From: Thermodesulfobacterium sp. TA1
GTDB lineage: Bacteria > Desulfobacterota > Thermodesulfobacteria > Thermodesulfobacteriales > Thermodesulfobacteriaceae
Length of the DNA: 64,000 bases
Assembly: GCF_008630935.1 (NCBI RefSeq)
Contig: NZ_CP043908.1
Location: 806,001 to 870,000 of the forward strand
Direction of reading: 5' to 3'
Below, piece by piece: positions 1 to 64,000 of this stretch (position 1 is its first letter; each line of letters starts with the position of its first letter). The translations under genes and the position numbers were made by a program. The notes beneath the pieces were generated by a model, which was not told the origin of the DNA, did not search any database, and saw only the letters and a list, made by a program, of their open reading frames with translations.

Positions 1-688
1 CGGTCCTTGAAAAATGTTCCTCTGTATGTCTAACCATCACAAACCCGTTTATATAGTTCCAATAAAGGTTAGGTAAAAACATTAAAAAAGGTAATCCAAA
101 CATCAGGTAGGTAAAAGGATTTTTTAAAAAATCTCTTTTAAAAACCAACAGATAGAAAAAAGCTATCAACACAAAACTTAGCATCGTTTGCTTGGTAAGG
201 ACCCCAAGTCCCATAAAAAGACCTGTTAAAAAGGCATGCTTTAGGTTGGATTTTTCTAAATAGTTTAGAAAAAAATAAAGCGAGGCTGTCCAGAAAAGTA
301 AAAGAGGTGGGTCTATCGTTATGATAAAGCTGTAAACAGTAAGTATAGGAATTAAACTAAGACAAGCTAAGGCTAAGAAAAGTTTATTTTCAGAAGGTAA
401 GCGTTTTTTAAGGATAAGATAAAAAAACAAGGTTGATAAAGAAATAGAAGAAAGGGCAGGTAAGCGCACTATCCATTCAGAAACCCCTAATAAAGAAGTA
501 AAAAGACCGATCAACCAGGCAACCATCGGGGGTTTACTATAATACCCCCAGTCAAGATGCCTTGACCAATCCCAATAGTAAGATTCGTCATAGGAAAGAG
601 GAAGGTTTAAAGAGAAAAGATAAAAAAGTTTAAACAAGAACAGAAAAATCAAAAAAATGAGAGGTTTAGGCAGTCTTTTTGGTGCCAT
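1..688 (-). CDS. ArnT/PMT-type lipid-linked sugar glycosyltransferase (partial, C-terminus off window)
   Basis: Polytopic membrane glycosyltransferase of the dolichyl-phosphate-mannose/ArnT superfamily, which moves a sugar from a polyprenyl phosphate carrier to an envelope acceptor. Reading inward from the ATG at 688, a first hydrophobic segment is followed by SYDESYYWDWSRHLDWGYYS and then KPPMVAWL. This is the conserved first periplasmic loop with the acidic DE pair. Several more membrane segments follow. Only about 229 residues are in the window. The start overlaps the end of the PAP2 gene by 23 bp, suggesting translational coupling. The acceptor (lipid A or another glycan) cannot be told from sequence. 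Confidence 0.88.
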   Translation of the reverse strand, partial: MAPKRLPKPLIFLIFLFLFKLFYLFSLNLPLSYDESYYWDWSRHLDWGYYSKPPMVAWLIGLFTSLLGVSEWIVRLPALSSISLSTLFFYLILKKRLPSENKLFLALACLSLIPILTVYSFIITIDPPLLLFWTASLYFFLNYLEKSNLKHAFLTGLFMGLGVLTKQTMLSFVLIAFFYLLVFKRDFLKNPFTYLMFGLPFLMFLPNLYWNYINGFVMVRHTEEHFSRT

Positions 689-1259
689 ACAAAAGTTTGT
701 TTAAAAGGGTTTTAACCAAAAGATAAAACGTCCATCCCCAAAAACCACCCCAAAGAAAACCAAACAGCACATCAGAAGGGTAGTGGTGCCCTAAGTATAT
801 TCTTGACCAACCTACCAAAAGCATAAACAAAGTCCAACCCCAGACAAACGGGGGGTAAAAAAGGCTTAAATAAACCGAGGCAAAAGAAACGTTTGAGGCA
901 TGGTTTGAAGGAAAACTATAGCTTGATTCCTTTTTTATTGGTTGATTAAGGTAGCGGTAGCTTTGGTTGGTGTAGTAATATACTTTTTCTTGGGCTAAAA
1001 AGGGTCTTGGTTTTTGAAAATAGGGTTTTAAAAGTTTAGCACAACTAAAGTCTACCCAGAGATAGCCTAAAACCAAAAAGAGCCATATTAGTAAACTTTG
1101 CCAAAGGTTTTTCTTTTTAAGGATAAGCCACCCAGTGATTACAAAGAACACATAAATAAAATCTGGGTGGCTAAAATAAGGTAAAATAAAATCTAAAACT
1201 CTGTTTCTAAAATGATTGACGATATAAAAAAGCTTTAGGTCTAACTGGTATAAAAGCAA
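666..1259 (-). CDS. PAP2-family membrane phosphatase
   Basis: Membrane phosphatase of the PAP2/undecaprenyl-diphosphatase/lipid A phosphatase group, 197 aa. The three family motifs are intact: KPYFQKPRP (about 78-86), PSNH (117-120) and SRIYLGHHYPSD (152-163), which give the phosphate-binding Arg and Lys and the catalytic His pair. About five to six membrane segments are visible. The start is a TTG at 1259; no in-frame ATG lies upstream of the first helix and the ribosome site is weak. It sits upstream of an ArnT-like transferase in one operon, so removal of phosphate from lipid A or from a polyprenyl carrier is the likely role. The exact substrate is open. Confidence 0.85.
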   Translation of the reverse strand: MLLYQLDLKLFYIVNHFRNRVLDFILPYFSHPDFIYVFFVITGWLILKKKNLWQSLLIWLFLVLGYLWVDFSCAKLLKPYFQKPRPFLAQEKVYYYTNQSYRYLNQPIKKESSYSFPSNHASNVSFASVYLSLFYPPFVWGWTLFMLLVGWSRIYLGHHYPSDVLFGFLWGGFWGWTFYLLVKTLLNKLLYGTKKTA

Positions 1260-1294
1260 GGCAAACTTTAAAAGTTTCAGGTTTATAATCAGGT

Positions 1295-1951
1295 TTATAA
1301 GATAGAAATGTTAGCTTTTTTAGCATCTTCTAAAAACTTGGTAAGGCCTATATCAGTAAGAGGGTGTTTAAACATCTGTTCTATTACTTTAAAAGGAATG
1401 GTTGCAATATCAACCCCTAAAAGGGCACATTTTCTTACGTGGTCTACATGACGTATGCTTGCGGCAATGATCTCGGTTTCAAACCCATAAGCTGCATAAA
1501 TCTGAAGTATTTCCTCTAATACAGAAATACCATCATAAGAGATATCATCTATCCTTCCTACAAAAGGAGAAACATAGGTAGCTCCGGCTTTCGCGGCAAT
1601 AAGGGCCTGCATAGGGGTAAAGACCAGCGTAACATTAGTAGGAATTTCTTCTGCAGCTAAGGCTTGAACCGCTTTTATCCCCTCAACGGTAAAAGGGATT
1701 TTGATTACCACATTGTCTCCCATCTTGGCAAGTTCTTTGGCCTCTTTAACCATGCCTTCAAAGTCTGTAGCTAAAACCTCTAAAGACACAGGTAAATCAG
1801 GTACCTCTTTTAAAATTTCAATGGCAGCCTCTTTCCAGGGTTTACCTGTTTGAGAAAGAAGGGTAGGGTTGGTGGTCACTCCGTCGAGAATTCCCCATTC
1901 TTTAACCTTTCTTATTTCTTCGATTTTAGCGGTGTCAACAAAGATTTTCAT
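1295..1951 (-). CDS. transaldolase / fructose-6-phosphate aldolase-like (TalC/MipB subfamily)
   Basis: Class I aldolase of the short (about 220 aa) transaldolase subfamily. Known members either transfer dihydroxyacetone units in the pentose phosphate pathway or cleave fructose-6-phosphate. Seen here: Asp6 in the first strand ([10 protein letters not shown]), TTNPTLL at about 26-32, and the Schiff-base Lys84 in VVIKIPFT. Length is normal. The ATG overlaps the argG stop by 4 bp (ATGA), so the two genes are translationally coupled. A non-oxidative pentose phosphate role is the usual function in anaerobes lacking the long transaldolase; that is inference. Confidence 0.9.
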
Positions 1952-3150
1952 AGTCCTTCCTCCTCCGATAGGTTGTAAATTTTTAATCTTAATCCCTGAA
2001 GTCTTATAAAACCTTCTGCATCTTTAGGGTTATATCCCTCTTTTTCTTCAAAACTTACCAAATGTTTTTTATACAAACTGTTAGGGCTTTTTCTACCGGC
2101 TACTATTACGTTTCCTTTATAGAGTTTAAGCCTTATTGTTCCTGAGACTCTTTCTTGGGTTTGTTCTATCAGAGCCTTTAGGGTTTGAAACTCAGGACTA
2201 AACCAAAATCCATAATAGATAAGCTCTGCTATTTTAGGCATGAGGCTGTCTTTAAGTCTCATTACTTCTCTATCAAGGGTAATCTGTTCTAAAGCCCTAT
2301 GGGCTATATGCAAAATGGTACCCCCTGGCGTTTCATAGATGCCTCTGCTTTTTAACCCTACAAACCTATTTTCCACCATATCAACCCTACCGACACCATG
2401 CTTCCCACCCAATTCGTTTAGTTTCTTTAAAAGAGCAGCAGGGCTTAATCTTTCTCCGTTAACCGCCACCGGCTCTCCTTTTTCAAATTCTATCTCTACA
2501 TATTCAGGGGTATCGGGGGCCTTTTCAGGAGAAAGGGTCATAAGAAACATATCCTCTGGTGGTTCAGTCCAGAGGTCTTCTAAGATACCACCTTCATAAC
2601 TTATATGAAAAAGGTTAGCATCTATACTATAAGGTTTTTCTGGGGTGACAGGAACAGGGATACCATGTTTTTGGGCATAAGCTATCAAGTCTTGTCTTCC
2701 CTTGAAATCCCATTCCCTCCAAGGGGCAATAACTTTAAGCTGAGGGGCAAGGGCTGAATAGGTAAGCTCAAACCTTACCTGGTCGTTTCCTTTACCGGTT
2801 GCTCCATGGGCTACTGCATCCGCCCCTTCCTCAAGGGCGATCTTTACTTGTTCTTTAGCAATAAGCGGACGTGCAAGAGATGTTCCCATAAGATACCAGT
2901 CTTCGTACCTTGCACCTGCCTTTATAGCAAAAAATACATAGTCTTTAACAAATTCTTCTTTTAAGTCCTTTATGATAACCTTTTCTGCACCACAGTTAAG
3001 ACCTTTTTGTTTGATTTCTTCCCAATCTTCTTCTTGACCAAGGTCTGCACAAAAGGCCACTACAGGACATTGATACTTTTCTATAAGCCACTTTAAAATT
3101 ACTGAAGTATCAAGCCCCCCAGAATAAGCTAAAACTATTTTCTTAGGCAT
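1948..3150 (-). CDS. argG: argininosuccinate synthase
   Basis: Cytosolic enzyme joining citrulline and aspartate with ATP to give argininosuccinate, the penultimate step of arginine synthesis. The N-terminal PP-loop AYSGGLDTS (8-16) binds ATP. Further signatures are [17 protein letters not shown] and [15 protein letters not shown], typical of ArgG. The 400-residue length is standard. It lies downstream of a small thiamine-binding-type gene and is coupled to the transaldolase-like gene by a 4-bp overlap. Another arginine gene, argB, lies about 48 kb away on the other strand, so the pathway genes are scattered. Confidence 0.97.
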
Positions 3151-3166
3151 TAAAGAAAAACCTCCT

Positions 3167-3484
3167 TTAGACTTTACTTACTGATCTTCCGAGTTTCTTT
3201 TCTACCGATTCTATTTTACTTTTGATACGGCCTGATTTTCCCTTTCTATAATCGATTTTAATGTTAACTATGATACGGTTGCAGTCCTTTTCTAAAGCCT
3301 TAAAACACTCTTCAGCGATTTTTAAGGCCTCTTCCATGGTCTCTGTTTCTATTACCGTTTCCATCGGGGTCATTACATAGGGATGGTTTGAACGTTCGAT
3401 AATCTCTACAGCTCTGGCTACATAGGAGCTTACACTCTCACCTTTATCTAACGGAAAAATGCTAATTCCCATCAACACACTCAT
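3167..3484 (-). CDS. MTH1187/UPF0045-family thiamine-binding-type protein
   Basis: Small ferredoxin-fold protein, 105 aa, of the MTH1187/YkoF-like family; members bind thiamine or related ligands as oligomers. The match rests on the overall pattern: [20 protein letters not shown], then MTPMETVIE, an [10 protein letters not shown] helix, and a basic C-terminus with [14 protein letters not shown]. No catalytic residues are expected. It is 16 bp upstream of argG on the same strand, probably co-transcribed. What it does for argG or its neighbours is not evident. Confidence 0.8.
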
Positions 3485-3524
3485 AATAATTTATTTTACC
3501 ATAAGTTTTTTTGATAGCAACTTG

Positions 3525-5102
3525 TTAAACTTTCTTTTTATCACAGGCTCCACAGAGTTTGCAGGTTTCAGGTTTGCAAAAACCGGTTAATTTTAACTCT
3601 TTAGCCCTTTGCCATTCTCTCCAGAGATATTCTTTTTTTACTCCTAAATCGATTTTATCCCAGGGAAAGGAGATCTTTAACGACCCTTCAGGACGTAAAA
3701 ATTCTGAGACCTTAGGTAGAATCTTTAGGGCTTTTTTAAGATTTTTCCCTTCAGCCAAACTAAGTAAAAAATCTTTTAAATCTTTGTTTCCTCTTGCTAT
3801 CAAGGTTTGTAAAAGGGCTTCTTCAGGAGGTTCAACCTTTAGGTTTTTGACCTGTCTCAGTTCTTTTTTTATCCACCTTTCCTTTTCTTTAAGCACTTTT
3901 AATCCTAAGAATTCAGTCCACTGAAAGGGAGTATGAGGTTTGGGCACAAAAAAAGAAAACGTAAAAGAAAAGTTGAGGTGAAAACCCTGAGCAAGGAGCT
4001 TTTTTATAAACTTGGTGGTTTCTTCTAAGTCTTCTTGGGTCTCAAAAGGCAAGCCTAACATAAAATAGAATTTGATGTTTTTTAATCCTTTTTCTTGAAA
4101 CTTCTCTAAGGCCTCAAAAATCTCTTCTTCTGTAAGGTTTTTGTTTATGACCCTTTTTAACCTTGGAGAGGCTGTCTCTGGGGCAATCGCTATACTTTTG
4201 GTGCCTTTTAAAAGGGCTAAAAAATCTTCGTTTAAAGCGTCTATTCTTAAGGAAGAAAAAGTAAGGGTGCATCCTTTTTCTAAGAGTTTTTGTCCAAACT
4301 TAAGGATTTCTTGTTTATTAGCAAACTCAAGCCCTATTATCCCTACTTTAGAATTTTCTGGTATGTTTTCTATCACTTCAGACAGAACTTCTTCTGGATA
4401 ACTTCTGGGAGGTCGGTAGACAAACCCTGCAGCACAAAACCTGCAAGCCCTTCCACAGCCTTTGGCTACCTCTATCAAATAGGTTTCTGAGAAGGTGGCT
4501 TTTTCACTGATAAGGGTGGAATATACTACCTGAGTTGGATTTTTGGTTTTTAAAACCTTTATTTTTTGGGAATTTCGTTGAGAGGGAAGGTAGACAAAAG
4601 GTAAAAAACTTAAATGTTTAAGCAATGTTTTTTTGTCTTGAGAATATTCTACCAAGAGGGGGATTATTTGAGGTTCCATTTCTTCCCATTCACCAAGTAA
4701 AAAGGCATCTATAAAAGGTGAAAGAGGCTCTGGGTTTAACCAAGTAGCCACCCCTCCTGCTAAAACAGGTTGTTTTCTTTGGATAGGGTCTAAGCCAAGT
4801 TCTCCGTCTTTTAAGATTTTTAATACGTTTATATAATCTACCTCAAAGGGCACAGAAAAAAGGATAAGGTCAAAATCCTTAAGAGGCCTAAAGCTTTCTA
4901 CAGACCTCAGTTTTTGGTTTTTTTCTGGTAAGAATACCCGCTCGCAGACTATTTCTTGATAAAGGTTTAGTCTTTGATAAACATAGAGAAAGCCTAAATT
5001 AGACATTCCTACGGCATAATGGTTAGGAAACACCAAGGCTATAGAGGTCCTTCCGGTCCATTTTTTTCGGAAAAAATTTTTTTCAAACTTGGTATAATCC
5101 AT
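3525..5102 (-). CDS. radical SAM protein of the TIGR03960 (B12-binding-like) type
   Basis: Radical SAM enzyme, 525 aa, resembling the TIGR03960 family, whose substrate is unknown to me. The N-terminal 190 residues resemble a B12-binding-like Rossmann region (IALVFPNHYAVGMSNLGF, then GGVATWLNPEPLSPFIDAF). The iron-sulfur motif is KGCGRACRFCAAG with Cys216, Cys220 and Cys223, followed by a TIM-barrel region. The C-terminus has a second Cys cluster (CKPETCKLCGACDKKK) that could hold another cluster or zinc. Typical family members are longer, so this is a compact version. Oriented away from kdsA with a 77-bp shared upstream gap. Confidence 0.82.
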   Translation of the reverse strand: MDYTKFEKNFFRKKWTGRTSIALVFPNHYAVGMSNLGFLYVYQRLNLYQEIVCERVFLPEKNQKLRSVESFRPLKDFDLILFSVPFEVDYINVLKILKDGELGLDPIQRKQPVLAGGVATWLNPEPLSPFIDAFLLGEWEEMEPQIIPLLVEYSQDKKTLLKHLSFLPFVYLPSQRNSQKIKVLKTKNPTQVVYSTLISEKATFSETYLIEVAKGCGRACRFCAAGFVYRPPRSYPEEVLSEVIENIPENSKVGIIGLEFANKQEILKFGQKLLEKGCTLTFSSLRIDALNEDFLALLKGTKSIAIAPETASPRLKRVINKNLTEEEIFEALEKFQEKGLKNIKFYFMLGLPFETQEDLEETTKFIKKLLAQGFHLNFSFTFSFFVPKPHTPFQWTEFLGLKVLKEKERWIKKELRQVKNLKVEPPEEALLQTLIARGNKDLKDFLLSLAEGKNLKKALKILPKVSEFLRPEGSLKISFPWDKIDLGVKKEYLWREWQRAKELKLTGFCKPETCKLCGACDKKKV

Positions 5103-5176
5103 CTACTTTTGCCTATAGGGCTTGCAAGTCTGTCAAATTGATTATAAAATACTTTTTAAAATTCTACAAAAGGTAA

Positions 5177-6494
<1,318 letters not shown>

Positions 6495-6949
6495 GTTTAT
6501 TCTTAGGTTCAAACGGTCTGTCCCAAGATTTTAGTATCGTAGCTAAAGACTTAGAGTATAGTTTTTACGGTAAAGAAGGTTTTCTTTGGAAGCTTAAGGC
6601 TTCATTTTTTAAACGCGACAAAGAGGGGAGCTTTTTAGCAGAAGGTTTAAATGTGGTTAGCCCAACCAAAGGGATAAACATTTCCTCTAAACGGGGATAT
6701 TATTATCCTAAGGAAGACAAAATGGTTTTTCAGGGGAACGTAAAATTAATTACCAACGACCATGGAGAGGTATACACCGAAGAATTAATTTTTTTTCCTA
6801 AAAAAAACTATCTTTTTACCGAAAGAGAGGTATTGGTAAAGAAAAAAGGGATGATGGTTAAAGGACAGGGGATGACCTATCAGATAGACCAAGGAAATTT
6901 TAAAGTGCAGGGTAGGGCTCAATTTCAGATGAGTCTCTAAAAATCAAAC

Positions 6950-7702
6950 ATGACTGAAGAAAAGACTTATCGTCAGAAAATCTTAGTAGAGGCTTATGAA
7001 AAAGCCAAGGGACACAGAGCAAGAGTAAAAGAGCGATTTCTTAAAGAAGGGCCAGAAAGGTTTACTGACGAAGACCTGCTTGAACTTCTTTTGATGTTTA
7101 GTCTTCCTTATCGAGATACTCGAAAACTTGCCAGAACCCTTCTTAATCATTATAAGACCTTAGACCAGGTGCTTGATGCCCCGTTAGAGGAGCTAAAAAC
7201 GTTTAAAGGTTTAAAAGAAAAGGCTGTTCTTCCGCTAAAGGTTATAAACGAGGTTGCAAGAAGGTACCTTAAAACTAAAGCTTTAAAAACCGAATATCTT
7301 AGGTCTCCTCAAGAGGTATACGAATACCTTCGCTATGAATTACAAAACCTTGACCGAGAGGTGCTAAAGGTGCTTTTTCTTGATGCTAAGTCTAAGGTAT
7401 TAGGGGTGGAAACCCTTTTTGAGGGTACCTTACATGAAAGCGCGGTTTACCCAAGGGAGATTTTTAAAAAAACTTTAGAAAAAAAGGCCTTATCGATCGT
7501 CCTTGTACATAACCATCCTTCAGGAGACCCAACCCCTTCAAGGGAAGATTTGGTCCTTACCAAAAGACTTATTTTAGCTGGGGAGCTTCTTCAGATAAAG
7601 GTTCTTGACCATGTTATTATAGGGAAGAACGGATATTACAGTATGGCTGAAAAGGGTGATATAGAAAGACTTAAGGCTGAGATAAGGAGAGAGATTTTAT
7701 GA
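6950..7702 (+). CDS. radC: RadC/YeeS-family JAB-domain protein
   Basis: RadC family, 250 aa. An N-terminal helix-hairpin-helix-like region (about 25-110) precedes a JAB1/MPN metalloprotease-like domain (about 118-245). The JAMM metal site is intact: VLVHNHPSGDPTPSREDL with His187, His189 and Asp200. The historical link to DNA repair is doubtful and the molecular function is unsettled. It lies 9 bp after lptC and overlaps ispH by 4 bp (ATGA), so it is part of the kdsA-to-tadA operon. Confidence 0.93.
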   Translation: MTEEKTYRQKILVEAYEKAKGHRARVKERFLKEGPERFTDEDLLELLLMFSLPYRDTRKLARTLLNHYKTLDQVLDAPLEELKTFKGLKEKAVLPLKVINEVARRYLKTKALKTEYLRSPQEVYEYLRYELQNLDREVLKVLFLDAKSKVLGVETLFEGTLHESAVYPREIFKKTLEKKALSIVLVHNHPSGDPTPSREDLVLTKRLILAGELLQIKVLDHVIIGKNGYYSMAEKGDIERLKAEIRREIL

Positions 7703-9342
7703 AGATAAAGATCGCTAAAAAGGCTGGTTTTTGCATGGGAGTAAGACGGGCGGTTAATTTGGTGTTAAAAGCTTTAAACGAGGAAAAGTCTAACATTTAC
7801 ACCTATGGTCCCTTGATACATAATCCCCAAACGTTGAAATTACTTGATACCTTTGGAGTAAAAGTGTTAAAAGACCTCAATAACGACCTTCCACAAGGGG
7901 TGGTGGTTATACGTGCCCACGGAGTTCCACCCAAAGATTATAAAATTTTATCACAAAAACATAAAGTAATAGACGGAACCTGCCCAAGGGTGCTTAAGGT
8001 CCAAGCGTTGGCTAAAAAGGCAGTTTCTGAAGGAAAAGAAGTGGTTATCATAGGAGATAAAGACCATGCAGAGGTTAAAGGTATTCTTGGTTACTGCGAA
8101 GGTAAGGGATATGTGATTTCTTCTGAAGAAGACTTAACGACCCTCCCTCCACTTAAAGAATATGTTATCCTTTCTCAAACCACCCAGGATGAAAGGCTTT
8201 TTAACCTTCTTGCTAAAAAGATTATCTCTCTTTATCCCAACGGAGAAATTATTAATACCATCTGTAATGCTACAGAGGTAAGGCAAAACGAGGTAAGAAA
8301 TCTTTGTAAAGATTGCTCAGCTATAGTGGTAATAGGCGGAAAGTTTAGTGCAAACACCAACCGTTTAGCAGAGGTAGCTAAAAAAGAAAATAAACAGGTA
8401 TTTTTGGTTGAAAGTCCTGAGGAATTACCTTGGGAAGAGATAAAAAAACATAAAATAATAGGTATTACTGCAGGAGCCTCAACTCCTAACTGGTTGATAA
8501 ACGAGGTTGTAGATTATATAAAAGCAAAGACTTCTTTTTTTTATAACTTATTGAAAATCTTATGTTTTACTTCAACCACTTTATCTTTAACCTTTCTTAC
8601 GGTTTTTCTCGGTATTTTGGCAGCGATTAAACATCCGTTTAATCTTCAATTTCTTTATCTTGCCTTGTTTGTTTGGAGTTTTACTACTTTAAGATATCTT
8701 TTAAACCAAAGACTTTTAAAGGATACCTTTAGGTTTTTCCTCCCGATAAAACATAAATTTCTTTCTCAACACGAGAAAGGTCTTTTAGGGTTTATGGTGT
8801 TAGCAGGAATTTTGGCTTTAGTTGCAGGGATTTTATATAAATCGAGAATACTAAGCTTAGCCATAGTCCTTTTGCTTATAGACCTTCTTACCTATCGTAC
8901 TTCATTAACCTTTCTCTGGGAGGCTCTTTTCTTATCGTCCCTTACTCTTTATCTATATCCTTTTTGGAGTTTAAATTTTGGACTTATTTTTTTGCAAGGC
9001 CTTTTGGTGATTTTTTATTTAAAGCTTTATTTAGAAATAGTCTATTTTCAGACAGATGGGTTTTTACCCAAAAACTTTTTTCTTTCCACCCTTTCTTATG
9101 AACCTAAAAAAATTTTTAAGGTTTTAAACTTGATCGTTTTAGTTGGGGTTTTACTTACCTTTTTCTCGGCTTTTTTAGACCTTAAGTTTGGGTTGTTTTT
9201 TATCGTGTGGGGAGTAGCCTATTTTCTTAGTTTAGTGGTCAAAAAAAGACCCCTTGGTCAGGTGGTTTATCTGGAGATTTTGGTAACTTTGGTTTCTTTG
9301 ATTTTTTTAGTTTGTGGATTTTTGATAAGAGGATTAGGTTAG
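7699..9342 (+). CDS. ispH: IspH (HMBPP reductase) fused to a C-terminal polytopic membrane domain
   Basis: Residues 1 to about 285 are a complete IspH/LytB, the [4Fe-4S] enzyme making IPP and DMAPP from HMBPP in the last MEP-pathway step. The three cluster cysteines are in KAGFCMGVRRAV (Cys12), DGTCPRVLKV and TICNATEVRQNEV. Residues 290-547 form about eight or nine hydrophobic helices, absent from ordinary IspH (about 300 aa). The spacing and polar patches (IKHKFLSQHEKGLLGF, and LEIVYFQTDGFLPKNFFLST) resemble a UbiA prenyltransferase fold that has lost its Asp-rich motifs; this likeness is my inference. One frame spans both parts with no stop, so the fusion is real in this sequence. Confidence 0.92.
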   Translation: MKIKIAKKAGFCMGVRRAVNLVLKALNEEKSNIYTYGPLIHNPQTLKLLDTFGVKVLKDLNNDLPQGVVVIRAHGVPPKDYKILSQKHKVIDGTCPRVLKVQALAKKAVSEGKEVVIIGDKDHAEVKGILGYCEGKGYVISSEEDLTTLPPLKEYVILSQTTQDERLFNLLAKKIISLYPNGEIINTICNATEVRQNEVRNLCKDCSAIVVIGGKFSANTNRLAEVAKKENKQVFLVESPEELPWEEIKKHKIIGITAGASTPNWLINEVVDYIKAKTSFFYNLLKILCFTSTTLSLTFLTVFLGILAAIKHPFNLQFLYLALFVWSFTTLRYLLNQRLLKDTFRFFLPIKHKFLSQHEKGLLGFMVLAGILALVAGILYKSRILSLAIVLLLIDLLTYRTSLTFLWEALFLSSLTLYLYPFWSLNFGLIFLQGLLVIFYLKLYLEIVYFQTDGFLPKNFFLSTLSYEPKKIFKVLNLIVLVGVLLTFFSAFLDLKFGLFFIVWGVAYFLSLVVKKRPLGQVVYLEILVTLVSLIFLVCGFLIRGLG

Positions 9343-9347
9343 GCAAA

Positions 9348-9818
9348 ATGTTTGATGAAAAGGATAAAATTTTTATGGAAGAAGCCTTAAAAGAGGCTTT
9401 TAAGGCTTTTGAGGAAGAGGAGGTGCCTGTTGGTGCGGTTGTTGTGTCTCCTAACGGAGAAATTATAGGTAGAGGAAGAAACCAAATTTTAAAACAAAAC
9501 GACCCCACTGCCCATGCTGAAATTTTAGCTATAAAAGAGGCTTGCCAAAGAGTAGGGAATTTCAGACTTTTAGGCTGCAAAGTTTATGTTACCCTTGAGC
9601 CTTGTCCGATGTGTGCCTATGCGTTAGTCCTTGCCAGGATAGAAGAATTGATCTTTGCTACAAAGGATGAAAAAACAGGGGCTTGTATAAGCCTTTATCA
9701 AATCACCAACGACCCAAGATTAAACCATAGAATTAAGGTAAGAGAAGGCTTATTACAAGAAAAGGCAGCAGAACTGCTTAGAAGTTTTTTTAAAGCAAAA
9801 AGAGAAACTACAAAGTAA
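9348..9818 (+). CDS. tadA: tRNA adenosine(34) deaminase TadA
   Basis: Zinc deaminase converting wobble adenosine to inosine in tRNA-Arg(ACG). Zinc ligands are in DPTAHAEILA (His56, proton shuttle Glu58) and EPCPMC (Cys86, Cys89). The C-terminal DEKTGACIS and NHRIKV segments are typical of TadA rather than other CDA-fold enzymes. I chose the ATG at 9348 (156 aa), 5 bp after the ispH stop, over a TTG at 9312 lying inside ispH. The 3' end overlaps the convergent GGDEF gene by 11 bp. Confidence 0.94.
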   Translation: MFDEKDKIFMEEALKEAFKAFEEEEVPVGAVVVSPNGEIIGRGRNQILKQNDPTAHAEILAIKEACQRVGNFRLLGCKVYVTLEPCPMCAYALVLARIEELIFATKDEKTGACISLYQITNDPRLNHRIKVREGLLQEKAAELLRSFFKAKRETTK

Positions 9819-10710
9819 GGGGTATTTCGCAACAGTTGCCCTTATTTTCTAAGGTTAAAACTTCTACTCGGTTTTTACCTAAACGTTTTGCCTTATAAAG
9901 GGCTTGGTCAGCCAAGGAAATGCATTCCATTATTTCTTTCTCTCCATTATATTCGCTACCACCGATACTTACAGTTATTTTAAGGTCAGGATACTTCTCA
10001 AGTTTTATTTCTTCAACCCTTTGTCTTAGTCTTTCTCCTACCATCTTTACCTTTTCTAAATCACATCTATAAAGCATCACTAAGAATTCTTCTCCTCCGT
10101 ATCTTATCACCTCATCACTAATTTTTACGTTTTTTCTTAAAGTCGTAGCAACTGCTTTTAGAACCTCATCCCCTATCAAATGACCATAGGTATCGTTGAT
10201 GTTTTTAAAGTTGTCTATGTCTATCATAAGAAATCCGATAGAGCTTTGAGTTTTCATAATTTTGGGTAAGATTAAATCAAGGTAAAGTCTGTTGTTTAGT
10301 TCGGTAAGATGGTCGATATAGATAAGATTAGGCATAGACTTTATAATATCTTTTAGACTTACCATCCCTATAAGTTTATAGGTGTTATCAACTACCGGAA
10401 GGTGACTGATATTAAACCGATGCATAAGGGTTATAGCTTCAAAAAGGGATGATTCACCGTTAATCGTAATAAGTGTTTTTTTGTCTTTTCCTAAGGCTTG
10501 AAGTGCCTCAGATACAGTATTAGGAGCAGGAGAAACAAGAAAAATTTTTGGCAAGTCTCTTAGAGTTATAATGTGTATCGGTTCGTGTTTTTGATTTACC
10601 ACCAAAACACTTCCGATTTCTTTATCTATAAAATTATAGATTAAGTCCACGATATTTGTCTCAGGATTAATTGTAACTAAATTTTTGATCATAATATTTT
10701 CTACTAACAT
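9808..10710 (-). CDS. CBS-pair diguanylate cyclase (GGDEF)
   Basis: Predicted soluble diguanylate cyclase, 300 aa. Residues 1-125 hold two CBS domains (MIKNLVTINPETNIVDLIYN, and HLPVVDNTYKLIGMVSLKDI), likely an adenosine-ligand or ion sensor. Residues 130-290 are a GGDEF domain with active-site GGEEF at 205-209 and IDIDNFKNINDTYGH for metal and GTP binding. The inhibitory I-site is KISD (196-199) instead of RxxD, so product feedback may be weakened. No membrane segment. Two PilZ proteins elsewhere in the window are possible c-di-GMP receptors. Confidence 0.9.
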   Translation of the reverse strand: MLVENIMIKNLVTINPETNIVDLIYNFIDKEIGSVLVVNQKHEPIHIITLRDLPKIFLVSPAPNTVSEALQALGKDKKTLITINGESSLFEAITLMHRFNISHLPVVDNTYKLIGMVSLKDIIKSMPNLIYIDHLTELNNRLYLDLILPKIMKTQSSIGFLMIDIDNFKNINDTYGHLIGDEVLKAVATTLRKNVKISDEVIRYGGEEFLVMLYRCDLEKVKMVGERLRQRVEEIKLEKYPDLKITVSIGGSEYNGEKEIMECISLADQALYKAKRLGKNRVEVLTLENKGNCCEIPLTL

Positions 10711-11025
10711 AGTTTAAAACGTTAATATAAAAATTTTTTTTGTCAATATCAGCCTTTTCGGTTATTAAAAAAAAGTACTATTTTAAAATGTTATATTGGT
10801 AAAAATTATCCTCCAGAAAAAATTACTTTAATTTATATTAACTATCAAGCGGTATGCCATCTTTTTTAAGTCGGCTAAGGTTTTAATAGCCCTACCAAAC
10901 AACTTATCACGTGTTGAAAATTAAAGTCTTTGTCCCTCTTTAATTTGTCTGTTTTTGTTTTATTATACAAAGCAAAATGGAGTGAAAACTTACGAGTAAA
11001 AACTGATAAAGGGGGGGGGAGAAGT
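10711..11025. other. divergent intergenic region, 315 bp
   Basis: AT-rich gap between the CBS-GGDEF gene (minus) and the flavin reductase-like gene (plus). It should carry both promoters, but I see no strong TTGACA/TATAAT pair. I recognise no small gene or riboswitch. The only striking sequence is a run of nine G at 11011-11019 inside the ribosome binding site of the downstream gene. Confidence 0.5.
11011..11025 (+). promoter_or_regulatory. ribosome binding site with a G9 homopolymer
   Basis: The segment before the ATG at 11026 reads nine G followed by AGAAGT. The purine run is the Shine-Dalgarno element for the flavin reductase-like gene and fixes this start over an upstream in-frame start at 10930. 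A G9 tract is unusual in such AT-rich DNA and could vary in length by slippage. Confidence 0.7.
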
Positions 11026-11544
11026 ATGAAGTTTTATAGGGCTCTTCATCCAAGACCGGCTGTAATCATAGGGAGCGGGAATTTTAAAGAAGGAGAAGTA
11101 AATCTTATGGCTTGTTCCTGGATAACCCCTATTTCGGTTGAACCCCCTACCATCGGTTTTGCCTGTGCAGATAAACATTATACAAGAGAGCTTATCGATA
11201 AACATCAAGCTTTTTCGGTAATTTTAACAGAGGATTATGGGCTTATCTTTAAGGTAGGGTCTACTAAAGGTAGAGAAACCGATAAAATCAAAGCTTTTAA
11301 CATCAAAATCAAGCCGAGTCCTAATCTTAACCTACCGTTATTAGAGGAAGGTATGGCCATGTTTGAATGTAAAGTAAGAGAAAGATTGCTTGTAGGAGAC
11401 CATCTGTTTTATGTAGGAGAGGTGTTATATTGGGAGGCCAAAGACTTTGAAGAAGAGGGATTTAAAGAATTTTGGAAATTACCTTTGCACAGGTCAGGCA
11501 AGTCCTTTGTGTTTTGTGCAAAACAGGTTTTTATAGCAGAATAA
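11026..11544 (+). CDS. flavin reductase-like FMN-binding protein
   Basis: Split-barrel FMN protein of the DIM6/NTAB flavin reductase family, 172 aa. The family pattern is clear: PRPAVIIGSGN, then VNLMACSWITPISVEPPTIG, and FECKVRERLLVGDHLFYVGE towards the end. Members bind FMN and act as flavin reductases or electron carriers; substrate is not predictable. Start chosen at the ATG preceded by a G-rich Shine-Dalgarno. The next gene, 20 bp downstream, is a small [2Fe-2S]-type protein, so the pair could form a small redox module (inference). Confidence 0.85.
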   Translation: MKFYRALHPRPAVIIGSGNFKEGEVNLMACSWITPISVEPPTIGFACADKHYTRELIDKHQAFSVILTEDYGLIFKVGSTKGRETDKIKAFNIKIKPSPNLNLPLLEEGMAMFECKVRERLLVGDHLFYVGEVLYWEAKDFEEEGFKEFWKLPLHRSGKSFVFCAKQVFIAE

Positions 11545-11564
11545 AAAATTGAGAGAGGGAGAAG

Positions 11565-11783
11565 ATGTCAGAATTAGTGTGCTATTGTTTTGGTTTTTCT
11601 AAAGAAGACATCCTAAGAGATGTAAAAGAAAATCAAGGTCGGTCTGAGATTTTAGGGTTTATCGTAGATAAAAAAAGGAAAGGTCAATGCGAATGCCATA
11701 TTAGAAACCCCAAAGGCACCTGATGTTTAGGGGAGGTCCACAGGATTGTGGAAGAAGCTAAAAAGTCTTTAGGAATTTCTTAA
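11565..11783 (+). CDS. candidate selenoprotein: CopZ/BFD-like [2Fe-2S]-binding protein with in-frame TGA (Sec53)
   Basis: The ATG at 11565 follows a good Shine-Dalgarno (GAGAGAGGGAGAAG). The frame runs 52 codons to a TGA at 11721-11723, then 19 more codons to a TAA at 11781. Read through as Sec, the 72-aa product has CYC (6-8), CEC (42-44) and NPKGT-Sec-CLGEV (48-58). Related [2Fe-2S] proteins carry CxC, CxC and Cys-Cys in NPKGxCCLG, so the TGA sits exactly where a ligand Cys is expected. A hairpin follows at the distance used by bacterial SECIS elements. The sequence after the TGA stays protein-like and family-like, arguing against a true stop. The last 26 bp overlap the end of lpxD. Alternative: a truncated 52-residue pseudogene. 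Confidence 0.8.
11737..11752 (+). promoter_or_regulatory. SECIS-like hairpin downstream of the in-frame TGA
   Basis: TCCACA (11737-11742) pairs perfectly with TGTGGA (11747-11752) around a GGAT loop. Thirteen bases separate the TGA from the stem, so the first loop G lies 20 nt after the TGA. Bacterial SECIS elements are small stem-loops just after the UGA with G at the start of the apical loop, which fits. The hairpin lies inside the coding sequence, as is usual in bacteria. Confidence 0.72.
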
Positions 11784-12780
11784 GTTCTTTGTAAATTTCA
11801 GGAAGTTTCTCAAAGATTACCACCGCTCTTCTCCAAACATTAGCCTTGATAGCCGGAATACCTGCTACCTCAGCGTTAGCTGGGACTTCTCCTACCACTC
11901 CTGATTTGGCTGCGACCTTAGCCCCTTTGCCTATTTTTGCTGAAGGGGCTATGCCTACTTGTCCGGCTATCATAACAAAGTCTTCTAAAACAGCGCTTCC
12001 TCCTATGGCAGTATGAGAAACCAAGATATTTTGTTTCCCAACCCTAACGTTATGCCCTACCTGAACAGAGTTGTCTATTTTTGTTCCTTCTCCTATCACT
12101 GTTGCCCCAAAAACAGCCCTATCAACCGTAGAGTTGGCACCTATTTCTACCTCATCTTCTATCAAAACCCCTCCAAAGTGATAAATTTTAACGTTTCTAT
12201 AACCTTCTTCTAATGGTTCTTGAGCAAAGCCAAATCCATCTGCCCCTATTACAACCCCTGCATGGATTATACAGTTTTTCCCTATCTTAGAATAGGGATA
12301 GATTACAGCATTAGGGTAAACCACCGTATTTTCTCCTATCTCACAAAAAGCTCCTACAAACACCCCTGGATAAAGCACCGCTCCTTTTCTGATTTTAGCC
12401 CCTGACTGTATGTATACATTAGGGTAGATAGCCACCGGTTCTTCTATTTCTACACCTTCCTCTATAAAAGCTTTATCACTTATACCCCATTTAACCGGGG
12501 GTTCTTTTTTGAAAAGATATGTAATTTTGGCAAAGGCTAACCTTACATCTTTAACCTCTATCACGGCTTTCCCTTCAAGATAAGAGGCAAAACCTAATGG
12601 ACAAAGCACAGCCTTAGCTTTAGATTCTTTAGCCTGAGAAACCCGTTTTAAAGAATCGATAAAAACCATTTCGTCTTCTTGGGCAAGAGGGAGGGCATTT
12701 ATTCCTTTTATTTCTAAGTCTTCTCCTATAAGCTTTCCGTTTATTAGTTGGGCAATAAAAGAAAGTTTGTAGGTTTTCAA
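11758..12780 (-). CDS. lpxD: UDP-3-O-acylglucosamine N-acyltransferase
   Basis: Third enzyme of lipid A synthesis; adds the N-linked hydroxyacyl chain from ACP to UDP-3-O-acylglucosamine. The N-terminal uridine-binding domain (to about 100) is followed by a left-handed beta-helix of hexapeptide repeats (about 105-290). The catalytic-His region VQVGHNVRVGKQNILVSHTA and the DGFGFA segment are present. A C-terminal helix ends the 340-aa protein. Its 3' end overlaps the convergent candidate selenoprotein by 26 bp. With kdsA, kdsC and lptC it supports an LPS outer membrane. Confidence 0.95.
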   Translation of the reverse strand: MKTYKLSFIAQLINGKLIGEDLEIKGINALPLAQEDEMVFIDSLKRVSQAKESKAKAVLCPLGFASYLEGKAVIEVKDVRLAFAKITYLFKKEPPVKWGISDKAFIEEGVEIEEPVAIYPNVYIQSGAKIRKGAVLYPGVFVGAFCEIGENTVVYPNAVIYPYSKIGKNCIIHAGVVIGADGFGFAQEPLEEGYRNVKIYHFGGVLIEDEVEIGANSTVDRAVFGATVIGEGTKIDNSVQVGHNVRVGKQNILVSHTAIGGSAVLEDFVMIAGQVGIAPSAKIGKGAKVAAKSGVVGEVPANAEVAGIPAIKANVWRRAVVIFEKLPEIYKELKKFLKTF

Positions 12781-12937
12781 ATTAGCCTCCTTTTCGGTTT
12801 TTTATAAAAGATTTTATAAAAGATATTATAAAGATACTATCTTTTGTTCTAAAATCCAAGAGGGTAAGTTGTTAGAAAATTTCAAAGACAAACTTTAGTA
12901 GACTAAAAATTCTCGCAATAATTTTAAAATTTTTACC

Positions 12938-12965
12938 TTGACATAACCCAAAATTTTGTTATCTT
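12938..12965 (+). promoter_or_regulatory. sigma-70-type promoter for tRNA-Val/thrS/infC
   Basis: TTGACA (12938-12943) and TATCTT (12960-12965) with a 16-bp spacer. The predicted start is about 10 bp before the tRNA at 12982. No terminator is seen between the tRNA and thrS, so the transcript probably runs through both. Confidence 0.7.
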
Positions 12966-12981
12966 AAAAGAACTAAATTAC

Positions 12982-13056
12982 AGGCGCGTAGCTCAGTGGG
13001 AGAGCGCTTGCTTGACGCGCAAGAGGTCGGCGGTTCGATCCCGCCCGCGCCTACCA
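12982..13056 (+). tRNA. tRNA-Val(GAC)
   Basis: Full cloverleaf. Acceptor AGGCGCG pairs with CGCGCCT, the D arm is GCTC/GAGC, and the anticodon arm CTTGC/GCAAG holds loop TTGACGC, giving anticodon GAC. The T arm is GGCGG/CCGCC with loop TTCGATC. The CCA end is encoded. It is 40 bp upstream of thrS behind a strong promoter. Confidence 0.96.
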
Positions 13057-13096
13057 TTTTTATTAAAAATCTTTTAGGAGAAAAAAGGGTTTAGGT

Positions 13097-15040
13097 TTGA
13101 AAATAGTTATTCAAGGTATCGGGGAGTTTGAATTTCAATCAGGTCAATCTTTAAAAACACTTATTCCAGAAGTTAAAAAAATTATCAAAAAGCTTCCGAT
13201 AGGTTTTAAGCTTAAAGGAAAATTTATAGACTGGCATACTTTTATAAAAGAAAATTTAGCCGAAAACGGGATCGTCGAACTTTCTCCGGTTTTTTCTGAA
13301 GATCAAGATGCTTTGTGGTTTTTACGTCATACAGCCTCGCATGTTCTCGCCCAGGCGGTAAAAGAACTTTTTCCAGAGGCTAAATTAGGTATAGGGCCTG
13401 CGATCGAAGACGGGTTTTATTACGATATCTATTATTCTCGTCCTTTTAACGAAGAGGACTTACAAAAAATAGAGGCTAAAGTTAAAGAGATCATCAAACA
13501 AAAACTTCCTTTAGAAAGAAAGGAAATCAGCAAGGAAGAGGCTAAAGAGCTTTTCTCTTCATTAAAAGAAGAGTTTAAACTTGAACTTATAGAGGAAATC
13601 GAAGATGAAGTTCTTTCCATCTATTCTCAAGGCAAATTTATAGACCTTTGTCGAGGTCCTCACCTACTTTCTACCGGGGACATAAAAGCGATAAAACTTC
13701 TTTCTGTTTCTGGTGCTTATTGGAAGGGAGACGAAAAAAATCCCATGTTATGGCGGATTTATGGAACTGCTTTTTTTAACAAAGAAGAGCTTGAAGAACA
13801 TTTAAAAAGGCTTGAGGAAATCAAAAAAAGAGACCACAGAAAATTAGGTAAAGAGCTTGAACTTTTTACGATAGAAGAGGATATAGGTCCTGGATTAGTA
13901 ATATGGTTACCCAAGGGTGCTATCCTCAGAAATATAATAGAAAACTTCTGGAAAGAAGAACATTTTAAACGTGGTTATCAGTTGTTGTATACTCCGCATA
14001 TAGCTTTAAGAGACCTGTGGAAAGTTTCTGGTCATTTAGATTTTTATACAGAAAACATGTTTCCTCCGATGGAGCTTGAAAACAGAGCCTATCAATTAAA
14101 ACCTATGAATTGTCCTTTTCATATTTATGTTTATAACCAAAAAAGAAGAAGTTATCGAGAATTTCCTTTACGTTTTTGTGAATTAGGAACGGTTTATCGT
14201 TTTGAAAGAAGCGGGGTCTTACATGGGCTGTTAAGGGTTAGAGGATTCACTCAAGATGATGCTCATATCTTTTGTCGCGAAGACCAGCTTGAAGAGGAGC
14301 TTACCAACGTTTTGGATTTAGTAATTTACTTTTTAAAGGTTTTTGGTTTTCATGAATATAAAATATTTGTATCTACCAGGCCAGAAAAGTTTGTAGGTGA
14401 TCCACAGGTTTGGGACGTAGCAGAAGAGGCCCTTAAAAAGGCTTTAGAAAACAAAGGTTTATCTTATGAAATAGACCCTGGAGAAGGGGTGTTTTATGGA
14501 CCTAAAATAGACCTAAAGATAAAAGATGTATTGGGTAGATTTTGGCAGTGTTCTACCATTCAGGTAGATTTTAACCTGCCTGAAAGGTTTAATCTGGTCT
14601 ATGTAGGAGAGGATAATAAGTTTTATCGTCCTATTATGATACATAGAGCCTTATTAGGGTCCTTAGAAAGATTTTTAGGGGTTTTAATAGAAAATTACGC
14701 CGGGGCTTTCCCGTTTTGGATAGCTCCGGTGCAGATAAAGGTTCTAACGATTACCGACAGAACCATCCCTTACGCAGAAAAGGTGGCTCAGACTTTAGAA
14801 CAGACTGGTTTTAGGGTAGAAAGAGACTTTAGAAGTGAAAAGCTTAATTATAAAATAAGGATGGCTCAGCAAGAAAAGGTGCCTTACATGGTAATAATTG
14901 GAGATAAAGAAGAAGAAAATCAAGTAGTAAGTCTTAGAACACGCACAGGGGAAATTTTAAACAATCTATCTTTGGAAGATCTTATAGATAGATTAAAAAA
15001 AGAAAATCACCCAGTTTATCAACTTAATGAAAGGTCTTAA
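13097..15040 (+). CDS. thrS: threonyl-tRNA synthetase
   Basis: Class II synthetase charging tRNA-Thr, 647 aa. N-terminal TGS domain (1 to about 62), then the editing domain with RHTASHVLAQAV (HxxxH) and the Cys zinc/editing region. The catalytic core has motif 2 (RFERSGVLHGLLRVRGFTQD), the zinc-site Cys in PMNCPFH, and motif 3 near GSLERFLGVLIEN. A C-terminal anticodon-binding domain completes it. Start is a TTG at 13097; no ATG fits the family N-terminus. It follows tRNA-Val and precedes infC. Confidence 0.97.
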   Translation: MKIVIQGIGEFEFQSGQSLKTLIPEVKKIIKKLPIGFKLKGKFIDWHTFIKENLAENGIVELSPVFSEDQDALWFLRHTASHVLAQAVKELFPEAKLGIGPAIEDGFYYDIYYSRPFNEEDLQKIEAKVKEIIKQKLPLERKEISKEEAKELFSSLKEEFKLELIEEIEDEVLSIYSQGKFIDLCRGPHLLSTGDIKAIKLLSVSGAYWKGDEKNPMLWRIYGTAFFNKEELEEHLKRLEEIKKRDHRKLGKELELFTIEEDIGPGLVIWLPKGAILRNIIENFWKEEHFKRGYQLLYTPHIALRDLWKVSGHLDFYTENMFPPMELENRAYQLKPMNCPFHIYVYNQKRRSYREFPLRFCELGTVYRFERSGVLHGLLRVRGFTQDDAHIFCREDQLEEELTNVLDLVIYFLKVFGFHEYKIFVSTRPEKFVGDPQVWDVAEEALKKALENKGLSYEIDPGEGVFYGPKIDLKIKDVLGRFWQCSTIQVDFNLPERFNLVYVGEDNKFYRPIMIHRALLGSLERFLGVLIENYAGAFPFWIAPVQIKVLTITDRTIPYAEKVAQTLEQTGFRVERDFRSEKLNYKIRMAQQEKVPYMVIIGDKEEENQVVSLRTRTGEILNNLSLEDLIDRLKKENHPVYQLNERS

Positions 15041-15121
15041 GTATCCTCTTCCTTTTAAAATTTTTGGTCTTAAAGTCTTTAAAATTCTAAAAAAAATCTT
15101 GTTTAGGAGGATAAGGGTAAT

Positions 15122-15649
15122 ATGCAAAAAGATTTGAAGAAAAAATATCGGGTTAACGAGCAGATAAAAGCAAATGAAGTAAGGTTAATCGGTCCTGATG
15201 GTAAACAGATTGGGATAGTGTCTCTAAGAGAAGCTCTGAGATATGCCGAAGATTATGGTTTAGATTTGGTAGAAATTGCCCCTACAGCTAATCCGCCTGT
15301 TTGTAAAATTATGGATTTTGGAGAGTTTTTATATCAAGAGGCAAAAAAAGCTAAAGAAGCTAAAAAAAAGCAGGTACAGATCGAAACCAAAGAAATCAAG
15401 CTCAGCCCCAAAACAGATAAACACGATTTAGAAGTAAAAATTAAACACATTATCAGGTTCTTAGAAGATAAAAACAAGGTAAAAGTTAGGATAGTGTTTA
15501 AAGGAAGAGAGATATCCCATCCAGAAATGGCAGACAAGGTTTTACAAGCTATTTTTGAAGCGGTAAAAGATAAAGCTCAGATAGAAAGTCCTCCTAAGCT
15601 TGAAGGTAAACAATTGATAACCATCCTTGCTCCTTTGGTAAAAAAATGA
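15122..15649 (+). CDS. infC: translation initiation factor IF-3
   Basis: Binds the 30S subunit, checks the start codon and prevents premature 50S joining. 175 aa: N-domain (RVNEQIKANEVRLIGPDGKQ), a lysine-rich linker (AKKAKEAKKKQVQ) and C-domain (ISHPEMADKVLQ). It begins with ATG after AGGAGGATAAGG, not the AUU used in enterobacterial infC, so that autoregulation by codon discrimination is not expected. Follows thrS as usual, but rpmI and rplT do not follow; an FmdB-type gene does. Confidence 0.96.
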   Translation: MQKDLKKKYRVNEQIKANEVRLIGPDGKQIGIVSLREALRYAEDYGLDLVEIAPTANPPVCKIMDFGEFLYQEAKKAKEAKKKQVQIETKEIKLSPKTDKHDLEVKIKHIIRFLEDKNKVKVRIVFKGREISHPEMADKVLQAIFEAVKDKAQIESPPKLEGKQLITILAPLVKK

Positions 15650-15774
15650 TTTTTTATTTTTTTATGTTGAACCCACTTTAAAAGTAAAAACTCTGCATTA
15701 TATTTTCAACGAATTTTTTCTTAATTTAATCGTTTAACAGTTTAATCGCTAAAATTTTAGGATGGGAGGAGGTT

Positions 15775-16008
15775 ATGGCCATCTATGAATATGAGTGCTT
15801 AGCTTGCGGACATAGGTTTGAGGTTTGGCAAAAAATTACTGAAGAACCTCTTAAAACTTGTGAAAAATGTGGTGGAGGATTAAGACGGCTTATAGGTAAT
15901 ACCGGTTTTATTCTAAAAGGAAGTGGGTGGTATGTGACAGATTATGCTCGAAAAGAAAAAGGTCAAAAAGATAACGGTAAGCAAGAAAGTTCTAAAGAAA
16001 GTTCTTAA
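15775..16008 (+). CDS. FmdB-family zinc-ribbon protein
   Basis: Short protein (77 aa) with a single zinc ribbon at the N-terminus: Cys8-x2-Cys11 and Cys29-x2-Cys32 in [12 protein letters not shown] and [22 protein letters not shown] segment then leads to a charged Ser/Lys-rich tail. Such proteins are called FmdB-type putative regulators; the molecular role is not established. A good GGGAGGAGG site precedes the ATG. It converges with thyX across a 49-bp gap with no clear hairpin. Confidence 0.88.
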
Positions 16009-16057
16009 TTTGAGGACTTAATAACAACTGTAAGAAAAAAGAATAAAATTTAAAAGA

Positions 16058-17008
16058 TCAAGAAAACAAATAATCTTTAAGAATATAAGCTAAGTTTCTA
16101 ATCTCTTCTTGGGCTTGTGGAATGGCTCTTTTGTTGATAAAATCCTCCCAAACAAACTGTGGTCCTGTGGCTAAAAGAGTAGTAGCAACCCCTTGTGGGA
16201 CCAAAAACCGTGCACTTTCTTTCTTAACTTCCTTCATAAATTCTTTATAATACCCCATCGATTGCTGAATAACTTGTTTGTAAATCTCTACATGAGTAGG
16301 TTTAAACACCCCAGGAACTACAAATTTATCTACTTCTGTATATCTATGTGAACGCTGGTTAAAATTAAGCCAAGTGTGTCTTACAAATTGATGACTAAAA
16401 ATCCTTGAAAAATTATGTGTAATTACACCAATCCAGTTGAAAGGATAAGGTTTTTCTTGTTGAATGATGATGATTTCAGGCTCAGTAAAAAGGTTGTCAG
16501 GGTTCTTTTCTAAAATTTGGTAGGTAAAATCTAAAAGACTTCCTTTGTATAAAAGGTCCTGCTTCCTAAAATATGTAATTTTAATACCTGATAAATCAGG
16601 TGGGGTTTCTATAACTTTAGCAAAGGCTTCATCAGAAAGATTCTCTGCAAGATGTCTTAGGTTAAAAAGGGCTTGTTGGTTAACTTCATCCCAAAAAACC
16701 TTAAAATAAACCTGTGCTAAAAGGAGTTTATGAGTGTCTTTTATATTAGCTGTGTCTACAAAAACTGGAGTATGGGCAAAGACGCTATAATGTTCTAACT
16801 TCTTTAGATGTAAAAGAAAACTTTTAAAGGCTTCGAAATTTTTGAATTTTTCTTCAGAAAAAAGAGCTAAAGGATGGGAAGAAGCATAACATATTCTTGC
16901 CCCTAAATAGCTAAAAAACAAAAAATCAGTTAGAGCCTTAAAGTCTGAATTTTCAAACACTATAGAAATAAGTTCTTTTTGAGTCTCTCTTAAGTCAGAT
17001 AGTTTCAT
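16058..17008 (-). CDS. thyX: ThyX-type flavin-dependent thymidylate synthase, divergent
   Basis: Probable FAD-dependent thymidylate synthase, which methylates dUMP using methylenetetrahydrofolate and NAD(P)H. It follows dut, which supplies dUMP. The signature is RHTWLNFNQRSHRY (210-223) against the usual RHRxxSxNxxSxRY: the third Arg is Thr and the first Ser is Asn. The upstream His motif is HYSVFAH (73-79). About 130 residues separate it from the signature, against about 25 in the Thermotoga enzyme, so there is an insertion of about 100 residues and a total of 316 aa. The fold assignment is good; normal activity is not certain. Confidence 0.8.
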   Translation of the reverse strand: MKLSDLRETQKELISIVFENSDFKALTDFLFFSYLGARICYASSHPLALFSEEKFKNFEAFKSFLLHLKKLEHYSVFAHTPVFVDTANIKDTHKLLLAQVYFKVFWDEVNQQALFNLRHLAENLSDEAFAKVIETPPDLSGIKITYFRKQDLLYKGSLLDFTYQILEKNPDNLFTEPEIIIIQQEKPYPFNWIGVITHNFSRIFSHQFVRHTWLNFNQRSHRYTEVDKFVVPGVFKPTHVEIYKQVIQQSMGYYKEFMKEVKKESARFLVPQGVATTLLATGPQFVWEDFINKRAIPQAQEEIRNLAYILKDYLFS

Positions 17009-17466
17009 TTATAACCACCTGTTGACCCAAAACCACCTCTTGAATTCTTTTGTGGTGGTTCTTTGATTTCTATTATCTCAGGGAATCCTACTTGGATAAA
17101 AACTGCCTGGGCTATTTTTTCATGAGCCTTTATAAAGGCTGTTTTTTGAGAAAGATTAACCACCGGGATTTTTACCTCGTCTTCTTCTCCACAATAGTCA
17201 AAATCGATGATGCCTGCCGAGTTTGGCATGATAAGCCCTTTATTTTTAAAAAGTGACGACCGAGGAAAGATAAATAGGGCGTAAGGGTAGGGGGCTTTCA
17301 TCACCAAACCGGTTCTTATAAGTTTAAACTCTCCTGGGAGTATTTCTAAATCTTCTAAAGCAAAAAGGTCATAACCAACCGAACCGCTGGTGCTTTTTTC
17401 AGGAAGTTTAGCCCTTTCGTCTTTTTTCCATATCTCTACCTTCATCTTGACCTCGTTTAAACTCAA
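17005..17466 (-). CDS. dut: dUTP diphosphatase
   Basis: Trimeric dUTPase hydrolysing dUTP to dUMP and pyrophosphate. All five motifs are seen: SVGYDLFA (I), PRSSL (II), GIIDFDYCGEEDEV (III), EKIAQAVFI (IV) and RGGFGSTGGY (V, the C-terminal lid). 153 aa from the first start; the ATG at residue 8 (MKVEIWKK) is an equally good start. Overlaps thyX by 4 bp, making a dTMP-supply pair. Confidence 0.95.
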   Translation of the reverse strand: MSLNEVKMKVEIWKKDERAKLPEKSTSGSVGYDLFALEDLEILPGEFKLIRTGLVMKAPYPYALFIFPRSSLFKNKGLIMPNSAGIIDFDYCGEEDEVKIPVVNLSQKTAFIKAHEKIAQAVFIQVGFPEIIEIKEPPQKNSRGGFGSTGGYK

Positions 17467-17480
17467 TTTTTAACCTCAGA

Positions 17481-18104
17481 CTATTTATTTAAAAAGTAAG
17501 AAAGTTTGGTTAACCCTAATAAGAAGGAAAGGTTTTCTATACGGACTGAGTTATCTTTAGAAAAAAAAGGGATTTTAGTTAGGTTTAAAATGGCTTTTAA
17601 TCCTTGATTTAAAAAAGCTTGGATATAGACCTCTGCGTCTTCCTCTGCGGTAATAACCCCTATGTCTACTCTAATGGCTTTAAAAACATAAGAGACTTGG
17701 TCTAAATTATAAACAGAAACCCCATTATAAATCCTTCCTATGTGTTCTTCTCTGTGATCAAAGGCTGCCATAAAATAAAAACCTTCTTTCTGTAGCTCCT
17801 TAGTTTGTAATAAGAAAACCCCTAAAGGAGAAATTCCACCTAAAACCAAGTTCCACTCTTGAGACCTTCCTAAAAATTTTTTTAAGTTAAACTTTAAAGT
17901 CTTAACATTATAACCTACGCCTTTGGTCCCAAGCGTGCCTAAAAAATTAAGATCTTTTCTTAATTGTGCTGAAGTAACCCCTGCTCTTTCTGCTAATTCC
18001 TCTGAAGAAATAGAAGTTATACCTTTAATTTCAAGATTTTCCAAAATTTTAAGATAAAAAATTAACCTTTCTAAAGTATTTTCTGGTATGTCTTTAATTT
18101 TCAT
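17481..18104 (-). CDS. rex: Rex-family redox-sensing transcriptional repressor
   Basis: Winged-helix plus Rossmann repressor that senses NADH/NAD+ and controls fermentative or respiratory genes. The N-terminal DNA-binding part is clear (SSEELAERAGVTSAQLRKDL, then GTKGVGYNV). The nucleotide-binding part follows, but its glycine motif reads LGGISPLG rather than the usual VGxGxLG, so NADH sensing may be altered. The C-terminal swap helix (NLSFLLGLTKLSYFL) is present. 207 aa, overlapping mtnA by 11 bp. Confidence 0.88.
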   Translation of the reverse strand: MKIKDIPENTLERLIFYLKILENLEIKGITSISSEELAERAGVTSAQLRKDLNFLGTLGTKGVGYNVKTLKFNLKKFLGRSQEWNLVLGGISPLGVFLLQTKELQKEGFYFMAAFDHREEHIGRIYNGVSVYNLDQVSYVFKAIRVDIGVITAEEDAEVYIQAFLNQGLKAILNLTKIPFFSKDNSVRIENLSFLLGLTKLSYFLNK

Positions 18105-19218
18105 TCCCTTTTATGGTCTTAAGTATGTTTTCCTTATAAGGAGGATATATCACCCCTTTTTCTGTTATGATAGCCGTTATTAATTCCCCAGGAGTTATGT
18201 CAAAGGCAAAGTTGTAAGCCTTTGCGTTTAATGGGGCAATTTTTGATTTAACGCAATAAAGAACTTCCTTAGAAGGCCTTTGTTCTATCGGTATTTCTTC
18301 ACCTGAAAGAATTTCTAAATCGAACGTAGAAGATGGAGCGGCTACAAAGAAAGGTATCTGATGATGATAGGCAAGAACAGCTAAACTATAGGTGCCTATT
18401 TTGTTAGCAGTATCCCCATTACTCGCAATCCTATCAGCCCCTACTATAACGGCTTTAACCTGTCCTTTTTTCATAAGATACCCTGCTGTGTTATCGGTAA
18501 TGATGGCATAAGGGATTTTAAGCTTGCTAAGCTCCCAAGCAGTAAGCCTTGACCCCTGTAAAAAAGGTCTGGTTTCATCTACAAACACAAAAATCTTTTT
18601 GTTGTGTTTATAAGACTCTCTTATTACACCTAAAGCTGTTCCATATCCTCCAGTAGCCAAAGCTCCTGTATTACAATGAGTAAGCACTCCACCTTCAGGA
18701 ATAAGGTCCTTACCAAATTTTGCCATAGCGAGATTTCCTATTATATCTTCTTCCCATATTTTTAACGCTTCTTCCTCTAAAAAGAAATACAACCTCTTTA
18801 AAATTTCTAAAGTGATCTGTTCTTTTTCAATCTCTTTAAGAAAATTTTCACAAACGTTTTTCATTCTGTTAACAGCCCATTTAAGATTAACTGCCGTAGG
18901 TCTTGCTGTTTCTAAAAGATAGCTGATTTTTTTAACCTCTTGATTTATGCTCTGGATAGAGATTTTTTTCTTTTTTTCTAAAAAGTTTTTAATTCCTATG
19001 GTAAATCCGATGGCAGAACATATTCCTATAGCAGGGGCACCTCTTACCACCATATCCTTGATGGCTTTTCTAACCTTATCAACTGTATTGCAAATAATAT
19101 ATTTTTCCTGTTGTGGTAATTTCCTCTGGTCGAGCAAAAATAACCCTTCATCAGTCCATCTCCAGGTTTGGATAAAATCTGCTTGAGGAGGAACCTTTAG
19201 ATTTATGTTTTTTTTCAT
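18094..19218 (-). CDS. mtnA: S-methyl-5-thioribose-1-phosphate isomerase
   Basis: Aldose-ketose isomerase of the methionine salvage pathway, in the eIF2B-like family. Seen: VVRGAPAIGI, ARPTAVNLKWAVNRM, the catalytic Cys in LTHCNTGALATGGYGTALG, and the catalytic Asp in VIVGADRIASNGDTANKIGT. 374 aa. It overlaps gatB by 4 bp and rex by 11 bp, so lies in the gatB operon. The eIF2B-like family also includes ribose-1,5-bisphosphate isomerases, but the motif set favours MtnA. Confidence 0.93.
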   Translation of the reverse strand: MKKNINLKVPPQADFIQTWRWTDEGLFLLDQRKLPQQEKYIICNTVDKVRKAIKDMVVRGAPAIGICSAIGFTIGIKNFLEKKKKISIQSINQEVKKISYLLETARPTAVNLKWAVNRMKNVCENFLKEIEKEQITLEILKRLYFFLEEEALKIWEEDIIGNLAMAKFGKDLIPEGGVLTHCNTGALATGGYGTALGVIRESYKHNKKIFVFVDETRPFLQGSRLTAWELSKLKIPYAIITDNTAGYLMKKGQVKAVIVGADRIASNGDTANKIGTYSLAVLAYHHQIPFFVAAPSSTFDLEILSGEEIPIEQRPSKEVLYCVKSKIAPLNAKAYNFAFDITPGELITAIITEKGVIYPPYKENILKTIKGNEN

Positions 19219-20645
19219 TTTTCTAATAGCTCCTCTAAAAGTTTGTTAACAACCTTGGGATTAGCTTTTCCTTGGGTTTTCTTTAAAACTTGACCTACAA
19301 AGAAACCAAGCAAACCTTTCTTTCCTGCTTTATATTTTTCTACTTCTGCCGGATTTTCTTTTATAACTTCTTCACAAATAGCCCTTAGTTTTTCCTCTGA
19401 GCTTTCTTGCACCAACCCTTTTTCTTCTACTAATTTTTTAGGTGCAACCCCTTTTTCATAAACCTCAGGAAAGATTTGTTTAGCTATGGTTATAGAAATA
19501 AGATTATCCTCTACCAATTTAAGAAGTTGGGCTAAAATTTCTGGGGTAAGGTTTGACTGGCTGATGGTTATGTTGTCTCTGTTTAGATAGCGTAAAACCT
19601 CAGTAAGCATAAAGTTAGAAACTGCTTTAGGGTTAGGATAATATTTTAAGGTTTCTTCAAAAAATTCAGCAAAATCCTTTTCTTCTATTAAAATTTCTAC
19701 TTCATAAGGGGTAAGCTTATACTGGGTTAAAAATCTTTGTTTTTTCACATGAGGAAGTTCAGGAAGTTCCTTATTTACTTTTTGTAACATGTCATCGTCT
19801 ATTTGAATTTCTATCAAGTCTGGGTCAGGGAAATAGCAGTAATCATGAGCTTCCTCTTTTCCTCTCATAGGATGGGTGGTTTGAGTGGCTTCATCATAAA
19901 GTCTGGTTTCTTGTACGATGGTTTTCCCTTCAAGCAGCATCCCTATCTGTCTTTTGATTTCATAGGATAAGGCTTTCTCAACGTGTTTAAAAGAGTTCAT
20001 ATTTTTAAGTTCTACTTTGGTTCCAAATTTATCACTTCCTTTGGGCCTCACTGAAACGTTAGCATCACACCTTAAGCTTCCTTCTTCCATATTACCGTCA
20101 CAAATCCCTAAATATCTTAGGATTCGCCTCAAAGTTTTTAAGTAGGCTACAGCCTCTTCAGGAGAAGAAATTTCTGGTGCACTAACTATTTCCAAAAGGG
20201 GAGTCCCACAACGGTTAAAATCTACATAGGAAAAGGGTTGCTTTTCATCATGGATAAGTTTGCCGGCATCCTCTTCCATATGTATCCTTACTAAATGGAT
20301 GGTCTTTCGGGTGCCGTTTATTTCTATCTCTACTTCTCCGCCTTCAGCTATAGGAAGCTCGTATTGAGAGATCTGGTATCCTTTAGGGAGGTCTGGATAA
20401 AAATAGTTTTTACGGGCCATCACCGAAACTTTATTTATTTTACAACCTAAGGCCAATCCTAATTTTAAGGCAAATTCTACTGCTCTTTTGTTGATTACAG
20501 GAAGTACCCCAGGTTGACCTGTGCATACAGGACAAATTTGAGTGTTAGGTGGGTTTCCAAACTCGGTAGAACAGGAACAAAACATCTTGGTTTGGGTATT
20601 GAGCTGCGCATGAACTTCAAGCCCTATGACCGTCTCAAATTCCAT
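19215..20645 (-). CDS. gatB: aspartyl/glutamyl-tRNA amidotransferase subunit B
   Basis: Subunit B of GatCAB, which amidates Glu-tRNA(Gln) or Asp-tRNA(Asn). 476 aa with FETVIGLEVHAQLNTQTKMF at the N-terminus, the zinc Cys pairs in FCSC and CPVC, DLPKGYQISQYELPIAEGG, and a C-terminal YqeY-like tail (GLLGFFVGQVLKKTQG). First gene of a five-gene minus-strand operon (gatB-mtnA-rex-dut-thyX) behind a consensus promoter at 20709-20736. Confidence 0.97.
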   Translation of the reverse strand: MEFETVIGLEVHAQLNTQTKMFCSCSTEFGNPPNTQICPVCTGQPGVLPVINKRAVEFALKLGLALGCKINKVSVMARKNYFYPDLPKGYQISQYELPIAEGGEVEIEINGTRKTIHLVRIHMEEDAGKLIHDEKQPFSYVDFNRCGTPLLEIVSAPEISSPEEAVAYLKTLRRILRYLGICDGNMEEGSLRCDANVSVRPKGSDKFGTKVELKNMNSFKHVEKALSYEIKRQIGMLLEGKTIVQETRLYDEATQTTHPMRGKEEAHDYCYFPDPDLIEIQIDDDMLQKVNKELPELPHVKKQRFLTQYKLTPYEVEILIEEKDFAEFFEETLKYYPNPKAVSNFMLTEVLRYLNRDNITISQSNLTPEILAQLLKLVEDNLISITIAKQIFPEVYEKGVAPKKLVEEKGLVQESSEEKLRAICEEVIKENPAEVEKYKAGKKGLLGFFVGQVLKKTQGKANPKVVNKLLEELLEK

Positions 20646-20708
20646 AAACCACTCCTTTTATATGAGGTTAAATTTTTAATCAAGGTTGCGGTTACAATTC
20701 AAAAGTTT

Positions 20709-20736
20709 ATCATACAATTTTTTTATCCTGTGTCAA
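20709..20736 (-). promoter_or_regulatory. sigma-70-type promoter of the gatB operon
   Basis: On the minus strand, TTGACA (20736-20731) and TATGAT (20714-20709) are 16 bp apart. Transcription would start near 20702 and run into gatB. The rest of the 20646-20852 gap holds nothing else I recognise. Confidence 0.7.
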
Positions 20737-20852
20737 GTGTTTAGTTTTCTTCAAAAACCTCCTAAAAGATGGCTTTTTTCTTTTGGAAAGACAGCCTTTA
20801 AAGCCTATGTCTCGTTTATGCTTAAAACAGAAGCAAGATAGAAGATTTTTGT

Positions 20853-20870
20853 GATATCTATTTTAGGTGG
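20853..20870 (+). repeat. 18-bp direct repeat, left flank of the island
   Basis: GATATCTATTTTAGGTGG directly abuts the outer end of the left IS (TGTTATTACTA...). An identical copy abuts the outer end of the right IS at 27270-27287. This is what a target-site duplication of the whole 20871-27269 unit would look like. Confidence 0.8.
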
Positions 20871-21962
20871 TGTTATTACTAATGTCAATGTCATCTTTTA
20901 TTCCTAAATTGGAATGTCATGGTGTCATCTTTTTCTTAAGTTTAAAAATCTTCCTCCAAGGGTGTTGAGACGACGGTCTCCATTCCTCTTTTTTTACCCT
21001 GCACTCACTCATATTCGCTCTTCTACTCAAAATCTCCTCTTCATCCAACACTTTCTTCTCATCCATTATCTCCTCAAACTGAACCTCACTCCCCCTGTAT
21101 AAAATCTTTATCTTCCCCTCTACCTGCTCACAAACCTCCACTTCTTTATCACTTAAAGTGCTAATCCCGCTACCACTTAACAACTGATACAACCTCCCCT
21201 TATACCTTATAGTGTTGTCCCTATTCATCTTCCTAATCTGTTTCACACTAAATACCAAATCAAGATTTAACCCCTCTGGTAATTCCCTGTAAACACTCTC
21301 TGTCTGAAGCATGTATCTGTTATTATACCAAGGCCAAAACTCTTCCTCCAAAAACTTGTTCGCACTCTCATAATCCTTTATCTTCTTAAGCCTTAGCTCC
21401 TTGATCAATCTATCTTGCAGAAAACCAAAAAGCCTTTCTATCCTACCTTTGGCTTGTGGTGAATTAGCTGAAGCAAAACATCCATCTGAACAAGCATCCC
21501 CGCTTTGGACATCCTTCTCCGTCTCCTATATACCTTCCTTTTTTTTCTTGGTTCATGTAGTCCTTCTTCTATTATCAGAAGCTTCCTTAGGCTTTTGTAG
21601 ATAAGATTAATACCATAGTTCTCTATAAGTTTGTCTCTAAAGTGAAGCACATTGAAGTCAAAGTAGTATTTTTGTGTTAGGGAGATGATGGTATTTCTTA
21701 GTTCTGGTGTGATTTTAAGGTTAGGAGGTTTTTTGGGCTTTGTTCTTTGAAGTCCAATGAGACCGAGGTTTTTAAGTTTTTCTTTGAGCCTGAGTGTATG
21801 TCTATAGCTTAAGCCGAGGGCTAAGGAAGCTTCTTTAAAGGTGAGTTTACCTGATAAGGCATAAGAGAGGATTTTAGTTCTATTGGTTTTATAGGAGGTC
21901 ATTTTAATGATGTGACATTTTAAAATAGGAATAAAATGTGACATTTCAAAATAGTAACGACA
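20871..21962 (-). mobile_element. defective ISNCY (IS1202-group) element, left copy
   Basis: Bounded by TGTTATTACTA at 20871 and ...TAGTAACGACA ending at 21962, imperfect inverted ends starting TGT and ending ACA. Sub-terminal blocks containing TTTTATTCC and AATGTCA are repeated in inverted orientation. The 1.09-kb copy contains the two ends of one transposase gene, but its central catalytic part is missing. The inner flank at 21963 does not match the outer flank, so there is no target duplication for this copy alone. Confidence 0.82.
20917..21902 (-). pseudogene. ISNCY/IS1202-group transposase with the DDE core deleted
   Basis: Starts at 21902 with MTSYKTNRTKILSYALSGK, a helix-turn-helix (FKEASLALGLSYRHTLRLKE) and the family block NLIYKSLRKLLI, up to the first catalytic Asp in MLVQMD. 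The sequence then jumps in another frame to SPQAKGRIERLFGFLQDRL, a post-core block, and runs through the C-terminal domain to 20917. About 100 residues of RNase H-like core are therefore deleted and the join is out of frame. Without the second and third acidic residues it cannot be active. Confidence 0.85.
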
Positions 21963-21979
21963 TACTCGATGTATGGGTC

Positions 21980-22007
21980 TTGAAATAATATTTTTAGTGT
22001 TTAATAT
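21980..22007 (+). promoter_or_regulatory. candidate promoter for the trehalose operon
   Basis: TTGAAA (21980-21985) and TAATAT (22002-22007) are 16 bp apart, just inside the left IS end. The predicted start lies at about 22014-22016, at or next to the ATG of otsAB. No Shine-Dalgarno precedes that ATG, so a leaderless mRNA is possible. Confidence 0.5.
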
Positions 22008-22015
22008 TTTTTTTA

Positions 22016-24202
22016 ATGAATTTTTCAAAAAAATTGATCGTAGTCGCTAACAGGCTTCCAGTCACCGTACACTCTGATTTGACTATAAGCAGAAGCCCTG
22101 GTGGTTTAGTTTCTGGGTTGATGACTTTTCTCGAAAAAAGTTCAATTAAAGATTACATCTGGGTTGGCTGGCCCGGTTCTTACTTACGCTCTTCTGCTAT
22201 AGACCTGCTAATAAGCAAGTTTAAAAGGCTAAAAACCCACCCTGTTTCCGTCTCTTCTAGACAGTTTGAGAAGTTTTACAATGGCTTTTGCAATAAAGTT
22301 CTTTGGCCTCTTTTTCACGAGTTTTTAAGCTATGTGGACTATGATGAGGAGTATTGGAAAATCTATGTTGCAGTAAACAAAGTTTTCTGTAACGAAGTGG
22401 CCAAACATGTTACCCCCGATTCTGTAGTCTGGGTTCATGACTATCATCTTCTCCTTTTACCGTCAATGTTGAGAAGCCTTTTCCCAAACTTACCCATAGG
22501 TTTCTTTTTACACATACCTTTTCCTTCACCATCCATATTTATGCAACTTCCCTGGAGAAAGGAGTTGATGGAAGGGATGCTTGGAGCAGACCTCATAGGC
22601 TTTCATGCTTACGAGTACACCACAAATTTCCTAAGAACCCTTATCAGGATGTTTGGCATTGACCACAAGTCAGGCACCTTTTTCTATCAAGACAGAGTTG
22701 TAAGAGCGGAAACCTTTCCTATGGGCATAGACTTTGAGCTTTTTAACAATGCTTTTCGAAAAAGAAAAATAAAGAGTTTAGTCAAAAGAATAAGGGAACA
22801 GTTTGGAGAAAAGAGAATAATATTTTCTATCGATAGGCTTGATTACACTAAAGGAATTTATAACCGCCTTTTGGCTTACGAAAGACTTTTGCAGAGGCGA
22901 CCAGACCTCAGAGGGAAAGTAGTTCTGCTTATCATAATCGTGCCCTCAAGGGTAGGCGTAGAGCACTATCAAAGAATGAAAAGAAGTCTTGAAGAGAAGA
23001 TAAGCGAAATTAATGGTACCTTTGGGACAATAGAATGGACTCCAGTGCTTTACTACAACAAATTTCTCAACTTTGAAGAACTCACTGCCTATTACTTGGC
23101 TTCGGACGTAATGTTAGTTACATCTTTAAAAGATGGAATGAATCTTATCGCTAAGGAGTTTGTAGCTTCAAGGAGAGATGGGAAAGGAGTTCTTATACTT
23201 TCTGAGTTTGCTGGAAGTGCAAAGGAACTTGGGGAGGCGTTGATCGTAAATCCAAACTCTATAGAGGAATTAACGAATGCTATAGAAAAAGCCTTAAGGC
23301 TTTCTGAGGAAGAGATGAGGGAACGGATGAGCGTTATGCAAGAAAGACTCAGAAGGTATGACATACTTAAGTGGGGGACAGATTTTCTCTCAAGCTTGGA
23401 GCAGGTAATTGCAGAAAGGATGAAATTAGCTACCAAACTTTTAACTCCAGCCTTGATAGAAAAGCTTAAAGAGTCCTTTCATAGAGCCAACAAAAGGATT
23501 CTTTTCCTTGATTACGACGGAACCCTTGTACCTTTTGCCAGCAGGCCAAGCTTAGCCAAACCAGATACTCATCTTCTTTCCTTTCTTTCTGCCCTGTCTC
23601 AGCTGGCAAACACCGAGGTAATTCTTATCTCTGGAAGGAAAAAAGAAGATTTGGAAAGGTGGTTTAAAGGATTAAACTTGAATTTTATCTGCGAGCATGG
23701 GCTTTTTATCAAGAGGCGTGGTAAAGACTGGGAAGCAACGGCATTTATGTCTTCTGAGATTAAAAACAAAATAAAAAGTATTATGGAGGTTTATGTGGAC
23801 CGTCTTCCTCGATCTTTTATTGAGGAAAAGGAGTATTCAATTGTTTTCCATTACCGCAACGCTGATCCTGAGCAGGCCAACCTTAGGGTAGCAGAGCTTG
23901 TTGATGAACTCTTAGGGTTTACTGGAACTTCAGACATAAATTTGATTTTGGGAAACAAGATAGTGGAAGTGAGGCCTGCTGGGATTGACAAAGGTGTTGC
24001 CGCAAATCTCTTCTTAAAGGATGACAATTTTGACTTTATACTTGCAATTGGTGACGATACTACCGATGAAGACCTCTTTTTGAAACTTCCCAAAGAGGCA
24101 GTTACCATTAAGGTTGGCATGGGCACTTCCAACGCTAAGTATAGCCTTAAGTCTTACGCTGATGTAAGAAATCTTCTTGAAATCTTGGCCTCCCATGAGT
24201 AA
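22016..24202 (+). CDS. bifunctional trehalose-6-phosphate synthase/phosphatase (OtsA-OtsB fusion)
   Basis: Residues 1 to about 465 form a GT20 trehalose-6-P synthase: IVVANRLPVTV, GGLVSGLMTF for sugar-phosphate binding, VWVHDYHLLLLPSMLR, and DGMNLIAKEFVASR for the nucleotide sugar. Residues about 490-728 form a HAD phosphatase: LFLDYDGTLVPF (motif I Asp pair), ILISGR (II) and GDDTTDEDLF (IV). Both active sites look intact, so one 728-aa protein can make trehalose from UDP-glucose and glucose-6-P. It lies directly inside the left IS and overlaps the next gene by 8 bp. No Shine-Dalgarno is seen. Confidence 0.93.
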   Translation: MNFSKKLIVVANRLPVTVHSDLTISRSPGGLVSGLMTFLEKSSIKDYIWVGWPGSYLRSSAIDLLISKFKRLKTHPVSVSSRQFEKFYNGFCNKVLWPLFHEFLSYVDYDEEYWKIYVAVNKVFCNEVAKHVTPDSVVWVHDYHLLLLPSMLRSLFPNLPIGFFLHIPFPSPSIFMQLPWRKELMEGMLGADLIGFHAYEYTTNFLRTLIRMFGIDHKSGTFFYQDRVVRAETFPMGIDFELFNNAFRKRKIKSLVKRIREQFGEKRIIFSIDRLDYTKGIYNRLLAYERLLQRRPDLRGKVVLLIIIVPSRVGVEHYQRMKRSLEEKISEINGTFGTIEWTPVLYYNKFLNFEELTAYYLASDVMLVTSLKDGMNLIAKEFVASRRDGKGVLILSEFAGSAKELGEALIVNPNSIEELTNAIEKALRLSEEEMRERMSVMQERLRRYDILKWGTDFLSSLEQVIAERMKLATKLLTPALIEKLKESFHRANKRILFLDYDGTLVPFASRPSLAKPDTHLLSFLSALSQLANTEVILISGRKKEDLERWFKGLNLNFICEHGLFIKRRGKDWEATAFMSSEIKNKIKSIMEVYVDRLPRSFIEEKEYSIVFHYRNADPEQANLRVAELVDELLGFTGTSDINLILGNKIVEVRPAGIDKGVAANLFLKDDNFDFILAIGDDTTDEDLFLKLPKEAVTIKVGMGTSNAKYSLKSYADVRNLLEILASHE

Positions 24203-24818
24203 CACTTTTTGTTTTAAATCAGAGTTGTGGGTGACCAAATCCACAGGAAGGAGTGCCAAAAGCCTTTCCGACTTCTTAGAATCCTTAAGAACTATAGACC
24301 AGCTTTCCATCTTCTATCACTTTTACATAAACATTTTTAACTACCATAACTTACCCACCTACTACACAAATAGTTTTGCCTTTTGGTTTTTCAAAAATGG
24401 CTTAGTAATCTTAGCGGAAAAGGTGTCTGTTATAGATCCTTTGGATTACTATGATTTAGAAGATTTAAGAAAAGTCCTAATTAAAGTGATAGAACAAAAT
24501 CTCTCTTCAAGCATGTTGCAAAAAGAGCTAACGCCATTCTACTTTATCACAGTGGAAAGAGAAATCATAGACTTAGGATGTGAATCAAATAACCTTGAAG
24601 AATTTAAAGAAGGAATTAAAAAATCAAGTATCCATTCAATTTTTTATCACTTCATAACTGCGAGGCTTAACAAAAAGACCATAATCAATGATTATTCTTC
24701 ATGGTTGCATAGCATAGGAGAAGTCAAAAAGGCGGAAAAAATAAACAGAATTCATCCTTTTATGATGACACTTTATGACATAAAAAGGGAAATTATAAAA
24801 ATATTGGGTGAAGAATGA
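24195..24818 (+). CDS. DUF5752-type protein with an internal duplication
   Basis: Function unknown; 207 aa from the ATG at 24195, which overlaps the otsAB stop. It resembles DUF5752 proteins found beside trehalose or other sugar synthesis genes. The two halves repeat: STGRSAKSLSDFLESLRTID then LSIFYHF, YTNSFAFWF, LAEKVSVIDPLDYYDLEDLR; against SNNLEEFKEGIKKSS then HSIFYHF, INDYSSWL, KAEKINRIHPFMMTLYDIKR. No signal peptide or membrane helix. Placement between two trehalose enzymes, with overlaps on both sides, suggests it helps or regulates them (inference). Confidence 0.75.
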   Translation: MSNTFCFKSELWVTKSTGRSAKSLSDFLESLRTIDQLSIFYHFYINIFNYHNLPTYYTNSFAFWFFKNGLVILAEKVSVIDPLDYYDLEDLRKVLIKVIEQNLSSSMLQKELTPFYFITVEREIIDLGCESNNLEEFKEGIKKSSIHSIFYHFITARLNKKTIINDYSSWLHSIGEVKKAEKINRIHPFMMTLYDIKREIIKILGEE

Positions 24819-26017
24819 AGTTGGAAAAGTACATACCCATCGTTGGAGAAGAGGTAATAAACGAGATTGTAATTTTAGCTAAGAGGTTAAAGGATATAAG
24901 GGTTTTGCATGTAAATTCTACCTACAAAGGTGGTGGGGTTGCGGAGATATTAAAAGGTTTGGTTCCTTTGATGAACGAGCTTGATATAAAAACTGACTGG
25001 AAGGTCTTTGAAGGAGATGAAAGATTCTTTAACTTTACAAAAAAGCTTCACAACATGCTTCATCTTCCTTTAGAGGAAACGATTACAAGCGAGGAGTTTG
25101 TGTATTATCTTAAGGTCGTCTATGAAAACTTAACTAAGATTGATTTTTCCAGCTACGATGTGGTGATAGTGCATGATCCTCAACCTATAGGTCTTGTAGT
25201 GAATAAAGAAAAGGGGCAAAAGTGGATTTGGCGGTGTCACATTGATACCTCCACCCCTGCTCCAACCGCTTGGGACTTCGTTAGAAAATTTTTAGGTTCT
25301 TACGATGCAGCCATTTTCCACCTGCCGGAGTTTGTGTATGAAAAAATGGACCTACCAGTATACATCATTCAACCTTCAATAGATCCCCTTCATCCAAAAA
25401 ATGTTGACCTTCCAGATGAAGAGGTGAGAGAGATTCTGATTAAGTTTGGTGTAGACCCTGAAATACCTATTATCCTGCAGGTTTCCCGCTTTGACAGACT
25501 GAAGGATCCCTTTGGGGCTTTAGAGGCCTTTAAAATGGTAAGAAAAAATTTTAAGTGTCAGATGGTGTTTGTGGGAGGATATGCCACAGATGACCCTGAG
25601 GGAGAAACCGTTTACAAAGAGCTTTTAAATTTGACCGCTGAAGAAAAGGATGTTTTTGTATTAAATCTCCCACCGGATAGCCACAGGGAAGTAAATGCCT
25701 TTCAAAGGGGAGCCACTGTGGTGATCCAAAAGTCTATCAGAGAAGGTTTTGGACTTGTGGTTTCTGAAGCCATGTGGAAAGAGAAGCCAGTTGTTGGAGC
25801 AAATGTAGGGGGAATAAGGAGACAGATTGTGCATGGTATTACTGGATTTTTGGTAGAAAGCGCAGAGGGTGCTGCCTTGAGAATCAAACAACTTTTATCA
25901 AACGATAGCCTAAGAAAAGATATGGGATATCACGCAAAGGAAAGGGTCAAACATCGCTACCTAATCACCCGCCATCTAAGAGACTATCTTTTGATTATTC
26001 ATAAAATCCTTTCTTAG
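24815..26017 (+). CDS. TreT-like trehalose synthase (GT4 glycosyltransferase)
   Basis: GT4-family retaining glycosyltransferase, 400 aa, closest in pattern to TreT, which joins an NDP-glucose to glucose to make trehalose reversibly. Seen: VNSTYKGGGVAEILKGLVPL at the N-terminus, IWRCHIDTSTPAP, PSIDPLHPKN, ILQVSRFDRLKDPFGALEAF, and the nucleotide-sugar site IREGFGLVVSEAMWKEKPVV. It overlaps the previous gene by 4 bp. With otsAB it gives a second trehalose route in one operon. Another GT4 specificity cannot be excluded from sequence alone. Confidence 0.83.
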   Translation: MKLEKYIPIVGEEVINEIVILAKRLKDIRVLHVNSTYKGGGVAEILKGLVPLMNELDIKTDWKVFEGDERFFNFTKKLHNMLHLPLEETITSEEFVYYLKVVYENLTKIDFSSYDVVIVHDPQPIGLVVNKEKGQKWIWRCHIDTSTPAPTAWDFVRKFLGSYDAAIFHLPEFVYEKMDLPVYIIQPSIDPLHPKNVDLPDEEVREILIKFGVDPEIPIILQVSRFDRLKDPFGALEAFKMVRKNFKCQMVFVGGYATDDPEGETVYKELLNLTAEEKDVFVLNLPPDSHREVNAFQRGATVVIQKSIREGFGLVVSEAMWKEKPVVGANVGGIRRQIVHGITGFLVESAEGAALRIKQLLSNDSLRKDMGYHAKERVKHRYLITRHLRDYLLIIHKILS

Positions 26018-26124
26018 GGGGGATCCATTTTATCATTTAAAAAATTTTCCGAGAAAAGAATAGTGGTTCTCAAATTTAATCTCATTAAATCCCTTACAAA
26101 TATATAATCTTTCCACTGAGCTAA

Positions 26125-26525
26125 CCCCTTACTCCTTCAGACTCAAATATCCAAAATCCAATTATTTCTCTTGTCCCATAAGGCTTTATCCCTAAGCTAA
26201 ATCTACATCCTCCTTTGGTACCTCATTTTTGACGATAAGGGCAAGTTACCTTTATTAACCGAGAAATGCTTTGAGGTGAATAGTATGCGCCCTAAATACT
26301 TTCCAAAAACTGAGAAATTTTTCTTGTGCTTACTCCCACTGCATAAAGGCTAATAACAGTAGATGTAAGGTCTAATTCAGCCCTCCTTCTTTCAGGAAGT
26401 ATAGCAGGACGAAAACCACCATTCCTCACCCGGGAAACTTTTTAAATCCTGAACCTTCCCGTACTTTGTAAGAAATCCTTCAGGGGTAGTTTGGTTAAAG
26501 TTTTAGTTTTTTTTATTTCCTCCTG
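26125..26525 (-). pseudogene. IS256-family transposase relic
   Basis: Minus-strand translation in one frame shows GGFRPAILPERRRAELDLT, then VISLYAVGVSTRKISQFLE, a stop, then YYSPQSISRLIK. Further along, after another stop, comes GIKPYGTREIIGFWIFESEG. These are the order and spacing of an IS256/Mutator-type transposase N-terminal and central part. Several stops and missing sequence make it a relic. Lies between treT and the right IS, with the rest of 26018-26124 featureless. Confidence 0.72.
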
Positions 26526-26538
26526 AGTTCCCATTTCT

Positions 26539-26670
26539 CACCCTGAGGCCGCAAGGCCGAAGGACCTCCTTTCCCGTCGCCCTTAGCCGAAGCCCTGAGG
26601 GCGATAGCCCGAAGGGCAGCGAAGGACCTCGTAGATCCTTCGGGGCTTACGCCCCTCATTAGGACGACAC
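26539..26670. repeat. cluster of GC-rich hairpin repeats (CCTGAGG...GAAGGACCTC type)
   Basis: Three related units: CCCTGAGGCCGCAAGGCC then GAAGGACCTC (26541-26568); CCCTGAGGGCGATAGCCC then GAAGGACCTC (about 26593-26630); and a reversed one, GATCCTTCGGGGC then TTACGCCCCTCA (26634-26657). Each holds a short hairpin (GGCC-GCAA-GGCC, GGGC-GATA-GCCC, GGGGC-TTAC-GCCCC). The block is far richer in GC than its surroundings and resembles dispersed intergenic palindromic repeats. It abuts the damaged left end of the right IS. Confidence 0.7.
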
Positions 26671-26677
26671 CCCACCA

Positions 26678-27269
26678 TGTCGTGTCATCTTTTATTCCTA
26701 ATTTGAGATGTCATGGGGTTATCTATTTTACCCTTTCCTTTCATCAATTATCTCTTTAAACCAAACCTCTCATCTATGAAGAGAAGAATCCTTCTGAACA
26801 AGCATCCCTGCTTTGGGCATCCTTCTCCGTCTCCTATATACCTTCCTTTTTTTCTTGGTTCATGTAGTCCTTCTTCTATTATCAGAAGCTTCCTTAGGCT
26901 TTTGTAGATAAGATTAATACCATAGTTCTCTATAAGTTTGTCTCTAAAGTGAAGCACATTGAAGTCAAAGTAGTATTTTTGTGTTAGGGAGATGATGGTA
27001 TTTCTTAGTTCTGGTGTGATTTTAAGGTTAGGAGGTTTTTTGGGCTTTGTTCTTTGAAGTCCAAGGAGACCGAGGTTTTTAAGTTTTTCTTTGAGCCTGA
27101 GTGTATGTCTATAGCTTAAGCCGAGGGCTAAGGAAGCTTCTTTAAAGGTGGGTTTACCTGATAAGGCATAAGAGAGGATTTTAGTTCTATTGGTTTTATA
27201 GGAGGTCATTTTAATGATGTGACATTTTAAAATAGGAATAAAATGTGACATTTCAAAATAGTAACGACA
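26678..27269 (-). mobile_element. defective ISNCY (IS1202-group) element, right copy
   Basis: About 0.59 kb. The outer end ...TAGTAACGACA at 27269 is identical to the end of the left copy. The inner end lacks the first dozen bases and begins around TGTCATCTTTTATTCC (26683-26698). Same orientation as the left copy. The shared part from about 26795 to 27269 is nearly identical between copies, but this copy has a larger internal deletion. Confidence 0.8.
26748..27209 (-). pseudogene. ISNCY/IS1202-group transposase fragment (frameshifted, deleted)
   Basis: Begins at 27209 with MTSYKTNRTKILSYALSGKP and follows the left copy through LHEPRKK. Here a T-run has seven T where the left copy has eight (near 26847), a one-base deletion that shifts the frame. 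The remainder joins to a short piece of the C-terminal region. It encodes only the DNA-binding half and is not functional. Confidence 0.82.
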
Positions 27270-27308
27270 GATATCTATTTTAGGTGGACAGATATCTATT
27301 TTAGGTGG
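27267..27308 (+). repeat. two tandem 21-bp repeats at the right flank
   Basis: ACA followed by GATATCTATTTTAGGTGG occurs twice head to tail (27267-27287 and 27288-27308). The 18-bp part is also the left-flank repeat at 20853-20870. The ACA matches the IS terminus. The second unit ends one base before the TTGACA of the downstream promoter. Confidence 0.85.
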
Positions 27309-27337
27309 TTGACAAAAATTTTTATCTGTTCTATTTT
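27309..27337 (+). promoter_or_regulatory. candidate promoter for the cytochrome/rnr genes
   Basis: TTGACA (27309-27314) and TATTTT (27332-27337) with a 17-bp spacer, about 35 bp before the ATG of the small cytochrome. The -35 box lies immediately after the tandem 21-bp repeats. Confidence 0.55.
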
Positions 27338-27370
27338 ATAAAAAATAAAAACAATTAAAAGGAAGGATTT

Positions 27371-27652
27371 ATGAAAATAAGATTTTATAATTTTGTTGTA
27401 TTATCTGTACTTCTTTTTGGGGGGATGTTATTAGCTTATTCATCTCAAACCTTGCAGGTTGCGTCTGAAAATTTTAAATGCTTAAAATGTCACAAAGGCA
27501 GTAGAAGCCTTTCTAATATTGTGGTTGAGAAAGATATTAAGACTGCAGAGGATTTGAGATTTTATGTAAGAAAAGGGCCTAAATCAGGACTTCATATAAC
27601 CGTGCCTGAGGCAGATTTAGAAAAAGCCATCCAATATTTAAACCTTAAGTAA
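27371..27652 (+). CDS. small exported monoheme c-type cytochrome
   Basis: 93 aa. A basic start and hydrophobic core (IRFYNFVVLSVLLFGGMLL) form a signal peptide. One heme motif, Cys37-Leu-Lys-Cys40-His41, follows. There is no Met after the heme motif; the only likely second axial ligand is His75 (GLHITVP). So it is probably bis-His or five-coordinate rather than a standard His-Met cytochrome c. GGAAGG precedes the ATG. Role in electron transfer is inferred; the partner is unknown. The rnr ATG begins 5 bp after its stop. Confidence 0.78.
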   Translation: MKIRFYNFVVLSVLLFGGMLLAYSSQTLQVASENFKCLKCHKGSRSLSNIVVEKDIKTAEDLRFYVRKGPKSGLHITVPEADLEKAIQYLNLK

Positions 27653-27657
27653 TCTAA

Positions 27658-29805
27658 ATGCCGTCAAAAAAGAAAAAAAGACCTTTTACTAAGAAAAAAA
27701 ACAGTCGCAGACCTGTTAAGAAAGATGACCTTCACCAAAAAATCTTCGATGTTTTAAAATCAGCCAACAAACCTCTTTTATTAAGAGAGATATATCATCG
27801 TTTAAATCTTTCTAAGGAAAAGAGGGCTGAGGTTAAAGAGATTTTAAATCTTTTAGAATCTCAAGGAAAGGTTCTTAAAATAAAGAAAAGAAAATATAGC
27901 CTTCCAGAACAAGTTTCTATTGTAAAAGGAAGACTAAAAGTTCATCCCGACGGTTATGGTTTTGTAGAAACTGAAAAAGGATGGGTTTTTATTCCACCAA
28001 GGTTTATAGGGAAGGCTTTAGATGGAGATATAGTGTTAGTAAGAATAGATAGAGTAATTTCAAAGGGACCAGAGGGTAGAATTCTTGAGGTTGTGGAAAG
28101 AAAAAGAAAAAATTTAGTAGGCTACTTAGTAAAAAGAAAAAAGGCTTATTTTGTAGAACCAGAAGACCCAAGGATTCCTTTTGAGATTTATATACCTAAA
28201 AAAAAGCTTAATAAAGCCAAAGAAGGTAATTTAGTAGTAACTAAGATAATTCAACCTACTTCAGAATACGGATTCCCTGTAGGTGAAATAATCAAAGATT
28301 TAGGAGACCCGCTTAAACTTGAATCTCATACCTGGGCTGTAATATATGCTTATGACCTTCCTCATCAGTGGTCTGAAGAATTGATCTCTGAATTAAAACT
28401 ATTACCAGAAGAAGTAAGAGAGGAGGATAAAAAAGGAAGAAAAGACTTAACCCACATCCCTTTAGTTACCATAGACGGTGAAAATGCAAGAGATTTTGAC
28501 GATGCGGTTTGTGTTAAAAAAACTTCAAAAGGATATAAACTTTGGGTAGCGATAGCCGATGTAGCCCATTATGTGAAAAAAAATTCATTTTTAGACCAGG
28601 AAGCCTATCTCAGAGGGACCAGCGTTTATTTCCCAACGATGGTGGTTCCGATGTTTCATGAAAAACTTTCTAATCATCTCTGTAGTTTAAATCCGAAAGT
28701 AGATAGATTAGCTATGGTAGTAGAGATAGATTTTAGCCCTGAAGGAGAGATGATTAACCAGAAGTTTTATGAAGGGATTATCAATTCTCATGCGCGCTTA
28801 ACCTATACAGAAGTTAAACAGATGTTGGTTGATCGCGATAAGGAAGTTATCAAAAAATACCAAGACCTTTATCCTATGCTTGATACAGCAGCTGAACTTG
28901 CTTGCATTTTAAGAGAAAAAAGATTAAAACGTGGAAGTTTAGATTTTGATTTGCCAGAGCCTGAGATTATAGTTAACATAAAAGGAGAGATAGAAAATAT
29001 AGTAAAACGGGAGCGTAATTTAGCTCATATGTTGATAGAAGACTTTATGATAGCAGCTAATGAAGCGGTAGCAGAATATTTAACTAAAAAAGATTATCCC
29101 TTTTTATACCGAGTACATGAATCCCCTGATATCAATAAATTAAAGCAACTTTCTGAGATTTTTCTTAATTATGGAATAGAGGTTACCTTTCCTGAAGAAA
29201 TAACCCCTCAATTTTTCCAAGAATTGATCTCTCAGTTTAGCGGCAAAACATATGCGCCTCTGTTTAACCACTTATTGCTAAGATCTTTAAAACAGGCTAA
29301 ATATACACCTGAGAACATAGGACATTTTGGTTTGGCTTCAACCTGTTATTGTCATTTTACTTCTCCAATAAGAAGGTATCCTGATTTGGTGGTTCATAGA
29401 ACTTTAAAAGCTGCTTTAAAAAGAAGAAAACCAGTTTATAAAGAAGAAGACTTAGAAAAAATGGGTAAGCATCTTTCTGAACGCGAAAGAACGGCTGAAG
29501 AAGCAGAAAGAGAAGTTTTAAAAAGGTTTCAAGCCTTTTTTATGAAAGATAAGATAGGAATGGAGTTTCAAGGTATCATTACCGGGGTCACTGCTTTTGG
29601 TTTTTTTGTAGACTTGATAGAGTATATGGTAACCGGGGTAGTGAGGCTTATAGATCTTTCAGACGATTTTTATGTTTTAGACGATAAAGGTATTGCTTTA
29701 AGAGGACAAAAAACAGGTAAAACTTTTCAAATAGGTCAAACGGTAAGAGTAAAAGTAAAAGAGGTAGATTTAAGAAGGTTTTACATCAATTTTTTGCTTG
29801 CTTAG
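27658..29805 (+). CDS. rnr: ribonuclease R
   Basis: 3'-5' exoribonuclease of the RNase II family that degrades structured RNA. 715 aa: basic N-terminus, helix-turn-helix (LREIYHRLNLSKEKRAEVKE), cold-shock domains (about 95-215), the RNB catalytic domain with GENARDFDDAVCV and LWVAIADVAHYV, and a C-terminal S1 domain (MEFQGIITGVTAFGFFVDL). The RNB and C-terminal S1 parts, including the catalytic Asp cluster, are complete. The stop codon lies inside a strong terminator-like hairpin. Confidence 0.95.
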   Translation: MPSKKKKRPFTKKKNSRRPVKKDDLHQKIFDVLKSANKPLLLREIYHRLNLSKEKRAEVKEILNLLESQGKVLKIKKRKYSLPEQVSIVKGRLKVHPDGYGFVETEKGWVFIPPRFIGKALDGDIVLVRIDRVISKGPEGRILEVVERKRKNLVGYLVKRKKAYFVEPEDPRIPFEIYIPKKKLNKAKEGNLVVTKIIQPTSEYGFPVGEIIKDLGDPLKLESHTWAVIYAYDLPHQWSEELISELKLLPEEVREEDKKGRKDLTHIPLVTIDGENARDFDDAVCVKKTSKGYKLWVAIADVAHYVKKNSFLDQEAYLRGTSVYFPTMVVPMFHEKLSNHLCSLNPKVDRLAMVVEIDFSPEGEMINQKFYEGIINSHARLTYTEVKQMLVDRDKEVIKKYQDLYPMLDTAAELACILREKRLKRGSLDFDLPEPEIIVNIKGEIENIVKRERNLAHMLIEDFMIAANEAVAEYLTKKDYPFLYRVHESPDINKLKQLSEIFLNYGIEVTFPEEITPQFFQELISQFSGKTYAPLFNHLLLRSLKQAKYTPENIGHFGLASTCYCHFTSPIRRYPDLVVHRTLKAALKRRKPVYKEEDLEKMGKHLSERERTAEEAEREVLKRFQAFFMKDKIGMEFQGIITGVTAFGFFVDLIEYMVTGVVRLIDLSDDFYVLDDKGIALRGQKTGKTFQIGQTVRVKVKEVDLRRFYINFLLA

Positions 29806-29830
29806 AGGAAAGCCCCCTAAGCAAGCAAAA
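29792..29830. terminator. perfect 14-bp hairpin between convergent genes
   Basis: TTTTGCTTGCTTAG (29792-29805) and its exact complement CTAAGCAAGCAAAA (29817-29830) flank an 11-nt loop. The left arm includes the rnr stop codon. The acyl-CoA synthetase gene converges, ending at 29843. A bidirectional terminator is the natural reading, though no long U tract follows on either strand. Confidence 0.7.
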
Positions 29831-29842
29831 GCATTAAATCTT

Positions 29843-31459
29843 TTATTTAGGCCAAAGTCCAAACTCTTTTAATTTTAGCTCTTTTCTTTTAATCTTTCCG
29901 CTAACTGTTTTAGGAAGTGCTTCTACAAACTCAATCTTACGAGGATATTTATAAGGTGCTGTTTCTGTTTTGACAAAGTTTTGCAATTCTTTTACCAGTT
30001 CAGGAGAAGGCTGAAAGCCATCTTTTAGTACGATAAAGGCTTTTACCACCTCTCCTCTTATCTCATCAGGACTTGCTACCACAGCAGATTCTTTAACCGC
30101 AGGATGTTTGATTAGCACGCTTTCTACTTCAAAAGGAGAAATCCTATAACCTGAACTGATGATAATATCATCTTCTCTTCCTAAAAACCAAAAATAACCA
30201 TCCTCATCTTTATAGCCTCGGTCTCTGGTAAAATACCAATCTCCTTTAAAAGCCGCCGCCATTTCTTTTTCATCACCTATGTATTCTTTAAAAAGACCGA
30301 CCGGTCTTTCAGGAACAACTTTAATAGCTATATTTCCTTCTTCATAAGGTTTTAAAGGTTTGCCGTTATCATCTATGATTTCTACGTGAAATCCTGGAGC
30401 AGGAAGTCCTATAGCACCTTTACGCATAGGTATAAAAGGAAACATAGCTATAGTATTTACTGTTTCAGTCTGGCCATATCCGTTATAGATATACTTGCCA
30501 GTAACTTCTTTCCATATATCGATTACTTCAGGGTTTAAAGGTTCCCCAGCTGAGACAAAATGGTTAACCGTAGGAAAAGAAAGGTCTTTTAAAGGGACTT
30601 CTTTGATTAACATCCTATAAACCGTAGGAGGAGCACAAAGAGAGGTTACCTCAAAATTTTTCAAGGTTTCTATCATCACATCCGGCGTAAACTTTTTACC
30701 TCTTCTTCTTACAAAAATGGTTGCTCCCATGTTCCAAGGGCCAAAAAGACTTGACCATGCAGCCTTAGCCCAACCTGTATCTGAGAGGTTCCAATGGATT
30801 ACTCCAGGCTTTAGATTTAACCAGAACTTTCCGGTTATAAGATGGGCTAAGGGATAGGAGACTTGGTTATGCCTAACCATCTTAGGAGGACCTGTAGTTC
30901 CTGAGGTAAAAAAGATGATAGCCGTATCCTCTGAAAAGGTTCTTTCTCCTATAAAAGGATCAGCGTTTAAAAGTTCTCTATATTTTTCCCAACCTGAGAC
31001 TTCATCAAGGTTGATAAGAATAGCCTTTGAGTTGGTAAGGTTTACCGCTTCCTCTACTTTTTTGGCGTTTTCTTCATCAGAAATGATGGCTTTAATGTTT
31101 AAGGCTTTTAATCTGTATTCCAAATCTTTAACCGTTAACATTACCGTAGAAGGCACGATAACCGCGTTTAACCTCATTATCGCTAAAACAGAAACCCACC
31201 ATTCATACCTGTTGGGTAAAAACATCAAAACGTTGTCTCCTTTACCTATTCCTAATTTTCTTAAACCTCCTGCTAACTTGCTTGAAAGGATGGTAAGGTC
31301 TTCAAAGGTAAACTTTTTAACTTCTTTACCATCTGTCCAAATTAAAGCAGGAAGGTTGCCCCACTTATCAAAAACATCTAAAGGAAAAGAAAACTTATCT
31401 GGAACTTCTAGGCTAAAGGTACGAACTACCTCATAATAATATTGCAGATCTTTTTCCAT
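29843..31459 (-). CDS. AMP-forming acyl-CoA synthetase
   Basis: ANL-superfamily ligase activating a carboxylic acid to its acyl-CoA through an acyl-AMP, 538 aa. Seen: the P-loop-like IIFFTSGTTGPPKMVRHNQV, YNGYGQTET, RDRGYKDEDGYFWFLGREDD (hinge) and the catalytic Lys near PKTVSGKIKRKELK. The pattern is like medium-chain or acetyl/benzoyl-type synthetases of the ACSM group; chain length preference is not predictable. A single gene between convergent rnr and co-directional nikR. Confidence 0.9.
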   Translation of the reverse strand: MEKDLQYYYEVVRTFSLEVPDKFSFPLDVFDKWGNLPALIWTDGKEVKKFTFEDLTILSSKLAGGLRKLGIGKGDNVLMFLPNRYEWWVSVLAIMRLNAVIVPSTVMLTVKDLEYRLKALNIKAIISDEENAKKVEEAVNLTNSKAILINLDEVSGWEKYRELLNADPFIGERTFSEDTAIIFFTSGTTGPPKMVRHNQVSYPLAHLITGKFWLNLKPGVIHWNLSDTGWAKAAWSSLFGPWNMGATIFVRRRGKKFTPDVMIETLKNFEVTSLCAPPTVYRMLIKEVPLKDLSFPTVNHFVSAGEPLNPEVIDIWKEVTGKYIYNGYGQTETVNTIAMFPFIPMRKGAIGLPAPGFHVEIIDDNGKPLKPYEEGNIAIKVVPERPVGLFKEYIGDEKEMAAAFKGDWYFTRDRGYKDEDGYFWFLGREDDIIISSGYRISPFEVESVLIKHPAVKESAVVASPDEIRGEVVKAFIVLKDGFQPSPELVKELQNFVKTETAPYKYPRKIEFVEALPKTVSGKIKRKELKLKEFGLWPK

Positions 31460-31576
31460 AAAATACCCCCGTCTAAAGAATAAAATAATTAGAAATTTCT
31501 AAAAAGAAGAGAATATACAAAGATCACTCAAAAGGCAATAACTAAAATAAAATTTTCACAAAACGGGGAGGAAAGA

Positions 31577-31999
31577 TTAAGAAGGGATACTTTTTCCCAA
31601 AGTAGTCAAAGCAACGTTTAGGTGTAACACTCCTTTTTGAGCTTGAATCTTATCGGCTAAATCTTTAATTTCATTAGCTTTGCCTTTGACTAAGATTATT
31701 TCTAAACATCTATTGTGGTCTACATGAAGATGTTGAGTAGTAATAATCCTATCGTAATAGTCGTGTTGTATTTCTACCAGTCTATCGGTAAGTTCTCTTT
31801 TATGATGGTCATAAAGATAGGTAATAACCCCTACTACATCTTCCTTAGATTCTCTCCATTCTTCCTCTACCAACTTTTGACGTATAAGGTCTCTAATTGC
31901 CTCTGAACGGTTGGCATAATGCTTACGATCTATATAATCATCAAAGGCTTTCAATAACTCTTTAGGAATAGAAATTCCAAAACGTGCTAATTCTTCCAT
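31577..31999 (-). CDS. nikR: nickel-responsive regulator NikR
   Basis: Ribbon-helix-helix repressor with a C-terminal ACT-like nickel-binding domain, 140 aa. N-terminal RFGISIPKELLKAFDDYIDR and RSEAIRDLIRQKL form the DNA-binding arm. The nickel site HLHVDHNRCLEIIL contains the conserved His and Cys ligands, with another His in the YDHHKRE/QHDYYDR region. It usually represses nickel uptake genes; none are nearby. I found no NikR palindrome in its upstream region (32000-32297). Confidence 0.93.
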   Translation of the reverse strand: MEELARFGISIPKELLKAFDDYIDRKHYANRSEAIRDLIRQKLVEEEWRESKEDVVGVITYLYDHHKRELTDRLVEIQHDYYDRIITTQHLHVDHNRCLEIILVKGKANEIKDLADKIQAQKGVLHLNVALTTLGKSIPS

Positions 32000-32297
32000 G
32001 CTATCCCCCTTTTATAAAATTTATTTAACTTTATTTCTAAAATTGATCCGCAACCGTAATAAATTTATATTAACAAAAAACCAAAAATTTGTAAAGATAT
32101 TATTAGAGAATTTTAAGAAATAAAAACTATAAAGGCTTTTTATACTACATTTTACTGAAAAAGTACTTCGAACTCTTGAGTAAACTGTTTCTGGGATACC
32201 CTCTATAAACCATTTAAAATTTCGTCTGTACAAAGCCTTGTTAAACCATTTAACGGTGATAAATTTTTGATAGTAACCACTAAAGCGAAAAGTATTT

Positions 32298-33107
32298 ATG
32301 TTTCTCGGTTTGAAAAAAGAAGTCTGGAAAGAAACTTTCAGGTTCATTCAAGCCAGAAAAAAGCCAACCGGTGGCTTTGGAGCAACTCCACTTCTTCCTT
32401 CTACAGTAGAAGATACCTATTATGCCTTATCGGGAATGGAAGTTCTTAAAAAAATTGATCCAAATTTAAAATATAATCCCTCTAAAGATCACGCCTTAAA
32501 AGTTTGGATAAAGAAAAACATAGAACATGCTATAAAATTTGGTTTTTCCGCAAAAACACTCTTTTATTTAACTAACATTACCCTTAAAACCTTGGTTAAA
32601 CCTCCTAACCGATTTTTAGAATTTTTAGAAGATTGGTGTACTAATTTTCTCAGAGAAAGGTTGAGTGATTTAGAACAGATTTTTTATGGTGTTAAGATAG
32701 CTAAAAGTTTAAATTGGTTAAATTTAGATATAAGTTGTTCTGTAGAAATTAGGAATGAAAACGTAAAAGAGGTTTATCAGCTTCTTTGGTTGCAAAAAGA
32801 GGGTGGTCTTAAATTCTCTTTTTCTGAGTCTAAACTTTTAGGTTGGCTTAAGGCATGTTATAATCCAGACGGAGGTTATGGTTTTTATCCTGAAACTACT
32901 TCTTATATAGAGAACACATTTTATGCGTTAAACTCTTACTTTTTTTTAAAAATTAAGCCTAAAAACATAAACAAAACTCAAGCGTTTATCGTAAGTTGTT
33001 ATGTAGGAAAAGGTGGTTTTGCAAGAAAACCAGGGGGAACTGCCTTTCTTGAAGCTACCTATTATGCGTTAGAATGTTTTAAATTGATAACTCTCTTGAC
33101 ATTATAA
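32298..33107 (+). CDS. terpene-cyclase/prenyltransferase-like repeat protein
   Basis: 269 aa, built of alpha-alpha barrel repeats like those of squalene cyclases and protein prenyltransferases. Three copies share a pattern: GGFGATPLLPSTVEDTYYAL (25-44), GGYGFYPETTSYIENTFYAL and GGFARKPGGTAFLEATYYAL near the C-terminus. It is much shorter than a full cyclase (about 600 aa) and I do not see the DxDD cyclase motif. No signal peptide. The function is unknown; it stands alone upstream of the fluoride riboswitch, whose promoter overlaps its last codons. The start lacks a strong ribosome site. Confidence 0.72.
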   Translation: MFLGLKKEVWKETFRFIQARKKPTGGFGATPLLPSTVEDTYYALSGMEVLKKIDPNLKYNPSKDHALKVWIKKNIEHAIKFGFSAKTLFYLTNITLKTLVKPPNRFLEFLEDWCTNFLRERLSDLEQIFYGVKIAKSLNWLNLDISCSVEIRNENVKEVYQLLWLQKEGGLKFSFSESKLLGWLKACYNPDGGYGFYPETTSYIENTFYALNSYFFLKIKPKNINKTQAFIVSCYVGKGGFARKPGGTAFLEATYYALECFKLITLLTL

Positions 33108-33123
33108 AAAATTTTTTTATACT
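33096..33123 (+). promoter_or_regulatory. promoter of the fluoride-riboswitch operon
   Basis: TTGACA (33096-33101) and TATACT (33118-33123) with a 16-bp spacer. The -35 box lies inside the 3' end of the preceding gene. Transcription would start near 33130, a few bases before the aptamer. Confidence 0.75.
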
Positions 33124-33136
33124 TTACCCTTAATTT

Positions 33137-33225
33137 CGGGGATGGCGTCCCCCGTTAATCGCCTCTAAACTTCGCAGAGGCTGATGACGCCTACCTCTTT
33201 AAAAGTTTTTGTAAAGGAGGTAGGC
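33137..33225 (+). ncRNA. fluoride (crcB) riboswitch with RBS-sequestering platform
   Basis: The aptamer reads GGGGATGGCGTCCCC, GTTAATCGCCTC, a short hairpin, then GGCTGATGACGCCTACCTC. These match the crcB motif: GATGGnGTnCnCC near the 5' end, a central hairpin, and CTGATGnCnCCTAC at the 3' end. GCCTACCTC (33189-33197) is exactly complementary to GAGGTAGGC (33217-33225), which contains the ribosome site of the next gene. That gives a translational switch: ligand-free pairing hides the Shine-Dalgarno, and fluoride binding holds CCTAC in the aptamer. Confidence 0.88.
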
Positions 33226-33226
33226 G

Positions 33227-34372
33227 ATGGATCAACTTTGGTATCAAGCAACCATCTGGTTTTTCTTAGCCTTTATCGCAAGTCTTATTTCCTTTAGATT
33301 AGCCATTTCTGCTGCTTTAATAGAACTTATCGTTGGTATTATAGCAGGAAATACTATACATCCTGAAGTAACTCCTTGGGTTAACTTCTTAGCCAGTTTT
33401 GGGGCGGTAATTTTAACCTTTTTAGCTGGAGCGGAGTTAGAGACAGAGGTTATCAAAAACTACTGGAAAGAAGCCGTTGTTTTGGGTCTTGTTGGTTTTT
33501 TTGCTCCATTCTTTGGAGCTTGGGCGATAAGTCAGTTTGTGCTTGGTTGGGGGATAAAGCAGGCCCAACTTGCAGGGATTGCCCTTTCTACTACCTCGGT
33601 AGCGGTGGTATACGCGGTAATGGTGGAGACAGGGCTTAATGAAAAACCTCTGGGTAAACTTATTTTGGCTGCTTGTTTTGTAAATGACCTTGGTACGGTT
33701 ATCGCCTTAGGGTTGCTTTTTACAAAATTAGGGGCTATCTTCTGGCTCTTTGTGGTAATAACCTTAGGGGTACTTTTTATCCTTCCATTTATTACCAAAA
33801 GGTACTTTGCTTATGTAAAAAACCATCCCAGCGAACCCGAGGTTAAATTTATCTTTGTGGTTCTTTGTATTTTGGGTTTTCTCGCCAGTAAGGCAGGGAG
33901 TGAGGCGGTATTGCCAGCTTATTTAGTAGGGGCAGTGCTTGCCAATCTTTTTCTAAAAAACAGAGAGCTGGTAAAAAGGATGAGGGCTTCCACGATCGCC
34001 CTTTTAACCCCTTTTTATTTTTTAAAGGCAGGAAGTTTAGTAGACCTGAAGGCTGTTTGGGAGGGGTTAGGAATTCTTACTGTGCTTCTTTTGGCTAAGG
34101 TTGTCTCTAAGTTTTTAGGACTTTATCCTACAGGAATGGTTTTTAAGTTTCCTTTTAGGTTAAACATGTATAATACCCTTCTTATGAGTACAGGTCTTAC
34201 TTTTGGGACGATTTCAGCCCTTTATGGTCTTAGAAACGGTATCATAGATAAAAATCAGTATTCTTTACTTGTTGTAGCGGTTATTCTTTCTGCCATCATC
34301 CCCACCTTTATTGCTCAAAAGTTTTTCTATCCGAGAAAAAGGGAAATGGACATGAAGTTTAAAAACAAATAA
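33227..34372 (+). CDS. fluoride-regulated CPA-family cation/proton antiporter
   Basis: 381-aa membrane protein with about 12 hydrophobic helices, of the monovalent cation:proton antiporter (Kef/NapA/NhaP-like) superfamily. Seen: LAGAELETEVIKNYWKEA, the unwound-helix segment ALSTTSVAVVYAVMVETGL, and the ion-site Asn-Asp in CFVNDLGTVIALGLLF. There is no C-terminal RCK domain. It is the first gene under a fluoride riboswitch, so it likely helps survive fluoride, either by exporting it or by handling the H+ or Na+ load. The transported ion is inference. Confidence 0.87.
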   Translation: MDQLWYQATIWFFLAFIASLISFRLAISAALIELIVGIIAGNTIHPEVTPWVNFLASFGAVILTFLAGAELETEVIKNYWKEAVVLGLVGFFAPFFGAWAISQFVLGWGIKQAQLAGIALSTTSVAVVYAVMVETGLNEKPLGKLILAACFVNDLGTVIALGLLFTKLGAIFWLFVVITLGVLFILPFITKRYFAYVKNHPSEPEVKFIFVVLCILGFLASKAGSEAVLPAYLVGAVLANLFLKNRELVKRMRASTIALLTPFYFLKAGSLVDLKAVWEGLGILTVLLLAKVVSKFLGLYPTGMVFKFPFRLNMYNTLLMSTGLTFGTISALYGLRNGIIDKNQYSLLVVAVILSAIIPTFIAQKFFYPRKREMDMKFKNK

Positions 34373-34385
34373 TATGGAGGCCGAT

Positions 34386-34805
34386 ATGTTTAAGAAAATT
34401 CTTATAGGATATGACGGTTTTGAAGGGTCTTTATTGGCTTTAGAAAAAGGGTTGGTTTTGGCTGAAACTCTTGGGGCTGAAGTTTTAGTTATTTCAGTGG
34501 CTAAGGTGCCTGAATATGCAGAAATGATTTCAGAGGTGGAGGAAGCAAAAGAACAGGCTTTAAAATACTACGGAGAGGTGCTTAAAGATGTAGAAAGGCT
34601 TTCCAAAGATAAAAATATAAAAATAACTTCTATGATAAAATATGGAAAACCAGCCGAGATTATCGTTAACATGGCTGAAGAATCCGGAGTTGATTTAATC
34701 ATTCTTGGTCCCAGTAAATATTCTTATGTAAGAAGAAGGGTTTTAGGAAGTACAGCAGATAAAGTAGTGGAAAGAGCACCCTGTTCGGTGTTGATAATAA
34801 AATAA
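34386..34805 (+). CDS. universal stress protein (UspA family)
   Basis: 139 aa with the Usp fold: KKILIGYDGFEGSLLALEKG at the N-terminus and GPSKYSYVRRRVLGSTADKV then APCSVLIIK at the end. The ATP-binding pattern G-x2-G-x9-G-S/T lacks its second Gly (GPSK), so ATP binding is doubtful. I chose the ATG at 34386, 5 bp after GGAGG, over the ATG at 34374 that overlaps that site. It lies in the fluoride-riboswitch operon, a known partner type for fluoride-responsive antiporters. Confidence 0.87.
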   Translation: MFKKILIGYDGFEGSLLALEKGLVLAETLGAEVLVISVAKVPEYAEMISEVEEAKEQALKYYGEVLKDVERLSKDKNIKITSMIKYGKPAEIIVNMAEESGVDLIILGPSKYSYVRRRVLGSTADKVVERAPCSVLIIK

Positions 34806-34919
34806 TTTCTTTTCAAGATATTTTTTTACCCTTATGCATCCTTTTATACCTTGCCGAAACGGTTTTTAGATGTTAATTTTTTAACATAACCTTATACCTT
34901 AAAAAGGGGAGGGCATTTT

Positions 34920-35522
34920 ATGCCTGATGAAATCAGAAGTACCCTTGAGATAGCCTTGGAAAAGGCAGAAAAAATAGGAAAGGCTTCTAAGGAAGAACTC
35001 AGGCTTCTTGCCTTGCAAGAAGAGGCACAAAAAATTGCTGCTAAGTTTTTGAGAGAAGATTTTCATGACTTTAAAGAAAAATTAGAAGAGATGCTTAAAA
35101 ACAAGCAACCCCAAGAAAAAAAAGCCGTTTTAAAAGGAGTTATTCAGGTATTTTTAAGAAATATAGTTTTACCTTACACTGAGTATCAACTGGAAGACGC
35201 TAAAAAGGCTCTCCAGGGGTTAAAGTTAACTTTTGAAAAAATGCCTGAGATAGACAGGCTCTTAAAAGAAATAGAAAAACTTTTAACCCAATACAATACC
35301 CATAAAGAGGCTATCTATCAAGAAATGATTAAACGTTTTTCTGCAGAAATAGAGTTGTTAGAGCAAGCTTTAGCCAATCAGTTAGGGACTGAAGTGCATG
35401 TGGAACCAGAAAATCATCCTAAGTTTAAAGAAGAATGGGCTAAAATTAAAGAAAAGCTTGACGAAGAATATAACCGACAGTTAGAATATTTAAAGGGTAT
35501 TTTTGCCAAAATAATAAGTTAA
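34920..35522 (+). CDS. unrecognised helical cytosolic protein
   Basis: 200 aa, no signal peptide or membrane helix. Almost wholly charged alpha-helix with likely coiled coils: STLEIALEKAEKIGKASKEE at the N-terminus, and IDRLLKEIEKLLTQYNTHKE and EEWAKIKEKLDEEYNRQLEY later. I do not know a function; the N-terminus may match a domain of unknown function (possibly DUF6657, uncertain). A good ribosome site (AAAAGGGGAGGG) precedes the ATG. It heads a run with the next unknown gene and two CorC-type genes. Confidence 0.7.
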   Translation: MPDEIRSTLEIALEKAEKIGKASKEELRLLALQEEAQKIAAKFLREDFHDFKEKLEEMLKNKQPQEKKAVLKGVIQVFLRNIVLPYTEYQLEDAKKALQGLKLTFEKMPEIDRLLKEIEKLLTQYNTHKEAIYQEMIKRFSAEIELLEQALANQLGTEVHVEPENHPKFKEEWAKIKEKLDEEYNRQLEYLKGIFAKIIS

Positions 35523-35531
35523 GGGAGCTTT

Positions 35532-36371
35532 ATGGTTTATAATTTACTGCTCTATCCTCAGACTTTTTTGGGTTTAGAAGAGGTTGAAAAAATCATCAAA
35601 TTGGTAGAAAAACTGTTGGTTTTAGATCTTAGTATTACTAAAGAAAACTGGTTTAGGTTTATAAAAGACCATCAAAATTTACAACAAAAAGTCCAATTTT
35701 TATCTTTTAAACCAGACTTAGGGATTGACTTAGAAGAGTTAAAAAAAGAAGTCTCAAGTTTAGAGGAATGGGGATATAATTTTAGAAATCTTGAAAACTT
35801 AAAATACTTTAGTCAGTTTAAAGAAGTATTAGAGGAATCGCTTAAAGAGATTTTTTATAGTATAAAGGGCGATAAAGTTTTAGAAGAAGAAAAAGTAAGA
35901 ATTAAGTCATCGATAATAAACCTTTTCTTAGCAGAGAAATTAGATGTTTCTATGTATGAGATTAAAAAAGAATTGGAGAAATTGGAATGGCAGTATCACC
36001 AGGTTTTTAAAGAAAAAGTAATAGGAGAAGATTTTTCTTTCAAACCTATTGAAGATTTAAATTATTTGATTTCAACAAGTTTAAGTTTCCCAGAGAAGCT
36101 ACCAAATCTAAAACAAAGAATTAAGGCTTGGCAAGCAATAGGACCTTACATCGATTTTGGTTCACATTTAGCTTTTAACGGGTTGGTTATCAATTCTTCT
36201 GAACTTTTAGAATTATGGCAAGAAAAACATGAACATTTGGTAAAAAATGAGTTTGAAGACGGTATTAAGCTTTATGAATTTAAAACTAAGGTAGACGATC
36301 TATTAGGTTTTTCTGTTTCTTTAGAGCATAACTCATCAACTTCTTGGGTGATGTATCTATTAGATAGATGA
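35532..36371 (+). CDS. unrecognised protein
   Basis: 279 aa, not recognised. No signal peptide, membrane helix, metal motif or nucleotide motif. Rich in Leu, Glu and Lys with long predicted helices (VEKIIKLVEKLLVLDL; LEELKKEVSSLEEWGYNF). A TTAAGGGAGC ribosome site precedes the ATG. Starts 9 bp after the preceding helical protein and overlaps the next gene by 4 bp (ATGA), so it is translated as part of that operon. The coupling suggests a link with the CorC/CNNM-type proteins, but nothing in the sequence shows it. Confidence 0.7.
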   Translation: MVYNLLLYPQTFLGLEEVEKIIKLVEKLLVLDLSITKENWFRFIKDHQNLQQKVQFLSFKPDLGIDLEELKKEVSSLEEWGYNFRNLENLKYFSQFKEVLEESLKEIFYSIKGDKVLEEEKVRIKSSIINLFLAEKLDVSMYEIKKELEKLEWQYHQVFKEKVIGEDFSFKPIEDLNYLISTSLSFPEKLPNLKQRIKAWQAIGPYIDFGSHLAFNGLVINSSELLELWQEKHEHLVKNEFEDGIKLYEFKTKVDDLLGFSVSLEHNSSTSWVMYLLDR

Positions 36372-37633
36372 TAGAAGTTTATTTCTTTGGTATTTTGCTT
36401 CTTATATTAACTTCTATGGTTTTTAGTTCTTCAGAAGCAAGTATTTTTTCTATTTCTCGTATAGAACTCGCTAATTTAAGGGTTAAAGGTCTACCTCAAA
36501 AATTTTTAGAAATGTTAAACAAGCCTGAGGAGCTTTTAGTAGTCCTTATCGCAAGTAATGAAATAGTAGATTTTTTTACCAGTTTTTTAGGTTCCAAACT
36601 TTTTTCTTCTATCTTTCCTGACAAAGGTAAAACTCTAGCTTTTTTTATCTTTGGCTTTATCATGTTTTGGATGGGAGATTTTTTACCTAAAATAGTAGGT
36701 TTTAAAACTAAAGATTGGCTTATCACTAAGGTAATTTATATCATTTATTTTTTTTACTATCTTTTTTGGCCGATCAGAAAAATTTATAGTTTATTTTATG
36801 GAGTTTTAGAAAGGTTTTTTCCTACAGAAAAAGAGCTTTCTAAAACCTTTTCTCCGGTAGAACAAATCATTCTTTATATTATTGAAAAGGCCTATTTAGA
36901 AAGAAACATTACAGAGAAAGAAAAGATTTTTATCAAAGGGTTATTTCTTTCAGAAAAAATCTCTGTTTCTGCCATTTTAACCCCACGTTCTGAGATAGTA
37001 GCCTTTAAAGACACCCCTATCACCCTTGAGTTCTTAGAAAAGATTAAATATATGCCTTATAATAAGTTTCCTGTGTATAAAGACTCCTTAGACAACCTTC
37101 TTGGTATTTTGTATATAAAAGACATAATAAGAAATTTTTCTCCAGAGTTTTTAGGAAAAACTTGGCTCTCTGAATTAACAAGACCAGTTTTTTATGTGCC
37201 AGAAAATTTCAAGTTAAGAGATTTGATCTTTGAGTTTCAAAAAAAGCACCTTAAGATAGCCATAGTGGTCGATGAATACGGAATGGTTAAAGGATTGGTT
37301 ACTTTAGAAGACGTTTTAGAAGAGCTTTTTGGAGAAATATACGAACAAAAAGAAGCCAAAGTAGAGTTTATTCAAAAGATAGGTGAAAACAAATGGTTGG
37401 TTCACGGAAAAGTGCTCATAGAAAACTTAAAATTAGTTTTGGGACTTGAAATAGAGGAGGAACATTTAAAAGATATAAAAATTTTAAACGGATTTTTGTT
37501 GGCCCTCTTTAAAGAAATTCCTGAAGAAGGACAAAGCGTAGTTTATGGTGGCTATAGATTTACGGTAAAAAAGGTTAAAGGGAGAAAAATTCTTTGGGTA
37601 GAAATAGAAAAATTACCTGAGAGAGAGGATTGA
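36368..37633 (+). CDS. CNNM/CorC-HlyC family membrane protein (first of a tandem pair)
   Basis: 421 aa: an N-terminal DUF21/CNNM membrane domain with about four helices (1-190), a CBS pair (about 200-325; SAILTPRSEIVAFKDTPITL, and KIAIVVDEYGMVKGLVTLED), and a C-terminal CorC/HlyC domain (about 340-415). Related proteins move or sense magnesium, cobalt or sodium. The pair CNNM-CNNM suggests a heteromeric unit. The start overlaps the previous stop and the end overlaps the second copy. Which ion it handles is unknown. Confidence 0.88.
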   Translation: MIEVYFFGILLLILTSMVFSSSEASIFSISRIELANLRVKGLPQKFLEMLNKPEELLVVLIASNEIVDFFTSFLGSKLFSSIFPDKGKTLAFFIFGFIMFWMGDFLPKIVGFKTKDWLITKVIYIIYFFYYLFWPIRKIYSLFYGVLERFFPTEKELSKTFSPVEQIILYIIEKAYLERNITEKEKIFIKGLFLSEKISVSAILTPRSEIVAFKDTPITLEFLEKIKYMPYNKFPVYKDSLDNLLGILYIKDIIRNFSPEFLGKTWLSELTRPVFYVPENFKLRDLIFEFQKKHLKIAIVVDEYGMVKGLVTLEDVLEELFGEIYEQKEAKVEFIQKIGENKWLVHGKVLIENLKLVLGLEIEEEHLKDIKILNGFLLALFKEIPEEGQSVVYGGYRFTVKKVKGRKILWVEIEKLPERED

Positions 37634-38850
37634 TGATAGGCTTTATATCCTTTTTGTTTTTTGTGTTAGGAGAAGCCTTTTTTGCTTGTAGTGAAATGGC
37701 TTTTATTTCTGTAGAAAGATATCTTATGGAAAAATTAGATTACAAAAAAAAGGTAACCCAGATTTATTTTAAACTTTGGGAAAATCCAGAAAGGCTCTTT
37801 ACTACTACCCTTTTGGGTATTACCCTTTGTGTAGTAGGTAACGGTATTTTTACTCCTTATTTTTTGATTAGAGATTTTGGGATAAAAGGACTGGTTATCT
37901 CCTCAACTTTAGTCCCCATTGCTATGGTAGTTTTAGGACAGGTTATTCCTAAAACTATAGGTAAAAAATTTGCTTATCCTTTAATTTTATACTTACTTCC
38001 TCTTATTTATTATATCTCTTTTATCTTTTGGCCTTTAGTTTATGTTAATACTATTTTAGCCCAAAAATTACTGAAACCTCAAGAAAAAAATCCTATTTTT
38101 TTAAGCAAATTTAGAGAAATTTTTCTTACATTTATACGTTATGAAGAAGAGATAGATCGTACTGAAAAAGAATTAATGCATAAAATTATAGATTTTGCTA
38201 AGAAAAAAGTATCTCAAGTTATGATACCTATAAGTCAAGTAAAAGCCTTACCTTTAGATGCAACCGTAAAAGATGCTATAGAATTTAGCAAAAAATATAA
38301 TTTTTCTTATATACCTCTTTATGAAAATGACGTTTCACATCTTAAAGCCATCGTTAAAGTTCAACATTTAATAGGCAAAACTTTATTAGAACCTAATAAG
38401 CCTTTAAAAAATTTTATCCAAACTCCGATTTTTTTTCCTGAGATGGCACATGCTCATGACGTTCTCTCAGCTTTACAAAAATCTGGAATGGAGCTTGCGA
38501 TAATCGTCGATGAATATGGGTTTACTACCGGAATTGTTACTATAGAAGACTTGATAGAAGAAGTATTAGGAGAGTTTAGAGATGCTTTAGATTATTACGT
38601 ACCTGAATATCAAAAAATTTCTGAAAATGTCTATAGAGTAACAGGATTTATAGAAATAGAAAAATTACAACAAATAGGCCTTCCTATTCCGTCTGGAGAT
38701 TATGAAACTTTAAACGGATTTATCTACTCTATTACAGGGAAGATTCCTGGTGAGGGCGAGGTGATTTATTACAAAAATTTAGAAATGAAAATTTTAAAAG
38801 CAACTCCGCAAACCGTAGAAGAGGTTATGATAAAGATTAAACCTAACTAA
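37633..38850 (+). CDS. CNNM/CorC-HlyC family membrane protein (second of a tandem pair)
   Basis: 405 aa with the same plan as its upstream neighbour: DUF21/CNNM membrane domain (GEAFFACSEMAFISVERYLM), CBS pair (VMIPISQVKALPLDATVKDA; LAIIVDEYGFTTGIVTIEDL) and a CorC/HlyC end. The two are related but far from identical, so the duplication is old. ATG at 37633 shares its first base with the last base of the previous stop. It converges with the lipoprotein gene across 10 bp. Confidence 0.88.
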   Translation: MIGFISFLFFVLGEAFFACSEMAFISVERYLMEKLDYKKKVTQIYFKLWENPERLFTTTLLGITLCVVGNGIFTPYFLIRDFGIKGLVISSTLVPIAMVVLGQVIPKTIGKKFAYPLILYLLPLIYYISFIFWPLVYVNTILAQKLLKPQEKNPIFLSKFREIFLTFIRYEEEIDRTEKELMHKIIDFAKKKVSQVMIPISQVKALPLDATVKDAIEFSKKYNFSYIPLYENDVSHLKAIVKVQHLIGKTLLEPNKPLKNFIQTPIFFPEMAHAHDVLSALQKSGMELAIIVDEYGFTTGIVTIEDLIEEVLGEFRDALDYYVPEYQKISENVYRVTGFIEIEKLQQIGLPIPSGDYETLNGFIYSITGKIPGEGEVIYYKNLEMKILKATPQTVEEVMIKIKPN

Positions 38851-38860
38851 TTTTTAAAAC

Positions 38861-39460
38861 TTAAAGTTGGATTAAGTCTTCTGTAGCTTCTTTTTCAAGA
38901 TTTTTCTGATAAAACATAGGGTCCCAAGGAGGTTTTTCTGTGTATTTTAGGTTTTTAATCTCCCAAGAGGCCCGAAAACTATCGACTTTAATTTCGCCTT
39001 CCTTAAACTCTTTATCAAAACGATAAAACACAGCACCCTTAGAAAATTCCCATATTTTTTCTTTTTCTTTAGCTCCTATAAAATACCAAGGGAGGTCTTC
39101 AGGATTAAAATCTTTAGAAAAGGAAACCACTATTATTTTACGATTAAAAAAATCATATATTTTTATTTGATTTTTATTACTTATTTCCCAAGATATAATC
39201 CCTAAAGTAACACCAAAAGGATTTTTTAATCTTAAATAAAAAAAGTTAGAGCTTAACTGAAAATCTCCGTAGGTGGCGTTGATTTCTTTTTTTTCGTCTT
39301 TAACTACCTCAAGGTTAATCCATACACTACCTACATAGATTTTCTCAGATAGAGTTTCAGGCAAAGAATCGAAAAAATTTTTCCCGCAAGAAACTATTAA
39401 AACACTAAACCCAATCCAAAGAAGAATTTTAATTATTGGAATTGTTTTTTTCACAACCAA
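38861..39460 (-). CDS. lipoprotein, possibly LolB-like
   Basis: 199 aa with a lipoprotein signal: IIKILLWIGFSVLIVSCGK, lipid-attached Cys in the lipobox IVSC. The mature part looks beta-rich (SEKIYVGSVWINLEVVKDE; FFYLRLKNPFGVTLGIISWE), resembling the LolB/LolA-type fold used to insert lipoproteins in the outer membrane. The LolB idea is a weak inference helped by the TPR gene upstream, an arrangement I recall from related bacteria. The start overlaps the TPR gene by 32 bp. Confidence 0.65.
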   Translation of the reverse strand: MVVKKTIPIIKILLWIGFSVLIVSCGKNFFDSLPETLSEKIYVGSVWINLEVVKDEKKEINATYGDFQLSSNFFYLRLKNPFGVTLGIISWEISNKNQIKIYDFFNRKIIVVSFSKDFNPEDLPWYFIGAKEKEKIWEFSKGAVFYRFDKEFKEGEIKVDSFRASWEIKNLKYTEKPPWDPMFYQKNLEKEATEDLIQL

Positions 39461-41054
39461 GTGTTTGAAGCTTATTTTTTATCCTTTCAGTGTCTCTAAG
39501 ATGAAAAGAAGCCTTTAAAGCCTTTTGGTAAAACTCACAAGCTTTAGAGGTTTCCTTTTTGATAACTAAAATGTCGGCTAAATGTTCTAAAATAACCGCT
39601 TCTTCTTCAAATAGATTTTGAACCGCTTTTTCTAAATACTCAAGAGCAAGGTCAATTTTTCCCATCTTGGAATAACACCATCCTAAACTATCAAGGATAT
39701 AAGGGTCGTTAGGTTTAAGTTGTAAGGCTTTTTGGAGAATTTCTTCTGCTTCTTCAAGATTTTTTCCTAACTCTACATAACTATAACCTATAAAATTTAA
39801 AATGTGTGGATTTTCAGGGAATTTTTTCAACAAGGGAAGGGTAAGGTCTAAAACTTTTTGATAGTTTTCTAAACAGGCATAGTTTGAAGCTAAGCTAAGG
39901 ATTAAGTCTACCTCATCTCGAAAAAGTTTAATCGCTTCTTCTCCATACTGTATACCTTTTTCACACAGATCAAGGGCTTCAGCTGAACTTATTAACAACA
40001 CATACCAGCTTTTATCTTTTTTAGCTTTTTCTTCTAAGGTTTTTAGATAATTTAAGGCTGCTTTTCGGTCTTTTTTTCTCAAAATTAAGACTATCCTTTT
40101 AGAAGCCTCTAATCCCCATTCATTTTCAGGTAATATTTTTTGATAAACGTCTAAAGCTTCATCCAGTTTTTTTTGTTTCTCTAAAGATAAACCCAAGAAA
40201 AAAAGTATTTCAGGTTTATCTTTTAAGCTTTCTGGAACTTCTTTCAGGATTTTTTCAGACTTTTCCCAAGCCTCTTTTTCTAAGTAAAACCCGATTAATA
40301 ATTTAAAAAAATTTTCATCTACAGGATACTTTTGAATAAGAATTTTTAAAATCTCTTCTGCTTGTTGAAAATCATTAGTTTCTTCTAAAAATTTAAGTAC
40401 CTCCATCAAAATTACTTTATTATCAGATGAAGTTTTTAAGGCATTTAGATAAGCCTCTTTAGCTTCTTTATTTCTCTTTAATTCTTTTAAAACCCTTGCT
40501 TTAAACAACCAAGCAATATAATTATTAGAATCTATTTTTAAGAGCTTATCTAAATTAGAAAGAGCAGCGTTCCAGTCTTTTTTTTCAAGATAAATGCTTA
40601 TAAGAAGGCTTAAAACTTCTTCGTTTTTAGGGTCTTTTTCTAAGAGATTTTCGAGAAGGTTAGCTGCCTTATAAGGACGGTTTCCCAAAAGATAAATTTT
40701 AGCTAAAAATAAGTTTATTTCTTTATCGTTAGGATGTTGTAAAAGAAGTTTTTCCGCTAAAGTCTCAGCCTCTTTAAGTTTTTTGTTTTGAATATAGAAT
40801 AAAACTAATTGCCTTTGAAGATAAAGGTTTTTTTTGTCAAGTTTTATGGCTTTTTTTAGGTATTTTTCTGCTTTTTCTGGATTTTCTTGTCTTAGAGCTA
40901 AAAGGAAATAATAATAGGCTAATCCATTATGGTCTGAACCAAAAGAATAAACAGGGAGAAAAAGTTGAAAGACAAAAATTCCACCTAAAAAAACACTAAA
41001 GATTTTCAGGAAGCGCCAAGGTATAATATTGGGCATCAGGAAGCCTCTCTTCAA
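39429..41054 (-). CDS. exported tetratricopeptide-repeat protein
   Basis: 541 aa. N-terminal hydrophobic segment (FLKIFSVFLGGIFVFQLFLP) acts as signal or anchor. The rest is about a dozen TPR units, e.g. AEKYLKKAIKLDKKNLYLQR, AAKLLENLLEKDPKNEE-type repeats and the clear C-terminal AEEILQKALQLKPNDPYILD. TPR proteins act as scaffolds for protein complexes, often in the envelope. It overlaps rpoH by 59 bp (41 bp if the Met at residue 7 is used) and the lipoprotein by 32 bp. Confidence 0.85.
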   Translation of the reverse strand: MKRGFLMPNIIPWRFLKIFSVFLGGIFVFQLFLPVYSFGSDHNGLAYYYFLLALRQENPEKAEKYLKKAIKLDKKNLYLQRQLVLFYIQNKKLKEAETLAEKLLLQHPNDKEINLFLAKIYLLGNRPYKAANLLENLLEKDPKNEEVLSLLISIYLEKKDWNAALSNLDKLLKIDSNNYIAWLFKARVLKELKRNKEAKEAYLNALKTSSDNKVILMEVLKFLEETNDFQQAEEILKILIQKYPVDENFFKLLIGFYLEKEAWEKSEKILKEVPESLKDKPEILFFLGLSLEKQKKLDEALDVYQKILPENEWGLEASKRIVLILRKKDRKAALNYLKTLEEKAKKDKSWYVLLISSAEALDLCEKGIQYGEEAIKLFRDEVDLILSLASNYACLENYQKVLDLTLPLLKKFPENPHILNFIGYSYVELGKNLEEAEEILQKALQLKPNDPYILDSLGWCYSKMGKIDLALEYLEKAVQNLFEEEAVILEHLADILVIKKETSKACEFYQKALKASFHLRDTERIKNKLQTLGCEKNNSNN

Positions 41055-41949
41055 GAAATTTTTTAAGATTTTTGATAATTTTTTCTTCTATTTGCCTAAC
41101 CCTCTCTTTAGAAATACCCAGTTTTTGAGAAAGTTCGTTTAAAGTTTTAGGTTCTTCAGCAAGCAACCTTTCATAAAAAATGATATAATCTTTGCCAGAT
41201 AAAGTTTGGGCAAATTCTTTTAAAAGTCGTTTAAACTTAGAGAGAACTTCTTCTTTAGCGTAAATTTCTTCTGGGGTAGGTCTAGTATCTTTTAAAAAGT
41301 TGGCCAAAGTATCTTCAGAATCGTGAGCTACAGGTGCTTCAAGGCTTAGGTCTTGAGAAAACATTCTCTGTTCCATCTCTTCTACTTCTTTTTCTTTAAC
41401 CCCTAAACGTTTAGCTATTTCAAAAGAAGTTGGTTCAAAACCTAAGGCTGCAAGTTTTTCTTTTTCTTTACGGAGTTTATAAAAAAGCTTTCTCTGAGCT
41501 TGGGTAGTCCCCATTTTAACCAGCTTCCAGTTGTCCATGATATACTTAAGAATATAAGCTTTTATCCAAAACGAGGCATAATAGGAAAACTTAACCCCTT
41601 TATAGGGGTCAAATTTTTTTACTGCTTGTAATAAGCCTAAATTACCTTCTTGAATAAGGTCTAAAAAGTTGTGAGCCCAAAATTTTTGAAATTCAAGGGC
41701 TATTTTAACGACCAATTTAAGGTTTGATACTACCAGTTTATAAGCTAAACGGGGGTCTTTCGTTTCATAATAAGCTTTAGCTAATTGCTCTTCTTCTTCT
41801 CTAGTAAGAACAGGATATTTGCTGATTTCTCGAAGATATTTTTGTAGAGGGTCAAACTTAGCAGGAAGACTTTCTTCTAAAACAACCGGTAGCTGAGGAG
41901 AAACTTCAGATGAAGCTTGGTCTAATTCGTAAAGGTTTTCTTCTTTCAT
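40996..41949 (-). CDS. rpoH: RpoH-type sigma factor (sigma-32 family)
   Basis: 317-aa group 3/2 sigma-70 factor. Region 1.2/2 begins at DPLQKYLREISKYPVLTREE; region 2.4 lies in FSYYASFWIKAYILKYIMDN. The RpoH box QRKLFYKLRKEK separates it from RpoD and RpoS. Region 4 holds LNELSQKLGISKERVRQIEE. It likely directs heat-shock transcription. The gene starts an operon with the TPR and lipoprotein genes, with a large 59-bp overlap that suggests coupling. Confidence 0.87.
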   Translation of the reverse strand: MKEENLYELDQASSEVSPQLPVVLEESLPAKFDPLQKYLREISKYPVLTREEEEQLAKAYYETKDPRLAYKLVVSNLKLVVKIALEFQKFWAHNFLDLIQEGNLGLLQAVKKFDPYKGVKFSYYASFWIKAYILKYIMDNWKLVKMGTTQAQRKLFYKLRKEKEKLAALGFEPTSFEIAKRLGVKEKEVEEMEQRMFSQDLSLEAPVAHDSEDTLANFLKDTRPTPEEIYAKEEVLSKFKRLLKEFAQTLSGKDYIIFYERLLAEEPKTLNELSQKLGISKERVRQIEEKIIKNLKKFLEERLPDAQYYTLALPENL

Positions 41950-41993
41950 AGTGATTATTTTAGCATAAAAATTAAAGGTTTACAAATCAATTT

Positions 41994-42662
41994 TTATTTT
42001 AAATCCAAAAGTTTGTGAAGTTGAACCTGTAGCCTTATCGGAAGCTTTATTTCTAAAATCCATTTGGCAAGCTCCTTAGGTGAAAGTTTCTCAAATACCG
42101 GAGAGAAAAATACCTGTGTTTTAGAAAGAAGGTCTAAATCTTTTATTTTTTTAAGGGCAAACTCAAAATCCTTTCTGTCTTGTATCACAAACTTTATTAC
42201 ATCTTTTGAATTAAGAAAAGATATGTTTTCATAAAGGTTATACTCTGCCATTCCAGAAGAAGGAGTTTTTAAATCTACAACTTTAACCACTTGGGAAGGA
42301 AGGTCTTTAAGAGATAAACTTCCGTTGGTTTCAATAGAAACTATACATTTTTTGGCTAAAAATTTTTCTATTAAAGGATAAATCGCCGTTTGCAGTAAAG
42401 GTTCTCCACCGGTTATGGTTATATAAGGACTTAAAGAATAGTTCTTTTCCCATATTTCTATTATTTCATTGACGTTTAATGTATAATATCTATCTCCTTC
42501 TCTTGCATAAAGAGTATCACACCATAGGCATTTTAAATTACAACCATAAAGTCTTACAAAAAAGGTGGGATAACCTGAAAAAGGTCCTTCGCCTTGGATA
42601 GAAAAAAAATTTTCAGATAACTTAAGGTTCAAGGTAGGTGGCACAGGCCTTTTCTGTCTCAA
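41994..42662 (-). CDS. queE: 7-carboxy-7-deazaguanine synthase
   Basis: Radical SAM enzyme contracting carboxy-tetrahydropterin to 7-carboxy-7-deazaguanine on the queuosine path. The cluster motif is YGCNLKCLWCD (Cys-x3-Cys-x2-Cys), preceded by FFSIQGEGPFSGYPTFFVRL, a QueE signature. TITGGEPLLQ follows. 222 aa. It overlaps queD by 41 bp. No queC or queF is seen nearby. Confidence 0.94.
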   Translation of the reverse strand: MRQKRPVPPTLNLKLSENFFSIQGEGPFSGYPTFFVRLYGCNLKCLWCDTLYAREGDRYYTLNVNEIIEIWEKNYSLSPYITITGGEPLLQTAIYPLIEKFLAKKCIVSIETNGSLSLKDLPSQVVKVVDLKTPSSGMAEYNLYENISFLNSKDVIKFVIQDRKDFEFALKKIKDLDLLSKTQVFFSPVFEKLSPKELAKWILEIKLPIRLQVQLHKLLDLK

Positions 42663-42996
42663 AAACAGTTACTTCTCTAAGCCTTAGGTTAGGATAAGAA
42701 GAAAGCTTTTCTTTAAGGGTTTGGAAGATATACTGAGCGATACGTTCAGAAGAAGGATTAACCTCCAAAAAATAAGGAATGTCGTTTAAAAGACGATGGT
42801 CTATTTTTTCTAAAGTTTCCCTTAAAGCCTGTTTAAGCAATTTAAAATCTATAAGCATATCAAGCTCGTTTAGTTTTTCTCCTTCTACCACTACTTCTAC
42901 TTTCCAGTTGTGTCCATGGAGTTTTTCACAAGGTCCTTCATAGTGTCTTAAGAAATGGGCTGAAGAAAAGTAGTCTTGTACTTTTAATCTGAACAT
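42622..42996 (-). CDS. queD: 6-carboxy-tetrahydropterin synthase (QueD/PTPS family)
   Basis: Makes 6-carboxy-5,6,7,8-tetrahydropterin from dihydroneopterin triphosphate, the step before QueE. 124 aa with zinc-binding His in FSSAHFL and KLHGHNW, catalytic Cys in GPCEKLHGH, and the C-terminal Glu in LREVTVFET. Directly upstream of and overlapping queE, so the two make a short queuosine unit. Confidence 0.93.
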   Translation of the reverse strand: MFRLKVQDYFSSAHFLRHYEGPCEKLHGHNWKVEVVVEGEKLNELDMLIDFKLLKQALRETLEKIDHRLLNDIPYFLEVNPSSERIAQYIFQTLKEKLSSYPNLRLREVTVFETEKACATYLEP

Positions 42997-43021
42997 AAAA
43001 TTTAAAAAAAAGAAAGATTAA

Positions 43022-43093
43022 AGGCGGCGCGGGGATTCGAACCCCGGATTCACGGCTTTGCAGGCCGTCGCCTTACCGCTTGGCTACGCCGCC
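43022..43093 (-). tRNA. tRNA-Cys(GCA)
   Basis: Minus-strand cloverleaf: acceptor GGCGGCG/CGCCGCC, anticodon arm ACGGC/GCCGT with loop CTGCAAA (anticodon GCA), T arm CGGGG/CCCCG around TTCGAAT. Discriminator U73 is as expected for Cys. CCA is not encoded. Confidence 0.95.
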
Positions 43094-43107
43094 ACTATAA
43101 AAGGGTT

Positions 43108-43317
43108 CTAAGCTTTCCACTTAAATTCTATTTCAAAAGTCTTTTTGTCGTCCTTAACTTTATATTCTATTTCACACTCAAATTGTTCTGGAAGATCTAC
43201 CAAAACCTCTCCAACTTTAACTTGACCAGTAGATTCTATTTGTTCTGCAATCTGTTTTAAAAGATTAGCTGCTTCAGTTTTAGAAACTATAGTTTTTACT
43301 TCTACTTTATCTTTCAT
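43108..43317 (-). CDS. amphi-Trp domain protein
   Basis: 69 aa, one small alpha/beta domain of the amphi-Trp family: KTIVSKTEAANLLKQIAEQI, a Gly-Val-rich strand, then DLPEQFECEIEYKV and an ending FEIEFKW. The function is not established. The gene sits on the minus strand between tRNA-Met and tRNA-Cys, 15 bp from the latter, so all three may be one transcript. Confidence 0.8.
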   Translation of the reverse strand: MKDKVEVKTIVSKTEAANLLKQIAEQIESTGQVKVGEVLVDLPEQFECEIEYKVKDDKKTFEIEFKWKA

Positions 43318-43342
43318 ACCTTCCTCTTATCATCTAAGATAA

Positions 43343-43416
43343 TGGCGGCGGAGGGACTTGAACCCCCAACCCTGTGGATATGAGCCACATGCTCTAACCG
43401 GTTGAGCTACGCCGCC
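43343..43416 (-). tRNA. tRNA-Met(CAT), elongator type
   Basis: Minus-strand cloverleaf: acceptor GGCGGCG/CGCCGCC, D arm GCTC/GAGC, anticodon arm TGTGG/CCACA with loop CTCATAT (anticodon CAT), T arm GGGGG/TCCCT-type with TTCAAGT. The paired first base pair and lack of three G-C pairs in the anticodon stem argue against an initiator. An Ile tRNA with a modified C34 is less likely but possible. CCA is not encoded. Confidence 0.9.
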
Positions 43417-43494
43417 ATCTAAATTTTCAAATTAATATTTAAACATTTTTAATAAGCTTGTCAAGGCCCTTAATGGATTAATTTTAACTACTTT

Positions 43495-44103
43495 TTAACT
43501 AATCCACAAGGTTTTTTTAAAATAAAATATCCCTTCTAAATACACATCTGTACCTGCTCTTTTGCCCACCTTTAGTTGGTCTTCTAATCCAAAATATTTT
43601 AAACAGGTTCCGCAGGAAAAAATTTCAACCCTCTTTTTTTCTAATTCATTCAAAATAGGTAGTATTTCCTCATCTTTAGTGGTTAAAAACACCCCTTTAT
43701 TCATAAAAAACATCCTGTCTGGTAAAAGATTTTGCACTAACATAGTTTCAAAAAAACCCTTTATTAAAACTTTACCTAAAACCTCTTCTTTTCCGATTAC
43801 ATCGTTTGCGATGATGACAAAAAGGTCTTTTTTTTCAGAACTTACCTCACAAGAAATAGTTAGAGAGGTTACCGCTTTTTTAGAACCCGCTTTCTTTACT
43901 ACCAATATAATCTCTTCTCCTTTTTCTGTTTCAGAAATTAATTGATGACCTTGGGAATTTAAGAATTTTTTAACGTTATTAGCTGAAGCCTGATTATCTA
44001 AAACTATCTGAAAAACTTCCCCTTCCTCTAAACCTTCTAAAAAATCTTTAGTTTGGATAACCGGTTGTGGGCAGGGAAGTCCCTTTACATCCAAAGTCTT
44101 CAT
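43495..44103 (-). CDS. yedF: selenium metabolism protein YedF (TusA-DsrE-like)
   Basis: 202 aa. Residues 1-70 are a TusA/SirA domain with GLPCPQPV, the persulfide-type Cys. Residues about 90-200 form a DsrE-like domain with DLFVIIANDVIG, KGFFETMLVQNLLPDRMFFM and SCGTCLKYFG. This architecture is the TIGR03527 family, found in genomes that use selenium (selD-positive), with a proposed role in selenium handling. That matters here because a candidate selenoprotein lies at 11565-11783. Confidence 0.88.
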   Translation of the reverse strand: MKTLDVKGLPCPQPVIQTKDFLEGLEEGEVFQIVLDNQASANNVKKFLNSQGHQLISETEKGEEIILVVKKAGSKKAVTSLTISCEVSSEKKDLFVIIANDVIGKEEVLGKVLIKGFFETMLVQNLLPDRMFFMNKGVFLTTKDEEILPILNELEKKRVEIFSCGTCLKYFGLEDQLKVGKRAGTDVYLEGIFYFKKTLWIS

Positions 44104-44201
44104 TGCTTACCTCCTATTTTTTAGTTTCCACCAGATAAAAATTAACACTTTTTCGAGAAAGTCTCTAATAGAAAATTTAAATAAAACTATTTAAATAAAA
44201 T

Positions 44202-44996
44202 CTATAAATCTGCTTTTTTTAAAAACTGTAAAAATAATTTTTCAGGGTCTAAACAAGGGCTTTCAGCACATACCTTAGGAAAGCAAGGGCTGCATTCTAA
44301 GTCTAAGGTGATTATCTGAAGGTTAGGTCCTATGGGGTGCCATACTATATAGTCTGTAGGACCAAAAAAAACAAAGGTTTTTATCCCTACATAGCTTGCT
44401 AAATGAGAAATTCCACTGTCAAGCCCTATAAAACCTCTGGCAGTTTTGAAGGCTTTAGCCAAAAATTCAAGGTCTTCTATTTCCCAAAAATTAGAGGTCA
44501 AATCTTTTACCCACTGATCAGCCTCTCCTACCACATAGATATAATCCATGCCCTTTTTTTTCAAAAATTCTTCTATCTTTCTAAAAAGTAAAAATTCTGG
44601 AATTTTTTTAGGAGAACCACTGCCTGGGTGAAGGATTATTCTATTTTTAAAAGGGCTTTCTTTTAACCCTTCGATAGGTAAAGTCTGAGAATAGATTTGA
44701 GGTAATTTTAAATACCTAAAATAATAATCTACTATCCATATTCTTTTATCAGGAAAAGGGTATATCCCTCCGTTCTTAGAGAAAAAAATCTTTAGGTCAT
44801 AAGGACGGTTTAAAACCTGCGGATAAAGGTCTTCGTAAATTTCATCTACCCAACCTACCTTTTGGGCTAACCTATAATAAGCCTTGACCCCTATGACAGC
44901 AATTCTATATCCTTGTTTTTTTAAAACTTCAAGCACAGGAAAAGTAAGAAGAGTATCACCTAATCCTCCTCTTCGATAAAAAAGTATTTTTTTCAT
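44202..44996 (-). CDS. glycosyltransferase family 9 (heptosyltransferase-like)
   Basis: GT9-type enzyme adding heptose or a related sugar to the LPS core. 264 aa with RRGGLGDTLLTFPVLEVLKK near the start, IILHPGSGSPKKIP in the middle, and FIGLDSGISHLASYVGIKTF then FFGPTDYIVWHPIG at the end. It is shorter than typical heptosyltransferases (about 330-350 aa) but carries the donor-binding block. The C-terminal CSPCFPKVCAESPCL segment is cysteine-rich, as seen in some relatives. Confidence 0.86.
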   Translation of the reverse strand: MKKILFYRRGGLGDTLLTFPVLEVLKKQGYRIAVIGVKAYYRLAQKVGWVDEIYEDLYPQVLNRPYDLKIFFSKNGGIYPFPDKRIWIVDYYFRYLKLPQIYSQTLPIEGLKESPFKNRIILHPGSGSPKKIPEFLLFRKIEEFLKKKGMDYIYVVGEADQWVKDLTSNFWEIEDLEFLAKAFKTARGFIGLDSGISHLASYVGIKTFVFFGPTDYIVWHPIGPNLQIITLDLECSPCFPKVCAESPCLDPEKLFLQFLKKADL

Positions 44997-45037
44997 TGCA
45001 AGACTGATATTTTTTTTAGCAATTAAAAGGTTAATGG

Positions 45038-45066
45038 TTGTTTAACCTAAATAAATAAAGTATAAT
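45038..45066 (+). promoter_or_regulatory. candidate promoter for the DegT-to-transglycosylase genes
   Basis: TTGTTT (45038-45043) and a perfect TATAAT (45061-45066) with a 17-bp spacer, about 30 bp before the ATG at 45097. Confidence 0.6.
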
Positions 45067-45096
45067 AGGTAAGACTTTTAAGTAAAGAGGAGAAAA

Positions 45097-46227
45097 ATGG
45101 AAGTTCCTTTTTTAGACTTAAAAAGAGGTTATGCAAAATATGGACAGGAAATAGAAAATGAGGTGGTTAATGTATTAAGAAGCGGGGTTTATCTTAACGG
45201 ACCTTATACTAAAGAATTAGAAAGAAGGTTGGCCTCTTTTTTAGATATTTTTTATGGCATAGGGGTTTCTTCTGGCACCGAAGGTTTATACTTAATACTT
45301 AAGGCTTTAGACTTACCTCGAGGAAGTTATGTATTAGTTCCAGCTTTTACGTTTATAGCTACTTCGGAGGTAGTAGTAAGGGCCGGTTTTATACCTTTTT
45401 TTGTAGACGTAGAGGAAAGGACTTATAATGTTTCTTTAGAAAAATTAAAAGAAGCTTATGCTTTTCTTACTAAACGAGGTAAAAAGCCGTCTGCAGTCAT
45501 AGTGGTAAGTCTATACGGTATACCTGCTGATTTGGAAAGGATCGAGGAATTTTGCCAAGAAAATGGGATCATTCTTATAGAAGACATATGTCAAGCTTTT
45601 GGGGCTAAAATACTTGACAGAGCTGTTGGTACTTTTGGTTTAGCCTCTGCAACCTCTTTTTATCCTACCAAACCTTTAGCTACTTTTGGAGACGCTGGGA
45701 TGGTGTTTACCTCAGATGAAGAAATAGAAAAAAGGGTTCGAATTCTAAAAGAACATGGTCAAACCAGACCCTATTTTTATGAATACCACGGTATCAACGG
45801 AAGGATAGACGAGATCCATTCTGCCATTTTACTGGTAAAGTTTAAGTATTTTAAACAAGAATTAGAGTTGAGGAGAAATCTGGCCTCTTACTATATAGAG
45901 AGGCTAAAAGGTCTTGAACCCAACCTTTTTCTTCCCGAAATTCCTAAAACCTACTTTCCCAGTTGGGCTCTTTTTACCATAACCACACCCTACCGAGATC
46001 AGCTTCAAGCTTTTCTGAAAGAAAAGAAGATTTATACTAGGATTTATTATGAACATCCTTTACATTTACAACCGGTTTATCAAGAATTAGGTTTTAAAGA
46101 TGGTATGCTTCCTGTGACTGAAAAACTTTCTAAACAAGTTTTAAGTCTTCCTTTCTTTCCCTATCTAACTAGAGAAGAATTAGAATATGTAGTCCACTCG
46201 ATAAAAGAATTTTTTCAAAGAGGTTAA
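45097..46227 (+). CDS. DegT/DnrJ/EryC1/StrS-family sugar aminotransferase
   Basis: PLP enzyme that aminates an NDP-keto sugar, or a relative, for surface glycans. 376 aa: VPFLDLKRGY, SSGTEGLYLILKA (phosphate loop), VPAFTFIATSEVV, Asp163 in ILIEDICQAFGA, and the Schiff-base Lys192 in SFYPTKPLATFGDAG. Length and motifs are normal. First gene after a TATAAT promoter; followed 5 bp later by a TIM-barrel isomerase-like gene. The product sugar is not predictable. Confidence 0.92.
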   Translation: MEVPFLDLKRGYAKYGQEIENEVVNVLRSGVYLNGPYTKELERRLASFLDIFYGIGVSSGTEGLYLILKALDLPRGSYVLVPAFTFIATSEVVVRAGFIPFFVDVEERTYNVSLEKLKEAYAFLTKRGKKPSAVIVVSLYGIPADLERIEEFCQENGIILIEDICQAFGAKILDRAVGTFGLASATSFYPTKPLATFGDAGMVFTSDEEIEKRVRILKEHGQTRPYFYEYHGINGRIDEIHSAILLVKFKYFKQELELRRNLASYYIERLKGLEPNLFLPEIPKTYFPSWALFTITTPYRDQLQAFLKEKKIYTRIYYEHPLHLQPVYQELGFKDGMLPVTEKLSKQVLSLPFFPYLTREELEYVVHSIKEFFQRG

Positions 46228-46232
46228 ATAAT

Positions 46233-47021
46233 ATGAACCCTTTGGTGTTTGTTTCTATTCCTTTTAACCTTTTAAAAGAAAAGTATTTACCTTTGGTTTT
46301 AGCCCATCGTATTAATGTAGAAGTTTCTTTAAATGCTTTTTCTTTAGACAATTATCCTTATTCAACTTTTAAAGAGATAGCGGTTCAACTAAAAAATCAA
46401 GGGCTTTTAACCACTGTTCATCTACCTTTTATAGATCTTTCCATAGGGTCTGTTGATCTTTGGATAAGAGAGGTTAGTTTTAAAAGGATCTTTCTTGCGG
46501 TGGAAAGGGCTTCTCTTTTTCAGCCTTTAAACTTAGTTCTTCATTCTGGGTATTCTTACAATTATCATGAAATAAAAGAGGAATGGAGAGAACAGTTTAT
46601 AGAGAACCTAAATAAGTTGTTAGATTTTATTAGAGAGGAAAATCTTTTTTTATCCTTAGAAAATGTTTATGAACCTACACCGGAGTTTATGCTGCCCATA
46701 TTTGAAGCTTTTTATGGAAAGATTGGTTGGTGTTTTGACCCAGCCCATGGAAGGGTCTTTTCTAAAAAAGATGAACTACAATGGTTACAAACCCTTTATC
46801 CTTATTTAAAAGAAATACATTGTCATGATAATTTAGGAGAAGAAGACGATCATTTAGCCGTAGGTAAGGGGGTTTTAAAGTTTGAGGCTGTTTTTCACTT
46901 CCTAAAAGAAAAAAAGATAGTTCCTATTTTGACCTCAGAAGCTCACAACGAAGAAGATACTTATGTTAATTTAGAGGTTTTAACCAAAACATGGAAAAAA
47001 TTACGGGAGGTTACAGCATAG
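46233..47021 (+). CDS. sugar phosphate isomerase/epimerase-like TIM-barrel protein
   Basis: 262 aa with the xylose-isomerase-like/AP-endonuclease-2-type TIM barrel: VNVEVSLNAF-like first strand, TTVHLPFIDLSIG, LVLHSGYSYN, LSLENVYEP, GWCFDPAHGRVF, IHCHDNLGEEDDHLAVGKG and TSEAHNEED. The His, Glu and Asp residues expected for metal binding are present. It may be an isomerase in glycan precursor synthesis. The substrate is unknown. It overlaps the following transglycosylase gene by 31 bp. Confidence 0.8.
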   Translation: MNPLVFVSIPFNLLKEKYLPLVLAHRINVEVSLNAFSLDNYPYSTFKEIAVQLKNQGLLTTVHLPFIDLSIGSVDLWIREVSFKRIFLAVERASLFQPLNLVLHSGYSYNYHEIKEEWREQFIENLNKLLDFIREENLFLSLENVYEPTPEFMLPIFEAFYGKIGWCFDPAHGRVFSKKDELQWLQTLYPYLKEIHCHDNLGEEDDHLAVGKGVLKFEAVFHFLKEKKIVPILTSEAHNEEDTYVNLEVLTKTWKKLREVTA

Positions 47022-48151
47022 TCAGTAAATGGTTTTTAAGGATAGCTTTATCGATCTTTTTTAGTTGTGTTTTTGTTTTTTCTGGTTTTACTCAAACTCC
47101 TAATCCTCAAGATGAAGAAGTCTATGAAGTTTTAGAGGAACTTCCTGCTAAGGTTATTAAAAACCTTCCTCAAGACATAAACGACCAGGTTGCTTATTTT
47201 ATAAAATATTTTACTAAAGATAAAAGGGACGTTACCGAAAGATGGTTAAAACGTTGTACCCCATATCTTTCTTATTTTAAAAATATTTTTAAAGAGTATG
47301 GGATTCCTGAAGATTTAGTTTATCTTGCTTTTATCGAAAGCGGATGCAATCCCTTTGCGATTTCAAGGGCAGGGGCAGTGGGTATTTGGCAGTTTATGGA
47401 AAAAACTGGTAGAGCCTACGGACTTCAGATAGATTATTGGATTGACGAACGCAAAGATTTTATCAAGTCTACCCACGCAGCAGCCAGCTACTTAAAAAGG
47501 CTTTATGCCATTTTTGGAGACTGGAGACCTGCTGTAGCGAGTTATAATTTAGGAGAAGGGAGGCTTTTAAGGATTTTAAGGGCTAAAAATTTTATAGACT
47601 ATTGGCAACTTTTACAATCTGGTAGCCTACCTTTAGAAACTGCTGCCTATCTTCCTCAATGGATGGCGATTACCTTTATTATTAAAAATCCTCAAAAATA
47701 CGGATTTCAGCCTTTAGAATCTAAGGTTTTAGAATATGAAGAGATGGAAGTAAACGGAGGAGTAGACCTCAAAGTTTTTGCCGTAGCCGGACGTATAAAC
47801 TATGATCTTCTCTTAACCTTAAACGCTGAACTCAGAAGACAGATAACCCCTCCTGAAAGAACCTATTTATTAAAAGTACCTCAAGGTAAAAAAAAGGAAA
47901 TTCAGGCTAACCTAAATCAGCTTCAACTGAGGTTGATAGAAAAAAACACTTCTCAAGGTACTTATTATATAGTAACTTTACCTACATCTGAACTTTCAGA
48001 AAAAGACTTAAGTATAGAAAATCCTGAACAACCCCAGGTTTTATCAACCAAAAAAGAAAACAAAACTAAAACTTTAAAAAAAACTAAAAACTTAAAAAAA
48101 CATTCTTCATCTAAATCTTCATCTAAAAAACATAAAAAATCTAAACGATGA
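46991..48151 (+). CDS. MltD-like lytic transglycosylase
   Basis: Periplasmic enzyme cleaving peptidoglycan. An N-terminal hydrophobic signal (FLRIALSIFFSCVFVFSG) precedes the SLT domain: catalytic Glu116 in YLAFIESGCNPFAISRAG, then GIWQFMEKTGRAYGL and ASYNLGEGRLLRIL. MltD proteins normally end in LysM domains; here the 386-aa protein ends in a Lys/Ser-rich tail (KHSSSKSSSKKHKKSKR) that may bind the anionic wall instead. The ATG at 46991 is used; a GGGAGG lies inside the first codons. Confidence 0.88.
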   Translation: MEKITGGYSIVSKWFLRIALSIFFSCVFVFSGFTQTPNPQDEEVYEVLEELPAKVIKNLPQDINDQVAYFIKYFTKDKRDVTERWLKRCTPYLSYFKNIFKEYGIPEDLVYLAFIESGCNPFAISRAGAVGIWQFMEKTGRAYGLQIDYWIDERKDFIKSTHAAASYLKRLYAIFGDWRPAVASYNLGEGRLLRILRAKNFIDYWQLLQSGSLPLETAAYLPQWMAITFIIKNPQKYGFQPLESKVLEYEEMEVNGGVDLKVFAVAGRINYDLLLTLNAELRRQITPPERTYLLKVPQGKKKEIQANLNQLQLRLIEKNTSQGTYYIVTLPTSELSEKDLSIENPEQPQVLSTKKENKTKTLKKTKNLKKHSSSKSSSKKHKKSKR

Positions 48152-48177
48152 TTTTAAGAAACAAACCTCTTAAGAAC

Positions 48178-48205
48178 TTGTTTTTAGTGAAATTTTTAAT
48201 ATAAT
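48178..48205 (+). promoter_or_regulatory. candidate promoter for the STT3 gene
   Basis: TTGTTT (48178-48183) and TATAAT (48200-48205) with a 16-bp spacer, 40 bp before the ATG at 48245. A GGAGAAG ribosome site lies between. Confidence 0.6.
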
Positions 48206-48244
48206 TTCATGTTAGTTTAGTAATTGAAAACCGGAGAAGATAAG

Positions 48245-50326
48245 ATGAACAAATTTTTAAGGTCTTATTACCTTTGGTTTCTGTTAACGGCTGTTCTCTT
48301 TTGGGGACTTTATATAAGATTTGAAGATGTCAATTTTTGGCAGCAAAATAAAAACTTTTTTTATTTTAAAGAAAAACCTATTTACAGTGAATATGATTCT
48401 TTCTTTTTTGCAAGAGTGGCTGAAGATATCAAGCAAGGAAGGTTTAAAACAGGGGAGATAGACCATTATCGCGTGTTTCCAGATAATTCCTCTTCTGCTA
48501 AACTTGATGAAAAAAACATATTTTATGCAAAATACCAGTTCTCAGGACATTTTATCAGTTTTATCTGGGCTTATCTTTCTAAATGGTTTAACCTTTCTCT
48601 TGAGACTCTAACGTTTTATTTAATACCGGTTTTGGCTGTGTCAGTGGTAATACCGCTTTTTTTCTATTTTAAAGACCTTGGTTGTCCTTATGCAGGACTG
48701 ATCGGGGCTTTGGTGACTGTTGGTTCTTCTATGTACTGGGGGAGGACCAACCTTATGAGGTTAGACCACGATGTCTTTAACCTAACCTTACCTTTTTTAA
48801 CAGCTTACTTTTTTTATAAGTTTTTCTCAACCGAGGAAAGGAGGTTAAAATATCTATGGGTTAGTTTAAGTTCTTTGTTTCTTCTTTTTTATCAACTATG
48901 GTATGGCCATCCTAATTTGTGTTTTGTGCTGGTTTTGATGTTTTTGATAAGATATTTTTGGGATAAAAAACTAAAGTTGGTAAAGGAAGATTATCTCTAC
49001 TTAGCCATCCTTATCGTTCCTCAAGTTTGGTATTTATATGAAGGACCGTATCACCTATTTTTACAAGTAAAAACTTTGGTGTTTAACATTAAATCTACTA
49101 CCAGTGCAGACCTACTTTTTAAAGATTTCCCTAATGTTTTTATTTCTATCTCAGAACTTCAAAGAGAACCTATAGACAAAATCCTTGAAACAGCGTCTTA
49201 CAGTGCAATATTAGGTTTGTTAGGTATTTTAGGGGTGCTTCTTTGTTTTATTTATTACTTCAAAAATTTGTTCTTTTTACTGCCTTTCTTAGGGATAGGA
49301 TTTTTGTCTTTTGTTTCAGGAGCGAGATTTATCATGTATCTTTCTCCTTTTATAGGAATTGGATTAGGGTTTTTAGTCCATTTTCTTTTTGAAAAAGTTT
49401 TTGGTTATTTAGACCTCTTTAAACAAAAAGAAAAACAGTTGTTTACGGTAAACCTGATAGGAACTTTGGTATTTCTTTTGGTAATCTTAGTGCAAAAACC
49501 TATAATAAGTATGGCAAGTTATCCTAAGGTTTTTAGCCCTATCGTAAAAAATATGGAGTATTTAAAAGAAAAAACTCCTCAAGGTGCGGCTATCTGGACT
49601 TGGTGGGATTATGGCTATGCCTTTCAGTATTATTCAAGAAGGCCCACTTTTCACGATGGAGGTTCTCAAAATTCTCCTAAAACCTATTTTATTGCTAGAA
49701 GTTTTACCACAGGAGACCCTAAAGAAGGCTGGTTTATTACTTCTTTTATTACTAACCATGGGTTAAAAGGGATTGCAGAAGAGTTGAAAAAGGGGATTAG
49801 TGCTAAAGAACTGGTTAAAAAAGTGCAAGATGGGACTTTTGCTGAGGAGCTAAAAAATCCTGTTTACTGGGTTTTTACTGAAGATCTGATAGCAAAATTT
49901 GGTTGGATCCATTATTTTGGAAGTTATGATTTTGATAAAAAACAAGGTATTCATGGAAACATTATCGTTCCTGAAAGATGTACCATGATAGCTGATAATA
50001 TCCTTGATTGCCAGGATATAGGGGCAAAGTTAGACTTAAACTCTGGAGTGATTAGCACCGACAGACAGAGTGTACCTATAAAAAAATTAATCGTTAAAGA
50101 CCCTAAGGGCATGATAGAAAAAAGGTTTTTTGAAAATGGTATAATAGTTGAAATAGTAAAATTTAAAGAAAACCATGCTGCCGTTTTTATCCTTAATCCT
50201 ATGGTAGCTGACACTTTATTTAATAAAATGTATATTTTAAGAGATTATAATCCTGATTATTTTGAATTGATTTTAGATGATTTTCCGCACATGGTGGTCT
50301 ACAGGGTAAAAGAAAAAATTAAATAG
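48245..50326 (+). CDS. STT3-family oligosaccharyltransferase (PglB/AglB-type)
   Basis: Single-subunit enzyme that moves a lipid-linked glycan onto protein asparagine. 693 aa from the ATG preceded by GGAGAAG. An N-terminal membrane domain of about 11-13 helices carries the first acidic loop EYDSFFFARVAEDI and the second LMRLDHDVFN. The periplasmic C-domain has the hallmark WWDYG at about 452-456 (IWTWWDYGYAF). The C-terminal domain is compact like bacterial PglB. General protein N-glycosylation is inferred. Nearby sugar genes (DegT, TIM-barrel) could make its glycan. Confidence 0.92.
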   Translation: MNKFLRSYYLWFLLTAVLFWGLYIRFEDVNFWQQNKNFFYFKEKPIYSEYDSFFFARVAEDIKQGRFKTGEIDHYRVFPDNSSSAKLDEKNIFYAKYQFSGHFISFIWAYLSKWFNLSLETLTFYLIPVLAVSVVIPLFFYFKDLGCPYAGLIGALVTVGSSMYWGRTNLMRLDHDVFNLTLPFLTAYFFYKFFSTEERRLKYLWVSLSSLFLLFYQLWYGHPNLCFVLVLMFLIRYFWDKKLKLVKEDYLYLAILIVPQVWYLYEGPYHLFLQVKTLVFNIKSTTSADLLFKDFPNVFISISELQREPIDKILETASYSAILGLLGILGVLLCFIYYFKNLFFLLPFLGIGFLSFVSGARFIMYLSPFIGIGLGFLVHFLFEKVFGYLDLFKQKEKQLFTVNLIGTLVFLLVILVQKPIISMASYPKVFSPIVKNMEYLKEKTPQGAAIWTWWDYGYAFQYYSRRPTFHDGGSQNSPKTYFIARSFTTGDPKEGWFITSFITNHGLKGIAEELKKGISAKELVKKVQDGTFAEELKNPVYWVFTEDLIAKFGWIHYFGSYDFDKKQGIHGNIIVPERCTMIADNILDCQDIGAKLDLNSGVISTDRQSVPIKKLIVKDPKGMIEKRFFENGIIVEIVKFKENHAAVFILNPMVADTLFNKMYILRDYNPDYFELILDDFPHMVVYRVKEKIK

Positions 50327-50336
50327 GAGGGGCAAG

Positions 50337-50678
50337 GTGGGTATTAAAATAAACATCGCAGATGTTGAAATGAAACCTCATCCTAAATTTGAGGGAGTAA
50401 AAATAGGTTTCATAGCTACTAAAGAACTTTGTTGTGAGGCAAGTATAACCATCCTTGAGATTCCAGTAGGCACAGAACTTCCTATACATACCCATGAAAA
50501 AGAGGCTGACACTATCTTTGTATTACAAGGAGAAGGCGAAATATATCTTAACGGACATTGGCAACCTATTAAAGCAGGAGATATTGTAGCCATTCTTCCT
50601 AAAGAAGAGCACGGTTTAAAGGTAACTGGAGAAGTACCTATGAGATGTTATATCATTCATGCCCCAGCCCTTTGGTAA
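50337..50678 (+). CDS. small cupin-domain protein
   Basis: 113 aa, one cupin beta-barrel with metal-binding motif 1 PIHTHEKEADTIFVLQGEGE and motif 2 PKEEHGLKVTG. Start is GTG at 50337 after AGGAGGGGCAAG. Single cupins are sensors or small isomerases/dioxygenases; no function can be set. It lies between the STT3 gene (10 bp upstream) and argB, likely co-transcribed. Confidence 0.85.
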   Translation: MGIKINIADVEMKPHPKFEGVKIGFIATKELCCEASITILEIPVGTELPIHTHEKEADTIFVLQGEGEIYLNGHWQPIKAGDIVAILPKEEHGLKVTGEVPMRCYIIHAPALW

Positions 50679-50690
50679 GAGGTTTTGCTT

Positions 50691-51575
50691 ATGGACATCG
50701 TAGAAAAGGCTAAGATACTTATTTCTGCTTTACCTTATTTTAGAGAATTCTATAAAAAGATAATGGTGATTAAATACGGTGGGCATGCGATGGTTGATCC
50801 CTCTCTTAAGGTAAACTTTGCTCAAGATATTGCCTTGATGAGATATGTAGGGATTTGTCCTGTTATAGTGCATGGAGGAGGACCGCAGATTAATCAAGTT
50901 ATGGAACGAATGGGGTTAAAGCCTGTTTTTATCGAAGGACAAAGGGTTACAGATGAAGAGACGATGAATGTGGTTGAAATGGTGCTTGTAGGAACGGTGA
51001 ACAAGAGCATCGTTAGTTTATTAAACCGAGCCGGAGTAAAGGCAGTAGGTCTTTCTGGAAGGGATGGAGAGCTTATCGTAGCAGAAAAAATGAAGGTTTA
51101 TAAATACCGAGGAGAAGATAGACCTCCTGAGATTATAGACATAGGAAGGGTAGGAAAGGTAAAAGAAGTTAATCCTCAGGTGCTTTTTAGTTTGATAGAA
51201 AAGGATTTTATTCCGGTTATTGCTCCTGTCGGTATAGGACCAGAAGGAGAGGCCTATAACATCAACGCAGACTTAGTAGCAGGGGCCTTAGCAGCTGCGC
51301 TTAAGGCTGAGAAGTTGATCTACCTTTCTGATGTTGAAGGGGTTAAAGATGAAAAAGGAGAGTTAATTTCAACCTTAACTATAGAGGACATAGACCGATT
51401 GATAGAGTCTGGGGTAGCAAAAGGAGGAATGATACCAAAGTTAAAAAGCGCTAAAAAGGCTTTGTCTGCTGGGGTAAATAAAGTCCATATTATAGATGGA
51501 AGAATCCCTCATAGTTTGATTATAGAACTTTTTACCGATGAAGGATTAGGAACCCAAATATTACCTATAGATTAA
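50691..51575 (+). CDS. argB: acetylglutamate kinase
   Basis: Second step of arginine synthesis, phosphorylating N-acetylglutamate. Amino acid kinase fold: KIMVIKYGGHAMV (Lys and Gly for phosphates), VIVHGGGPQINQVMERMG, NINADLVAGALAAALKA and KGGMIPKLKSAKKALSAGV. 294 aa from the ATG at 50691, 8 bp after AAGAGG; the TTG two codons earlier is less likely. An N-terminal helix as in arginine-inhibited hexameric enzymes may be present. Confidence 0.95.
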   Translation: MDIVEKAKILISALPYFREFYKKIMVIKYGGHAMVDPSLKVNFAQDIALMRYVGICPVIVHGGGPQINQVMERMGLKPVFIEGQRVTDEETMNVVEMVLVGTVNKSIVSLLNRAGVKAVGLSGRDGELIVAEKMKVYKYRGEDRPPEIIDIGRVGKVKEVNPQVLFSLIEKDFIPVIAPVGIGPEGEAYNINADLVAGALAAALKAEKLIYLSDVEGVKDEKGELISTLTIEDIDRLIESGVAKGGMIPKLKSAKKALSAGVNKVHIIDGRIPHSLIIELFTDEGLGTQILPID

Positions 51576-51609
51576 AACTTTAAAAATTTTTATAAAAGGG
51601 GGGATAGCT

Positions 51610-54258
51610 TTGAGCGAGTTAAACTTAGATAAAAGTTATGACCCTAAGAAGGTAGAAGAAAAATGGTATAGAGTTTGGGAAGAAAAAGGATACTTTGAAC
51701 CTACATATGATGATAATAAACCTAAGTTTTCGCTTGTTATCCCTCCCCCCAATGTAACCGGGGTTTTACATATAGGTCATGCCTTAAACAATACCATACA
51801 GGATGTGCTTGCTCGTTATAAACGTATGGACGGATATGATGTTTTATGGGTTCCTGGGACGGACCATGCAGGGATAGCTACTCAAAATGTAGTAGAAAGG
51901 GAAATTGCTAAAGAAGGTTTAACCAGGCAGAGTTTGGGCAGGGAGAAATTTATTGAAAGGGTTTGGAGCTGGAAAGAAAGGTGTGGTAACATCATCATAG
52001 AGCAATTAAAAAAAATAGGTGCAAGCTGTAGTTGGTCTTATCAAAGGTTTACGATGGACGAAGGGCTCTCGAAGGCAGTTAGAGAGGTTTTTGTTAAACT
52101 TTGGGAAGAAGGTCTTATCTATAGAGGAGATTATATCATAAACTGGTGCCCTCGTTGTGGAACTGCCCTGGCAGATTTAGAAGTGGAAATGAAAGAAACA
52201 CAAGGTAAACTTTGGTATTTAAAATATCCTTTGGAAGATGGTAGCGGTTTTGTAGTAGTAGCCACTACCAGACCTGAAACCATGCTTGGTGATACAGCCG
52301 TTGCAGTAAACCCGGAAGACGAAAGATATAAAAGTCTGATAGGAAAATTTTTGGTCTTACCGTTATTAGGCAGAAAAATCCCTATTATAGCAGATAAGGC
52401 GGTTGACCCAGAATTTGGAACCGGTGCGGTAAAGGTTACTCCAGCTCATGATTTCGCAGACTTTGATATGGCTAAGAGACACAACCTGCCTTTGGTAAAA
52501 GTAATAGGTGAAGACGGATTTATGACAGAAGAAGCTGGCCCCTATAAAGGTCTTGAACGATATGAAGCCCGGAAAAAGGTCTTAGAGGATTTGAAAGCTC
52601 AAGGGTTTCTTGAAAAAGAAGAAGATTATAAGTTGGTGTTAGGGCATTGCTATAGATGTGATACAGTAATCGAACCTTTGGTGTCTAAACAATGGTTTGT
52701 CTCTACTAAACCTTTAGCCCAACCTGCTATGGCGGCTGTGGAATATGGATTTATAAAATTTATTCCTGAAAACTGGACCAACCTTTATTTTGACTGGATG
52801 AAAAACATAAGAGATTGGTGTATCTCGCGTCAGATATGGTGGGGACATCGTATCCCTGTTTGGTATTGTAAAGATTGTAATGAAACCATCGTTAGCAAAG
52901 AAGATATAGTAGAAGAATGTCCTAATTGTGGGTCTAAAAATGTCTTTCAGGATGAAGACGTGCTTGATACTTGGTTTTCATCAGCTCTTTGGCCTTTTTC
53001 TACGATGGGTTGGCCTGAGAAAACCCAAACTTTAACCACTTTTTATCCTACCTCTGTATTGGTTACCAGCTTTGATATTATCTTTTTCTGGGTAGCCCGT
53101 ATGATTATGATGGGCATTCATTTTATGGGACAAATACCCTTTCATAAGGTATATATCCACGCTTTAGTGAGAGATGAAAAAGGACAAAAAATGAGTAAAA
53201 GCAGGGGTAATGTCATAGACCCTTTACTTATGGTAGATAAGTATGGAGCTGATGCCTTAAGATTTACCCTGATAGCCTTAGCAGCCCAAGGAAGAGACAT
53301 AAAACTGTCTGAAGCCAGGATAGAAGGTTTTAAACATTTTATCAATAAAATCTGGAACGCAAGTAGGTTTGTTTTAATGAACTTAGAAGGTTATTCTTTT
53401 GAAGGCGAAAAAGAAGACTATAACCTACCTTTATGGCATAGATGGATACTTTCTGAGTTACAAAGAACGGTTAAAAAAGTCAGGGAAAAGCTTGAGGAGT
53501 TTGAGTTTGATCAGGCGGCGATGGAGGTCTATCACTTTTTCTGGGGTAAGTTTTGCGATTGGTTTTTAGAAGTAGCAAAGGTTTATCTTAAAAAGGAAGA
53601 TACAAAAAGACAGACTCAAAGGGTGTTGATAAAGGTCTTAACCAACTGTTTGAAATTGTTACATCCCTTTATTCCTTTCGTTACCGAAGAAATTTGGGCA
53701 CATTTGACTAAAAGAGAATCAGAACATATAATAAAAAGTAGATATCCAGAGTTTAACGAAGGTTTGATAGACGAGTTAGCCGAGGATGCGGTAAAATTTT
53801 TACAGGAGTTAACCGTTGGGATAAGAAATATTAAAGCAGAGTATGGGCTTACTGCTAAGACCGATTTAGAAGTTATTTACCGGTGTGACAAAGATCAATA
53901 TTTAAAACTTCTTTCTCAGGAAAAAGAGGTAATCGAATTTTTAGCCAAGGTCAAAAATATTAAGGGAGTAAAAGTATATGATAAGAGTAGAGGAGAAGTT
54001 TCTTATATCCTTTCTGAAGGAGAAGTTTTAATGAATTTGGGAGATTTAATAGATTCAGACAAAGAGATACAAAGATTAACCAAAGAAAAAGAAAAACTTG
54101 AATCTAAGCTAAAACAGATCGAAAGAAAGCTTAGCAATAAAGAATTTTTAGAAAAAGCCCCTAAGGAAGTGGTAGAAAAAGAAAGGCAAACCTATGAAGA
54201 GATTATAAACCGAGTAAAAATAGTAACTCAATATATTTATGATCTTAAAGGGATCTAA
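51610..54258 (+). CDS. valS: valyl-tRNA synthetase
   Basis: Class I synthetase charging tRNA-Val, 882 aa. HIGH motif in PPNVTGVLHIGHALNN, editing CP1 domain (TTRPETMLGDTAVAVNPEDE, GTGAVKVTPAHDFADF), KMSKS in GQKMSKSRGNVIDP, zinc-type Cys pairs (CKDC, CPNCGSKN), anticodon domain and the C-terminal coiled coil (KEIQRLTKEKEKLESKLKQI). Starts with TTG at 51610 after GGGGGGATAG. Followed 12 bp later by a PilZ gene. Confidence 0.97.
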   Translation: MSELNLDKSYDPKKVEEKWYRVWEEKGYFEPTYDDNKPKFSLVIPPPNVTGVLHIGHALNNTIQDVLARYKRMDGYDVLWVPGTDHAGIATQNVVEREIAKEGLTRQSLGREKFIERVWSWKERCGNIIIEQLKKIGASCSWSYQRFTMDEGLSKAVREVFVKLWEEGLIYRGDYIINWCPRCGTALADLEVEMKETQGKLWYLKYPLEDGSGFVVVATTRPETMLGDTAVAVNPEDERYKSLIGKFLVLPLLGRKIPIIADKAVDPEFGTGAVKVTPAHDFADFDMAKRHNLPLVKVIGEDGFMTEEAGPYKGLERYEARKKVLEDLKAQGFLEKEEDYKLVLGHCYRCDTVIEPLVSKQWFVSTKPLAQPAMAAVEYGFIKFIPENWTNLYFDWMKNIRDWCISRQIWWGHRIPVWYCKDCNETIVSKEDIVEECPNCGSKNVFQDEDVLDTWFSSALWPFSTMGWPEKTQTLTTFYPTSVLVTSFDIIFFWVARMIMMGIHFMGQIPFHKVYIHALVRDEKGQKMSKSRGNVIDPLLMVDKYGADALRFTLIALAAQGRDIKLSEARIEGFKHFINKIWNASRFVLMNLEGYSFEGEKEDYNLPLWHRWILSELQRTVKKVREKLEEFEFDQAAMEVYHFFWGKFCDWFLEVAKVYLKKEDTKRQTQRVLIKVLTNCLKLLHPFIPFVTEEIWAHLTKRESEHIIKSRYPEFNEGLIDELAEDAVKFLQELTVGIRNIKAEYGLTAKTDLEVIYRCDKDQYLKLLSQEKEVIEFLAKVKNIKGVKVYDKSRGEVSYILSEGEVLMNLGDLIDSDKEIQRLTKEKEKLESKLKQIERKLSNKEFLEKAPKEVVEKERQTYEEIINRVKIVTQYIYDLKGI

Positions 54259-54270
54259 AGAAAATTTTTT

Positions 54271-54624
54271 ATGCATGAAAGAGATAAAAGATATTATACT
54301 CGTTATAAGATTAAATTAGAGGGTAAAATTGGTACTGAAAGAGGTCAGGTTTTTCCAGTAGAAATTTTAGACCTAAGCATAGAAGGTGCTCGATTAAAAA
54401 CCGATAGAGATATTCCTATAGAAGAAGGAGATATTATTAATTTAGTTATAAAATGGAAAAGCACCATTAAATGTAAGGCCGAAGTTAGATGGATAAAAAG
54501 AGAAAGATTTAACACTGATTTTGGGATTAAGTTTATAGAAATATCGATGAAAGACAGAGAAACCTTAAGTTCTCTTATCTCTGAGCATGCTTTAACCAAT
54601 CTTCTTGATACCTACCTTCGTTAA
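54271..54624 (+). CDS. PilZ-domain protein
   Basis: 117-aa single PilZ domain, a cyclic di-GMP receptor fold. The N-terminal Arg motif is RDKRYYTRYK, and the second motif is DLSIEGARLKTD (DxSxxG). It may link c-di-GMP to motility or surface functions; the CBS-GGDEF protein at 9808-10710 is a possible source. Its 3' end overlaps the convergent smc gene by 50 bp. Confidence 0.88.
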   Translation: MHERDKRYYTRYKIKLEGKIGTERGQVFPVEILDLSIEGARLKTDRDIPIEEGDIINLVIKWKSTIKCKAEVRWIKRERFNTDFGIKFIEISMKDRETLSSLISEHALTNLLDTYLR

Positions 54625-57600
54625 CCCTTTCATAGGGCTTTATAATAAATACTTTAGAAATTCCTTTTTCTTCCATCGTCACCCCTAAAAGGGTGTCTAC
54701 CTCTTTCATAACGTTAGGGTTATGGGTTATCAAAATGATTTGAGAATTTTTCTTGATAAGGTTTAATAATCTAATGAATTTAAGTGAGTTTTTTTCATCA
54801 AGAGGAGCATCTACTTCGTCAAAAATGCAAAAAGGACCTGGTTTTACCAGATAAAAGGCTATCAATATAGCGAGTACACACAAAGCTTTTTCTCCTCCGG
54901 AAAGCATGTTTAGATGTTTTATGTTTTTGCCTGGAATTTTTACTTGAAAATCAAGCCCAGCGGTTAAGGGGTCATCTCCAGTAAACACAAGTTGGGCGTC
55001 CCCTCCTTTAAAGATCAAAGAAAAGATTTCAGAAAGCTTCTGGTTTACTTCCTGCAAGGTAGTTTCTAACTTTTCTTTAGATAGATTTTTAAGGTTTTCA
55101 AGAATTTCTTGAAGCTTAGTTATTCCTTTTTCTAAATCTTCTTTTTGGTTAAGAAGTTGATAATATCTTTCTGAAACCGTCTCAAACTCTTTGATGCTTG
55201 CAAGATTTATCTCATTAAAGGTTTTTAGTGCCTCTTTCAGCTCTCGGATTTCTCTTTCTAAATCATTTAAATCTACCTGAGTATATAGATTTTCAGCTTC
55301 AAGAGCCAGTGAATTAAAATCAGTTCCTTCTAAAACCTGGATTAAATTTTCTAAAAAAAGTTTTTTTTCTGTAAGTCTTATCTCTAAGTTGTAAATAGTA
55401 GTTTCTATGTTTTTAATTTCTTTTTCTTTCTGCCTTTTTTGTTGTTCTAAAGTTCTTAAGTTTTTCTCTAATTCTGTTTTTTGATGATAGAGAGTTTCGA
55501 GTTCCTTTTTAAAATTTTCTATTTCTTGAAAAATCTGGTCCTTTTTTTGTTTTACCTCTTTTAAACGTTCTCTTATGTGTTGAAGCTGTTGTTTAAGAAG
55601 ATCTACAGAATGTTGATAGGTTTTAAGGTTGTTCTTAAATCTTTCTGTCTGTTTTTGGATTTCGGCTTTTCTTTGTAAAAGGCCGTCTCTACGGGTTTTT
55701 ATTTGAACTATCTCTTGTAATAACTTGTTTAACAAAGAATCTATCTCTTTTATTTGGTTTTCTAAATTATTTTTTTCGTTTTTGTGCTTTTGATAGGTTT
55801 CTTTATGTTTATTAATTTCTTTTTGGATAATCTGAAAATGTTTTTCAACTTCTTCTTTTTCTTGGCTTAACCTTTCTATTCCTTGATAAACTTGCTGAAC
55901 TCTATCTTTTAAATATCCCTCTTTTTCTTCAATTTTTACCCATGAAAGGTTAAAATTTTGTTTTTCTTTATGAATTTTTTCTATCGCTTCTTTTAAACCT
56001 TTTATTTCGTTTAAAAAGAGGCTATGTTTATTTTGATAAGACGAGATCTTTTCTTTAACCTTTTGGTACTGCAGCATATGTTCTTGAAGTCTTTTTTCAA
56101 TCTGAACTTTAGCTTCTAAAAGGGTTTCTAACTCTTTTTGAAGACTTATCTTCCCTTCAAATTTTTTCTTTAAGATATAGATAAAACCTAAAGGAGTAAA
56201 GAGAATGCCCTCTTTTTTAACATAAATGAAACGAGGAGCCTTCTGATAATCTTCTAATAGTTTTGGGGTGAGTTCTTCTTTTTTTTCTATGGTAAGTTTA
56301 TATAAAAGGGTTTGGTCTTTAAAGAAAAGTACTTCATTTTCTTTGATACCATCAAAAACTGCTTTTAAAGATCCAATTCCGTCTACTAAAAGAGCGTTCA
56401 AATCCTCTTTAAAAACTGATTCTAACAAGTCTAAGTCTTCTTTTTCTTTTACTATTAAAAAATTCGGTAAAAATTCAAGTTTAAACGGCAAATTTTTTAA
56501 AAACTGTTTATCTTTTTTAGGTAAGATTTTATTGATAAGTGAAATCCTTTCTTCTAAAGATTTTTTTTCTGCTTTTAGGCTTTCAACAGTAAGTTTGAGA
56601 TGGTCAGCTTCTTGGGTAAGGTTTTCTATTTCTTTAACTAAAATTTCCTCTTCTTTAACCAGATTTTGTAATTTTTCTGTTTTTTCTTCTATAAATTTAT
56701 CCCATAAGATATTTTCTTTTTCTAATTTTTGTTTTTCTTTTTTTAATTCTTGGTAAAACCTTTCGGTAGCCTCTTTTTCTTTGATTAAGTTTTGTATTTC
56801 TCTTTCTAAAACTCGCCTTTTTTCAGATATTTTTTCAAGTTCTTTTTGCAAATTAAAATAAGTTTCTTCTTGCCTTTGAAATTGAGAAATTTTTTCTTCA
56901 TAAATTTTTAAAAGATTTTCTTTTTTAGACCTAATTTCTTCTAAATTAATTTTTAATTTTTCTGCTTGCTCTTTTAATCGGTTTAAGTTTTCCTCTATGG
57001 TTTGTTTTTCGCTCTCTAAGGCTTCAAACTGTCTTTTTTCAGTTTCTTCTTTTAACTTTTCTTTTTCAATCTTGTGAGCAAGTTCTTTTTCTTCTTTTAA
57101 AAGACTTACAAAACGACCCTCCCAATCTTTATAGACCTTTTCTTTGCTTTCGATTTCGTCTTTTAAACTTCTTATTAGTCTTTCTAAGTTTAACAGTTCC
57201 TGAGAAAGACGGTGTTCTTCTTTTTCTAAGCTTTCTATTTCTTTTTCTTTTTTTAAAACTTCATCTTTAAGACCTATGATTTTACCTTCTATTTCTTGTT
57301 TTTCATCGTTGTTTTTTTTCCATAAATATAGGTTCTTTTTTAGGATTAGGTCCTCTAATTTTGCTTTTAGGCTAAGATATCTTTTAGCCTCTTCAGCTTG
57401 ATTTTTAAGATGATAATACTGATTTTCTACTTCTTTAAGAATGTCGGTTAGTCTTATCAAGTTTTCTTCAGTAAGCTTTAGATTTTTTTTGGTTTCTTCT
57501 TCGGTAACTTTAAATTTGGAAACACCGGCTAAATCTTCTAAAAAAACTCTTCTCTCTTTAAGAGACATTTCTATGAACTTAGAAACTTCCCCTTGGTCTA

Positions 57601-58027
57601 TAATACTGTAAGATTGGGTATTAATACCTAATTCTAAAAATAAAAATTGAATATCTTTAAGTCTACAAGGTTTTTGATTGATAAAAAATTCACTTTCTCC
57701 GTTTCTGTAAAATCGTCTTGTGATGACTACCTCTGGAAAATCCTTATATTTTTCCCATACAGGAGGGTCATGGTTGATGGTCATCCTTACTTCGGCAAAA
57801 TCAACCTTTTTTTTCTCTTCGTTTCCTGCAAAGATAAGGTCTGAAAGTTCTTTAACCCTTAATTTTTTAGAACTTTGCTCTCCTAAAACCCATTTAATAG
57901 CATCAAGAACGTTGCTTTTACCAGCTCCGTTAGGTCCTACAATCCCTGTAATCCCTGCAGAAAAAGGGATGGTGACTTTATATGGAAAGGACTTAAAACC
58001 ATAGATTTCTAATTTCTTTAGAAACAC
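54575..58027 (-). CDS. smc: chromosome segregation protein SMC
   Basis: Condensin core ATPase, 1150 aa. Walker A GPNGAGKSNVLDAIKWVLGE at the N-terminus, then a long coiled coil, a hinge at about 500-650 (KLEFLPNFLIVKEKEDLDLL region), a second coiled coil, then the C-terminal signature LSGGEKALCVLAILIAFYL and Walker B FCIFDEVDAPLDEKN. Full length. Several long opposite-strand open frames inside it are shadows of the repetitive coiled-coil code. Its 3' end overlaps the PilZ gene by 50 bp. Confidence 0.97.
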   Translation of the reverse strand: MFLKKLEIYGFKSFPYKVTIPFSAGITGIVGPNGAGKSNVLDAIKWVLGEQSSKKLRVKELSDLIFAGNEEKKKVDFAEVRMTINHDPPVWEKYKDFPEVVITRRFYRNGESEFFINQKPCRLKDIQFLFLELGINTQSYSIIDQGEVSKFIEMSLKERRVFLEDLAGVSKFKVTEEETKKNLKLTEENLIRLTDILKEVENQYYHLKNQAEEAKRYLSLKAKLEDLILKKNLYLWKKNNDEKQEIEGKIIGLKDEVLKKEKEIESLEKEEHRLSQELLNLERLIRSLKDEIESKEKVYKDWEGRFVSLLKEEKELAHKIEKEKLKEETEKRQFEALESEKQTIEENLNRLKEQAEKLKINLEEIRSKKENLLKIYEEKISQFQRQEETYFNLQKELEKISEKRRVLEREIQNLIKEKEATERFYQELKKEKQKLEKENILWDKFIEEKTEKLQNLVKEEEILVKEIENLTQEADHLKLTVESLKAEKKSLEERISLINKILPKKDKQFLKNLPFKLEFLPNFLIVKEKEDLDLLESVFKEDLNALLVDGIGSLKAVFDGIKENEVLFFKDQTLLYKLTIEKKEELTPKLLEDYQKAPRFIYVKKEGILFTPLGFIYILKKKFEGKISLQKELETLLEAKVQIEKRLQEHMLQYQKVKEKISSYQNKHSLFLNEIKGLKEAIEKIHKEKQNFNLSWVKIEEKEGYLKDRVQQVYQGIERLSQEKEEVEKHFQIIQKEINKHKETYQKHKNEKNNLENQIKEIDSLLNKLLQEIVQIKTRRDGLLQRKAEIQKQTERFKNNLKTYQHSVDLLKQQLQHIRERLKEVKQKKDQIFQEIENFKKELETLYHQKTELEKNLRTLEQQKRQKEKEIKNIETTIYNLEIRLTEKKLFLENLIQVLEGTDFNSLALEAENLYTQVDLNDLEREIRELKEALKTFNEINLASIKEFETVSERYYQLLNQKEDLEKGITKLQEILENLKNLSKEKLETTLQEVNQKLSEIFSLIFKGGDAQLVFTGDDPLTAGLDFQVKIPGKNIKHLNMLSGGEKALCVLAILIAFYLVKPGPFCIFDEVDAPLDEKNSLKFIRLLNLIKKNSQIILITHNPNVMKEVDTLLGVTMEEKGISKVFIIKPYERVNEGRYQEDWLKHAQR

Positions 58028-58341
58028 AGAAATATTATATCATTTAATCCTAAAATTGCACTATCGATCCTATAATCTTTCTTCTAAAGAATATCAATAA
58101 AGCGTTGCCCAAATTAAAAAGAAAGGTGTTTCTAATCTTTACTTTAGACATAGTTAAAGGCTTATCATGTGAATTCATATTTATTCAAAAGAAAACGGGA
58201 GAACAATTTGGGAATTCTCTATCGATAAAGGCTTAATATAGATTATAGATATTTTAGAAGAAAAGTTTTGGGTTGAATTTTAGTTTTTTTTAATTAAATT
58301 TAAACCAAGTTTTTGATAAAAACTTTTATGTAGGACTTAAA
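58028..58341. other. intergenic region, 314 bp, between divergent smc and mfd
   Basis: Very AT-rich. It must hold the smc promoter (minus) and the mfd promoter (plus), but I see no convincing -35/-10 pair. No ORF with family likeness, no tRNA and no recognised riboswitch. CTATCGAT occurs near 58062 and CTATCGATAAAG near 58220, which may be chance. Confidence 0.4.
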
Positions 58342-61300
58342 ATGTTTTTAGCTAAAAAATTAGAAGAACTTTTAAATAGTAAAAATTATAATTTAATTAT
58401 AAATTCTGATAATATTGTTTTTTTAGCCTATCTTCTTGCTGAAGGCATAAAAGGTTCTTTGCTTAAAGACCGTGTATTTTTTGCTATTTTCCCTGAATTT
58501 TCTCAAGCAGAAGAGTTTTTCCAGGCCTTTAAGGTTTTTTCTGAAGAAAAGATTGCACTCTATCCTGGGGTAGACCTACTTCCTTTTAAAGAGATGTTAT
58601 CTTCTTCTGAAGAAGAGGTGGAAAGAATAGGGGTGCTTTGGAACCTTAAAAACTATAAAATCATAGCTGGCGATGCCTGCAGTTTTTTAAAAAAGGTGAT
58701 TCCTAAGGAGATTTTACAAAAAGAGTATCTTTATCTTATTTTAGGGGAAAAAGTAGAAAGAGAAAAGTTACTTTTAAGGCTTTTAGAACTGGGATATGAA
58801 AGGGTAGGGGTGGTTAGAGAAAAAGGTGGGTTTGCGGTTAAAGGTTCGGTAGTTGACCTTTGGTCTCCAAATTACGAATATCCTGTAAGGATTGAATTTT
58901 TTGGAGATCAAGTTGTAGCCATAAAACATTTTGCTCCAGATACCCAAAAAAGTTTTTTAACCTTGGAAGAGGTAAGCATCATACCATGTAAAGAGTTGTT
59001 TTTACCTGAAGATTTGAAAATCCTTTATCAAAGGTTATTCGGCTTAAAAGAAAAGATAGAAGAAAATTATTTATCTAAGGTTTTAGCCCAAATAGAACAA
59101 AAAAGCTTTACCGAAAATCCTGAATTTCTACTTCCAATTTTTCATGAACGCTTAAGCTTTCCTTTTGAATATATTAACTCCAAACTTTGTTTTTTGCTTT
59201 ATGAACCAGAACTTATAGAAACTAAGGTAGAAATGTTTTGGGAAAAAATTCATGTTAACGCTCTTAAAGCTAAAGAGAAGAAAAGATTGTTTTTTGAACC
59301 AGAAGAAGTATATCTAAGTACCCAAGATTTTTTTAGTTGGTTTGAAAAAGGTTTAGTAATAAAAGCTGGAAAACTTTTGGCAAGTGCTTCTCTTGATGAA
59401 AAAGTTTTGGAAGTAGAGGTAATTAAAAGAGACCCGTTGGTATTAAACCCTACAGAGAGAATAGAGGTAGGGTTTAGACTCTTGAAGTCGGCTTTAGAAG
59501 AAGGAGATAAGGTTTGGTTGGTAACTTCAGAACCTTATACCCCTCAAATAATCTTAGAAGGTTTAAAAAGTAGAGGATTAGAAAACTTGGAAGGTTTAGA
59601 GTTTAAACAAGGTTATGTAAGAAAAGGATTTTATCTTAAAGACCAAAAACTTTGGGTAACCTCAGAAGCTGAGCTTTTTGGAAGAGGATATTTTAGAGGA
59701 AAAAGTCCTAAACAAGGAGTTAAAAGGGCCAAAGGTTATTTTAGAAAATTTGAAGACCTTAAGCCAGGGGATTTGGTAGTACATAGGGTCCATGGAATAG
59801 GTAAGTATTTAGGGCTAAACATATTATCTATAGATGGGATGGAAGGGGAATTTTTAGAGATTGAATACGAAGGAGGAGATAAACTTTATTTACCTGTTTT
59901 TAGGTTAGATGAACTTTATCCTTATGTAGGATTAACGGAAAAACCTCCTAAATTAGATAAACTGGGGAAAAAATCTTTTCTACTGAAAAAGAAAAAAATA
60001 GAAAAAGAACTGACAGAGGTGGTACAAGAACTGCTCTCGCTTTATGCAGAGAGAAAGGCTTTAAAAAGTTATTCTCTTTCTTTCCCTGCCTTAGCCTATG
60101 AAGAATTTAGGGCTACTTTTCCTTATGAAGAAACACCTGACCAAAAAATCGCTATAGAAGAGGTTTTGAAGGACCTATGTAGTGATAAACCTATGGAAAG
60201 ACTTTTAGTAGGGGATGTAGGGTTTGGGAAAACAGAGGTAGCTTTAAGGGCTATTTTTGTGGCAGCCTATTCAGGAAAACAGGTAGCTTTTCTTGTTCCT
60301 ACTACCATTTTAGCCGAACAGCATTATAGAAACTTTAAGCCAAGACTTGAACCTTTTGGAATAAAGGTGGGAATTTTATCAAGGCTTAGATCTGAAAAAG
60401 AGCAAAAACAAACTTTAAAAGGGTTGGTTGAAGGAGAAATTAAGGTAGTGATAGGCACTCATAGGCTACTTTCTCATGATGTAGAGTTTAAAGACTTAGG
60501 ACTGATAGTTATCGATGAAGAACATAAGTTTGGGGTCAAACAAAAAGAAAAGTTAAAACAACTCAAAAAAAATGTAAAGGTTCTTTCTCTTTCAGCTACC
60601 CCTATTCCAAGAAGTTTACAGTTAAGTTTACTTGGGGTTTTTGAACTTTCAGTCATCGAATCTCCTCCCGAGGGTAGAAAACCCATCAAGACTGTAATGG
60701 CTAAGTTCGATCCAGAGGTTATAAAGTATGCCATAGAAAAAGAACTTGAACGAGGGGGGCAGATTTTTTTAGTAAACCCTCGTATACAAGGTCTACGTTC
60801 TTTGGCAAACTATGTTAAAAAGCTCTGTCCAGAGGTTAGATTAGAAACCATTCATGGACAGATGCCTCCAGACCTTATAGAAAAAAATCTATATAAATTT
60901 TTAAATAAAGAAATAGACATGTTGGTATGCACTCCTATTATAGGAAGTGGAATAGACATCCCTTCTGCGAATACCATCATCATCAACCGGGCTGATATGT
61001 TGGGAGTGGCAGACATCTACCAGTTAAGAGGAAGGGTAGGGCGTTCCCAAGAAGCAGCTTATGCTTATCTCCTTGTGCCCTCTTTAAAAAATTTATCAGA
61101 AGACGCACAAAAAAGGTTTAAAGCCTTGATGAAATTTACAGATTTAGGGGCAGGTTTTAAGTTAGCCTTAAGCGACTTAAAAATTAGAGGAGCTGGCGAA
61201 CTTCTTGGTATAAAGCAAGCAGGACATATCAACACCGTAGGCTATGAGCTGTATTTAGAACTTCTTGAAAATACCATTAAAGCCTTAAAAGGCGAAGAGA

Positions 61301-61755
61301 TAGAAGATTGGGAACCAGAAGTTAACTTAAAAGTCCCTGCTTTTATCCCTAAGGAATATGTACCTGAAAGCGAAGAAAGATTGAGCTTGTATAGAGAGCT
61401 GGTAATAAATAAAACCAAAGAAGACCTGTTGGAGTTTATAGAATTTTTAAAGGATAAATATGGAGAAATGCCTGACCCTATAAAAAATTTGGTTAAAATT
61501 TTCCTCATAAAACTTTACATGAAAGAACTGAAAATTCCTTTGTTAGAATTAAAAGGAAAAGACTTGGTGTTTTTAGTAAGAAAAAAAGAAATCTTACCTT
61601 GGTTTAGGCCTCTTAATAAAGAAGGATTTTCTTTTCTAACTAAACAAGACAAAAAGGGGATCAAAGTTATTTTTAAACTTTCAGATCAAAACCCAGTAGA
61701 TCTATCTCTTAAGATTTTAGAAAAAATTAACGAAATATTAGGTAAAACTCAGTAA
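58342..61755 (+). CDS. mfd: transcription-repair coupling factor Mfd
   Basis: DNA translocase that removes RNA polymerase stalled at lesions and recruits UvrA. 1137 aa: UvrB-like N-terminal domains, RNA polymerase-interaction domain with KPGDLVVHRVHGIGKYLGL, helicase Walker A LLVGDVGFGKTEVALRAIFV, Walker B LIVIDEEHKFGVKQ, SATPIPRSL, and a second RecA domain with QLRGRVGRSQEAAYAYLL. The C-terminal TRCF domain is complete. It overlaps the convergent PilZ-type gene by 18 bp. Confidence 0.97.
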   Translation: MFLAKKLEELLNSKNYNLIINSDNIVFLAYLLAEGIKGSLLKDRVFFAIFPEFSQAEEFFQAFKVFSEEKIALYPGVDLLPFKEMLSSSEEEVERIGVLWNLKNYKIIAGDACSFLKKVIPKEILQKEYLYLILGEKVEREKLLLRLLELGYERVGVVREKGGFAVKGSVVDLWSPNYEYPVRIEFFGDQVVAIKHFAPDTQKSFLTLEEVSIIPCKELFLPEDLKILYQRLFGLKEKIEENYLSKVLAQIEQKSFTENPEFLLPIFHERLSFPFEYINSKLCFLLYEPELIETKVEMFWEKIHVNALKAKEKKRLFFEPEEVYLSTQDFFSWFEKGLVIKAGKLLASASLDEKVLEVEVIKRDPLVLNPTERIEVGFRLLKSALEEGDKVWLVTSEPYTPQIILEGLKSRGLENLEGLEFKQGYVRKGFYLKDQKLWVTSEAELFGRGYFRGKSPKQGVKRAKGYFRKFEDLKPGDLVVHRVHGIGKYLGLNILSIDGMEGEFLEIEYEGGDKLYLPVFRLDELYPYVGLTEKPPKLDKLGKKSFLLKKKKIEKELTEVVQELLSLYAERKALKSYSLSFPALAYEEFRATFPYEETPDQKIAIEEVLKDLCSDKPMERLLVGDVGFGKTEVALRAIFVAAYSGKQVAFLVPTTILAEQHYRNFKPRLEPFGIKVGILSRLRSEKEQKQTLKGLVEGEIKVVIGTHRLLSHDVEFKDLGLIVIDEEHKFGVKQKEKLKQLKKNVKVLSLSATPIPRSLQLSLLGVFELSVIESPPEGRKPIKTVMAKFDPEVIKYAIEKELERGGQIFLVNPRIQGLRSLANYVKKLCPEVRLETIHGQMPPDLIEKNLYKFLNKEIDMLVCTPIIGSGIDIPSANTIIINRADMLGVADIYQLRGRVGRSQEAAYAYLLVPSLKNLSEDAQKRFKALMKFTDLGAGFKLALSDLKIRGAGELLGIKQAGHINTVGYELYLELLENTIKALKGEEIEDWEPEVNLKVPAFIPKEYVPESEERLSLYRELVINKTKEDLLEFIEFLKDKYGEMPDPIKNLVKIFLIKLYMKELKIPLLELKGKDLVFLVRKKEILPWFRPLNKEGFSFLTKQDKKGIKVIFKLSDQNPVDLSLKILEKINEILGKTQ

Positions 61756-62577
61756 AGATTTTATTTTTTGCCAAATTTCATTTTTAAAAGAAAGTAAAAA
61801 CATGAAGTGTAAATAGGTTGAGGTTTGTTCAAACCTAAAATTTCTAAGAGATGAGAGAAGTCCACATTTAATTTTTGTTTCCTTTAACACGATCTCAAAC
61901 TTTAGGTAAAACATAAAAATTTCGTTTAAATCCTCTTCAGAAAATAATAAAAGGGTTGGCACTTTAACACAAGCTCCTCCACTGCTTATGTCTATCAAAA
62001 TTCCCATCAGATTGTTTTTAGAAATATAATTTCTAAAATTACTTTCTACGTTGTTTTGGTTATCTATGATAAGGTCATAAAAATAAAGGTCTTTAAGGTC
62101 TTGAGAAGAATTTAGGCTAAAGTTGCTTTCTCGTATCAAATAATATCCTTCTTCTAAGAACTTATTAAAAGCATGTTTATTTATTATCGACATAAAAACC
62201 GGAATATTACCGGGTAGTTTAATCCTTTGATCATACCTAGGGGATAAAATTTCTATCTCTAAATAATTATTTTCTATTTTTTTGATTAAACATTGAAAAA
62301 TATAGCGTTGCTGTCCATCTGGGAGAATCACCAAAATTATCTTTCCTAATTCAAAATGTGAAGGATCAGAAACTTCTATCACAAGGTTTTTATCATTTAT
62401 TGGTTTTATAGTTAAGTATTCAACTTTATTTTGACCATAAAGAAGTACCGCTTTATTTAACCATTGGTCAAGTTGTGGTTTTATATGTTTAGGAAGATAA
62501 TCTAAAGAACCTAAAGCTATGTTTCTTTGGAGTATACTAGTTTTAACCTTGGTGGCTAATTCTACCTTATCAAGCAT
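61738..62577 (-). CDS. YcgR-like PilZ-domain protein
   Basis: 279 aa. The middle has RDxxR-like SPRYDQRIKLPGNIPVF and, later, GILIDISSGGACVKVP (DxSxxG), giving a PilZ domain at about 115-245. The N-terminal 110 residues (LVIEVSDPSHFELGKIILVI) look like a YcgR-N-type beta-barrel. So it may bind c-di-GMP and act on motility or export; the partner is unknown. A long insertion separates the two PilZ motifs, so the match is weaker than for the other PilZ protein here. Confidence 0.7.
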   Translation of the reverse strand: MLDKVELATKVKTSILQRNIALGSLDYLPKHIKPQLDQWLNKAVLLYGQNKVEYLTIKPINDKNLVIEVSDPSHFELGKIILVILPDGQQRYIFQCLIKKIENNYLEIEILSPRYDQRIKLPGNIPVFMSIINKHAFNKFLEEGYYLIRESNFSLNSSQDLKDLYFYDLIIDNQNNVESNFRNYISKNNLMGILIDISSGGACVKVPTLLLFSEEDLNEIFMFYLKFEIVLKETKIKCGLLSSLRNFRFEQTSTYLHFMFLLSFKNEIWQKIKSLLSFT

Positions 62578-62582
62578 AAGAT

Positions 62583-64000
62583 TTAATTAATAATTTTTTC
62601 TAATTTAGTATATTTTAGATTAAGAAGGGTAGGTCCTTTTTGAGGGAAGTTTATCCTAACTTTTTCTTCACCAACTACTTCCATCACCTCTCCTATCCCA
62701 AAATGAGGGTGTTTTACTAAATCTCCTATTTTAAAACGGAAAAGATTTTTTGTAAAGCTGGGTTTAATGTCTTGACCACCGTTTTTAGAATCCTTTAAGG
62801 AGAGTTTTTTTTCTTCTTTTTTATGGTAAACTTGAAATAAATTAAGGTCTAAATCTTTTATAAACTTAGAAACCTTGGCAAGGGTTTTTCCTTCTCCTCT
62901 TACATAGGTAGTCATAGGAGAGATAAGGAAAAGTTCTTCTCTTGCACGGGTCACCGCTACATAAAAGAGCCTTCTTTCCTCTTCTAACTCTTCTTCATTT
63001 TCTAAACTGTAAACCGAGGGAAACCTACCATCTATAAGAGATAAAATAAAAACGGTATGCCATTCTAATCCTTTTGCTGAATGTACGGTTGATAGGACTA
63101 AATGGTCGTCAAGTTCAGCAGGCTTCTTTTCATAGATCTCTATGGGTTCTAACATTAGGTCTGTCAAAAACTCTTCCAAGGTCTCATATTTTTCTGAAAG
63201 GTCTAAAAGGGCCTCTATGTCTCTTTCTCTTCGGTGATAATCTTCGTAATATACTCTTTGAAAAATAGGTTGATAAAAGTCCCAGACTCTTAGAAGACAA
63301 TTAGAGGGTTTTTCTTTAAACTTAACTACCTCGGTTATTAAAGAAATAAGAGCTTTAAACTCTAAAAAAGAAAACCTATAGGTAAGTCTTTCTAAAGAAA
63401 AGAAAAAGTCATTATTAGCTTGTTTTAGAGTTTCTATTATCTTTTCTGCTGTTCTTGGACCTATACCTTCAAGCAGTAAAAGAACCCTGTTCCAAGACAA
63501 AAAGTCTTTAGGATTGCTAAGTATCCTTAAAATAGAAAGAAAATCTTTTATATGGGCCGCTTCTAAAAGTTTTAATCCCCCATATTTGATAAAAGGTATA
63601 CCTCTTTTGGTAAGTTCCATTTCTAAATCAAACGAATGAGAGGCAGACCTAAACAGCACCGCTATCTGAGAGAGTTTTATTCCCTTTTCTCGGAGTTCTA
63701 AAACCTTTTCTGCTACAAACTTGCTTGACTCTGTCTCGTCTTCAGCATAAAACAAAACAGGTTTTTTTCCGTCCTTTCGCAAGGTAAACAAGTTTTTGGT
63801 GTATTTTATTTTAGATTTAGCAATTATATGGTTGGCTAAGTCTAAAATAGGTTGGGTGCTACGGTAATTTTGCTCAAGTTTGATTATTTTAGTATTTGGA
63901 AAAAGCTTAGGAAAATCAAAAATGTTTTTATAATTAGCCCCTCTGAATCCATAAATGCTTTGAGAATCATCTCCCACAACCATTACATTTTGATGCCTTT
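62583..64000 (-). CDS. UvrD/PcrA-type DNA helicase (partial, N-terminus off window)
   Basis: Superfamily 1A helicase. The visible part starts within motif III (VVGDDSQSIYGFRGA), then motif IV region LEQNYRSTQPILDLANHII, motif V LSTVHSAKGLEWHTVFI and motif VI VAVTRAREELFLI. The C-terminus FRIGDLVKHPHFGIGEVMEV matches the Tudor-like end of PcrA/UvrD. The frame is open to the edge. It likely unwinds DNA in nucleotide excision or mismatch repair, fitting the neighbour mfd. Confidence 0.93.
   Translation of the reverse strand, partial: RHQNVMVVGDDSQSIYGFRGANYKNIFDFPKLFPNTKIIKLEQNYRSTQPILDLANHIIAKSKIKYTKNLFTLRKDGKKPVLFYAEDETESSKFVAEKVLELREKGIKLSQIAVLFRSASHSFDLEMELTKRGIPFIKYGGLKLLEAAHIKDFLSILRILSNPKDFLSWNRVLLLLEGIGPRTAEKIIETLKQANNDFFFSLERLTYRFSFLEFKALISLITEVVKFKEKPSNCLLRVWDFYQPIFQRVYYEDYHRRERDIEALLDLSEKYETLEEFLTDLMLEPIEIYEKKPAELDDHLVLSTVHSAKGLEWHTVFILSLIDGRFPSVYSLENEEELEEERRLFYVAVTRAREELFLISPMTTYVRGEGKTLAKVSKFIKDLDLNLFQVYHKKEEKKLSLKDSKNGGQDIKPSFTKNLFRFKIGDLVKHPHFGIGEVMEVVGEEKVRINFPQKGPTLLNLKYTKLEKIIN

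Follow-up and report, generated by a model that had tools for sequence, protein, structure and literature searches.

Two forms of a '(2Fe-2S)-binding protein (copper chaperone CopZ family)' are listed as predicted selenoprotein families, form 1 with the motif GxUC and form 2 with the motif CU (PMC9312934, PMC13188914); PMC2398784, to which form 1 is traced, leaves the family unnamed in its main text. Form 2 is represented by Csac_0668 and the model CopZ_Nterm_CU (NF045877), which has the same domain as the protein described here but is longer and includes an N-terminal module, with Sec second in the Cys-Cys (CC) pair as judged from the name and the listed motif. For the Cys type, the model is CopZ_Nterm_CC (NF047645), to which we assign PDB 2HU9; this entry, with the molecule name mercuric transport protein in the PDB, we take to be the N-terminal domain of A. 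fulgidus CopZ. The gene studied here lies in a 64,000-nucleotide stretch of the Thermodesulfobacterium sp. TA1 chromosome (NZ_CP043908.1, positions 806,001 to 870,000; hereafter the window). Its predicted product shares with form 1 (cd10141) the CopZ-like Fer2_BFD domain, Sec in the first position of the CC pair and the motif G-T-U-C (in NPKGTUC), and the gene fits form 1 of the CopZ-family selenoproteins, so that the family would be one already known. The comparison with form 1 (reference sequence WP_245779778.1) covered motif and domain; three congeners of our strain have KTUC. We did not find it stated in the literature surveyed that the Sec form is short and stand-alone, that it is associated with ars operons, or how prevalent it is.

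The reading frame occupies positions 11565–11783 on the plus strand, starting with ATG at 11565, running for 52 codons to a TGA (11721–11723) and continuing through 19 sense codons to a TAA (11781–11783); re-reading of the frame from the sequence gave the same coordinates and codon count as the preliminary description. With the TGA translated as selenocysteine (U53), the product would be a stand-alone CopZ-like [2Fe-2S] domain of 72 aa (MSELVCYCFGFSKEDILRDVKENQGRSEILGFIVDKKRKGQCECHIRNPKGTUCLGEVHRIVEEAKKSLGIS), which standard annotation would cut at residue 52. Upstream of the ATG, a purine-rich stretch resembling a Shine-Dalgarno sequence (GGGAG; 11555–11562, plus strand) was recognized by eye. 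The 3′ end of the gene overlaps over 26 bases (11758–11783) with that of a convergent ORF on the minus strand (11758–12780), judged LpxD-like by eye, which also constrains these last 26 bases; the substitutions after the TGA in four congeners were too few and, given this overlap, their counts were accorded no weight.

Profile searches agreed with the kinship to CopZ/BFD-like [2Fe-2S] proteins that had been proposed for this frame. The protein matched NF047645 with E = 2.9e-16 over profile positions 86–137, the C-terminal third, with 60 bits against a whole-protein cut-off of 100 bits, and NF045877 with E = 1.4e-4 over positions 99–158, with 21.9 bits against a cut-off of 190 bits. The match to Fer2_BFD (PF04324), with which it has the N-terminal CxC and the overall plan in common, covered residues 4–23 only and, at 15.1 bits, fell below the gathering score of 26. 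A ten-row profile found 2HU9 with E = 3.4e-4. The AlphaFold model was confident (pLDDT 94), and a Foldseek search with it against the PDB gave no significant match, 2HU9 included; the family assignment therefore rests on sequence profiles. Compared with NF047645, the protein has the same CxC ... C ... NPxG[RT]CC layout but lacks the N-terminal module (profile positions 1–85), has Sec in place of Cys and possesses an additional Cys in a second CxC (C42); the Sec forms in general are short stand-alone domains without the N-terminal module found in Cys forms. The C-terminal HMA (MxCxxC) copper-binding domain of full-length CopZ was likewise absent from the 72 residues.

Homologues were found in 7 of 60 relatives, all seven with the TGA. 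When 395 genomes of the phylum were searched with a profile, about 57 clear matches, or about 1 in 7 sampled genomes, had one TGA inside, at exactly the same codon, while two matches of comparable strength (in genomes G095 and G128) and weaker Cys relatives were without it, Cys homologues being rarer in the phylum than TGA homologues. All 57 genomes with a TGA homologue had selB above cut-off, compared with a background of 353 of 395. The 55 distinct homologue sequences that were extracted comprised 42 of the window's subfamily, seven of a second Sec subgroup and six with C-C. The pair was U-C in 42/42 members of the window's subfamily and C-C in the six Cys homologues, the TGA falling at a Cys position with coding conserved on both sides of it. 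The second Sec subgroup (L080–L086) had the pattern ...TGACTxxRC...NPRGRUCSREI..., with the same U-C pair and a different Cys spacing. A genuine stop at the TGA, yielding a 52-residue truncated domain or marking a decaying pseudogene, is what standard gene callers would assume in ending the frame at 11721, but the recurrence of the same TGA in about 57 genomes, the continuation UCL[x]DV conserved past it in 42 members, a SECIS element kept beyond codon constraint and a complete Sec machinery all argue against it; we regard this explanation as very improbable, and conservation already contradicts it.

The stem-loop pointed out in the preliminary description, a perfect 6-bp stem with a GGAT loop at a suitable distance from the TGA, was borne out. 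It is a candidate bSECIS apical stem-loop (11737–11752, plus strand; GGAU in the RNA) consisting of TCCACA (11737–11742), GGAT (11743–11746) and TGTGGA (11747–11752). The published bSECIS model has a loop of 3–9 nt, a stem of 4–16 bp, a G in the first two loop positions, a spacing of 16–37 nt from the UGA and an MFE of ≤ -7.5 (PMC13188914). The hairpin agrees with it on every count, having a loop of 4 nt with G first, a stem of 6 bp, a loop 19 nt past the TGA, and an MFE of -7.9 kcal/mol for a 36-nt stretch or -10.4 kcal/mol for the 45-nt RNA 11721–11765 (z = -2.90 relative to dinucleotide shuffles). Because the stem also encodes VRRVVD-like residues, each homologous sequence was recoded synonymously (1000 recodings per sequence, with codon weights approximated from local GC content). 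The 42 TGA homologues kept a mean of 5.62 of the six stem pairs against 3.51 expected (mean folding z = -2.11), whereas the six Cys homologues kept 2.67 against 2.65 expected (mean z = -0.49), these per-sequence tests being non-independent as the sequences are related. Pairs were exchanged across homologues as G-C/C-G, G-U/A-U/G-C and C-G/U-A. The excess in TGA forms and its lack in Cys forms indicate that the structure tracks the TGA, not the protein sequence. In most members of the second Sec subgroup, the predicted SECIS loop was located farther out, about 26–27 nt past the TGA.

The genome, a single contig of 1.83 Mb, was found to contain all four genes of the selenocysteine pathway: selC, encoding a tRNA-Sec (80.3 bits; anticodon TCA according to ARAGORN), selA (612 bits), selB (399 bits) and selD (343 bits). 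The selD locus (L028, G000:C1:1092579-1093511) holds an in-frame TGA, and SelD of this genome is therefore probably itself a selenoprotein. If the TGA of the present gene were decoded by suppression as a standard residue such as Trp or Cys, readthrough alone would likewise conserve the downstream frame; yet tRNA-Sec with anticodon TCA, selA, selB and selD are all present, the stem-loop goes with TGA and not with Cys, and the homologues carry Cys, not Trp, at this site, so that we consider such suppression extremely improbable. Since the TGA is conserved in about 57 genomes, each with selB, and is matched by Cys homologues, a SECIS excess restricted to TGA forms and a full sel machinery, the gene appears to encode a selenoprotein with Sec at the TGA.

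As to the cluster, six Cys/Sec positions are available in the protein for the four ligands that a [2Fe-2S] cluster requires. The CYC motif (C6, Y7 and C8; 11580–11588, plus strand), with the first two putative ligands, aligned to C75/C77 of 2HU9, and C44 (11694–11696, plus strand), the third putative ligand, which is invariant in 55/55 homologues, aligned to C109. The extra residue C42 (11688–11690, plus strand) is probably not an obligate ligand, since one Sec homologue has Ser in its place and 2HU9 has no counterpart of it; it is also missing in other homologue groups. With C42 dispensable, the putative ligands would be C6, C8, C44 and either U53 or C54, all of these positions being conserved in the alignment of homologues. 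By profile alignment, U53 and C54 (11724–11726, plus strand) correspond to C118 and C119 of 2HU9; both are invariant and either could serve as the fourth ligand. In the structure of A. fulgidus CopZ, the cluster ligand would be C119, second in the pair and equivalent to C54; if so, Sec53 would sit beside the cluster and not on it, and the sister form with the motif CU would carry Sec at the ligand position.

The preliminary description had Sec replacing a ligand cysteine, which is unsupported as stated, with U53 in the first position of the CC pair, six Cys/Sec positions for four ligands and C54 equally possible; the remainder of that interpretation, i.e. a selenoprotein related to CopZ/BFD with Sec at a Cys position, a SECIS element and the sel genes in the genome, held. 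A genetically encoded selenolate as a direct ligand of a biological [2Fe-2S] cluster, conserved across a phylum, is in our estimate unlikely. A fuller version of this idea is that Sec53 ligates the cluster, that the exchange of S for Se tunes its potential or stability, and that the protein is an electron carrier, conveying electrons within the genus from an adjacent flavoprotein to an acceptor. It draws on the position of U53 in the CC pair, which, with C6, C8 and C44 as the other ligands, must provide the fourth, and on a co-directional flavin reductase gene 20 nt upstream in four species. However, C54 is just as invariant and could be the ligand, the existence in NCBIfam of a sister form named CU (NF045877) implies that Sec is not bound to one ligand position, in the A. 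fulgidus CopZ structure the second Cys would be the ligand, and the flavin reductase is present in sibling species without the selenoprotein. We hold this version to be doubtful.

The upstream gene (11026–11544, plus strand) encodes a flavin-reductase-like protein (PF01613, E = 2.2e-22); its stop codon lies 20 nt before the selenoprotein start, the order is kept in four species of the genus, and the two genes form a probable two-gene operon. Directly 5′ of its start codon (ATG 11026), a run of nine G at 11011–11019 overlaps the probable ribosome-binding site and might be a switch prone to slippage or a spot sensitive to sequencing. Congeners without the selenoprotein gene still have selB and an orthologue-like flavin reductase, which is followed by a different ORF, indicating that the coupling to flavin reductase is lineage-specific. 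In the window, the other neighbours are housekeeping genes, with no ars, mer or cop gene at the locus. Co-occurrence with ArsP within the genus was rejected as a discriminator, as most members have ArsP with or without the selenoprotein.

Of 53 Sec loci, 20 had genes of the arsP, arsR, arsC or acr3 type within 6 kb, against 0 of 20 control regions, a contrast somewhat inflated by the choice of neighbour families from the target loci themselves; the other 33 Sec loci were without ars-type neighbours. The recurrent neighbours of the subfamily were ArsP/SaoE-type permeases, ArsR regulators, thioredoxin-type ArsC and Acr3-like transporters, with mutually consistent annotations, and the order arsR-(arsC)-arsP-selenoprotein was observed in several lineages. 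In the second Sec subgroup, six of seven loci were near ars-type genes. Among the Cys forms, one CopZ-like domain formed an in-frame fusion with an entire mercury(II) reductase (MerA, 568 bits; L060, G095:C1:955000-968000), one gene adjoined merA (L019) and one was about 2 kb from a gene for a CopA-like ATPase (L061). Two further observations concern the surroundings of these loci: in L019, the protein encoded at 5161–5886, directly 3′ of the Cys-form gene and merA, matched NF041115, a UxxU metal-binding (seleno)protein model, with 76 bits (cut-off 95), and in L103, near a Sec-CopZ locus, positions 8492–9037 encode a rhodanese-like protein with kinship to NF041203 and TsoB, both (seleno)protein families. 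Judged from gene context, soft metal(loid) handling is most likely the role of the family.

On balance, we favor, with moderate confidence, a reading in which these features are joined, i.e. a selenoprotein with Sec53, built on a free-standing CopZ-type [2Fe-2S] domain and having a soft-metal(loid) function. From the conservation, the SECIS element and the machinery, it is expected that SelB would bind the hairpin at 11737–11752 and the UGA at 11721 would be read as Sec53. The alignment to the CopZ N-terminal domain suggests that one [2Fe-2S] cluster is probably bound via C6, C8 and C44, with the U53-C54 pair supplying the fourth ligand. The spare residue of this pair, with C42 nearby, would then provide a highly nucleophilic site beside the cluster for binding soft metal(loid)s or for redox chemistry, and the family would most likely assist in the binding, reduction or transfer of soft metal(loid)s such as As(III), Hg or Cu on their way to export or detoxification. 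Within the genus, the adjacent flavin-reductase-like protein might conceivably donate electrons to the selenoprotein.

These results point to a functionally uncharacterised selenoprotein family that would be linked to the handling of arsenic and heavy metals by anaerobes. With its 72 residues, the protein would also lend itself, as a short natural example, to the question of whether Sec can serve as a ligand of an iron-sulfur cluster.
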